The translations under genes were made by a program, and so were the position numbers. From Patescibacteria group bacterium (GTDB lineage: Bacteria; Patescibacteriota; JABMPQ01), in the NCBI GenBank assembly GCA_018818965.1, contig JAHJQX010000022.1, positions 1 to 44,532 on the forward strand: 44,532 bases of DNA, given 5' to 3'. Shown here in pieces: positions 1 to 44,532 of the stretch; position 1 is the stretch's first letter; every line of letters starts with the position of its first letter. The notes beneath the pieces are model-generated. The model was given only the letters and a program-made list of their open reading frames with translations, had not been told where the DNA came from and searched no databases.

Positions 1-1
1 G

Positions 2-52
2 GTACAGCAGGGAGAGATCGAATCACGGGTGGAAAAAATAAGTAATAAATAA
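2..52 (+). CDS. xseA: C-terminal tail of exodeoxyribonuclease VII large subunit (truncated by window edge)
   Basis: Open frame from the window edge reads VQQGEIESRVEKISNK*, directly before xseB; short XseA-like tail and usual xseA-xseB order. Confidence 0.5.
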   Translation, partial: VQQGEIESRVEKISNK

Positions 53-61
53 TTTAATATC

Positions 62-265
62 ATGCCAAAAAACGAAGCTAACATCAACGAGTCCCTCAAC
101 AAATTAGAGGATATTGTCAGCTGGTTTGACGAGCAAGAAGATGTCGATGTTGAAGAAGGCCTCAAGAAAGTCAAAGCTGGTGCCAGCCTAATCAAAGATC
201 TCAAAGGTCGGCTGAAAGAAGTAGAGAATGAGTTCGAGGAAGTGAAGAAGGATTTGGAAGAATAG
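62..265 (+). CDS. xseB: Exodeoxyribonuclease VII small subunit
   Basis: 67 aa, NINESLNKLEDIVSWFDEQEDVDVEEGLKKVKAGASLIKDLKGRL matches XseB pattern and size. Confidence 0.9.
   Translation: MPKNEANINESLNKLEDIVSWFDEQEDVDVEEGLKKVKAGASLIKDLKGRLKEVENEFEEVKKDLEE
242..261 (+). repeat. 20-nt direct repeat, copy 1 (inside xseB 3' end)
   Basis: gtgaagaaggatttggaaga, identical to 1402-1421. Confidence 0.9.
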
Positions 266-276
266 GTTGTAGATAA

Positions 277-462
277 AGATTTGAAGGTCAATATTATTAT
301 TTTTCTGGCTGCGGAACTCGTCGTCCCGCTAAGGCGGAACTCAAACACCCGCAGCTGCCTGCCCGCAACGCTTCGCCAGCCCGCAAAAGCTACGCTTTAG
401 CGTTGCTGGCGGGCGTAGCGAGGCGGGCGGGCGAAAAAAAACAATATTGGCCTTCAAATTTC
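277..462 (+). repeat. Family A structured intergenic element, copy A1 (with an extra GC-rich nested hairpin)
   Basis: Outer arms agatttgaaggtcaatattattatttttc / gaaaaaaaacaatattggccttcaaattt; core GCTGCGGAACTCG...ACTCAAACACCCGCAGC shared with copies at 3259 and 5499. Confidence 0.75.
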
Positions 463-492
463 CTCTCCCAACTTTTGGATAAAATATCAATT

Positions 493-1371
493 ATGAAAAT
501 AAAAGGCATAATTTATTTGGGTTTTGCGGTCGTCGCGTTTGCGATAAGTCCTATTATTGAAAAAATTGGCGTGGACAAAGGAGTGGAGCCGTCAGTTTTT
601 GCTCCGATGAGAACTTTTATTGGCTTGTGCTTGGTGGCTGTTTTTTGGTTTTCCATTAGGAAGAAAAAGTCATTAAAATTTGATCGGAAATATACCAAAA
701 ATTTAATAATTATTGGCTTTATTTCGTCCGGGTTGTTTGTTTTCATGTTCATTAAAGCTTTATCATATACGACTGCCACCAATATGGGGGTCATGCAAGG
801 CATGTACGCCGTTGCTTCTTTCATCTTTGCCTATTTCATGATTCGAGAGAAGCTACCCCGCTTGTTTTTCCCCATCTTGACAGCGATGATAATCGGGGTG
901 GTGCTACTTACCAGTAAGGGGCTACTTGTTAAACCAAATATTGGCGATTGGATTTTGTTCGCCACTATTCCGCTGATTGGTTTTTCTAACGTATATATGA
1001 AAAAAACATCCAGGGTATTGGACGCTTTTACTATTACTTTTGGTCGCTATATATTTGGTGCTTTGTTTCTGTTATTTCTTTTACCTTTTATTGGTTTACG
1101 GGATTTCCCCTCACTACAAAACGGGCTGGTTTGGGTAATAATTTCTGGTGTTCTAGGTGGAATAATAGCTTTGGGGCATTATCAGGGAATCCAAATAGTT
1201 GGTCCGACTTTGGCGGCCACCATGCTAATTGCGGCTCCGGCTTTGACGACCGTTTTGGCATTTTTTATTTTAGACGAGACTTTGAATTATCTGCAACTAG
1301 CAGGATTGATTTTGATATTAGGGGGAGCTTTGCTTATTACCCGTTTTAAAGCGGAGTATAAAGAAGTATGA
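493..1371 (+). CDS. EamA/DMT-family transporter
   Basis: About 10 hydrophobic segments, MKIKGIIYLGFAVVAFAISPIIEKIG... and C-terminal EamA repeat. ATG 493 preferred over ORF-track start 403, which translates the repeat element. Confidence 0.8.
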   Translation: MKIKGIIYLGFAVVAFAISPIIEKIGVDKGVEPSVFAPMRTFIGLCLVAVFWFSIRKKKSLKFDRKYTKNLIIIGFISSGLFVFMFIKALSYTTATNMGVMQGMYAVASFIFAYFMIREKLPRLFFPILTAMIIGVVLLTSKGLLVKPNIGDWILFATIPLIGFSNVYMKKTSRVLDAFTITFGRYIFGALFLLFLLPFIGLRDFPSLQNGLVWVIISGVLGGIIALGHYQGIQIVGPTLAATMLIAAPALTTVLAFFILDETLNYLQLAGLILILGGALLITRFKAEYKEV

Positions 1372-1401
1372 CAAACGAAGGTTTTAAGCGAAACTGAGCG
1401 G

Positions 1402-1421
1402 GTGAAGAAGGATTTGGAAGA
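1402..1421 (+). repeat. 20-nt direct repeat, copy 2 (non-coding, after EamA gene)
   Basis: gtgaagaaggatttggaaga, identical to 242-261. Confidence 0.9.
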
Positions 1422-1440
1422 TAGTGAGTAGTTTAGAATA

Positions 1441-2550
1441 TCATAACTCTTGTCTTCGCTCTTCGGCTGTTTTTCTCTGACTCCGTCTACGGCGGCTGAG
1501 GAATTTAAAAAGTCTGTTTTTTGTTGCTGGCTGTCTTCCTTCGCGGGGGCTTTTCGCATGTTCAGGCTCAATACCAGCGATGGCAATGAATGATTTTCTC
1601 GAACTTAATTTTTTTGGTAAGTCACTATCCTCGTATTTTCCAACTTCTGGCTCAAAAGTGGCTGGATGTTGGTAATGATCATCATCTAGACGATCATCCG
1701 GGATAGTTGTATCATCACTTTCCAGTTCTGGCTCGTGGCTAGTTAACTCTGAGTCAAGCTCAGTAGAATTTGGCCCAGAGGTATCAATTATATTCGATTT
1801 ATAAACTTTACCCCAAGATTTTTCTTCGCGACTAAGTGCCGATGTTTTTTGATCCCCACTAGCTGCTTTCAAGCGGTTGTTTAACTCACGATTGTGAGCT
1901 TCTTCAGTTATCAATGCCTCTTCCTGTTCTTGCATTTGGGCTAATTCATCTCCTGGCGTGATGGCGAATTCATCGCTTAACGCTTCATTGGGGTTACCAG
2001 ATGAAATTCCCATCGCATCAAACAAATTATCTTTGCTATTTTCAGCTGCATGTCTTTTTGTTCGCCATTTTTTTCCTTGGCGGACATGGAAAGAACCTTT
2101 GCGTTGTGGTTGACGACTACGGTCATCCTCATCCTCAGATGTTGAGGTTTTACTGAGACTGCCAAATTTTACAGCTTCGTTGTCATAATCAGTTATTGAT
2201 TCGGAGGATAGATCAGCGGCAATGTTTTGTGGTGTATCACTTCCAGAATCAACCGACTTAGAAGGCAATTTCTTTTTCTTTTCAGGAGCTGTGTAAACAA
2301 AAGTCTCTGGTGCGGCGTCTTTTCTTTTTTGCGGACTCCAACTAGCGTCTTGTTCGGCTACCCTTCTTCTCAGTCGATCCATCTCGCGTCTTTCTTCCGC
2401 CGAATGGATAGCCGTTTTAGTAACTTTTATTTGCTCAGGAGCGGGAGTTTCTGGCTTGAAACGTCGTCCGCCGCCCCTACGATTAGGACCGCGTAGAAAG
2501 CGTTGTTCATCCTTGGAGGTAGCAATCCCAGCATCAATATTTCGCGCCAT
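1441..2550 (-). CDS. Hypothetical protein, highly charged and probably disordered
   Basis: 369-aa ORF with ATG; R/K/E/D/S-rich, basic at both ends; no recognised domain. Confidence 0.6.
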   Translation of the reverse strand: MARNIDAGIATSKDEQRFLRGPNRRGGGRRFKPETPAPEQIKVTKTAIHSAEERREMDRLRRRVAEQDASWSPQKRKDAAPETFVYTAPEKKKKLPSKSVDSGSDTPQNIAADLSSESITDYDNEAVKFGSLSKTSTSEDEDDRSRQPQRKGSFHVRQGKKWRTKRHAAENSKDNLFDAMGISSGNPNEALSDEFAITPGDELAQMQEQEEALITEEAHNRELNNRLKAASGDQKTSALSREEKSWGKVYKSNIIDTSGPNSTELDSELTSHEPELESDDTTIPDDRLDDDHYQHPATFEPEVGKYEDSDLPKKLSSRKSFIAIAGIEPEHAKSPREGRQPATKNRLFKFLSRRRRSQRKTAEERRQEL

Positions 2551-2687
2551 GTGATTAAATTATTTACTATCACTGTTTATTATAATACATAGTATATTCT
2601 CGTGCTAGACCCAGCGGGGAGAATGTTTGTAATTTAAATCTCCACAAGGTAAGATAGTTAATACCCGTATTGAATCAGCTATAATAA

Positions 2688-3257
2688 ATGAGTTCAACCA
2701 ATTTTTGTCAAATAGAGTTAAGTGACGCTGCGATAAATTACACTTTGCGCACTAGTAACCGTGCCCGCAATCTTCGTTTGACCATCAATCTCGATGGCGA
2801 GTTGGTTGTCACTAAGCCCTGGCTAGTCAGTACGCGTCAAGTGGAAAGGTTCATGCAGCAGAAGGCTGGTTGGATATTAAAGAAAATGACAGCAATAAAG
2901 ACGCGGGGAAACAATAGTCTGCTGGCGAATGTTGGCGCAGCTGATTATTTAAAATACAAAGAACAAGCTCGCGCCCTGGCGATTCAGAAAGTTACGGACT
3001 TTGGTCAGATCTATGGACTTGGTTACAATCGTATTTTTATCCGTAATCAGAAAACTCGCTGGGGGAGTTGTTCAGCCCAGAAGAACTTAAACTACAATTT
3101 TCGTATTGCCCTGTTGCCGGAAAGGCTAGTGGACTATATAATAGTACATGAGCTGTGTCACTTGCAAGAATTGAATCATTCGCAACGTTTTTGGGCATTG
3201 GTTGGACAGGAGATACCGTATTATAAAGAGGCGAGGAAAGAGTTGCGAAATATATAA
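2688..3257 (+). CDS. YgjP/DUF45-family M48-like metallopeptidase
   Basis: HELCHLQELNHS zinc motif plus TRWGSCS and YIIVHELCH context typical of the YgjP-like domain. Confidence 0.88.
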   Translation: MSSTNFCQIELSDAAINYTLRTSNRARNLRLTINLDGELVVTKPWLVSTRQVERFMQQKAGWILKKMTAIKTRGNNSLLANVGAADYLKYKEQARALAIQKVTDFGQIYGLGYNRIFIRNQKTRWGSCSAQKNLNYNFRIALLPERLVDYIIVHELCHLQELNHSQRFWALVGQEIPYYKEARKELRNI

Positions 3258-3258
3258 A

Positions 3259-3372
3259 ATATTAAAGACTAATATTATTCTTTTTCTGGCTGCGGAACTC
3301 GCCCCTCGACAAGGTCGAGGGACTCAAACATCCGCAGCGGGCGAAAAAGAACAATATCAGCCTTCAAATCTA
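3259..3372 (+). repeat. Family A structured intergenic element, copy A2
   Basis: Core GCTGCGGAACTCGCCCCTCGACAAGGTCGAGGGACTCAAACATCCGCAGC; outer arms aatattattctttttc / gaaaaagaacaatatc. Confidence 0.75.
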
Positions 3373-3383
3373 TAAATTTAATC

Positions 3384-4139
3384 ATGTCAAATTACTACAA
3401 CCCCCAACGCGTTCGCAATCTATACGACCCGGAGTCAAAAAAGCCTTATCGCCTCAGTCGCTCTAAGATTGATCTCTTTCTGAATTGTCCCAAGTGTTTT
3501 TATTTAGATCGTCGCTTGGGCGTGGGGCAGCCTCCAGGATATCCTTTTAGCCTAAATTCAGCTGTGGATGCATTACTCAAAAAAGAATTTGATATCCATC
3601 GGGCTAAAGGCACTCCCCACCCGATGATGAAAGCTTACAAAATAGATGCCGTTCCCTACGAACACGAAAAAATGGGTGAGTGGCGAGATTCGCTGCGGCG
3701 GGGAATCAAATATTTACACGAACCGACCAATCTAGTGATCACTGGCGGGGTAGATGACGTCTGGGTCAATCCTAAAGAAGAACTAATGATCGTGGATTAT
3801 AAAGCTACTTCCAAAAAAGGAGAGGTTAGCTTAGACGCTGATTGGCAAATTGGCTACAAGCGACAGATGGAGATATATCAGTGGCTGTTTCGGAAAAATG
3901 ATTTTAAAGTTTCGGATACGGGCTATTTTGTTTATTGCAATGGCGATGCGGATAAGGAAGCCTTTGATGGCAAGCTGGAATTTGATGTGAAGTTGATACC
4001 GTATAAAGGTGATGACTCGTGGGTGGAACAGACGGTGGTGGAAGCACACAAGTGTCTCACCGGTGACAAAATTCCCAAGCCGGGCGAAGATTGCGATTTT
4101 TGCCGGTACCGAGCGGCGGCGGATAATGTAGATAAATAA
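3384..4139 (+). CDS. PD-(D/E)XK nuclease superfamily protein (RecB/Cas4-like fold)
   Basis: GGVDDVWVNPKEELMIVDYKATS (D...DxK), QMEIYQWL (QxxxY-like), paired cysteines NCPKCFY and CDFCRYR. Confidence 0.75.
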   Translation: MSNYYNPQRVRNLYDPESKKPYRLSRSKIDLFLNCPKCFYLDRRLGVGQPPGYPFSLNSAVDALLKKEFDIHRAKGTPHPMMKAYKIDAVPYEHEKMGEWRDSLRRGIKYLHEPTNLVITGGVDDVWVNPKEELMIVDYKATSKKGEVSLDADWQIGYKRQMEIYQWLFRKNDFKVSDTGYFVYCNGDADKEAFDGKLEFDVKLIPYKGDDSWVEQTVVEAHKCLTGDKIPKPGEDCDFCRYRAAADNVDK

Positions 4140-4152
4140 TTTACTTATAAAA

Positions 4153-4431
4153 ATGACACACAGCGAAAAAAAATTCACGGCCGAGCAGGCCAAAGAAATC
4201 GGCGAGCAACTAGAAATCAAATGGGACAAATTTGATGTCGAACAATTCCGACGCGGTATGGATGTAGAGTTGGAACACGGCATTGTAGATTCTAACACCA
4301 ACGTTACTGATGATAATCCTCTCATGACGGGCAAGATTGCTTTGGCTCATCTCAATGAGTTTCCCGATTATTATGATCGCTTGGATAAAATGGAAGAAGA
4401 AGCCGATAAATTTTGGGGAGATCAAGACTAA
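4153..4431 (+). CDS. DUF5661-like small protein
   Basis: FDVEQFRRGMDVELEHGIVDSNTNVTDDNPLMTGKIALAHLNEFPDYYDRLDKMEEEA resembles the DUF5661 pattern as recalled. Confidence 0.65.
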   Translation: MTHSEKKFTAEQAKEIGEQLEIKWDKFDVEQFRRGMDVELEHGIVDSNTNVTDDNPLMTGKIALAHLNEFPDYYDRLDKMEEEADKFWGDQD

Positions 4432-4460
4432 TACCTGAGAGCGGAAAATAAATAATAAAA

Positions 4461-5498
4461 ATGACTAAAAAATTAATCAAGTGGTTAACTGTTTTCTCGG
4501 TGGTTTTGGTGGCGGTGCTAGTTTGCACTTATGCCTATCTGAGTGTCTGGGGACCAGAGGAAGGGATCTCTATACTAAAGGGCAAAGAAATATCACCCGA
4601 GATTATTAACTATAATAGCCGCACGTATGATAAGGAAAGAACAACGGTTAATAAAAAAGACGCTATCGCTTCAGCGCGCGAACTTTTAGAAGATGGTGAC
4701 AATGTTAAGCATTTTACCGAGCTCAGTCCTCTTAAAGACACAAAATCTTTTTTGGAAGTTTGCTATTATAATCCTGACCAGAAACAATATTTTCTATTAC
4801 TAGATAAGCCAGAAGGTAGCCTAGAAGAAAACTTTACTTCCCGTTTATGCCATCGAGTATTGTTTATTTTTGAGAAGCCAGAGGATTTTACCGAGGTAGT
4901 GGTAGGAGCTGAGGATGGCCAAGTAGCTTCTTGGACTCAGGATGGTGACAAGCCTCAAGAATTAGCATATTTTCAAACAAAGCCAGCTGGCGATTTTGTT
5001 CTCAAGCAAGAAATTGATGTCGATCACGATGGGATTGAGGAAACATTTGCCATTGCTCACCCAGACGAACCAAATGAGCAGGGGTTAATCCCAGTATACT
5101 ATTTATCCTACTCATACGTTGAAAAAGCGGCTAGCTGGATTTGGACATATAATTTTCTGCGGGCGGTTGAGCCGGGAGTGAAAGATCGTATCAGAGAAAT
5201 GGTAACAATAGGTTCAGTGGACGATATCACGGACGATGGCATAGATGAGATTTTAGTGAAATTTAAAAGTGAGGGTGATAATGGTCGTCTACTGGCATTA
5301 TTGGATAGCCCTTATTATTTGTGGACGAACATGCTTTATTATGGTGATTTGCCGGGGGGCGAAATTAAAATAAAAGACGGCCAGTTGATTACCGTCGAAA
5401 GTGCTTGGGCCGAAAATGATGCCCAGTGTTGTCCGTCGGGGCGATTAGAAACCACGTATGTTTTTGATGGGCAGCGGATGGTGAAGGAGGTGGAGTAG
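4461..5498 (+). CDS. Membrane-anchored/secreted hypothetical protein with FG-GAP-like Ca-binding repeats
   Basis: N-terminal signal anchor; DVDHDGIEETFAI and DDITDDGIDEILVKF motifs. Confidence 0.6.
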   Translation: MTKKLIKWLTVFSVVLVAVLVCTYAYLSVWGPEEGISILKGKEISPEIINYNSRTYDKERTTVNKKDAIASARELLEDGDNVKHFTELSPLKDTKSFLEVCYYNPDQKQYFLLLDKPEGSLEENFTSRLCHRVLFIFEKPEDFTEVVVGAEDGQVASWTQDGDKPQELAYFQTKPAGDFVLKQEIDVDHDGIEETFAIAHPDEPNEQGLIPVYYLSYSYVEKAASWIWTYNFLRAVEPGVKDRIREMVTIGSVDDITDDGIDEILVKFKSEGDNGRLLALLDSPYYLWTNMLYYGDLPGGEIKIKDGQLITVESAWAENDAQCCPSGRLETTYVFDGQRMVKEVE

Positions 5499-5624
5499 GT
5501 ATAAAGAGACAAAGAGTTTATATTGTTATTTTTCGCAGCTGCGGAACTTGTCGTCTCGATTGGATCGAGACTCCTCAAACACCCGCAGCCAGAAAAACAG
5601 CAATGTTAGTTCTTTGTCTCTAAG
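5499..5624 (+). repeat. Family A structured intergenic element, copy A3
   Basis: Core GCTGCGGAACTTGTCGTCTCGATTGGATCGAGACTCCTCAAACACCCGCAGC; outer arms agagacaaaga / tctttgtctct. Confidence 0.75.
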
Positions 5625-5679
5625 CGTTTTTCTAAAACACACTAGGACGGCTATAAAATAATAATTAAATTCAAGATAT

Positions 5680-6003
5680 ATGAACTTCAACGAGTATCAG
5701 AAAAAGTCACGCAAAACGGCCAAGTATCCCGAGAAGAATTTTATTTATCCAACTCTGGGGTTAAATGGGGAAGCGGGGGAAGTGGCGGAAAAAGTTAAGA
5801 AAGTAATTCGGGATAAGGGTGGTAAGCTCGATCAGGAAACTATTGCCGATATTGGTTTGGAATTGGGCGATGTTCTCTGGTATCTGGCTCAGCTGGCCAC
5901 AGAATTGAACTTGTCATTAGACGATATAGCCGAGCAAAATATCAGCAAACTTTATTCACGGTTGCGCCGGGGGAAGATTGCCGGGAGTGGGGATAAGCGG
6001 TGA
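5680..6003 (+). CDS. MazG-like nucleotide pyrophosphohydrolase
   Basis: 107 aa; YPTLGLNGEAGEVAEKVKKVIRD...GLELGDVLWYLAQLATEL is the MazG-like EExxE/ExxD pattern. Confidence 0.88.
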   Translation: MNFNEYQKKSRKTAKYPEKNFIYPTLGLNGEAGEVAEKVKKVIRDKGGKLDQETIADIGLELGDVLWYLAQLATELNLSLDDIAEQNISKLYSRLRRGKIAGSGDKR

Positions 6004-6035
6004 GTAAAATGGGTACAAAATCTTCAATATTTCCC

Positions 6036-6066
6036 TTGACATGTTTTATAGTTATACTAGTATAAA
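6036..6066 (+). promoter_or_regulatory. Candidate promoter for the 23S locus
   Basis: TTGACA at 6036-6041, TATAAA at 6061-6066 (spacer 19, longer than ideal) with TAGTAT alternative at 6058-6063. Confidence 0.45.
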
Positions 6067-6079
6067 GGGTAATCTCAAT

Positions 6080-6121
6080 ATGATAAAAAAAGTTACAATC
6101 AGACAGCTAGCGGCCGCATGA
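6080..6121 (+). CDS. Possible 13-aa leader peptide MIKKVTIRQLAAA
   Basis: ATG to TGA; aaaggg 11-16 nt upstream; followed by mutually exclusive hairpins. No homology support. Confidence 0.25.
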   Translation: MIKKVTIRQLAAA

Positions 6122-6150
6122 CAAAACGTCAGATAGACGTGTTGCTTATG

Positions 6151-6173
6151 GCCGCGCCTCCCGCGGCTTTTTT
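6151..6173 (+). terminator. Intrinsic terminator-like hairpin in the 23S leader
   Basis: gccgcg-cctcc-cgcggc followed by six T. Confidence 0.7.
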
Positions 6174-6193
6174 AGTCAAATTATTTCGCCAAG

Positions 6194-6292
6194 ATTGTTC
6201 TTCTGAAATTAGCTAAGTTTAACCCTAGTTGTTTTATTGCCCCAGGGTGGTTGGCAGCGTTGGGCAAGCTTGGCTAATTTTACAAGAATGAT
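6194..6292 (+). repeat. Long imperfect inverted repeat in the 23S leader
   Basis: attgttcttctgaaattagctaag (6194-6217) pairs with cttggctaattttacaagaatgat (6269-6292); nested ttgccc/gggcaa. Confidence 0.65.
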
Positions 6293-6391
6293 CAGCTGGT
6301 TACGGCGGTTGCGAGCGTTGTTGCTAGAACGTTAACAATTGAATACCACGCAATTAGTGCCCACGACGAGTGGGCACAACACAAGAAACAG

Positions 6392-6414
6392 CAATTATAA
6401 ATTGCTAGTCAATC
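6392..6414 (+). repeat. Pre-23S processing stem, left arm
   Basis: caattataaattgctagtcaatc is the exact reverse complement of 9336-9358. Confidence 0.85.
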
Positions 6415-6417
6415 GTT

Positions 6418-9289
<2,872 letters not shown>

Positions 9290-9335
9290 ATACGTTGTGG
9301 TCGCGCGGAGATTATTCTCCGACTATCACAACGGT

Positions 9336-9358
9336 GATTGACTAGCAATTTATAATTG
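9336..9358 (+). repeat. Pre-23S processing stem, right arm
   Basis: gattgactagcaatttataattg, exact reverse complement of 6392-6414. Confidence 0.85.
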
Positions 9359-9427
9359 TTGCGTGTGTCGCGCTGTTAATGGAATTTGTATAATTAGTTT
9401 GGTATCGCGACCAGTTAAAACTGGCAT

Positions 9428-9546
9428 AGTCTTGGTGGTACTTGCGGAGTAGTCACACCTGTTCCCATCTCGAACACAGAAGTTAAGCACTCCCGCGCCG
9501 ATGATACCCTGCCTCGTGTAGGGAAAAGTAGGTCACCGCCAGGACT
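9428..9546 (+). rRNA. rrf: 5S ribosomal RNA
   Basis: agtcttggtggta...cacctgttcccatctcgaacacagaagttaagc...gcgccgatgat...gtaggtcaccgccaggact. Confidence 0.93.
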
Positions 9547-9557
9547 ATGCCAGTTTT
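9540..9557 (+). terminator. rRNA transcription terminator; the stem is the extended 5S terminal helix
   Basis: aaactggcatagtc upstream pairs with gactatgccagttt, followed by T-run. Confidence 0.6.
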
Positions 9558-9664
9558 TTAATACAAAAACGTTTTTGGTTGGCAGTCCCTGTGAATAATT
9601 CTGCTAGCTTCTTTGCCGAATTAAGTAAGATGTGTTATTCTATTAGTAATCAATAAGATCACTC

Positions 9665-10531
9665 ATGTCTAAAGTAACAAAAGCAGTTATCCCAGTAGCT
9701 GGCTATGGTACTCGTTTTTTGCCAGTCACTAAAGCCCAGCCCAAAGAAATGCTACCAGTAGTAGATAAGCCGATCATTCAGTATGTGGTGGAAGAAGCGG
9801 TGGCTTCGGGTATCACCGATATTATTTTGGTGACGGGAGCAAGCAAGCGAGCAGTTGAAGACCATTTTGACTATAATTATGAACTCCAGAGCTGGTTGAA
9901 AAAACAGGGCAAAAATAAGATAAGAGAAGAAGTGAAGAATATTGCTGACATGGCTGACTTTGTTTATATTCGTCAGAAGGGACCTTACGGTAATGGTACG
10001 CCGGTAATGTGTGCTAAGAAAGTGGTGGGGGATGAACCGTTTGCAGTTTTGTGGGGAGATGAATTTTTTCATTCTAAGGTACCACGTCTTAAGCAGTTAA
10101 TCGAAGTTTACGATAAATATACTGATCCAGTAATGACCGCTTATCCAACTGATGACGAAGGTACCTCCAAATATGGTATTCTAGATGCCACTAATATTGA
10201 AAAGAATGTTTACCAAGTTAAAAAAATAGTAGAAAAACCTGGGCCAGCCAAGGCTCCTTCACGCTTAGCTGCTCCGGGTGGTTACATTTTAACCCCAGAT
10301 ATTTTTGATATTTTAGAAAATACTAACTTAGGTAAAGACGGAGAACTTTGGCTGGTCGATGCTATTTTTGCTCTGTCAGAGAAAAGACCAATTTATGCTT
10401 GTGAAGTTGATGCCACTTATTACGATACAGGTTCAAAACTAGGCTGGCTCAAGGCCAACGTGGATTTGGCCTTAGAACACCCCGAGCTCAAGCGAGACTT
10501 TCACAAAATACTCAAAGAAAAATTAAAATAA
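9665..10531 (+). CDS. galU: UTP-glucose-1-phosphate uridylyltransferase
   Basis: KAVIPVAGYGTRFLPVTKAQPKEMLPVVDKPIIQYVVEEAV signature. Confidence 0.95.
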   Translation: MSKVTKAVIPVAGYGTRFLPVTKAQPKEMLPVVDKPIIQYVVEEAVASGITDIILVTGASKRAVEDHFDYNYELQSWLKKQGKNKIREEVKNIADMADFVYIRQKGPYGNGTPVMCAKKVVGDEPFAVLWGDEFFHSKVPRLKQLIEVYDKYTDPVMTAYPTDDEGTSKYGILDATNIEKNVYQVKKIVEKPGPAKAPSRLAAPGGYILTPDIFDILENTNLGKDGELWLVDAIFALSEKRPIYACEVDATYYDTGSKLGWLKANVDLALEHPELKRDFHKILKEKLK

Positions 10532-10538
10532 CAACAAA

Positions 10539-11867
10539 ATGTCAAGGAGAATAATTATATCAATTAGTCTACTCATCTTATTACCGGTAGTAGTAGCTGG
10601 TTTTGGCTGTAAAGACACTACTGAAAAAAAGAAAAGTGGCAATGTCATGCAGGGCGATGGAGAAGGGGAAAAGACTGAAATTAATATGTGGGGGCTGTGG
10701 GATGATAGTGAAGTGTTCGATGAATTAATTAGCACTTACCAACAGGAAAATCCTAACATAGCAGTAAACTATAAAAAATATACCTATACTGAATACGAGC
10801 AGACAGTTATTGAGGCACTAGCCGCAGGTAAAGGGCCAGATATTTGGATGATTCACAACACTTGGTTGCCCAAACATAAAAATAAATTAGGCGCTATTAC
10901 CGAAGGTAAAATGTCAGTTTACGAGTATCAGAAAACGTTTGTCGATGTTGCGGCAGCTGATTTTATTAGTGGTGACCAAATTTACGGTTTCCCACTGTAT
11001 GTAGATACTCTGGCTTTGTATTATAATAAAGATTTATTTAACACAGCTAGCATTGCCTCTCCCCCCTCTACTTGGAAAGAGTTCAAAAGCAATGTGAAGT
11101 CGCTGACAAAAGTGGATGAGTTTGGCGATATCCAACAAGCAGGAGCGTCTATTGGGACAGCTAAAAATATTAATCGGGCGGTAGACGTTCTCTACCTCTT
11201 GATGTTACAAAATGGTACTAAAATGGTAGATGATGAAAAGACAGCCGCCACTTTTGACGGTGAAAATACTACTTCCGATGGGGAAAGTTATATTCCCGGT
11301 CTCGATGCTTTAATTTTCTATACAGATTTTGCCAATCCCAAAAAGACTATTTACACCTGGAATCGTAGTATGCCCTTTAGTATCGATGCCTTCGTGGAAG
11401 AGAAAGCAGCCATGATGTTCAATTACGCTTATTATAATGAGGTTATTAAGAGCAAAGCACCTAAGATGAATTATGGTATTGCTTCTGTTCCGCAAATCGA
11501 GGGTTCACCCAAGCGCTATGATTATTCTAATTATTGGGGCTGGGTAGTGTCGAATGCTTCCGACAAAAAAGATGCATCTTGGGACTTCTTAACTTTCTTA
11601 GCCAAGCAGGAAAGTGTCAAATCTTATTGTGAGACTACGGGGCGACCAGCCTCCCGTCGTGATGTAGTCAATGACCAATTACAAAATCCTGATCAAAAGA
11701 TATTTGCGCAGCAAGCCTTAACTGCTCAGAGCTGGTACCAGGCTGATCCCAGCACGATCGAATCTATCTTCACTGACATGATCGAGTCGGTAGCCTTAGG
11801 AGAAAAAGAAGCCAAGAAAGCTTTGGATGACGGGGTCAGCAAGACATCAGTTTTAATGAATAAATAA
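10539..11867 (+). CDS. ABC-type extracellular solute-binding lipoprotein (family 1)
   Basis: Lipobox-like VVAGFGC; INMWGLWDDSEVFDELISTYQQENPNI, GPDIWMIHNTW, YGFPLYVDTLALYYNKDLF. Confidence 0.85.
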   Translation: MSRRIIISISLLILLPVVVAGFGCKDTTEKKKSGNVMQGDGEGEKTEINMWGLWDDSEVFDELISTYQQENPNIAVNYKKYTYTEYEQTVIEALAAGKGPDIWMIHNTWLPKHKNKLGAITEGKMSVYEYQKTFVDVAAADFISGDQIYGFPLYVDTLALYYNKDLFNTASIASPPSTWKEFKSNVKSLTKVDEFGDIQQAGASIGTAKNINRAVDVLYLLMLQNGTKMVDDEKTAATFDGENTTSDGESYIPGLDALIFYTDFANPKKTIYTWNRSMPFSIDAFVEEKAAMMFNYAYYNEVIKSKAPKMNYGIASVPQIEGSPKRYDYSNYWGWVVSNASDKKDASWDFLTFLAKQESVKSYCETTGRPASRRDVVNDQLQNPDQKIFAQQALTAQSWYQADPSTIESIFTDMIESVALGEKEAKKALDDGVSKTSVLMNK

Positions 11868-12652
11868 TGCGAACCATACCGAAAGTAGGCATCTTAGGAT
11901 TAATAATTTTTACCCTAGTATCGGGTGGAGTCTTTGGGGTTAGTCAGGAGAGTGAGGCTGAATGTATATGTTGGTACACAACAAAAACAGACAAAAGCAA
12001 GCAACTTAAATACCCGGTGATGTTTAATGATGAAAACTCATGTAAGACATCAGTCAAAAATCAAGGTTGGGATTTCGTGAGTTGTATTAAAGATACTTAT
12101 GATTGTTGGTGCTATAATAAATCTGGAGTGAAGCCAATAGGGGGAATGTATAAGTCAAGCAGTGGTCTGGAAAATGAAACAGCGTGTATAACTGAATGTA
12201 AATCAGCTGGCACTACTATAGCATATCAATCTGGTAGTCAAGGATCTCGCTGGAATTCCTGGTCATCAAGTAAATCTTCCCAAACAACCTGTTCGACTAC
12301 CGCTCCCAAAGAACGCGGGATTTTCACCCGTGGTTTATCAGGAGATTGCTTAGGTTGTGGCAACTGCACGCAATGTGATATATTTCAAGTAATCGTTAAT
12401 ATTACTAGTTTTATTTTCAGTATAACGGGTGCGCTGGCGGTATTTTTCATGGTCAATACTGGCTTTTCTTTTGCCATGGCTAGGGGTAATCAAGAGAGTA
12501 TCCAAAAAGCCAAAGGGTCATTGGCAGCGGTGGTAGTTGGTGTTATAATAATACTGATCGCTTGGGCGCTAATTAACACTGCCTTGACAGCTTGGTTGAA
12601 GGTTGATACTAATGGCTTAGGTAATTGGTTTTTCCCTACGTTTAGTTGCTAG
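11867..12652 (+). CDS. T4SS-pilin-like protein with Cys-rich extracytoplasmic N-terminal extension
   Basis: C-terminal two-TM pilin hairpin (FSFAMARGNQESIQKAKGSLAAVVVGVIIILIAWALINTAL) as in the three following genes; Cys-rich N-terminal part. Confidence 0.65.
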   Translation: MRTIPKVGILGLIIFTLVSGGVFGVSQESEAECICWYTTKTDKSKQLKYPVMFNDENSCKTSVKNQGWDFVSCIKDTYDCWCYNKSGVKPIGGMYKSSSGLENETACITECKSAGTTIAYQSGSQGSRWNSWSSSKSSQTTCSTTAPKERGIFTRGLSGDCLGCGNCTQCDIFQVIVNITSFIFSITGALAVFFMVNTGFSFAMARGNQESIQKAKGSLAAVVVGVIIILIAWALINTALTAWLKVDTNGLGNWFFPTFSC

Positions 12653-12703
12653 CTGCGGGCGAATATTGCATGAGATAGTGAAGATAAGAAGTATAAATAA
12701 ACT

Positions 12704-13129
12704 ATGAGTAAATTTTTCCCTAGTAGATCTCGCCGTTGTAAGGGACTTTTGGGTGCACGTCGAGTTAGTTTATTAGCAATTTCTTTGTTCTTGTTGTTGA
12801 ACATAATGTTTGTAGCTACGGTAGAAGCAAGTAACACCACGTCAAATTCCACTACTACGTACCAAACTAATCTCAATAATCCGATTGCAGCTAAAGACTT
12901 GGGAGGAGTAATTAAGACGATAACCACTGCTTTCATGTCAGCAATTGGTGCTTTTGCGGTAGCAGCCATTGTCTACGGTGGGGTGATCTACATTAGTTCC
13001 GCTGGCAATGATGAAAATGTCAAAAAAGCTAAATCAATTGTTACTTATGCTGTGATGGGCTTGGGCTTGGCTTTACTTGCTTATGTGATTGTCGATTTTG
13101 TGATAAAAACATTATTAGGAGGAACATAA
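12704..13129 (+). CDS. T4SS pilin-like (VirB2/TrbC-like, PF18895 type)
   Basis: YGGVIYISSAGNDENVKKAKSIVTYAVMGLGLALLAYVIVDFVIKTL. Confidence 0.75.
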   Translation: MSKFFPSRSRRCKGLLGARRVSLLAISLFLLLNIMFVATVEASNTTSNSTTTYQTNLNNPIAAKDLGGVIKTITTAFMSAIGAFAVAAIVYGGVIYISSAGNDENVKKAKSIVTYAVMGLGLALLAYVIVDFVIKTLLGGT

Positions 13130-13138
13130 TTTATTATT

Positions 13139-13507
13139 ATGATAAAAAGAGTATCTCAAGCAATTGTCTGTTTGCTAGTTTTGACCCTAGGCCTCTTTGT
13201 TTTGGTGGGAGATAATGTAGCTTCGGCCACTGATTTTGGTTTGAGCTATGTTAAGGATAGTGGTGTGGTGACATCTAGCTGGGGAGTAGTTGTCGGTCGA
13301 ATAATACAGGCGGTCTTAGGTTTAGTTGGCGTGCTTCTTTTAGTGATGATGATCTACGGCGGTATCTTGTATATGACTTCCGCTGGTAGTGAAGAGCGGA
13401 TTGGATCCGCTAAAAAAGTACTATCCTATTCTATCTTTGGCGCGATTATAATAGCTTTGGCTTTTACCTTAACCTCGTATATTATCAATGCCCTTTTCGG
13501 GAAATAG
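13139..13507 (+). CDS. T4SS pilin-like protein
   Basis: YGGILYMTSAGSEERIGSAKKVLSYSIFGAIIIALAFTLTSYIINALFG. Confidence 0.75.
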   Translation: MIKRVSQAIVCLLVLTLGLFVLVGDNVASATDFGLSYVKDSGVVTSSWGVVVGRIIQAVLGLVGVLLLVMMIYGGILYMTSAGSEERIGSAKKVLSYSIFGAIIIALAFTLTSYIINALFGK

Positions 13508-13563
13508 TCCAGGGAAATATTATATAATCTGATTGTTAAATATAAAAAAGTAAACGAAAGGGG

Positions 13564-13971
13564 GTGATATCAGTGACAACTAAAATCAAGAAGTACATGA
13601 AAGCAATATCAGTAGGCTTAGTCGGCGTTTTTGCCTTAGCCTTACTGGTGCCAGCAGCAGTAGATGCTAGTACTAATTCCGATCCTCTCAAGGTTTTGAA
13701 TGAGACGGCTAAGCAATCTGGCCAAACTTCGAGCCGTGACTTGCCGGAGGTAGTTGGGAATATCATCCAGTGGGTGCTAGGTATTGTTGGAATTGTTTTG
13801 CTAGTGATGTTTGTCTACGGCGGTGTTTTGTATGCCACTTCCGCTGGCAATGAAGATAAAGTAGATACTGCCAAAAAAGTAATGCTTTATGCGATTATCG
13901 GTGTTATCATTATCGCTCTAGCTTTCGTTCTGACACGCTATATTATTTCGGCGCTGTTTGTCAGTGCGTAA
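13564..13971 (+). CDS. T4SS pilin-like protein
   Basis: YGGVLYATSAGNEDKVDTAKKVMLYAIIGVIIIALAFVLTRYIISALF. Confidence 0.75.
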   Translation: MISVTTKIKKYMKAISVGLVGVFALALLVPAAVDASTNSDPLKVLNETAKQSGQTSSRDLPEVVGNIIQWVLGIVGIVLLVMFVYGGVLYATSAGNEDKVDTAKKVMLYAIIGVIIIALAFVLTRYIISALFVSA

Positions 13972-13992
13972 AATCCAGAGTTGTTCTCGTTT

Positions 13993-14029
13993 TTAAAACA
14001 GTCTCGTTACGACGTGACTGTTTTAAATT
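13993..14029. terminator. Inverted repeat between convergent genes, possible bidirectional terminator
   Basis: tttaaaacagtc...gactgttttaaa. Confidence 0.5.
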
Positions 14030-14062
14030 ACACTCAAAATTTAGGGGGGGGAGTTGTATTTA

Positions 14063-15625
14063 CTAATAATCTTTAAGGTGGTAGATCTTAACTTTACCTA
14101 CTTGGTAGACTTCTTCAAAACGGGGATCTTCCTGAGTGTATATTTGAATCTCCGGGAACTTATCGGTCACTAGCATATAATCAGCCCGGAAGTCATATTT
14201 TACCACACTGTACATCCTTTGTAATTCTTCCTGATGGAATATTTTGTTCCATTTATCAAACACATTTTGATCGTACTCAAGCATGAAATTAGGGTCAAGG
14301 CCGCCGATATAGTAATTTTGGGGGTTGTAGTAGAACAAGAAAGGAAAATCACCCCAATCAATATGATAAATAATACTTTGCGCCGGTGTATTATCATGCA
14401 GCCACAGAGCTGCTTCCCGATAACCGTCCGTGTGCGTGGTGACATATTTACGCATCTGGTCAATATTACCAATTGGGATAAAACTAACATAAAGTGTTAA
14501 AAATATTGCCAAAATAATAATAATAGGTAGTTGTTTACGGCTTTTGCGGTCGATTATTTCTGTAAATACTTTTTTGATTTGAGCCTGATATTTTACCCAG
14601 AAGCGGCTTAAAATACTGGCTGCTGCTAGAATAACAAAAGGCACGCAGTACTCAATTAACCTTTGGGCAACAAAAGTTAGAAGTAGAAAGCCGGTTGCCG
14701 TAATAAGAAAAAAGTAGTCAAGACGGTGGGGACGGCCAACTTTCTTATTAATTAACTGGATAACGACTAGGGTGAGAGAGATAATGTATAAAATGATTAT
14801 AAATAAGGATGATTTCAAAAGATCATCCGGAGTAGCGCCCGCCCATTCGCCCCCCACTGGAAGATTAGAAAAAGAATTATGCAGCGCCACTCGGTATAAA
14901 TGGAAATAGAGATGTTTAATGTTGTATGGAAAATAGGGGTTGAGTAATGAGCTGATTATCATCCCGCCACCGAATATCACTAGAGGTGTGAGTGCTGTTA
15001 GAACTTTCTTTATTTGTCGTTTTTTGTTTTTCTGGAAATACCAGACAATATCAACTAGGGCATAAATGCCAGCCACCAGGCCGAGAAAGATAAAACCATC
15101 AAAAAGCCAAACGTATAAGAAAGTGATAACTAACAACAGAATCCTTTGGCGCTTGACCAGGGCATAGGTGCCCAGAAAGAGAAATAGCAAGGCCAGATTT
15201 TGAGCTCGGAATAAATTAAGGCGGAAAATAAAAGCGGAGGAGGAAAATAATAATAGCAGTGACCACAGCCAGGGTGATTTCACGGTTAATTTCTGAAGTA
15301 GCCAATAGAAAGTTGTTGCCATCAAAGCGGCTGTCAGCACGGTGAATAATTTGCCACCAAAAATAGGGGGAAGAAGGGAGACGAAAGGGATCGTAACAAC
15401 ATGCAAGAGCAAGTGGTGTTCAACAAATTGATCTCTGAGAATGGTATATTGTAACCAGGGGAAGCTTTGCAGCAGGCCGCCAGTTTCTTTAATCATTTGG
15501 GCTACCCGGGAATGATAATAAGCATCGTGGCCCAGATAACCAGAGAAACTGAATTGCAAAACCGAGAAAAATACTAAACAGCCAAGAAAAAATAATAGAA
15601 GTTGTTTTTTGGGACTGAGCTTCAT
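14063..15625 (-). CDS. Polytopic membrane glycosyltransferase-like protein (GT-C fold, STT3/GT39-like)
   Basis: 520 aa multi-TM; GHDAYYHSRVAQMI (DxYYH-type loop) and HIDWGDFPFLFYYNPQNYYIGGLDPNFM. Confidence 0.6.
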   Translation of the reverse strand: MKLSPKKQLLLFFLGCLVFFSVLQFSFSGYLGHDAYYHSRVAQMIKETGGLLQSFPWLQYTILRDQFVEHHLLLHVVTIPFVSLLPPIFGGKLFTVLTAALMATTFYWLLQKLTVKSPWLWSLLLLFSSSAFIFRLNLFRAQNLALLFLFLGTYALVKRQRILLLVITFLYVWLFDGFIFLGLVAGIYALVDIVWYFQKNKKRQIKKVLTALTPLVIFGGGMIISSLLNPYFPYNIKHLYFHLYRVALHNSFSNLPVGGEWAGATPDDLLKSSLFIIILYIISLTLVVIQLINKKVGRPHRLDYFFLITATGFLLLTFVAQRLIEYCVPFVILAAASILSRFWVKYQAQIKKVFTEIIDRKSRKQLPIIIILAIFLTLYVSFIPIGNIDQMRKYVTTHTDGYREAALWLHDNTPAQSIIYHIDWGDFPFLFYYNPQNYYIGGLDPNFMLEYDQNVFDKWNKIFHQEELQRMYSVVKYDFRADYMLVTDKFPEIQIYTQEDPRFEEVYQVGKVKIYHLKDY

Positions 15626-15629
15626 GAAT

Positions 15630-16505
15630 CTAGCTAAAGAGAGTAATTAAAATGACGCCGATCACCATAATGGTAACACCTAAAAGGCGTTCCTTGATGT
15701 TTTTTTCTTTAAAGAATAAATAGCCGGCAATAGTGCTCATGATAGTACTGGTACGCTTGATAGAAACTACATAGGGAACCATAATGAGGCTAACGGCCGT
15801 CATTTGAGCAAGAGTGCCAAAGCTACTGATAAAACCATAAATACTTAAAGTTTTAAAATGCTTTTTTATGTTTCCGGTTAGGTTAGGAGATTTAATAATT
15901 ATTACGGGCAGTAAAAATAGGAAAATACCGGCGTTGTTGGCAAAAGACCAAAAAATAACAGATGAATTTTGAATACCGATTTTATCAAGATTGGCTGTGA
16001 TACTCCATAGAATAACTACTAACAGCATGTAGCGAGGTCCCTTTTCTTTCACGAGGGCTTTAAAGGGGGCGAAGAAGCTTGTTTTTCTTTTTTTGAGATT
16101 GAGAAGATAAGATCCTAGCACAATCAAAATAATACCCGCCATACCCGGAATAGTGGGAATTTCGTTTAAAATAAGGGGAGAAGTAATCAGCAGTAGCATT
16201 GGTGAGAAAGCCAGCAAAGGAACGCTTTGGGATAAGTCGGAAAGTTTGATGGCCTTGAAGTATAAAATAGCGCAGATAGCGTTTATACCAGGAGATACTA
16301 TAAAAACCAACCAAAACAGCGGTTTAATTTCAGGCACACCACCCCCCCAAAGCATAACTAAAAGTATCAACGGTAGGGCAAACAATCTCTGTCCCCCCGC
16401 TAATAAATATTCATCGATATTGCGCAGGAATTTCTTGCCCAGAACATCTTTGGTAGACTGGATCAGAGCAGTCAAAAAAGCAAACACAAAACCAAACATA
16501 GCCAA
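15630..16505 (-). CDS. EamA/DMT-family transporter
   Basis: 291 aa, ten hydrophobic segments, C-terminal YVVSIKRTSTIMSTIAGYLFFKEKNIKERLLGVTIMVIGVILI. Confidence 0.75.
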   Translation of the reverse strand: MAMFGFVFAFLTALIQSTKDVLGKKFLRNIDEYLLAGGQRLFALPLILLVMLWGGGVPEIKPLFWLVFIVSPGINAICAILYFKAIKLSDLSQSVPLLAFSPMLLLITSPLILNEIPTIPGMAGIILIVLGSYLLNLKKRKTSFFAPFKALVKEKGPRYMLLVVILWSITANLDKIGIQNSSVIFWSFANNAGIFLFLLPVIIIKSPNLTGNIKKHFKTLSIYGFISSFGTLAQMTAVSLIMVPYVVSIKRTSTIMSTIAGYLFFKEKNIKERLLGVTIMVIGVILITLFS

Positions 16506-16587
16506 AATTAATCACTATAACACTCATTGTAGCGGTGTTTATGTTATACTGCAATAAAGAAAGGAAGCTTGAACTCGTCTAATAATT

Positions 16588-16983
16588 ATGCTAAAGTTTA
16601 TGGTCATGACTCAAGTCAAATCGATAAGACGACTGGTTGTAGCTGGAGACAAACGGGGAAGTAAATTAGGATATCCAACAGCAAATCTAGAATTTTGTCC
16701 GGAAGATAATTTGCCAGAAGGCGTATGGGCGACAATAGTCAACGTGAATGGTCAAGATTATCCTTCAGTGACTTTTGTGGGAGCGCCAGTCAGCTTTGGC
16801 GGGGACAAGAAAAAAATTGAGGTATTTATATTTGATTACGCGGGCGATTTGTACGATAAAATAGTGAGACTGGATTTTATGCATTGGCTACGGCCAGTGA
16901 AAAAATTCGCTGACGAAAAAGATTTGATAAAGCAAATTACCAGAGATTGCCACCAGGCGAGAGAAGTGTTAAGTAATAAATAA
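16588..16983 (+). CDS. Riboflavin kinase (stand-alone RibF C-terminal domain)
   Basis: GDKRGSKLGYPTANLEF...GVWATIVNVNGQDYPSVTFVGAPVSFG...EVFIFDYAGDLYDKIVRLDFMHWLRPVKKFADEKDLIKQI. Confidence 0.85.
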   Translation: MLKFMVMTQVKSIRRLVVAGDKRGSKLGYPTANLEFCPEDNLPEGVWATIVNVNGQDYPSVTFVGAPVSFGGDKKKIEVFIFDYAGDLYDKIVRLDFMHWLRPVKKFADEKDLIKQITRDCHQAREVLSNK

Positions 16984-16991
16984 AATCGGAT

Positions 16992-17627
16992 ATGTTCACT
17001 GGCATTATTAAAGAAATTGGGACGATAAGAGACGTTCTGCAAGAACGCGAGGTTTTGAATTTGAAAATACACTCTACTGAGGTGATTAAAGACTTAGCGG
17101 TCGGCAGCAGCGTGGCGATTGATGGCACTTGCCAAACCGTAGTCGACTTGACTGACGATAATTTTGCTGTTCAGGTAATCCCCGAAACATTAAAATTAAC
17201 TACCCTGGGTAAATTTCAGCGGGGTGATAAAGTCAATCTAGAATCGGCCTTAAAGTTGAATGAAGACATTTCCGGTCATTTGCTGACGGGGCATATTGAT
17301 GGCTTGGGTCAGGTGGCAGATGTTAAAAAAGAGGGTAAAACGGCTGAATTCGCGATCAAGCCCCCTCACCAATTAGGCAAATTTATTGCCCGTAAAGGTT
17401 CAATTGCTCTTGACGGAATAAGCTTAACTGTAGCACAATGTGATGACGAGCAATTCAAAGTAGCGATTATCCCTCATACCTTGCAGGAGACCACTTTAGG
17501 TAGCAAGAAAGCTGGGGATCTAGTTAATTTGGAAGTTGATATCCTAGCGCGGTATGTGGAGAGAATGATGAGCGTAGGAGATAATAGATTGAACCAGAAC
17601 AAATTAAAAGAAGAAGGATTTATTTAG
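16992..17627 (+). CDS. ribE: Riboflavin synthase alpha subunit
   Basis: [13 protein letters not shown]-terminus, duplicated lumazine-binding domains, [23 protein letters not shown]. Confidence 0.95.
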
Positions 17628-17647
17628 TTAATAACTACCAAACGTTT

Positions 17648-18118
17648 ATGAAAATTTACCAAGGAAAACTAAACGGGGAGAGGTTGAAAATTGGGATAGT
17701 CGTGGCTCGGTTCAACGAATTTATTACCCAGAAGCTTCTTAGTGGTTGCCAAGATACTCTTATGCGTCATGGAGTGGCCGAGAGTGATATTGAAGTAGCT
17801 TGGACACCGGGGTCATTTGAAATTCCTCTGGTGACGAAAAAAATGGCTGAAAGTGGCGACTACGATGCGATTGTAGCTCTGGGTTGTGTTATCCGTGGCG
17901 CTACCCCTCATTTCGATTATGTGGCATCAGAATCCACTAAGGGAATCGCCAAGTTAAGTCAATATTTTGGCGTGCCAGTTACTTTAGGAATTCTAACAAC
18001 TGATAATATCGAGCAAGCAGTCGAGCGAGCTGGTACCAAACACGGCAATAAAGGCGCTCAAGCAGCGGTGGATGCCATCGAAATGGCTAACTTACTGAAA
18101 GAAATAGACAGCGAGTAA
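17648..18118 (+). CDS. ribH: 6,7-dimethyl-8-ribityllumazine synthase
   Basis: [75 protein letters not shown]. Confidence 0.96.
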
Positions 18119-18148
18119 AATTATTCTTGGTAGAATTTAAGATAGTTT

Positions 18149-18176
18149 GGAGTCTGTTTCTAGCAGACTCTTTTTG
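18149..18176 (+). terminator. Intrinsic terminator after ribH
   Basis: gagtctg-tttctag-cagactc-ttttt. Confidence 0.75.
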
Positions 18177-18251
18177 GTAGTTATATTTATAGTTGCCATT
18201 ATTTATATTATGTGCTATAATAGGGCTAGGTATAATGAATAACAATTATTT

Positions 18252-20942
18252 ATGACTTTCTCTGAAGGATCGCCATCACCAATAGATACCGGTGGAACTG
18301 ATTTCACTCCGGTAGATGCTCCTGACCCTTATCCAGATGGCCACGAGAGTGTTGATGATATCGGAAACAGAATGGAAGCTGTTCGTACCCAGTTATTGAA
18401 GGCTGAGAAAAAAGCGGGCAAGGCGTTTTCGCGTCTCGGGAAACTACTAGGCACTAGCGATTCTCGCACTAGGACACAGGAAGTAAATCTGATGCAGGGA
18501 GAATATGAACGCCTGCAGGGGCAGTTGTTACAAGCTAAATTAAAAAGACGAAAGAATGAATTGAGAGTTGGGGGTGCTAGTCTAGAAAATATGTCGGAAA
18601 ATCTTGCTGCTTTGGCGGCTGGTCTTGTTGTTAAAGAAAAAAAACAATATATTGAACAAAAAGCGGAAATGGAAGGCACTGGTTGGGTTAGACGCAATGT
18701 CATTGAAAGATACAAAAAATTAGGCCTAAAGAAAAAATTATTGATATCTGGCGCTCTTCTGGGTGGGGCAGCTGTTTCTGGCGCTTTCGGGCAAGTCTGG
18801 TTAGCTGGTGGTCTGCTAGCAGCCCGCAGAGCCATTGGTACTTTGGGTGCTTCAATTGGTACTGAAGCTTTGGTAGATCAGGCTCATGCTGGTGAATTGG
18901 CTAAAAAAGGCTTAAGTAATGAAAACATATTTAGAGAGTATGGTGATAGTTTACAGGCAGCAGCAGCTGAAGCAGCTCGCGATAAACGGAACCCGGATGA
19001 AGCAGTCCGAGCGGTATTGGAAATGGCTATGCGTAGCAAACGAGTAGACTTAGAGAAAAGATTTCGAGAGCAGACGAAATTAAAAAATCGCCAAGCAATA
19101 CGCAAGGGAGCCCTGGTAGGGCTAGTTGGTGGTCTAACCGGATTTGGTTTTACCGGAGAAGCATTTGGTAATGTAGCTCGACCGGTAGCGGGCGCGGTTG
19201 GCGAATCATGGTTGGGCGAAGCAGTGGGAAAAATGGCTGATAAGACAGGCCTTTCCGATGCTTTTAATTACGTCAAGGGAGCTCTTGGGTTCAAAGTGGA
19301 AGCGGCAGCTGATGTTAAAGTCACCACGGGAACTTTAATAGTCGAAGAGCCGATCACTGGAGCAGGAACGCCTACTCCAGCCGAAGCGCCCTCAATGACA
19401 GAACAGCCGCTGCCAGCCGAAGCGTCTACGGTTGCGCAGCCTATTGCGGCCGAAGTGCCTACGCCAGCTCCGCCCATTCAGCCAGAAGCGGGGAGTGAAG
19501 TACCGGCTGCAGTCGCACCGGAAGCTTCAACACCAACACAACCAGTACCAGTCGAGGTACCAGCGCCGGCCGCACAACCCTTGCCAGCCGAAGCGCCAGA
19601 TCCAAATGCTAAAATACCACTACGACCAGAATATCATGATCAAGAACTACCTCCCGAGGCAGCTGATGGTGTTTTAAGCAAACATGAAATCAGTCGAGGA
19701 AATACTTTATGGGGCTCTGTCAGAGAACTATATATGAAAAATGCCCAGCAGCTTGGTTTCAAGGGCGGACAGTCAGAATTATCAGGTTGGGCCAATCAAC
19801 AAACAGGCAAAGCTTTGCGCGAATTAGCCCAAGCTCAGGGCGGCAAGTTACATGATTTAGTTCACACTGGCGATACTGTTTCTATTCAAGCTGATGGCAA
19901 AGTCGTTTTTGAAAATACTTCGGGTATGAAGGCAGGTGTGATGTCTGGTGGGAGCGCACGCACGGTTGACGCTGATGATATTTTACGGCAAGCCCGTGAA
20001 CAATATGCCGCTAAGAAAGCAGGGACGGCAATAGAAGCAGCCAGTATTACCGATCCTCCTCCTCCCGGCCAAACGGGAGCGTATATTGATGAGGCTGGCG
20101 ATAGACGAGTGGTAGCTAAAGATCTTGGTGGCAAGACAGTCAACATAAGGACTGAAGGCTATTTGGCTGCTGATCAGGCAGCACAGGAAGTAGTGGGCGG
20201 CAAGCCAGTACCAGTTTATTTGGGAGAAAGTGGAGGGAAGCCGATGGTTTTTGGTCAGGATCCAGCCACTGGTGATTTTAAAGCCGCTCCGCTTGATCAA
20301 CCAGCTCGGGTTGCCCAGGTTGATGTTTATGACGATCTTGGTTTTGAGGTCGCGGGTAAAGATAATTTGGGCTTTGAAGTGGCCAGTGGGCCGCCGACTA
20401 AATTTGATGACTTAGGTTTTCGCGTATCAGGAACGGGAGCTGATATCCCTAGCGCTGGCACAGCCCAGTCACTAGATATCCCACCAGCCGGTGGTTCTAC
20501 TGGTGAATCAGCTGGTAAAGCTGCGGTTACTGTCGCGGATAGCGGTAAAGCTCAAGCGCCAGCACCCAGAGCGGAACAGGCGGTTGGAGCAGGTGAGGCT
20601 GAGACACCGCCCGAAGAACCAGCTGGTAAAAGTGTAGAACAATGGCGAGGTGGCGCCAAGTTTACTTACGATAGCAAAGGAAATGTTACCGGGGTATATA
20701 CTAGTGGTGCTGTCCCCAGTGATCACCAGTGGCGAGGTTTAATAAATAAGGAAAACTTACCAGAAAATTGGGCTCAGCGAGGAGCTATTGAACTACAAGC
20801 CAAGCAGTTAGCTACATATCAGGAATTACACCAAGGCTTGCAAGCAAAAGGTATGACAGCCGAAGCTGATTTTGTAGAAAAACAAATGAAGTTATTGGTT
20901 CAGTCCGCCGAAAAGCATTATGGTGATGTTTTTAAAGCCTAG
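18252..20942 (+). CDS. Large hypothetical protein with Pro/Ala-rich repeats and a LysM-like segment
   Basis: 896 aa; PAEAP/PAEVP repeats, LSKHEISRGNTLWGSVREL...LVHTGDTVSI (LysM-like), threefold LGF-V repeat, hydrophobic helix near aa 165-190. Confidence 0.65.
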   Translation: MTFSEGSPSPIDTGGTDFTPVDAPDPYPDGHESVDDIGNRMEAVRTQLLKAEKKAGKAFSRLGKLLGTSDSRTRTQEVNLMQGEYERLQGQLLQAKLKRRKNELRVGGASLENMSENLAALAAGLVVKEKKQYIEQKAEMEGTGWVRRNVIERYKKLGLKKKLLISGALLGGAAVSGAFGQVWLAGGLLAARRAIGTLGASIGTEALVDQAHAGELAKKGLSNENIFREYGDSLQAAAAEAARDKRNPDEAVRAVLEMAMRSKRVDLEKRFREQTKLKNRQAIRKGALVGLVGGLTGFGFTGEAFGNVARPVAGAVGESWLGEAVGKMADKTGLSDAFNYVKGALGFKVEAAADVKVTTGTLIVEEPITGAGTPTPAEAPSMTEQPLPAEASTVAQPIAAEVPTPAPPIQPEAGSEVPAAVAPEASTPTQPVPVEVPAPAAQPLPAEAPDPNAKIPLRPEYHDQELPPEAADGVLSKHEISRGNTLWGSVRELYMKNAQQLGFKGGQSELSGWANQQTGKALRELAQAQGGKLHDLVHTGDTVSIQADGKVVFENTSGMKAGVMSGGSARTVDADDILRQAREQYAAKKAGTAIEAASITDPPPPGQTGAYIDEAGDRRVVAKDLGGKTVNIRTEGYLAADQAAQEVVGGKPVPVYLGESGGKPMVFGQDPATGDFKAAPLDQPARVAQVDVYDDLGFEVAGKDNLGFEVASGPPTKFDDLGFRVSGTGADIPSAGTAQSLDIPPAGGSTGESAGKAAVTVADSGKAQAPAPRAEQAVGAGEAETPPEEPAGKSVEQWRGGAKFTYDSKGNVTGVYTSGAVPSDHQWRGLINKENLPENWAQRGAIELQAKQLATYQELHQGLQAKGMTAEADFVEKQMKLLVQSAEKHYGDVFKA

Positions 20943-21059
20943 AGTGGCTACGGGATAGATTGGGTTCGATATTATTACAGTTAATAGTATAATATAACAA
21001 AGGTAATGATATTCTCTAAAATAAAAAAAGGGCTAATAACAATCTTTAATCAAAAAAAT

Positions 21060-21401
21060 ATGGCAAAAAATATATTACAACAGGATTTAGTAACTGAACT
21101 GGGGCTGGAAAATTTACCAGCCGATAAAAAAGATGCTCTAATGGTACAAGCAGCTGAGGTTTTGAATACACAAATCAGTTTGCGTTTACGGGAAGAATTA
21201 GTCGATAAAGACTTAGAGGAATTTGATCGTTTGTGGCAAGATGGCAGTGAAGAGGATATTAAGAAATTCATCGCTGACAAGGTACCTAAATTAGATAATA
21301 TTGTGGCTGAGGAAGTAGCCGATTTTAAGAAGAGCATTATTGAGACAGCTAACTGGGCGAAGGACGAGGTGATGAAGGAAGACGAACAAAAAGAAGAGTA
21401 G
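21060..21401 (+). CDS. DUF5663-like protein
   Basis: MAKNILQQDLVTELGLENLPADKKDALMVQAAEVLNTQISLRLREEL...EFDRLWQDGSEEDIKKFI. ATG 21060 preferred over 21006. Confidence 0.6.
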   Translation: MAKNILQQDLVTELGLENLPADKKDALMVQAAEVLNTQISLRLREELVDKDLEEFDRLWQDGSEEDIKKFIADKVPKLDNIVAEEVADFKKSIIETANWAKDEVMKEDEQKEE

Positions 21402-21427
21402 AATAATAATCCGCTGGATTTGAATTA

Positions 21428-21456
21428 TAGAAAACTGCCCCTTAGGGCAGTTTTGA
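21428..21456. terminator. Bidirectional terminator between convergent genes
   Basis: aaaactgccccttagggcagtttt. Confidence 0.75.
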
Positions 21457-21478
21457 TTTACAGTTTATTGTGAGTAGA

Positions 21479-22654
21479 TTATTCTTTTAACCCAACATAT
21501 TTAGTTTCCTTGCTCACTTCGCCATTGAGAAGTTCGGTGAATACCTTTTCAATTTGGGTCAGCATAATCTCTCGTCCACCAAGGCCAAAGACGTAACTTT
21601 GGATTTGGGGTGGTTTCTTGGAATCAGCAAAGCTAACTTTAATATCGCCATAGAAGGGCGCCACTGATCCATAATCAGGCGAGCGGTCCATAACGCCGAT
21701 CGTTTTAATGTGAGATAAAGCTTTGGTGATTTCTTCATAGGGGAAGGGTCGATAAAGCTTTATTTTAAGTAGACCAACCTTTTCGCCCTTGGCCCGTCGA
21801 CCGTCGATAATCTCTTTAATTGTGCCCGCCGTTGATGAAGAGGTGACGATAGCTACTTCAGCGTCTTTTAGCTTGTATTCTTCAAAGTATGGGTATTGAT
21901 TACCAGTGATTTTGCTGAGCTCAGCGCCAATTTCAAGATATTTCTTTTTGGCTGTCCGCATAGCCTCGATTTGCTGGCGTTTTACTTCAAAATAAGTATC
22001 AGGCAGAGCGACTGGACCATAGGTCATTGGCTGCGAGAAATTTAGCAATGGTTTGTGGGGTTTGAATTCACCGACAAAATTTTTCGCGATAGCATCATCG
22101 AGTATTCGCATATTCTCCGCGCTGTGACTAGTGGAGAAACCATCTTGCATTACCATCGTTGGCAAGAGAACATCATGATCTTCTGATAAGCGCAGAGCCA
22201 GTAGAGTATTTTCGTAAACTTCTTGATTATTCTCGGAGAAAATCTGAATCCAACCCTGGTCACGCGCTCCCATTGAGTCGGAGTGATCGCAGTGAATATT
22301 GAGCGGGGAGGACAGGGCGCGATTGGCAATGGCCATCACTACCGGCAAGCGCATACCAGCCGTTGCTCCAAGCATTTCCCACATGTAGGCGAGTCCCTGG
22401 GAGGCGGTGGCGGTCATGGCGCGAGCACCAGCGGCACTGGCTGCCGTTACACAGCTGAGGGCGGAATGTTCAGATTCAGCCAAAATATATTCAGTGTCGA
22501 CTTTTCCATCAGCCACGATCTGCGAAAAAGTTTCGATAATTGGTGTTTGCGGAGTAATTGGATAAGCAGACACCACGTCAGGATTGACCTGACGCATGGC
22601 TTCGGCGACTGCTTCCCCGCCCGTCATGATTTTTTGTAATTTATCTTTAGGCAT
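21479..22654 (-). CDS. porA: Pyruvate/2-oxoacid:ferredoxin oxidoreductase alpha subunit
   Basis: GGEAVAEAMRQVNPDVVSAYPITPQTPIIETF, AESEHSALSCVTAASAAGARAMTATASQGLAYMWE, HSDSMGARDQGWIQI. Confidence 0.92.
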   Translation of the reverse strand: MPKDKLQKIMTGGEAVAEAMRQVNPDVVSAYPITPQTPIIETFSQIVADGKVDTEYILAESEHSALSCVTAASAAGARAMTATASQGLAYMWEMLGATAGMRLPVVMAIANRALSSPLNIHCDHSDSMGARDQGWIQIFSENNQEVYENTLLALRLSEDHDVLLPTMVMQDGFSTSHSAENMRILDDAIAKNFVGEFKPHKPLLNFSQPMTYGPVALPDTYFEVKRQQIEAMRTAKKKYLEIGAELSKITGNQYPYFEEYKLKDAEVAIVTSSSTAGTIKEIIDGRRAKGEKVGLLKIKLYRPFPYEEITKALSHIKTIGVMDRSPDYGSVAPFYGDIKVSFADSKKPPQIQSYVFGLGGREIMLTQIEKVFTELLNGEVSKETKYVGLKE

Positions 22655-22655
22655 A

Positions 22656-22946
22656 TTATTTTTGTTCTTTCATAGTTATGGCCTTGGTAGGGCACTCCTT
22701 GGCACAAATACCGCAGCCTTTGCAATATTTGTAATCAAAATGCGAAATTTTACCTTCTTTTACCAAAATACAATCTTCTGGACAATAACCAACACAGGTC
22801 AGGCAATTTTTACACTTACTTTTATCGATAATAGGAATCTGATTGCGCCAGTCACCGGTGTGATATTCTTTGGAATAACCGGCCTGGTCTAGATTGCCAC
22901 CGGGTAGCAATTTTTCCCACTTTTTCTTTTTAACTGATTGCGTCAT
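22656..22946 (-). CDS. porD: 2-oxoacid:ferredoxin oxidoreductase delta subunit (2x[4Fe-4S])
   Basis: CKNCLTCVGYCPEDCI and CKGCGICAKECPTKAI. Confidence 0.92.
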   Translation of the reverse strand: MTQSVKKKKWEKLLPGGNLDQAGYSKEYHTGDWRNQIPIIDKSKCKNCLTCVGYCPEDCILVKEGKISHFDYKYCKGCGICAKECPTKAITMKEQK

Positions 22947-23490
22947 AACCTTCTTTGATAGTATTAATATTGGCAGCTGTCATTTCTGAACCAAGCTTTT
23001 TAGTAAATAATTCCTCGACTATTTTAATCAAATCATCTATCTCTACTTGGTCAACAATTTTTACCAGGGCACCGAGTAGGGACGTGTTAGCCATATCGCG
23101 CTTAAGGTTTTTAAGAGAAATGCCACTGGCATCGACGGCGTAAATTCTCGTGGCTGGACATTTGTATTCCTGGGCAATCTCCGCGGCTGACTTTTTGGTG
23201 TTAATTAGAAGGATTTGGTTATGGTGCATATTGCAGAGTATTTTTTGCGAAGCCAGCAGAGTTTCATCCACTACTACCAAAATGTCAGGATCAATGATCA
23301 GAGTATGGATGCGAATCGGCTGATCGGAAATGCGACAAAAAGCATCCATGGGAGCTCCCCCGCGAGCGGGACCATAGTAGGGGAAAGCCTGTGCATATTG
23401 GCCTTGTTCAGCCGCCGCTTCAGCCATAAAGTGAGCCATTGTCTTTGAACCTTGGCCGGCCCGGGCGTGAAATTTTATTTCGAGAGTCAC
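22930..23490 (-). CDS. porC: 2-oxoacid:ferredoxin oxidoreductase gamma subunit
   Basis: IKFHARAGQGSKTMAHFMAEAAAEQGQYAQAFPYYGPARGGAPMDAFCRI; overlaps porD start. Confidence 0.92.
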   Translation of the reverse strand: MTLEIKFHARAGQGSKTMAHFMAEAAAEQGQYAQAFPYYGPARGGAPMDAFCRISDQPIRIHTLIIDPDILVVVDETLLASQKILCNMHHNQILLINTKKSAAEIAQEYKCPATRIYAVDASGISLKNLKRDMANTSLLGALVKIVDQVEIDDLIKIVEELFTKKLGSEMTAANINTIKEGYDAIS

Positions 23491-23507
23491 TATTTTACGC
23501 TAAATAT

Positions 23508-24608
23508 TCAAAACTCAACGACACTTTCCTCTAGCCCCATTCTCCCTAATATCCTAGCAGATTCTGCTGTCGTTGCCAATCGGGGTTGGTTGTAGTTCTC
23601 TATTTTTATCGGAATAAACTCGGCTTTTTGCAAGTCTGCATTCCGAAAATTTAGTCGGGCGATAACGCCTTCTCTGGTTTCTTCTGACCACATTTGGTCA
23701 AACACTAAATTACCAAGACTATAAATAATAAATTTATCGTTGTAGACTTCAGTGGTTTGCACGACGTGCGGATGATGACCAAGGACTAGATCAGCCCCGC
23801 TATCGATAGCAACGTGAGCAAAATCTTTCTGCTGTTGGTTAGGGGTCGGGGTGTATTCGTAGCCAGCGTGCATGGAGACGATTATAGTGTCGGCTTGCTC
23901 CTGAGCCTTTTCTATGTCTTTTTGCATTTGAGTCACATCCATAAAGGCGATATCGGGTTTTTCTTGATTGCTAGTTGATTCAAAATTAGCTCCATCGCTA
24001 TAAGTGTAGGAGAGAAAAGCTATTTTTTTGTCTTTCGCTTCTATAATTCCTGGCGTGTGAGCGTGCTGGTAATTATTACCAGCGCCGGAGTAGTCAATAT
24101 CGCGCTGGTTGAGATAATCCATAGTGTATTCTAGACCAGCGTTGCCTTTATTCTTAGCGTGATTATTGGCTAGTGATACCATGTTTATCTCGGCGTGGGT
24201 GAGGCCGGCAATATTTTCTGGTTCGACTTTAAAAATCATGCCTTCGGTGACGGGTGGATCTTGGTCGTAAAAGGGAGCTTCAAGATTGACGAAAGCGATG
24301 TCAGCGGCGGCAAAGATGTCAGCGATTTTACGCCAAGGCATTAGTGGATCACCCGCTTCACGGATTTTAGTACCAACGTGGCGGGAGAGCATGACATCGC
24401 CGCCAGCGACGAGGGTGAATTCGACGGGAGGTTCGGTAACTGAGGTGGGAATATTTTCTTCCGCACCACTAGCAACTGCCGAGCTTTGAATGTTCTCACT
24501 AGTCTTGTTCCTTTCGTCTTTTTGAGCGTGGTCAACGAAAAAACCAATAGTGAGAATTAGGAAAGCCAGGAGGAGATATTTATAGCTGGAGATTTTTGCA
24601 ATATTCAC
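23508..24608 (-). CDS. CapA-family protein (poly-gamma-glutamate synthesis-type metallophosphatase)
   Basis: LVAGGDVMLSRHVGTKI, FVNLEAPF, MVSLANNHAKNKGNAGLEYT, VSMHAGYEYTPTPNQQQ, VLGHHPHVVQ, YSLGNLVFDQ. Confidence 0.92.
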   Translation of the reverse strand: MNIAKISSYKYLLLAFLILTIGFFVDHAQKDERNKTSENIQSSAVASGAEENIPTSVTEPPVEFTLVAGGDVMLSRHVGTKIREAGDPLMPWRKIADIFAAADIAFVNLEAPFYDQDPPVTEGMIFKVEPENIAGLTHAEINMVSLANNHAKNKGNAGLEYTMDYLNQRDIDYSGAGNNYQHAHTPGIIEAKDKKIAFLSYTYSDGANFESTSNQEKPDIAFMDVTQMQKDIEKAQEQADTIIVSMHAGYEYTPTPNQQQKDFAHVAIDSGADLVLGHHPHVVQTTEVYNDKFIIYSLGNLVFDQMWSEETREGVIARLNFRNADLQKAEFIPIKIENYNQPRLATTAESARILGRMGLEESVVEF

Positions 24609-24636
24609 TTAATGACGCCAGTAATTATTTTTTTAT

Positions 24637-25083
24637 TTACCCCAACTTCTCTTTCACAATCTTATTCACTATTTGCCCATCAGCCTGACCTTTAAGCTTG
24701 CTCATTACTGAACCCATAACTTTTCCGAGGTCGGCGGCAGAATTTGCGCCGGATGAATTGATAATTTCATCAACAACCTTGGCAATCTCATCTTCGCCCA
24801 ATTGCTTAGGAAGATATTTTTGCAAGATCTCAATTTCTGCTTGTTCTTTGGCAGCGGACTCATCGCGCCCACCTTCCTTAAAAGAGGTGATAGCATCTTT
24901 GCGTTGTTTGACGGCTTTGGTGATGGCCTGCGTTACTTCTTCATCAGTTAATTCATCCTTTTTCTCAATGGCCGCATTTTTAATATCAGCCATCAGCATC
25001 CTGAGAGTAGAAACGGTGAGTTCTTCTTTGCCCTTGAGAGCGATCTTGAAATCGTCTTTAATTTGAGATTCTAGTTTTGGCAT
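24637..25083 (-). CDS. yqeY: GatB/YqeY domain-containing protein
   Basis: LESQIKDDFKIALKGKEELTVSTLRMLMADIKNAAIEKKDELTDEEV...EIEILQKYLPKQL...DLGKVMGSVMSKLKGQADGQIVNKIV. Confidence 0.92.
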   Translation of the reverse strand: MPKLESQIKDDFKIALKGKEELTVSTLRMLMADIKNAAIEKKDELTDEEVTQAITKAVKQRKDAITSFKEGGRDESAAKEQAEIEILQKYLPKQLGEDEIAKVVDEIINSSGANSAADLGKVMGSVMSKLKGQADGQIVNKIVKEKLG

Positions 25084-25112
25084 TATTTTTGCTTAGATAT
25101 TATTATACACAC

Positions 25113-25262
25113 TTAGGCTGATTCGATATGCTGGAGAAAACCGTATATTGGCCAAACGGGCATGGTTCCCCGATCTGATCGGGGGGAGTGAGGCCGATAT
25201 CCGAATTCATTTACCACGCTGGGGTAAATGAATGTGTTTTCGAAGCATGTCGGATCAGCCTA
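25113..25262. repeat. Family B structured intergenic element, copy B1
   Basis: Outer arms taggctgattcgatatgct / agcatgtcggatcagccta; internal helices tattggcc/ggccgata, ccccgatc/gatcgggg, attcatttacc/ggtaaatgaat. Confidence 0.75.
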
Positions 25263-26510
25263 AGACTCCCTCTCTTCTAACTTAACCGTCACCTCTTTTT
25301 CTTCCTCCTTGTGATAAATTTTTAACTTTACTTCATCGTCAACTTTATGCTTCTGAATCATTTTGGCTAAGCCATTGTCTTCGTCGATCTTCTGGCCATC
25401 TACTTCCAAAATAATGTCATTTTCCACAATACCAGCTTTGTCAGCTGGACTACCAGGAATGACAGCCAGGTCGCTATCATTTTCTCCCCGAGCGACTAAG
25501 GCGCCGTATTCGTATTTAAGACTATTGGCCTTGGCAATTTTTTTGTTAAGCACTGTATAGCGAACACCAAGGTAAGGTTTGACAATTTTACCATCTGCTT
25601 CAACACTCTCAACATCATTTTTGGCATCATTGATTGGGAGAGCAAAGCCAACTGACTGACCGGAGAAGTCCACAGCAGTATTAATACCAATCACTTTACC
25701 ATCTAGAGTCAATAGGGGACCACCCGAGTTACCGGAATTAATAGCGGCGTCAGTTTGGATAATATTTTCCAATCTTTCGGTTGATTGACCGAGAGTGCCG
25801 CCAGCAGTAATAGCGCGTCCCAGACCAGAAATCACACCTTTGGTGACTGTATTATGATATTCGCCAAGGGCGTAGCCAATCGCGATGACAGTTTGACCAA
25901 TTTTTAAGTTGCTAGAATCGCCCAGTTCAACCGTAGGTAGATCATTAGCATCAATTTTTACGATGGCAATATCGTTAGTGGGATCAATCGCCATCACCTT
26001 GGCTTCATATTCCTTATCGTTGTTATCAATGACAGTGTAGCTGGCCGATGAGTCAGAAACAACATGTCGATTGGTTAAAATTAGGCCGTCAGCGGTGATG
26101 ACAAAACCAGTCCCGCCGCCGATTTTTTGTTTACTAGATTCTTCATCGGTGTCAAAATTCATGTCACCGAAAAACTGCTTGAAGAAGGGATCATTGAATA
26201 AATCCGATTGCTGATAGTATTGATTAAGATCTTTAGTGACAATAATACTTACCACTGCTGGCCGTGCTTTTTCCACAGCACTGATAGTATCTGATTCCTC
26301 CTCCACTAGTTGACGCTCAGTGGTTTTTTCTATCTCTTGGCCTTGTAGCTTCTCGACGGCTAGCTTACCTAGTCCGCTAGTAGTTATTCCTACGATTAGA
26401 CTAGTGAAAAGGCCGACAATAATAGCCACCACAATTACTCCGCAGTAGCCGGGTTTTTGGTGGTGCTTGGGATGGGAAGGTTGAGGTGGATGAATAACAT
26501 CTTCAGGCAT
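25260..26510 (-). CDS. HtrA/DegP-like trypsin-like serine protease with one PDZ domain
   Basis: LTNRHVV (His), NDIAIVKI (Asp), INSGNSGGPLLTLDGKVIGINTA (Ser); N-terminal TM; C-terminal PDZ. Confidence 0.93.
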   Translation of the reverse strand: MPEDVIHPPQPSHPKHHQKPGYCGVIVVAIIVGLFTSLIVGITTSGLGKLAVEKLQGQEIEKTTERQLVEEESDTISAVEKARPAVVSIIVTKDLNQYYQQSDLFNDPFFKQFFGDMNFDTDEESSKQKIGGGTGFVITADGLILTNRHVVSDSSASYTVIDNNDKEYEAKVMAIDPTNDIAIVKIDANDLPTVELGDSSNLKIGQTVIAIGYALGEYHNTVTKGVISGLGRAITAGGTLGQSTERLENIIQTDAAINSGNSGGPLLTLDGKVIGINTAVDFSGQSVGFALPINDAKNDVESVEADGKIVKPYLGVRYTVLNKKIAKANSLKYEYGALVARGENDSDLAVIPGSPADKAGIVENDIILEVDGQKIDEDNGLAKMIQKHKVDDEVKLKIYHKEEEKEVTVKLEERES

Positions 26511-26543
26511 AGTCGAAATAGTTAATTGCTAAATTTACTGATT

Positions 26544-28001
26544 TTAAAATTTCGGTTTCTTACTATTCCAATCTGTCGCCAGTTCATAGGCGAGCGCTGT
26601 TTCCAAAATTGTCTCTTCTTGGTAGTAATTACCAATCATTTGTAATCCTACGGGGAGATCGTCGACAAAACCGCAGGGGAGAGAAAGGGCCGGCACACCA
26701 GCCACGTTAGCTGAAACAGTTAAAATATCATTGAGATACATCGCCAGTGGATCATCGGCCTTTTCCCCAATCTTGAAAGCAACATCAGGAACAGTCGGAG
26801 TGATCAACAAATCAAATTCTGCGAAAGCTTTTTTGAAATCTTCAATTATCTTAGTACGAACTTTCTGAGCCTTAGTGTAGTAGGCGTCATAATAGCCAGA
26901 GGACAGAGTATAAGTGCCAAGCATAATGCGCCGTTTGGGTTCATCGCCGAATCCTTCCGCTTTATTTTTTAAATAATTTTCGATTAATGTTTTGGTTTCC
27001 ACTTCCGCCGCCCGACCGTAGCGGATGCCGTCGTAGCGGGCTAGATTAGAGCTAGCCTCGGCTGGCATAATAATATAATAAGCAGGTAGAGAATATGATA
27101 AATTGGGCAGGCTAACCTCGTCGATTTTAGCGCCCAGCTTTTCTAGAGTATCTACAGCTTCCCCAACCAATTTTTTCACCTTTGGATTCAATCCTTTTAT
27201 AAAACATTCTTCGGGGATGCCGATTTTTTTTCCTTTTATTTGGGGAATGAGGTTGGTTAGATCGGGGGTAGCCTCGATAAAACTAGTCGAATCTTTCTCA
27301 TCATGACCAGCGATAGCACTAAAGATCCAGGCAGCATCGGTCACTGTTTTACCGAAGGGGCCAATTTGATCAAAGCTGGAAGCCAGAGCAGCCAATCCGT
27401 AGCGACTAACCCGACCGTAAGTACACTTCAAGCCGACAATCCCGCACAGGGAAGCTGGCTGTCTGATTGAACCACCAGTGTCTGACCCGAGTGCACCCAG
27501 ACACTGGTCAGCACAAACGGCGGCGGCTGAACCCCCAGATGATCCTCCCGGTACTCGTTCTAAATCCCAAGGATTTTTTACTACTCCAAAAGCAGAATTC
27601 TCTGTCGAGGAACCCATAGCAAATTCGTCAAGGTTGGTCTTGCCTATTATTACGGCGCCAGCTTCTTTTAGTTTGCGAATAACAGTGGCATCGTAGGCAG
27701 CGACGTAGTTTTCCAAAATTTTGGAGCCGCAGGTGTTTTTACTACCCGCCACTAGGATAGCGTCTTTAATGGCCAGTGGGATGCCAGTTAGAGGACCAAC
27801 TTTATTCTCAGCGATATTTTTGTCGGCATCTTCAGCTTGAGCCAAGGCTTCTTCGGCAGTCACCGTCAGGAAAGAGTTGAGTTGATCGTTAGTTTTTTGG
27901 ATGCGATCGAGACATGACTGGGTAAGCTCAACAGCCGATATTTCCTTTTCGCAGAGTTTGGTATGCGCCTCTTTGATTGTTAGGGTATTGAGAGTAGACA
28001 T
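26544..28001 (-). CDS. gatA: Asp-tRNA(Asn)/Glu-tRNA(Gln) amidotransferase subunit A
   Basis: GKTNLDEFAMGSSTENSAFGVVKNPWDLERVPGGSSGGSAAAV amidase signature; ATG 28001 preferred. Confidence 0.95.
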   Translation of the reverse strand: MSTLNTLTIKEAHTKLCEKEISAVELTQSCLDRIQKTNDQLNSFLTVTAEEALAQAEDADKNIAENKVGPLTGIPLAIKDAILVAGSKNTCGSKILENYVAAYDATVIRKLKEAGAVIIGKTNLDEFAMGSSTENSAFGVVKNPWDLERVPGGSSGGSAAAVCADQCLGALGSDTGGSIRQPASLCGIVGLKCTYGRVSRYGLAALASSFDQIGPFGKTVTDAAWIFSAIAGHDEKDSTSFIEATPDLTNLIPQIKGKKIGIPEECFIKGLNPKVKKLVGEAVDTLEKLGAKIDEVSLPNLSYSLPAYYIIMPAEASSNLARYDGIRYGRAAEVETKTLIENYLKNKAEGFGDEPKRRIMLGTYTLSSGYYDAYYTKAQKVRTKIIEDFKKAFAEFDLLITPTVPDVAFKIGEKADDPLAMYLNDILTVSANVAGVPALSLPCGFVDDLPVGLQMIGNYYQEETILETALAYELATDWNSKKPKF

Positions 28002-28306
28002 TATTTTAAGACTGCTTTTACTTTTATACACTTGTCTTGGTTAGCGGGAGCGGCCTTGATGAGATCGGGGGAAGAATTAGCGGATCTAGCTTGATCGTGC
28101 CGCATAATGCTTTGTAATTGAGTAGCGTGAGCGGTGGGCTCAGCCTTTTCTGTATCAACCTCGTTTAATTTTCGCACGTATTCTAAAATCTCTGTCAGCT
28201 GAGCGCTGAAGGTCTTTTTATCTTTTTCGTTAAGCTCGATACGGGCTAGCTGAGCGATGTGCTCAACTTCCTCTTGCGAGATTTTCGTTTTTTGACTCGA
28301 GTTCAT
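28001..28306 (-). CDS. gatC: Asp-tRNA(Asn)/Glu-tRNA(Gln) amidotransferase subunit C
   Basis: VEHIAQLARIELNEKDKKTFSAQLTEILEYVRKLNEVDTEKAEPTAHA. Confidence 0.93.
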   Translation of the reverse strand: MNSSQKTKISQEEVEHIAQLARIELNEKDKKTFSAQLTEILEYVRKLNEVDTEKAEPTAHATQLQSIMRHDQARSANSSPDLIKAAPANQDKCIKVKAVLK

Positions 28307-28415
28307 AATATTTACTTTTACTAAGGTAGTTTATCATGCTTGAAATAACAAGACAATTAGTTTCAAGATAGCTTTTCTTGCAGTATACTGAGAATGTTAG
28401 CGAAAATTAAAATTG

Positions 28416-29291
28416 ATGACTTGGATATTTTTATCTATTCTCGCGGCTCTAATTTTCACCGCTGCTTATTTTGTTGATAAGTTCTTTGTTAGCACTAGCA
28501 TCAAGAACCCTTACGTTGCCACTGTCATTTCTTGTGCAGCCACCTCTTTGTTCTTTTCTGCCACCTCTCTAGTAGCAGGTAAGCTAGTTTTAGCCGTACC
28601 AGAAATTTTAATATCATTAGCAGCAGGTATAGCTAATAGCTTGGGAGTATTAATATACTATCATGTAATGAAAAGAGAGGAAGTATCACGCTTCATCCCA
28701 GTATTATCTTTAGTGCCGGTATTTACTTTATTTTTCTCCTTTCTATTTCTGGGTGAGAGTTTTTCCGGGATGGTTTATCTCGGGATTATCTTAATTATTA
28801 GTGGTTCTTTTTTAATTTCTCTAAAAAAGGTTTCTCATGTGCTAAAGCCGCAAGCTACTTTTGGTTTGGCCATTATAACTACTTTGCTTTGGGGGATGAA
28901 AAACGCCTTAATTAGGTTGGGGACAAGTTCAGCTGATGTTTGGGCAGTCAATTTTTGGATTGGGATCGGAGCAGGCTTAATGGCTCTGATATTTTTTATC
29001 TACCGAGGTCAACCACAGGGGAAAGAAGAAAAAAGGGGAGCGTGGCGATTATCCATTGCTCACGTATTCTTAGCCCCTTCATTCATAGTAGTAACCGCAG
29101 CTCTAGCCAGAGGACCGGCGGCTCTGGTCTCGTCCTTAATACAGTCTAAATTAGTTTTTACTTTTTTTATTTCGCTTTTCCTAGTGAAGTTTTTACCCCG
29201 GATTTTAAGAGAGAATATGCAGGGGAAGGTATTAGTGCAGAAGATTGTTGCTACCGGGTTGATTATCGGAGGAGCGTTGTTGATTATTTAA
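28416..29291 (+). CDS. EamA/DMT-family transporter
   Basis: About 292 aa, ten hydrophobic segments, VSRFIPVLSLVPVFTLFFSFLFLGESFS motif. Confidence 0.75.
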   Translation: MTWIFLSILAALIFTAAYFVDKFFVSTSIKNPYVATVISCAATSLFFSATSLVAGKLVLAVPEILISLAAGIANSLGVLIYYHVMKREEVSRFIPVLSLVPVFTLFFSFLFLGESFSGMVYLGIILIISGSFLISLKKVSHVLKPQATFGLAIITTLLWGMKNALIRLGTSSADVWAVNFWIGIGAGLMALIFFIYRGQPQGKEEKRGAWRLSIAHVFLAPSFIVVTAALARGPAALVSSLIQSKLVFTFFISLFLVKFLPRILRENMQGKVLVQKIVATGLIIGGALLII

Positions 29292-31332
29292 TCATGGTGG
29301 CTAACTTGGCTTCGGCTATAATTTCTACTCCCAATTTCTGTGCTTTCTCATATTTTGATCCCGGATCTTTACCAACGATCACGTAGTCAGTCTTTTTGCT
29401 AACCGAGCTGGAAATATTACCCCCTGCGTCTCTGATCAATTTCTTAGCTTCCTCCCGACTCATGTTTTCTAGCGAACCAGTGAGGACGAAAGTCTGGCCG
29501 GCTAATTTTTTGGCGGTAGGTTTGGTTTTTTGCGGGGAAACGCCAGCTTTAAGTAGTTTGGCTAGCAACGCTTGGTTTTTTTGATCTTGAAAATATTTAT
29601 GGATACTAGCCGCGACCACCTCACCAACATCATGAATAGCCGCTAATTCCTCTCGGGACGCCCGCTGTAGTTTTTCCAGACTACCGTAATATTCCGCTAG
29701 ATCATAAGCCGTTTCTTCACCGACGTGACGGATACCGAGGGCGTATAAAAAACGGCCGAACTCGATATTTTTTCGGTCGTTGATCGCTTTAATAATATTA
29801 GCGGCTGATTTTTCCGCAAAACGTTCGAGCGGGACCAAATCTCCTTCTTTTAAAGTAAAAATGTCAGCTGCGTCTTGGATGAGGTCATTTTCGATTAGTT
29901 GGTCGATTATTTTCGGGCCGAGACCTTCGATATCAAAACCTTTTTTGGAAATAAAATGGGTAAGATTACGCCAAAAACGAGCGTAGCAGTTGGGATTGGT
30001 GCAGTAACAATTGACTTCACCCTCAGGTTTTTTGACCGGGGAGTCACAAACCGGACACTTTTTAGGCATGGAGAATTTCTGCTTGGCGCCGGTACGCATT
30101 TTGGGTAACACCTTGATGATATCAGGGATAACGTCACCGGCACGTTGGATTATAACGGTATCACCCAGGCGTACATCAAGCCGCTCGATCTCCTCTTCAT
30201 TGTGCAAAGTAGCGTGAGTAACGGTTACTCCACCTACCAGGACTGGTTCGAGAACGGCCACCGGAGTAAGGGTACCGGTGCGTCCAACTTGAATTTTAAT
30301 ATCCTTGACAGTCGTAGTGGCTTCCAGGCCGGGGAATTTATAGGCGATGGCACCGCGTGGGGCTTTGCCAACTATACCGAGCTGACCACGTAATTTATCG
30401 TCATTTACAATAACTACCACCCCGTCTATTTCATAATCAAGGCCGTCTCTTTGTTTACCCAACTTTTCATAATAAGAAAATACGGCGTTGAGATTTTTAG
30501 CATAGGCAGTCAGAGGATTAGTGCGAAAACCAAGCTGTTCTAAGATGATGTGTTCTTGCTGGTGATTAGTCTGCCCAAGATTAGTAGCGACACTATAGAG
30601 AAAACATTTTAGCTTACGAGCCGCCGCAATCTTAGGATCGAGTTGACGAATAGAGCCAGCAGCGACGTTGCGGGGGTTGGCATAGGGCGGTAAATCTTTC
30701 TGAACACGTTTTTTGTTCAGTGACGCAAAGTCATTCTTAGCCAAATAGACCTCACCGCGAATCTCGAGACGTGATTTAGAAACGTCAAAATTTTGCAGAA
30801 TTTCATCGACAGCTAGGTTAGCTGATTTTTGGTCTGATAATTTAAGTTCGATTTTTAATGGAATGCTCTCGATCGTTTTCAAGTTATGGGTAACATCTTC
30901 ACCTATTTTACCGTTACCACGCGTGGAGCCCTCGACAAACACACCATTTTCGTAGATAAGTGAAATAGCTAGCCCGTCAATCTTAGGTTCGCAGTAAAAA
31001 TCAAATTGTTCCTCCCGTTCCAAATGGCGCTGTAGACGCTCGATCCAGTCTTCCATGTCTTGTTCGGAGAAGGCATCGTTAAAAGATAGCATGGGAACAT
31101 CATGCGTAACTTTTCGGAATTCTTCTAGTGGATGACCACTAACGCGTTGAGTAGGGGAATCAGGTGTGATTAGGTCAGGATATTGCTGTTCAAGTTTTTC
31201 TAGCTCATTTTTCAGCGAATCCAAAGCCGCATCCGAAATTTCTTGAGTGTCGCGGATATGATAAAGATAGCGATGATGGTTGATCTCCACTTTGAGCTTT
31301 TCTATGCGATTTTTGGCGTCGGATTTGTTCAT
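29284..31332 (-). CDS. ligA: NAD-dependent DNA ligase
   Basis: CEPKIDGLAISLIYENG (KxDG), CPVCDSPVKKPEGEVNCYCTNPNC zinc finger, HhH and C-terminal BRCT; ATG 31332 preferred. Confidence 0.96.
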   Translation of the reverse strand: MNKSDAKNRIEKLKVEINHHRYLYHIRDTQEISDAALDSLKNELEKLEQQYPDLITPDSPTQRVSGHPLEEFRKVTHDVPMLSFNDAFSEQDMEDWIERLQRHLEREEQFDFYCEPKIDGLAISLIYENGVFVEGSTRGNGKIGEDVTHNLKTIESIPLKIELKLSDQKSANLAVDEILQNFDVSKSRLEIRGEVYLAKNDFASLNKKRVQKDLPPYANPRNVAAGSIRQLDPKIAAARKLKCFLYSVATNLGQTNHQQEHIILEQLGFRTNPLTAYAKNLNAVFSYYEKLGKQRDGLDYEIDGVVVIVNDDKLRGQLGIVGKAPRGAIAYKFPGLEATTTVKDIKIQVGRTGTLTPVAVLEPVLVGGVTVTHATLHNEEEIERLDVRLGDTVIIQRAGDVIPDIIKVLPKMRTGAKQKFSMPKKCPVCDSPVKKPEGEVNCYCTNPNCYARFWRNLTHFISKKGFDIEGLGPKIIDQLIENDLIQDAADIFTLKEGDLVPLERFAEKSAANIIKAINDRKNIEFGRFLYALGIRHVGEETAYDLAEYYGSLEKLQRASREELAAIHDVGEVVAASIHKYFQDQKNQALLAKLLKAGVSPQKTKPTAKKLAGQTFVLTGSLENMSREEAKKLIRDAGGNISSSVSKKTDYVIVGKDPGSKYEKAQKLGVEIIAEAKLATMIK

Positions 31333-31342
31333 GGGGTTATAA

Positions 31343-31508
31343 GATAAAATCACTTGGCTATGCTGGAGAAAATCATAGGGAAGCCGAGCGGGCTTGCCAG
31401 CTTGCTTGTGCCTGTCCGCTCAGCTCTGCTTCGCAAAGCGGGTGAACGAGCCGGCGCGAGCAGGCCAGGGAAATCTGACGTGTTTTTGCGGTATAGCTAA
31501 GTGATTAT
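31343..31508. repeat. Family B structured intergenic element, copy B2 (with GC-rich nested hairpins)
   Basis: Outer arms aatcacttggctat / atagctaagtgatt; shares tatgctggagaaaa and gtgtttt with B1. Confidence 0.7.
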
Positions 31509-32314
31509 ATGTTTAACATACTTAAATACCAACTCACAATCTCTTGCCCCCACAGCAGGCAAATGAAAGTCGCAACAGTTAAGAATGTTCCAAACGGCAC
31601 CTGACTTTTCCATTTTTTCTGTTTAGCGATGATAAGTCCTATGCCAACTAGTGATCCACCAACAAAAGCGATAAATAGAGCCAATAAAGAGACTGGCCAG
31701 CCTAGCAGAGCTCCCAGGAAAAGACCCAACTTAACATCGCCCCAGCCCATACCCTTACCCTTAGTAAAAAATATTATTAGAGCGAAAAACCCGCCAACCA
31801 GGGCACTACCGATTAAGGCTTGGAGCCAGTTGACACTGGGGCTGAAGAAACTAAAGGCCAACGCCAAGACGGTTGCGGGCAAGACAACCCGATCGGGAAT
31901 GAGGTAGTGTTTGAGATCGTAGGTAAAAATGATAATGAGGAGAGCCGTAAATATCCAGTAACAAACTACTAACGGCCAGTTGCTAGTAAGCAGAATTTGT
32001 GATGTGGTGCTGGTTAGTAAGTCAAATGATTGGAATTTTAAACATATCAGTAAAAAAGCTAGAGTCGTTGCCAACTCAACCAACGGATATTGCCAGGAGA
32101 TTTTTTTATTACAGTAACGACATCTACCTTTTTGGGCGATGAAACTGAAGAGGGGAACGAGATCGATAAATTTAAGATCATGCCTACACCGCGGGCAAAA
32201 AGATCGTCCCCGCACCACTGATTTTTTTATCTTGAGGCGGTAAATAACGGCGTTAAGAAAACTCCCGATTATTAGGCCGAAAACTACAACTATAATTAGA
32301 GTGATGATTAACAC
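31505..32314 (-). CDS. pilD: Prepilin peptidase (type IV leader peptidase)
   Basis: GSFLNAVIYRL, FCPRCRHDLKF...CRYCNKKISWQYPLVE, GMGWGDVKLGLFLGALLGWP. Confidence 0.93.
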   Translation of the reverse strand: MLIITLIIVVVFGLIIGSFLNAVIYRLKIKKSVVRGRSFCPRCRHDLKFIDLVPLFSFIAQKGRCRYCNKKISWQYPLVELATTLAFLLICLKFQSFDLLTSTTSQILLTSNWPLVVCYWIFTALLIIIFTYDLKHYLIPDRVVLPATVLALAFSFFSPSVNWLQALIGSALVGGFFALIIFFTKGKGMGWGDVKLGLFLGALLGWPVSLLALFIAFVGGSLVGIGLIIAKQKKWKSQVPFGTFLTVATFICLLWGQEIVSWYLSMLNI

Positions 32315-32329
32315 GATGTAGTAATTTTA

Positions 32330-32734
32330 TTAAATACAATTGCTGCCAGCTGGTCGACAGCCATCCTGGCTACAGGTGAAGTAGTCTCCCAGTTCTAAAT
32401 CTGCTCCCACGCAGTACAGTTGGTTATTGCCAGTGTTGTTAGTCCAGGCGTAGTTACCATTTTGGGGGTCAGTTGGTACAGCAGTCATGTAGGTGTTGCC
32501 AGCAGCTGTAATTGAAGGGGGGATAGTAATACCAGTGGGATAAGCCTGGTTGTCGTCGTAAGCCATTTCCATCGCTAAACTTATCTGTCGCAGATCGCTT
32601 TGACGGTTAGAATCTCGCCCTTTTTGCCTAGTGCGCACCAAAGAAGTCAAAACCAACCCTGCCAATATGCCGATAATCGCTATTACAACTAGTAACTCAA
32701 CTAAGGTGAAGCCTGTTTGACCGTGTTTCTTCAT
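32330..32734 (-). CDS. Type IV pilin / GspG-like major pseudopilin
   Basis: MKKHGQTGFTLVELLVVIAIIGILAGLVLTSLVRTRQKGRDSNRQSDL prepilin signature. Confidence 0.88.
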   Translation of the reverse strand: MKKHGQTGFTLVELLVVIAIIGILAGLVLTSLVRTRQKGRDSNRQSDLRQISLAMEMAYDDNQAYPTGITIPPSITAAGNTYMTAVPTDPQNGNYAWTNNTGNNQLYCVGADLELGDYFTCSQDGCRPAGSNCI

Positions 32735-32892
32735 GTGACTGTCTTTAAGCTCATTTTTAGTTATTTTAGTTGCATTTCTTTTATTATGCAATAAGATAGG
32801 CTTTATAGTAATTTTATCTTTGCAAAATTTATTTTACTGCTATAATGTGGAGCCTTGACGTGGTGGATTTATTTTTAATAAGAATTACCTAA

Positions 32893-35800
32893 ATGACTGA
32901 AGATAACAGATCAATTGACTCACAAGCAAAGGCCGATCTCAAGAAACTATTAGCTACTTACGGCCAGCTAAATAATCCTTTCTCAAAGTTAATAGTTAAA
33001 TTAAGACATTTTGGGCAGTGGGCGGTAAAATTGCTGGTACCTGATTTTCTGGTGGGGCATCCAAATTTGTTTGACAATTTAAAAACTTTACGTTGTCACC
33101 CGCGTTTCAAGCCATTGAGAATGTTATTAATCAGCTGGCTAATTCTCACTTTGATTGTTGGTACCTCAGGAGTTTACGTTTTACATAAAGCGCCAGATTC
33201 GATTGCCGCTGGAGCGCAGTGGCTATTTGAATCGGCCGACGATTATGCTTTTGATTCTAATAAGGTAGAAATCTCATCGGGATCAGCCAAGCTAAGTCAA
33301 GTAGATCAAACTGATAATGATTTTGCCGCTAGCGGTTTTGGTGGTGGGAAGCAATTAAATACAGAATGGGATTCAGCTGGCAGCAGTCTTGTTTTAGATA
33401 CCACCGGCCGCGAAAGTGGCAATGGAGATTTTACTTCCCGGGTGATTGATGCGGGCGGAGAAGTCGCTTGGGATAATATTAACTGGACTCCTTTGCGACC
33501 TTATGGCCGTGAGTTGCCAAATAACCAAGCAGTCGAGACTGGTTACGCTGCCGGCAATGCTGATATGTCTAAAAATGAAATGTTGTATCATCTTGATGAG
33601 ATCGCAGGCACCCTGGCCAACAGTGGTGGCGAGGGTGCAGACGGTACAGCTTATAACGAAGTGATTTATGGCGCGGAGGGGAAGTTTAACTCTGGCCTTT
33701 ATTTTGATGGCAAAGATGACTATGTTGCTCTCGATAAGCACTATAGTAAAAAGGGAGAGATTGCCAAGCTAACAACTTGTGCTTGGTTTAAAGCGGCTCC
33801 CGGCGAAGGTGGTTGGTCACTAATTGATTTTGACCGTTCTGAATATTACAACTTGGAAGTGGGTTGGAATAATCGCAGTACTGATGTAGTGAATTTTGCT
33901 ACTCGGGGACAATCAGGGGGAATTAATGACCTGCGCGGAAAAACAAATATCCGAGACAGCAAATGGCATCTAGCTTGTGGCGTCTATGATGGCAAGGATA
34001 AAATTATTTATGTTGACGGTAGAGAAGATAGTCGCACACAGAATCCACACGAAGGAGAAAAATTAGGCAGTGGGGCAACTCGTTACGGCTTTATTGGTGA
34101 TGGCTCAGAAGCGACTAGTTTTAATGGCAGTCGCAATCAAGTATATTTTAAAGGTAATATTGATGAGGTAGCTGTTTATCATGATGCTTTGTCGCCAGTG
34201 ACAATTCTTGATCAATATTTGCGGGGAGCTTTGCAGTTAAAATTTCAAGTGCGTTCTTGTGATGATGATAAATGTACAGACGAGAATTTTGTCGGACCGG
34301 ATGGTTTGACGGGGAGTTATTATACTGATACTGGCAATGTTTCCTCAATGTCTGACATATCGCTAGCTGGTATTAAGAATAATCGTTATTTCCAATATAA
34401 GGTTTACCTGTCTACTGATAATCCTGAATATACATCCGGGATTGGTCAGGTTTCTGTCGGGCCAATCCACTATCCAGCTGATTCTCCAAGTATAATTAGT
34501 AAATACCCAGCGCCGCAGTACAATAAACTGGATAGTTTTACCAGCCAGCTGGGCAAGGACAATGAAGGAACGGTAAAATATCAGCTATCTAATAATAGTA
34601 CCGATTGGTATTATCATGATGGCAGGCAGTGGTCATTAGCGTCAGCTCCAGATCAAGCCAATACTGATAAAAGAATTAGCAAGGAAATTAGTAATTTCCC
34701 GGAAGAAGTCGGAGCTGGCAACTTTTACTTTAAGGCTCTTTTGCAATCTGATGGAATACAGTCAGTGGAACTTGAGAGCCTAAATGTGGATTATTCTTTA
34801 GAGGAAGAGAAGGATGAAAAAGAGAAAGATAAAGACAAAGATGAGCCTAAAGACAAGGAGCCGAAAGAAGAGCCAGAGGATGACAGTGACAACAAAGATG
34901 ATGAAGAGGATAGCGAGCAGAAAGAGGAAGAAGAACCAACAGATCCTGATCAATCGGATGATGATGAATCTCAAAATGAGGATCAGCAAGACAATGACAG
35001 CGAAAATACCCAAGAGGAGCAGGATACTAATGACAGTAGCGACAAAGATACGCAAGACGAAAAGAAAGAAGACCAGGATAGTACCACTGATAAAACAAAA
35101 GATGACAGCCAAAAAAACGACGGTGGACCTAACACTTCGTCTTCAACTGACTCAACTAAACAAGAAGGAACAACCAATACTATCACCCAACGATCTTACA
35201 CTAATTCATCCTCAACAACGACATCTTCTCGGGTTGATACTAGTAGTGACAATTCCGATGATAATCTCAATTCAGCCGAGCTAGAAGACATTAAAAAGGA
35301 AGTTAATAATCTGTTAGCGGAAATAGAAGATTTAGAAATACAGGAGAAAGAATTAAATGGAAAGTTAGAGCAGATTAGTACAGTCAGTACCGTTGACGTT
35401 TCTAAGTTATTAGCTGATTTGCAAGTCGTTAGCCGTAAAATTGAGGTAGAAATTGGTGATTTGGTAGACAAAAATGATGTCATTGTTAATATTTTAACTC
35501 TTCCTAGTTCTAATTCAGCTAGCTTGGAAGAAGTGCGTAACAAAACATTAGATTTACAGGCGCTATTGGACAACATTAGTTACCTTCGAAGTAATGGCCA
35601 AGCACCGGCTACCACCCTCTGGTATACTTTTGGCTCAATTACTTTTAATATTCTGTTAACTAATCCTACTAGTGAAGAAAAGGATGTATTTTACAAAACA
35701 TGCCTACCGGAAGAAGTAAGAGCTGAGCACGTTTTGCAAGCTGATGGGGACTTGAATCTAGAATACAGTGAAGAGAATCAATGTCTAACGGTAGCAGTAA

Positions 35801-36339
35801 TCGATAAAATCGCTTCCCGGGGAAGTAAGGTGAAAAAGGTAGAAGTGGAAGATCTCTGGTCGATAACGGCTGTTGAATTAACTGATTGGCAGAAAAAGAC
35901 TGAGGATCTAGCAAATGAATTACAGAGCACTATGTATGCTAGCCGAGCGGGAGAGTTAAAGAAAGATAATCTTGATCGTTTGCGTAAAATTAGAGAGAAG
36001 CAAAAAGAAGATACTCATACTCCTCAGGAACACATTTTATCTTATCGAGAAACAAAAGGTGATTATGATCAGGTGAAAGCTAATGTGGCCGAATTAGAGA
36101 AGTTAAAAAAAGATCTAGCGGGATTTGGCGCTCTAGCGGCTCAGATAGGGAGAGCTAAAAAGTTTGCCAAGAGCGGGATTTACGCTGTCATAGCTTCGGG
36201 ATTGTTTCTGCTTATATTTGTAATTTATCGTATGTGGAAACATCAGATGGAGTTAGTAGCAGCCGCGATGTCAGTTAACACTGAAACTTTGTCATTTATT
36301 AAAAATCAGCGTCCCCCAATAATTAGGAAGAAAAAATAA
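32893..36339 (+). CDS. Large membrane-anchored surface protein with LamG/concanavalin-like domain
   Basis: 1148 aa; N-terminal TM, LYFDGKDDYVALDKHYSKKGEIAKLTTCAWFKA...HLACGVYDGKDKIIYVDG...GNIDEVAVYHDALS (LamG), D/E/K/S-rich linker, coiled coil, C-terminal TM. Confidence 0.8.
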   Translation: MTEDNRSIDSQAKADLKKLLATYGQLNNPFSKLIVKLRHFGQWAVKLLVPDFLVGHPNLFDNLKTLRCHPRFKPLRMLLISWLILTLIVGTSGVYVLHKAPDSIAAGAQWLFESADDYAFDSNKVEISSGSAKLSQVDQTDNDFAASGFGGGKQLNTEWDSAGSSLVLDTTGRESGNGDFTSRVIDAGGEVAWDNINWTPLRPYGRELPNNQAVETGYAAGNADMSKNEMLYHLDEIAGTLANSGGEGADGTAYNEVIYGAEGKFNSGLYFDGKDDYVALDKHYSKKGEIAKLTTCAWFKAAPGEGGWSLIDFDRSEYYNLEVGWNNRSTDVVNFATRGQSGGINDLRGKTNIRDSKWHLACGVYDGKDKIIYVDGREDSRTQNPHEGEKLGSGATRYGFIGDGSEATSFNGSRNQVYFKGNIDEVAVYHDALSPVTILDQYLRGALQLKFQVRSCDDDKCTDENFVGPDGLTGSYYTDTGNVSSMSDISLAGIKNNRYFQYKVYLSTDNPEYTSGIGQVSVGPIHYPADSPSIISKYPAPQYNKLDSFTSQLGKDNEGTVKYQLSNNSTDWYYHDGRQWSLASAPDQANTDKRISKEISNFPEEVGAGNFYFKALLQSDGIQSVELESLNVDYSLEEEKDEKEKDKDKDEPKDKEPKEEPEDDSDNKDDEEDSEQKEEEEPTDPDQSDDDESQNEDQQDNDSENTQEEQDTNDSSDKDTQDEKKEDQDSTTDKTKDDSQKNDGGPNTSSSTDSTKQEGTTNTITQRSYTNSSSTTTSSRVDTSSDNSDDNLNSAELEDIKKEVNNLLAEIEDLEIQEKELNGKLEQISTVSTVDVSKLLADLQVVSRKIEVEIGDLVDKNDVIVNILTLPSSNSASLEEVRNKTLDLQALLDNISYLRSNGQAPATTLWYTFGSITFNILLTNPTSEEKDVFYKTCLPEEVRAEHVLQADGDLNLEYSEENQCLTVAVIDKIASRGSKVKKVEVEDLWSITAVELTDWQKKTEDLANELQSTMYASRAGELKKDNLDRLRKIREKQKEDTHTPQEHILSYRETKGDYDQVKANVAELEKLKKDLAGFGALAAQIGRAKKFAKSGIYAVIASGLFLLIFVIYRMWKHQMELVAAAMSVNTETLSFIKNQRPPIIRKKK

Positions 36340-36423
36340 ATTTTTAGTAAGTGGGGGAATTCTATCTCCTTCCCCTAGTCTTAATCTGCTATAATAAAAA
36401 CAAAAGATAAATAAAATCGTATT

Positions 36424-37914
36424 ATGAAGAGGCTGATAATTATCCTCGTTGTTTTTTTGGTTATTTTACTTTTGGCCGGAGCTGCCGCGGGAGGTTTTTT
36501 CTATTTTCAGAAAAAAACAGAAGAACCACAAAATGAAGATATTTCTCAGTCCGTTGCAGAACCTGACCAAACTCAGGACAATAAGTTGGAGATTGAGAAG
36601 GTTGAGCGATTAAAATTAGATTCTGCTAAAGAGGCCACTCATCTTTCTAAGGTGGCCGATACTAAAGGCGTATATTGGCTGCGGCAGTTTGGATTAGTTT
36701 GGAATGATGTTGAATCGGATAAAGGTGAGTATGATTGGTCACGCGCTGATGAGCAGATGAAGTATTTAAATGAGGCGGAAGTTTATCCACTAGTAAATAT
36801 CCGGCCGTTTGCTAATTGGGATCAAGACGTTTGCCATCCGGAGGAAAAGTATAAAACCGAATTCGATGTCAAGAAAGGTGGACAATTAAAAGTGGGAAAA
36901 CCTTGCGATATGGAGGCCTATGCTAAGTTTTTAGCCCAAGTGGTAGAAAGGTACGATGGCGACAAAGTAGCTGATATGCCTGGGCTGAAAATACCAGTTA
37001 AATATTGGGAAATTATAAACGAACCTTCGATGCAGGGGAGCCAAACGGGGGGAGCTGGCGAGGAATTGAAATTCTTTGTGGGCACTTCGCAGGAGTATCT
37101 AGATATTCTCAAAACTTCGTATCAGACTATTAAGCAAACCGATCCAGAAGCTAAAGTTTTGCCAGCAGGAATGGCTGGGATCCAACATGATTTCCAGAAC
37201 TTTTGGCAGCCAGTGCTGGCTAATGGTGGCGGCAATTATTTTGACATTGCCAATATTCATACTATTAATACAGATGAGCGTCGGGATGATTTATACATGA
37301 TGAAATACAAAAAGTTTTTAGAACAATATGATATTAAAGACAAACCCATTTGGATAACGGAAGTGCAGTATGGTGACTTGATGGGTAAACCAAAAGACTT
37401 AGCAAGCTTTGAGAAATCAATAGCCAAGAGCACAGTGTTTGCTTTAGCTCAAGGAGCTGACAAATTATTCTATATTGAAAATTGGCTATATTGGGATAAC
37501 ATGGAAAAATATGTAAAGCCGGATAAAGGATCCGAGGACTCGATGTCAAAAGAAGAAGAAGCCAAAGAAAAGGAAAAAAAGAAAAAGCCAGAGCTTAGCC
37601 CCGAAACTTTAAATAGTTCCACCCATAAAGTCTATCTGAATCTAGTAGATAAAGTTAATACCTTTGATCGCATAGAAACAATTAAGGAAGAGTACCAAGA
37701 AAACCCTAGTCAGCATGATGGGGCAACTTCTCAAGTGGGGCAGTATAAATTTATCAGCGGCGGCAAGACAGTTTACGTATTATGGGGTCAAGCAAAGTTA
37801 CCAGCCGAAATAACAGGTAGGGTTTTGGTCACTGACATTTACGGGGATAGTGAGGAGAGGGAGGCAAATGGAATTGTTTTAAGTGACAACCCAGTTTTTA
37901 TAGAAATGAATTGA
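36424..37914 (+). CDS. Membrane-anchored clan GH-A glycoside hydrolase-like protein
   Basis: N-terminal TM; KYWEIINEPSMQG (NEP acid/base) and KPIWITEVQYGD (nucleophile TE). Confidence 0.75.
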   Translation: MKRLIIILVVFLVILLLAGAAAGGFFYFQKKTEEPQNEDISQSVAEPDQTQDNKLEIEKVERLKLDSAKEATHLSKVADTKGVYWLRQFGLVWNDVESDKGEYDWSRADEQMKYLNEAEVYPLVNIRPFANWDQDVCHPEEKYKTEFDVKKGGQLKVGKPCDMEAYAKFLAQVVERYDGDKVADMPGLKIPVKYWEIINEPSMQGSQTGGAGEELKFFVGTSQEYLDILKTSYQTIKQTDPEAKVLPAGMAGIQHDFQNFWQPVLANGGGNYFDIANIHTINTDERRDDLYMMKYKKFLEQYDIKDKPIWITEVQYGDLMGKPKDLASFEKSIAKSTVFALAQGADKLFYIENWLYWDNMEKYVKPDKGSEDSMSKEEEAKEKEKKKKPELSPETLNSSTHKVYLNLVDKVNTFDRIETIKEEYQENPSQHDGATSQVGQYKFISGGKTVYVLWGQAKLPAEITGRVLVTDIYGDSEEREANGIVLSDNPVFIEMN

Positions 37915-38025
37915 AAAGTCTCTTTGTGGACAACACCTTTTGACACTTTTGACAAGTTGACCTAAACTGAAAGGAATATAAATTATTTCCACAACTGACC
38001 AATGAAATTAAATATTTGACATTTT

Positions 38026-38054
38026 AATCACCCGTGTAGAGGGTGATTTTTTTT
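38026..38054 (+). terminator. Intrinsic terminator immediately upstream of the amidohydrolase gene
   Basis: aatcaccc-gtgtaga-gggtgatt-tttttt. Confidence 0.75.
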
Positions 38055-38073
38055 GAGAACATAAATTTATCAG

Positions 38074-39048
38074 ATGGAAAGCTGGGATCTGAGATCACAA
38101 TTTCAGGAGGCCGTAAAAGCAAAAGGTGGCTGGGTTAATTGCCACGGACATTTTGATAAATCTTATTTTATTAGTAAGAAAAGTCTTGCCCAAAGTATGG
38201 TTACGATGGAAACCAAATGGCGAATGAGTGATGATATTAAAAAAAATTCTACTCAGGCAGAAGTTGAGGAGAGAATCAGAAGGGTTTTGGATAGTCTAAT
38301 TGAACAAGGGGGGCAGGCAGCGATGAGCTTCATTGACGCTTATGATGTGGTTGGCCACAAAAATATTGACGCGGCCAACAAAGTTAAAGAAGAATATAAG
38401 GATAAAATCAAATTTTATACTGCTCCTCAACCTCTGGGAGGCTTGAATGATAAAAAGGCCAGAGATTTATACGAGGAGATTACAGCCAAGATGGATTTTG
38501 CTGGCGGACTGCCGTCGTTTGACCGACCCGATGATGACAATAATTATGACTATCTATTTAGCATTGCCAAGAATTTAGGCAAGCATATTCATATCCATAT
38601 TGATCAAGAGAATAATCCGCACGAGCGAGATACGGAAAAGCTTATTAAATATACGAAAAAGTATGGTTATGAGGGGAAGGTGACGGCAATCCATGTTCTT
38701 TCTGTCTCAGCTCAACCAAAAGAATATCGCCAGAAGATCTATCGACAAATGGCCGACTTAGGTATGAATGTGATAGTCTGTCCTACCAACGTTATTAACA
38801 TGACTCAGTTGGATCAATATACTGCTCCGATTCACAATTCTATTGCTAATGTTCCGGAAATGTTAGATGCTGGCTTATTGATAGCGCTAGGCACTGATGA
38901 CATCGCTGATTTCTACAATCCTTTTTGTGATGCTGATATGTGGATTGAGTTGAGAGCACTGGCTGATGCTTGTCGATACTTTGATTTTGATAAGTTGGTT
39001 GATATTGCAACGGTAAATGGGCGAAAAATATTGGAGCTGGTTGAATAA
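38074..39048 (+). CDS. Cytosine deaminase-like amidohydrolase (CodA family)
   Basis: NCHGHFDKSYF (HxH), HIHIDQENNPHE, VTAIHVLSVSA, IALGTDDIADFYNPF metal/active-site pattern. Confidence 0.75.
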   Translation: MESWDLRSQFQEAVKAKGGWVNCHGHFDKSYFISKKSLAQSMVTMETKWRMSDDIKKNSTQAEVEERIRRVLDSLIEQGGQAAMSFIDAYDVVGHKNIDAANKVKEEYKDKIKFYTAPQPLGGLNDKKARDLYEEITAKMDFAGGLPSFDRPDDDNNYDYLFSIAKNLGKHIHIHIDQENNPHERDTEKLIKYTKKYGYEGKVTAIHVLSVSAQPKEYRQKIYRQMADLGMNVIVCPTNVINMTQLDQYTAPIHNSIANVPEMLDAGLLIALGTDDIADFYNPFCDADMWIELRALADACRYFDFDKLVDIATVNGRKILELVE

Positions 39049-39061
39049 TTAATTAGTAACT

Positions 39062-39784
39062 ATGGTCGAAGGTGAACTCCCCAGCCAAGGAGCCGAAGAG
39101 GAAATAGCGCCGGAAAAAGGACAAATAATCAGAGATATCAGAGCGGGAGATGTTGTTCAGTGGCGGGAGCATGTTGCCGACGAAGGGAATCAATCTAAAT
39201 TGAATATTCCCCCCGAGGCTTTACGCTTATTAGTACCCGAGCGGTTGTTTGAATTAGTCACTGACCCCCGGCAGGTAGAGGTGGTGCCACTAGTCTCAGG
39301 TGAGAGAGCCACAAGCTTTCTGGTAGTAGAAAAGGATGGGGAGCCGGATCGGACAGAATTTTCTCACGAAGACAGAGTAGTACTTGATCATTTTCTAACC
39401 CATGACATGAGAGGTATTGTGGAGCATGTTCAAGCTGAGGGAGATTTGAGTACAGCTGATAGATTAGTATTACTGGTAGAAATGAAAGTTTTACCGTTGA
39501 GTCATAGAAAAGGAATACAGGTTCTCAATTACCGTGACCGGCCTAGCCAGCGGGGCAAGGGAGTAGCAACTGGCTTTTACACAGAGCTCGATCGGATAAA
39601 AGAATTAGGTTTTGCATTTGTAGTCGGATCCAATGATAATCCAGAAGAAGCTGGGGGCAATTATTCATTTTATAAAGACAAATTAGGCAGAGGTTTGGTG
39701 AGTGATATCTCTCGGAGAGAAAGAGAGGAGTTGGGCATTCATAACATGGAATTTGATTCGGCCACTATAAAGTTTTTTAATTAA
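39062..39784 (+). CDS. Hypothetical protein with possible GNAT-like C-terminal domain
   Basis: VLNYRDRPSQRGKGVATGFYTELDRIKELGFAFVVGSNDN resembles GNAT Q/RxxGxG/A loop. Confidence 0.4.
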   Translation: MVEGELPSQGAEEEIAPEKGQIIRDIRAGDVVQWREHVADEGNQSKLNIPPEALRLLVPERLFELVTDPRQVEVVPLVSGERATSFLVVEKDGEPDRTEFSHEDRVVLDHFLTHDMRGIVEHVQAEGDLSTADRLVLLVEMKVLPLSHRKGIQVLNYRDRPSQRGKGVATGFYTELDRIKELGFAFVVGSNDNPEEAGGNYSFYKDKLGRGLVSDISRREREELGIHNMEFDSATIKFFN

Positions 39785-39797
39785 TCCCTAAAAATAA

Positions 39798-41405
39798 ATG
39801 GAAGAGAAACACAAGTATGTCAAAGTTGGTTATTATGAGCCGGAGCCTTCCGAGGTAAAGAAGGTGGTCTTACTCTTTTCGGGGGGACTGGATACTTCGG
39901 TGATGCTCAAGTGGATCAAGGATGTTTATAAAGCAGAGGTCATCGCTCTCTGTATTGATATTGGACAACAGGCTGATGATCTGGAAGAAGTGAAGCAAAA
40001 GGCGTTGGATCTTGGTGCGCTAAAAAGTATTGTCGTCGATGCCAAGGACGAATTTGCGGATGAATATATTGCCAAGGGTATAAAAGCCAACGGCTCTTAT
40101 CAGGGCAAATATTACCTATCTACGCCGCTTGGTCGACCGCTACTAGCAAAAATTGCTGTCCGGGTGGCTGAGGAAGAAAAGGCGGATACGATTGCTCATG
40201 GTTGTACGGGCAAAGGGAATGATCAGGTGCGGATTGAAGGAACGATAATTACTCTCAATCCCGATATGAAAATAATTGCTCCGGTGCGGGAGTGGGGGAT
40301 GGGTCGGGAGGAAGAAATAGCTTATGCCAAAAAGCATAATATTCCCGTGAAAAAAACCACCCCGGTGCCTTATTCTTGGGATGATAACATGTGGGGAGTG
40401 ACGGGTGAGGGAGGCGAGATTGAAAATCCGGCTCTGATTCCGCCGCTGAATAAAATATTACAAGTTAGCACTCTACCAGAGAAAGCGCCTAATAAATCGG
40501 AATTAGTGAAGTTGGAATTTGTTAAGGGTATTCCGGTGTCTCTCAATGGTAAGGAAATGAAGCTAGCCGATTTGATTATCAAGCTTAACAAAGTAGCGGC
40601 CAAGCACGGCGTGGGGATTTCTCACCACTTGGAAGACCGCGTGGTTGGTCTCAAGGTGCGAGGTATCTATGAGATGCCGGCCGGACATTCGATTATTACT
40701 GCCCACAAAGAGTTGGAAAAATACATGTGTACGCGGCGAGAAAATAAATTTAAGACCCTGATTGATCAGGAATGGGCCTATCTTTGTTACGGGGGGCTGT
40801 GGTATGAGCCGCTGATGGATAGTTTGAATGCCTATCTTGATAAGGTAAATGCTAAGGTAAATGGAACAGTGACCTTGCGGATGTATAAGGGTAATTGTGA
40901 TGTGGTAGCCGTCAAAGCACCGGATGCATTATTTGACGAGAAGATGGCGACTTTCATGAAATCAGAGCTATTTAATCAAAATGCGGCTCCCGGATTCATT
41001 GAGCTTTGGACACTGCAGATGAAGATGTCCAAGCGCGTGCGCAAGAATATCTTAGTTAGTATCGGTCGGGATGAGCATAAGGAACAATTGTTACCATACA
41101 TCAAACGCTTGTCAAAGCTAAAGGTAAAGCTATATGCGACTGAGGGGACAGCTAAGTATTTTGAGAAGCACGGGCTAAAAGTAACTGTTCTCTATAAGCT
41201 TTCCGAAAATAAAAAGCCCAATTTAGCTGGCTTTATCAAGCACAAACGATTTGACCTAATCATTAATATTCCAAATCGTCGCAAGAAGAAAACACTAACT
41301 GACGGCCAGCAAATTCGCAAGCAAGCACTTGAGAAGGACATCCCGATGGTGACGAGCCTTGATGTGGCGGAAAACACTATCAATAAATTAACGATAAAGA
41401 AATAG
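39798..41405 (+). CDS. argG: Argininosuccinate synthase with C-terminal MGS-like domain
   Basis: VVLLFSGGLDTSVMLKWI, STPLGRPLLAKI, HGCTGKGNDQVRIE; extra C-terminal about 125 aa NILVSIGRDEHKEQLLPYIKRL...YATEGTAKYFEKHG...LIINIPN...TDGQQIRKQALEKDIPMVTSLDVAE is MGS-like. Confidence 0.93.
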   Translation: MEEKHKYVKVGYYEPEPSEVKKVVLLFSGGLDTSVMLKWIKDVYKAEVIALCIDIGQQADDLEEVKQKALDLGALKSIVVDAKDEFADEYIAKGIKANGSYQGKYYLSTPLGRPLLAKIAVRVAEEEKADTIAHGCTGKGNDQVRIEGTIITLNPDMKIIAPVREWGMGREEEIAYAKKHNIPVKKTTPVPYSWDDNMWGVTGEGGEIENPALIPPLNKILQVSTLPEKAPNKSELVKLEFVKGIPVSLNGKEMKLADLIIKLNKVAAKHGVGISHHLEDRVVGLKVRGIYEMPAGHSIITAHKELEKYMCTRRENKFKTLIDQEWAYLCYGGLWYEPLMDSLNAYLDKVNAKVNGTVTLRMYKGNCDVVAVKAPDALFDEKMATFMKSELFNQNAAPGFIELWTLQMKMSKRVRKNILVSIGRDEHKEQLLPYIKRLSKLKVKLYATEGTAKYFEKHGLKVTVLYKLSENKKPNLAGFIKHKRFDLIINIPNRRKKKTLTDGQQIRKQALEKDIPMVTSLDVAENTINKLTIKK

Positions 41406-41476
41406 CCACACATTACCAAAAAGTAGAATTTTATTACCAAGCGGTTGACTTAATAAGCTCGACCAATGGTTGTATT

Positions 41477-41507
41477 ATCCCTCCGAATTTTGGGGGGATT
41501 TTTTTAA
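41477..41507 (+). terminator. Intrinsic terminator between argG and the AsnRS-like gene
   Basis: atccctcc-gaatttt-ggggggat-tttttt. Confidence 0.7.
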
Positions 41508-41526
41508 ACAAGTAACAAGCAAAAAC

Positions 41527-42969
41527 ATGAAAACACCACTGCCGTACGATGAACAATTTAAGAACGTGATTGGTATTGTCTCCACGTTCTTCCGCGCCAG
41601 TCAAAAACACTACGAAGAAGTTGGCTTGCAGTATGTCGAGGTTCCAACCATAGTTGGCGTAACTGGAGCCTGTGAGAACATTGACACTCTCTTCACTGTC
41701 GGAAGTCGCCTGGAGATTCCGTTATTTATTACGCAAACTGGACAACTAGCTTTAGAGTTGGCGTTACAAGAAGTACCGGGGGTTTATACTGTTATCCATA
41801 GTGGTCGGGATGAGGAGGAAGAAGATAATCGACATTTGCGGCAATTTAGGTTAACAGAGGAGGAGTTTGATTGCACTATGGCTGGTATGACCAGAGAAAA
41901 TTATGATGAGGAAAAGATGTATGAAGCTCTGCTCCAGCATATTGAAGCAGCCGTTAAGGCTATGATTGCTGGTGTGCTAGCTGATCATAAAGATATATTG
42001 CGGAACTCGTATCAGCGAGATACGAAGGCGTTAGCAGAAATTGTCCAGCGAGCGTTTTTGCGTATTTCCTATGATGAGGCAGTGGAATTATTGAAAGAGA
42101 ACGGCTTCCCTAAATTAAAATGGGGCGATGATCTGGAATCAAACCATGAAGCGAAAGTAGTGGAATTACTTAATAAAAAAGAAGGCCATAGCGACGATAT
42201 CCAGCAACATTCGCCGGTGCTAATTATGCGTTATCCCAAGGAGATCAAATTTTTTAACATGAAGGTCTCAAATAAAGACAATCGTGTTTGCTTGTCAGCC
42301 GATTGTATTTTCCCCTATGCCGGAGAGGGAGTGGGAGCAGCTGTTCGGGAAGAGAACGGCCAGAAAATGAAAGATCGTTTGTTAACTTCACCGATGTTTG
42401 AGCTTCATCAGAAGCGAGGCGGTAAGTTTGATGATTTTAAGTGGTATATCGAAGATACTATTATGGCGGGGAAAACTAATCCGCACGCGGGCTATGGTGT
42501 CGGCAATGAGCGCTTGATTCAATTTATCATGGGTCAGTCTGATATTAGGTTTGGTTCAACCTTTAGTCTAATGGAGGAAAGAATGCAAGATTGGAGTCGA
42601 GATAATCGCAAGCGAGCTCTAATCAGTGTTGGTCGAGATGAAGATAAAGAAAAATTATTACCTTATCTCAAGCAACTAGACAAGTTATGTTCAGAACTCT
42701 ACGCTACCGAGGGGACGGCTAAATATTTACAAGATAATGGTATCAACGCCAAGATTTTGTATAAAATATCGGAAAAGAAGGAGCCCAATATTATGGAATA
42801 TCTGGAGTATAAGAGATTTGACCTAATTGTTAATATTCCTAACGATCAGAAAAAAGACGCCGTGACAGACGGATCTTTGATTCGCAAAAAGGCAGTGGAA
42901 AGAGAAATACCTTTATATACCACCATGGATGTAGCTAAGAATTTAGTTGATAAGATGGTGGGGAAGTAA
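41527..42969 (+). CDS. Class II Asx-tRNA synthetase-like catalytic core (probable asparagine synthetase) with C-terminal MGS-like domain
   Basis: Motif 2-like GRDEEEEDNRHLRQFRLTEEEFD, motif 3 GYGVGNERLIQFIMGQSDIR; no N-terminal OB-fold; C-terminal ALISVGRDEDKEKLLPYLKQL...YATEGTAKYLQDNG...LIVNIPN MGS-like. ATG 41527 preferred to TTG 41470. Confidence 0.82.
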   Translation: MKTPLPYDEQFKNVIGIVSTFFRASQKHYEEVGLQYVEVPTIVGVTGACENIDTLFTVGSRLEIPLFITQTGQLALELALQEVPGVYTVIHSGRDEEEEDNRHLRQFRLTEEEFDCTMAGMTRENYDEEKMYEALLQHIEAAVKAMIAGVLADHKDILRNSYQRDTKALAEIVQRAFLRISYDEAVELLKENGFPKLKWGDDLESNHEAKVVELLNKKEGHSDDIQQHSPVLIMRYPKEIKFFNMKVSNKDNRVCLSADCIFPYAGEGVGAAVREENGQKMKDRLLTSPMFELHQKRGGKFDDFKWYIEDTIMAGKTNPHAGYGVGNERLIQFIMGQSDIRFGSTFSLMEERMQDWSRDNRKRALISVGRDEDKEKLLPYLKQLDKLCSELYATEGTAKYLQDNGINAKILYKISEKKEPNIMEYLEYKRFDLIVNIPNDQKKDAVTDGSLIRKKAVEREIPLYTTMDVAKNLVDKMVGK

Positions 42970-42982
42970 TAAGCCATAATAA

Positions 42983-43014
42983 TAAGACCAGATTTTTGCG
43001 GGAGTCTGGTCTTT
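42983..43014 (+). terminator. Intrinsic terminator between the AsnRS-like gene and pyrD
   Basis: aagaccaga-tttttgcggga-gtctggtctttt. Confidence 0.8.
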
Positions 43015-43067
43015 TGTGGTAAAAATATTTGTGTTATAATATGCTGCAAATAAGCCAAAATAACCAC

Positions 43068-44021
43068 ATGAACACCAAAATCACCTTTCTCGACAAAGAA
43101 TTCGCCAATCCAATCGTGACAGCTTCGGGCGTTTTAGGAGTAACGGGCGCCACCATGGTCAATAACGTCAAAGAAAAGGGCGTCGGGGGAGTGACTATGA
43201 AATCTGTCTCCGTCGAGCCACGCGAGGGGCATCCGAACCCGACGATTACTACTGGCGAGCATTTTATGATTAACGCGGTTGGTTTGTCCAACGCTGGGGC
43301 AGAAAACAGCGTCAAAGAAATCAAGTATTATAAGGAAAATTGTCAGGCACCGCTGATTGCCAGTGTTTTTGCGGGCGATGTTGAGGAATTTGGCGAGGTG
43401 ACCAAGAAAATCAGCGAAGCTAGCCCAGATTTTATCGAGGTAAATATCTCTTGCCCGAATGTCGAAGATGAATTTGGCAAGCCCTTTGCGGCTGATCCAG
43501 AGCTAGCCGCAGAAGTAACTAAGATCGTGAAAGAAAACACTGATATTAAAGTAATTGTGAAGTTATCGCCCAATGTGTCGAGTATCGGTATGATCGCTCA
43601 AGCGGTGGAGGCGGCCGGAGCAGATGCGATATGTGCCGTAAATACCTTTAATGGTACGTTAATAGATGTGCGGACACGTGAATTTGTGCTGCACAATAAA
43701 TTTGGCGGTGTTTCCGGTCCAGCGATCAAACCGATGGCGGTAAAAGCAGTCTATGATATCAGCCAGGCAGTCAAGATTCCGATCATTGGTACCGGCGGAG
43801 TAACCACGGGTCAGGATGTGCTGGAGATGATGTTAGCGGGAGCGACTCTGGTTGGCGTTGGTTCAGCTGTTTATTTTGGTGGTGGCAAGGATGTATTTGC
43901 CAATATGATGGGGGAAATAGAGCAGATTATGAAGGAAGAGGGGGTTGAAGATTTGACGGAGATGATTGGTGGAGTGAAATCAGGTGATGAGCCAGCCAAG
44001 GCTTGTGTGGTAAAGAAATAA
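43068..44021 (+). CDS. pyrD: Dihydroorotate dehydrogenase, class 1B catalytic subunit
   Basis: NPIVTASGVLG, EVNISCPNVEDEFGKPF, VIVKLSPNVSSIGMIAQAVEAAGADAICAVNTF, IIGTGGVTTGQDVLEMMLAGA. ATG 43068 preferred. Confidence 0.95.
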   Translation: MNTKITFLDKEFANPIVTASGVLGVTGATMVNNVKEKGVGGVTMKSVSVEPREGHPNPTITTGEHFMINAVGLSNAGAENSVKEIKYYKENCQAPLIASVFAGDVEEFGEVTKKISEASPDFIEVNISCPNVEDEFGKPFAADPELAAEVTKIVKENTDIKVIVKLSPNVSSIGMIAQAVEAAGADAICAVNTFNGTLIDVRTREFVLHNKFGGVSGPAIKPMAVKAVYDISQAVKIPIIGTGGVTTGQDVLEMMLAGATLVGVGSAVYFGGGKDVFANMMGEIEQIMKEEGVEDLTEMIGGVKSGDEPAKACVVKK

Positions 44022-44038
44022 TAGCAAAATATAAATAT

Positions 44039-44532
44039 ATGAAAAATAACAGCGAACAGCCAACCATACTAGTGATCAAAAAAGTTGTTCAGGAGACAGA
44101 GTCAATTAAGACTTATACTTTTGAGTATAAATTAGGAGCTCAGTCAGGTCAATTTGTCATGCTTTGGATCCCACGAGTAGATCAGAAACCGATTAGTATC
44201 TCCCGGCAGACTGACAGCAGCTTTGACCTAACAGTTTTCAAAATTGGCAAGGCGACCAATGCTATGTTTGCCATGAAAGAAGGCGATAAAGTCGGCATTT
44301 CTGGCCCTTATGGCCGAGGATTTGAGATTAAGCCAAAGACAAACATTGTATTGGTAGGCGGCGGTTGTGGCTCGGCGCCACTGCGGATGGTAGGTGAGGA
44401 AGCGGAGAAGGCCGGCTGCAAAGTAACATTTATCACTGGCGCCAAGACTGGCAAAGATGTGTTATTTAAAGACGCTTTACCAGATACTTGTATTACTACT
44501 GATGATGGCTCGGAAGGTTTCAAAGGATTTAC
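44039..44532 (+). CDS. pyrK: Dihydroorotate dehydrogenase electron transfer subunit (truncated by window end)
   Basis: MKNNSEQPTILVIKKVVQETESIKTYTFEYK...GQFVMLWIPRVDQKPISIS...GPYGRGFEI...IVLVGGGCGSAPL; follows pyrD. Confidence 0.9.
   Translation, partial: MKNNSEQPTILVIKKVVQETESIKTYTFEYKLGAQSGQFVMLWIPRVDQKPISISRQTDSSFDLTVFKIGKATNAMFAMKEGDKVGISGPYGRGFEIKPKTNIVLVGGGCGSAPLRMVGEEAEKAGCKVTFITGAKTGKDVLFKDALPDTCITTDDGSEGFKGF

Follow-up and report, generated by a model that had tools for sequence, protein, structure and literature searches.

Why should the MGS regulatory domain of CarB occur on two other enzymes, an argininosuccinate synthase and an AsnRS-like protein, whose genes lie side by side next to pyrD and pyrK? 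The window analysed here is the entire 44,532-nt contig JAHJQX010000022.1, and the genes in question stand on its + strand in the order codA-like, hypothetical, argG-MGS, AsnRS-like-MGS, pyrD, pyrK, just as the original prediction had them. We consider it rather likely that de novo pyrimidine synthesis has been rebuilt here, with this locus as its front and with carbamoyl-phosphate synthetase, aspartate carbamoyltransferase and dihydroorotase all replaced.

Two MGS fusions beside pyrD and pyrK

The two MGS fusions that drew attention to the locus are real. PF02142 scores above the curated Pfam cut-off in each, at residues 431-519 in the ArgG protein (E 2.8e-19) and at 396-484 in the AsnRS-like one (E 1.6e-17). 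The modules themselves, at 41028..41402 (+) and 42592..42966 (+), share 67 identities over 124 aligned columns (54%), close to the hand count of about 65 in about 118 made beforehand, and of the modules compared neither has a closer relative than the other, the next values being 49% and 48%. The fusions are not an artefact, because ArgG-MGS is present in more than 15 genomes and the single-contig genome G207 holds both fusions close together, with only a codA-like gene between them. The source genome, G000, has no MGS domains other than these two. Both modules conserve the pocket residues S948, K954, T974, T977, K993, N1015 and D1025 (E. coli CarB numbering), of which Ser948, Thr977 and Lys993 are reported as critical to the control of that enzyme by UMP (PMC6245113). 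With these residues in place, and with synteny to pyr genes kept across many CPR lineages, the idea that the modules tie the locus to pyrimidine status stands. We infer that MGS on a committed enzyme would act as a transferable sensor, with UMP or a similar nucleotide as its predicted ligand.

The gene pyrD (43029..44021, +) encodes a dihydroorotate dehydrogenase of the NAD-type family (PRK07259, 325 bits against a cut-off of 269), and pyrK (44003..44532, +), truncated by the contig end, its electron transfer subunit (PRK00054.1-1, E 3.4e-47). Between argG-MGS and the AsnRS-like gene lies a terminator-like hairpin (41477..41499, +), and 5' of pyrD a perfect 9-bp inverted repeat with a 12-nt loop, terminator- or attenuator-like, can be read directly from the sequence (42984..43013, +); the original caveat about terminators, that the genes are not clearly one operon, thus holds. 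The first hairpin falls within the mechanical ORF, near its opening at 41470, so that the AsnRS-like gene probably starts instead at the ATG at 41527.

Loss of the canonical early steps

Whether the source genome carries a CarB with or without its own MGS, a question raised at the outset, has a simple answer: no CarB was found. All gene absences given here rest on MAGs, and those of PyrC on a search with one model, TIGR00857: the source genome has no CarB, no PyrC (no TIGR00857 match anywhere) and no ArgH; CarB and PyrC are likewise missing from G021, G052, G149, G167, G207 and G275, and CarB and any above-cut-off PyrC from G027 and G238. No carbamoyltransferase was found in G207, G167, G149 or G275, which are 99-100% complete, two of them being single contigs. 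A second set comprised 27 more CPR genomes with codA-like loci; all but one of them are without OTCase or ATCase, and PyrC scores above cut-off only in the one genome that holds a whole canonical cluster. The sole carbamoyltransferase of the source genome is a divergent ATCase-like protein, doubtful as a working PyrB: its HPTQ motif reads HAVG, it falls below the asp_carb_tr cut-off, and it is also kept in the same-genus genome G001 alongside normal CarB, PyrB and OTC-like genes.

That same-genus genome carries carA-carB-pyrB-...-pyrC at the equivalent locus, where identity to the window is 69% for a flanking gene, 93% for PyrD and 87% for PyrK. Replacement of the canonical early pyrimidine steps in CPR is thus well supported by genomics. 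Other combinations occur as well: G218 has ArgG-MGS with CarAB, PyrB and PyrC and no codA-like gene, and G368 has CarAB beside CodA-ArgH and no carbamoyltransferase.

ArgG-MGS outside the usual arginine pathway

The ArgG of the window (39798..41405, +) scores 511.8 bits against NF001770 (cut-off 334) and 452.5 against TIGR00032 (cut-off 268.2), and, like ArgG-MGS proteins generally, it has all of the ATP (SGGLDTS), aspartate (GNDQVR) and citrulline (E(D/N)R..GxKxRxxYE) motifs, so that argininosuccinate synthase activity is predicted. There are two changes on the citrulline side, S to P in the STPLGRP motif and S to T in WGVT. Because ArgH is absent from eight of nine ArgG-MGS genomes and OTCase from most, ArgG-MGS is not making arginine in the usual way, and arginine biosynthesis is rejected as its role. 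An ADI/DDAH-type guanidino-modifying enzyme was considered as an obligatory second enzyme and rejected, as just 4 of 17 genomes carry the family and the source genome has no ADI-family gene; where present, such an enzyme may supply citrulline.

The codA-like family

The first gene of the locus (38074..39048, +), treated in the original prediction as a bystander, is probably its key enzyme. It belongs to PRK06886 (367 bits, cut-off 340), a family described only as 'hypothetical protein', and scores 96, 87 and 73 bits against cytosine deaminase models with cut-offs of 438, 403 and 483. The metal-site residues HxH / H / H / D are conserved in the family (H24, H26, H175, H207, D275), while the position of CodA Glu217, which we take to be the catalytic residue of that enzyme, is an invariant Gln178. 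The AF2 model is good (pLDDT 92.4) and its best PDB matches are cytosine deaminase (TM 0.82-0.87) and AtzC (0.80).

A copy of argG or argH lies near 76 of 87 non-duplicate codA-like genes, and the neighbours found across CPR are ArgG-MGS, ArgH and PyrD/K/E/F, often in tight operons with pyrD-pyrK-pyrE: CodA-ArgH-PyrD-PyrK-PyrE (L128, L139), CodA-ArgG-MGS-PyrD-PyrK-PyrE (L170), CodA-ArgH-AspA-PyrD-PyrK-PyrE (L171) and ArgG-MGS-CodA-PyrE-(PyrF-like)-PyrDK (L187). ArgG-MGS and ArgH swap as partner across the CodA tree, and the catalytic motifs of both are intact. About half of the codA-like genes adjoin ArgH without neighbouring pyr genes, and eight or nine genomes of this kind also hold the canonical pyrimidine pathway; this clade may have a different function. 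At L121, where the codA-like protein is closest to that of the window, no arg or pyr gene lies within 10 kb. Downstream of the codA-like gene in the window itself follows a gene for a lineage-specific hypothetical protein of 240 aa (39062..39784, +); it matches nothing in Pfam or NCBIfam, and none of the other loci compared holds a homologue.

A proposed route through argininosuccinate

We propose that ArgG-MGS would join citrulline, or a similar ureido compound, to aspartate at the expense of ATP, giving argininosuccinate, with the supply of citrulline presumed; in related lineages, ArgH running in reverse could form the same compound from arginine and fumarate, the latter from aspartase. The codA-like enzyme would then split the ornithine nitrogen from the guanidino carbon, releasing ornithine and dihydroorotate (or carbamoyl-aspartate). 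Its putative substrate would be a six-membered cyclic argininosuccinate anhydride, hydrolysed to dihydroorotate and ornithine much as AtzC frees isopropylamine from a ring, and the atoms of the step balance (C10H18N4O6 = C5H12N2O2 + C5H6N2O4). Cyclic anhydrides do form from argininosuccinate and are measured species (PMC11016166), and we infer that ring closure would precede the cut here. PyrD-PyrK, PyrE and PyrF would carry dihydroorotate to UMP, PyrE and PyrF being placed from the operons of related CPR, and the MGS domain of ArgG-MGS would bind UMP or a similar nucleotide and so provide feedback control in the manner of CarB. Whether such a carbamoyl-phosphate-independent route, with argininosuccinate split to dihydroorotate and ornithine by the codA-like family, a UMP-sensing MGS on the committed enzyme, and C2 and N3 of the pyrimidine drawn from the guanidino or ureido group of arginine or citrulline, is widespread in CPR we regard as evenly balanced.

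The AsnRS-like protein (41527..42969, +) bears on how the ring might be closed. It reaches 148.8 bits against TIGR00457 (cut-off 342.6), in a match that starts at profile position 132, and consists of a class II catalytic domain with the motif 2 and motif 3 arginines and no anticodon-binding domain before its MGS module; its AF2 model is poor (pLDDT 58). The low score and the missing N-terminal anticodon-binding domain rule against an asparaginyl-tRNA synthetase, and 39.6 bits against the asparagine synthetase A model (cut-off 368) rule against that AsnRS paralogue. Archaeal asparagine synthetase A (PDB 3p8t) likewise has an AsnRS-type catalytic domain and no anticodon-binding domain, whereas the window protein scores far below the asparagine synthetase A models, bears an MGS domain and belongs to a pyrimidine cluster. 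It may be a variable accessory, possibly one that activates the aspartate beta-carboxylate for ring closure or makes asparagine. A variant that we hold possible, if unlikely, builds on the first of these roles: the codA-like enzyme would hydrolyse linear argininosuccinate, the simpler chemistry, to carbamoyl-aspartate, and ring closure would fall to a dihydroorotase that has escaped recognition or, in G000 and G207, to the AsnRS-like enzyme, whose class II adenylation motifs are kept. However, canonical dihydroorotase is gone from almost all these genomes, and AsnRS-like-MGS is present at only two of the codA-like loci.

Two further readings each have a slim chance. CodA-type enzymes, such as cytosine and creatinine deaminases, deaminate cyclic amidines, and the fold of the codA-like protein would suit a scheme in which ArgG-MGS makes guanidinosuccinate from urea or some other ureido donor and the codA-like enzyme cyclises and deaminates this product to dihydroorotate, with no ornithine released. 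The two changes near the citrulline pocket relative to classical ArgG, and the finding of no citrulline source in the source genome by carbamoyltransferase and ADI-family searches, fit this scheme; yet the same two changes occur in the ArgG of G014 and G035, where it is paired with ArgH, and ArgH, whose substrate is argininosuccinate, partners the codA-like gene in dozens of loci. No more probable is salvage or catabolism, with the codA-like protein a base deaminase, or with orotate run backwards to arginine and ATP, and with no de novo synthesis. The match to the cytosine deaminase fold agrees with it, but the distance from the cytosine deaminase models and the replacement of the catalytic Glu speak against it, as do the co-occurrence of PyrE and PyrF in the operons and the MGS domains, which are typical of feedback on biosynthesis; it also leaves the ArgG and ArgH partners unexplained. 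It does agree with the common description of CPR nucleotide synthesis as incomplete (PMC8407418, PMC11974145). Very improbable, finally, is the original model of one sensor on two aspartate-consuming enzymes balancing arginine, asparagine and UMP synthesis, since, for all that the fusions are real, their nucleotide pocket is conserved and G207 repeats the pair, the ArgG-MGS product yields no arginine where ArgH and mostly OTCase are lacking, and with CarB, PyrC and a normal PyrB missing there is no canonical pyrimidine branch left to balance.

Relation to known systems

The argininosuccinate route would share with the canonical UMP pathway (CarAB-PyrB-PyrC-PyrDK-PyrE-PyrF) its last three steps and an MGS-type control on the first committed enzyme, and would differ in that ArgG-MGS (or ArgH) and the codA-like enzyme replace CarAB, PyrB and PyrC, so that carbamoyl phosphate would be unneeded. 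With AtzC and CodA the codA-like enzyme has in common the amidohydrolase fold and metal-site residues, including the HxHxDK motif of AtzC, and, as proposed, a reaction that hydrolyses the C-N bond joining an exocyclic amine to a six-membered ring. It differs as a separate family with Gln for CodA Glu217, with argininosuccinate or its cyclic form as proposed substrate, and with ArgG/ArgH and PyrD/E/F as partners. Thermococcus kodakarensis, also CPS-less, draws, as the proposed route would, a pyrimidine ring carbon from arginine; there ArcE/ArcB act and citrulline is split by OTCase to carbamoyl phosphate, which ATCase then uses (PMC13260591), whereas most CPR genomes here are without a carbamoyltransferase and argininosuccinate would be split instead. 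A Thermococcus-like OTCase route from arginine to carbamoyl phosphate is rejected for the genomes with no carbamoyltransferase at all.

In all domains of life, arginine and pyrimidines are described as deriving from carbamoyl phosphate (PMC13260591). In many ultra-small CPR bacteria, the order and the loss of genes suggest that arginine-pathway enzymes, together with an uncharacterised hydrolase that would split argininosuccinate, stand in for the first three pyrimidine steps. In a search confined to open-access literature, and so no proof of novelty, we found no account linking argininosuccinate to pyrimidines or dihydroorotate in CPR, nor any of ArgG-MGS, PRK06886 or an argininosuccinate hydrolase. 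If true, the pyrimidine ring could be reached in a second way, which would alter the textbook pathway, tell what PRK06886 proteins do, and account for CPR genomes that keep pyrD/E/F and yet seem 'incomplete' for pyrimidine synthesis, gaps that have been read as host dependence (PMC8407418, PMC11974145). It would also mean that the regulatory domain of CarB has followed the committed step from enzyme to enzyme: the modules are of the same Pfam domain as that of CarB, with its UMP-pocket residues conserved, but they sit on ArgG, the AsnRS-like enzyme, PyrB or, in other lineages (L191, L193, L195, L199), the codA-like protein itself.

A proposed substitute for the early steps of pyrimidine synthesis

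The six genes lie on the + strand where the original prediction placed them, with pyrK interrupted by the contig end, and a C-terminal Pfam MGS domain scoring over cut-off bears out the fusions that it reported on ArgG and the AsnRS-like protein. The terminators that it saw between argG and the AsnRS-like gene and before pyrD correspond to hairpins at 41477-41499 and 42984-43013, so separate transcription of the AsnRS-like gene and of pyrD is possible in the source genome, G000. The two MGS modules are identical at 67 of 124 positions (54%) and are mutual nearest relatives among the modules compared. The AsnRS-like catalytic domain keeps the class II motifs in a protein without an anticodon domain, and it is rare (4 of 384 genomes, with MGS on two of those). 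Between the codA-like gene and argG-MGS, positions 39062-39784 encode a lineage-specific protein of 240 aa for which no family match was found; upstream of the cluster, 32893-36339 encodes a protein of 1148 aa that contains a long low-complexity region, acidic and enriched in Asp, Glu and Lys.

G000 is 100% complete, and its only MGS domains are those of the two fusions; CarB (PF02787), canonical dihydroorotase (TIGR00857) and argininosuccinate lyase were not found in it. Its sole carbamoyltransferase-like protein (L119:7353-8285, contig C43) is divergent, with HAVG replacing HPTQ, and falls below the ATCase cut-off. An HAVG-type protein 84.5% identical to it is encoded at L118:7073-8005 (contig C71) in the same-genus genome G001.

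G001 carries a locus with carA-carB-pyrB, divergent argG/argH, an OTC-like gene and pyrC, flanked by the left neighbour of the window module (69% identical) and pyrD (93% identical). The window module therefore occupies exactly the site that the first half of the pathway holds in G001. The codA-like and hypothetical genes and the AsnRS-like catalytic domain had no match in that stretch of G001. At L065:12189-14912, G001 encodes an ArgG and an ArgH whose active-site motifs are altered (GRGADAFR), and the GSSxMPQK loop was not found.

The codA-like gene as the constant element

The constant element of these loci is the codA-like gene (38074-39048 in the window), which belongs to NCBIfam PRK06886 and is annotated solely as a hypothetical protein. 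It occurs in 23 of 384 phylum genomes, four of them with weak similarity, and a scan of named genomes gave 80 loci, mostly in CPR (Magasanik-, Komeili-, Nomura-, Doudna-, Lipton-, Uhr-, Peregrini-, Gracili-, Beckwith- and Woesebacteria) with a few elsewhere. ArgG or ArgH lies near 76 of 87 non-duplicate copies, and pyr or car genes lie within 7 kb of 35; several of the copies lacking such neighbours sit at contig ends. One operon (L128) reads CodA-ArgH-PyrD-PyrK with gaps of 14, 0 and 1 bases and an overlapping PyrE, and another (L171) has aspartase inserted between ArgH and PyrD. Along the CodA tree the partner is now ArgG-MGS, now ArgH, as expected if both supply the same compound, argininosuccinate, and the adjoining ArgH proteins keep the catalytic loop GSSxMPQKxN.

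In a second set of 30 genomes behind codA-like loci, OTCase/ATCase was not found in 26 of the 27 from CPR. The one CPR genome with it (L162/G400) is also the only one with canonical PyrC above cut-off, and its codA-like gene adjoins a complete carAB-pyrB-pyrC cluster; four other CPR genomes gave only weak or partial PyrC matches. Within the first set, PyrC was above cut-off in 0 of 10 genomes with ArgG-MGS-associated or window-type codA-like genes and was retained in about 8 of 9 of the Peregrini-/Gracilibacteria-type clade (Fisher p ~1e-4, a guide only, as the groups were drawn after seeing the data). L109-L117 and other Peregrini-/Gracilibacteria loci hold codA-like/argH pairs that have no pyr genes next to them, and their genomes have the canonical pyrimidine pathway as well; these pairs perhaps serve arginine catabolism. 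G368 has a carA-carB-codA-like-argH cluster (L108:6991-14356), and carbamoyltransferase and canonical PyrC were not detected in that genome.

Besides G000, ArgG-MGS occurs in G207, G167, G149, G275, G218, G052, G027 and G021. The first four are 99-100% complete, two being one contig each; no carbamoyltransferase, CarB or PyrC was found in them, and pyrD, pyrE and usually pyrF adjoin ArgG-MGS. The exception is G218, which retains CarAB/PyrB/PyrC beside ArgG-MGS and in which no codA-like gene was found. In G207 the codA-like gene (L048:10241-11041) is split into two reading frames (C1:1005303-1005971 and 1005988-1006179), either by assembly error or by a real frameshift.

ArgH was not found in eight of the nine ArgG-MGS genomes. 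The ArgG catalytic motifs are intact, and citrulline is the likeliest substrate of ArgG-MGS, because sister ArgG proteins without MGS (G014/G035) adjoin ArgH.

A possible carbamoyl-phosphate-free route

The predicted codA-like structure (pLDDT 92.4) matches cytosine deaminase and AtzC (TM 0.80-0.87), with conserved metal-site residues. Glu217 of CodA is replaced by an invariant Gln, which rules out a plain cytosine deaminase. AtzC takes an alkylamine off a six-membered ring, a model for the reaction that we propose. Hydrolysis of the six-membered anhydride of argininosuccinate, an N-substituted 2-imino-dihydroorotate, yields dihydroorotate and ornithine, and the codA-like enzyme would catalyse this step. 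Argininosuccinate does form cyclic anhydrides, measured as a species 18 lower in mass (PMC11016166). Turning a guanidino into a ureido group is strongly downhill (arginine deiminase: about 37.7 kJ/mol, PMC13260591) and could pull both the reversed ArgH reaction and ring closure. We infer these pathway roles and activities from genomic evidence; no known counterpart was found for making the pyrimidine ring without carbamoyl phosphate.

A possible shared MGS cassette

Both window MGS modules keep, by alignment, the equivalents of three residues important for the control of E. coli CarB by UMP: Ser948, Thr977 and Lys993 (PMC6245113). In four loci the codA-like protein itself has MGS as an N-terminal fusion (L191:503-1945, L193:9560-10951, L195:2803-4236 and L199:9533-10969; Berkelbacteria and bins labelled Gemmataceae, Terriglobia and Akkermansia, thus including non-CPR bins); in L193, pyrF directly follows the fusion gene. 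For the most part, the modules of ArgG, the AsnRS-like protein, PyrB and CodA cluster separately from those of CPR CarB (support 80/91), consistent with one regulatory cassette having moved among committed enzymes. The aspartate carbamoyltransferase-MGS fusions, from one CPR family (L055:13120-14457, L056:12862-14181 and L057:2220-3530), bear MGS of the same kind as ArgG, the AsnRS-like protein and the codA-like protein, and CarB is also present in L055 and L056, the two of these loci with enough sequence.
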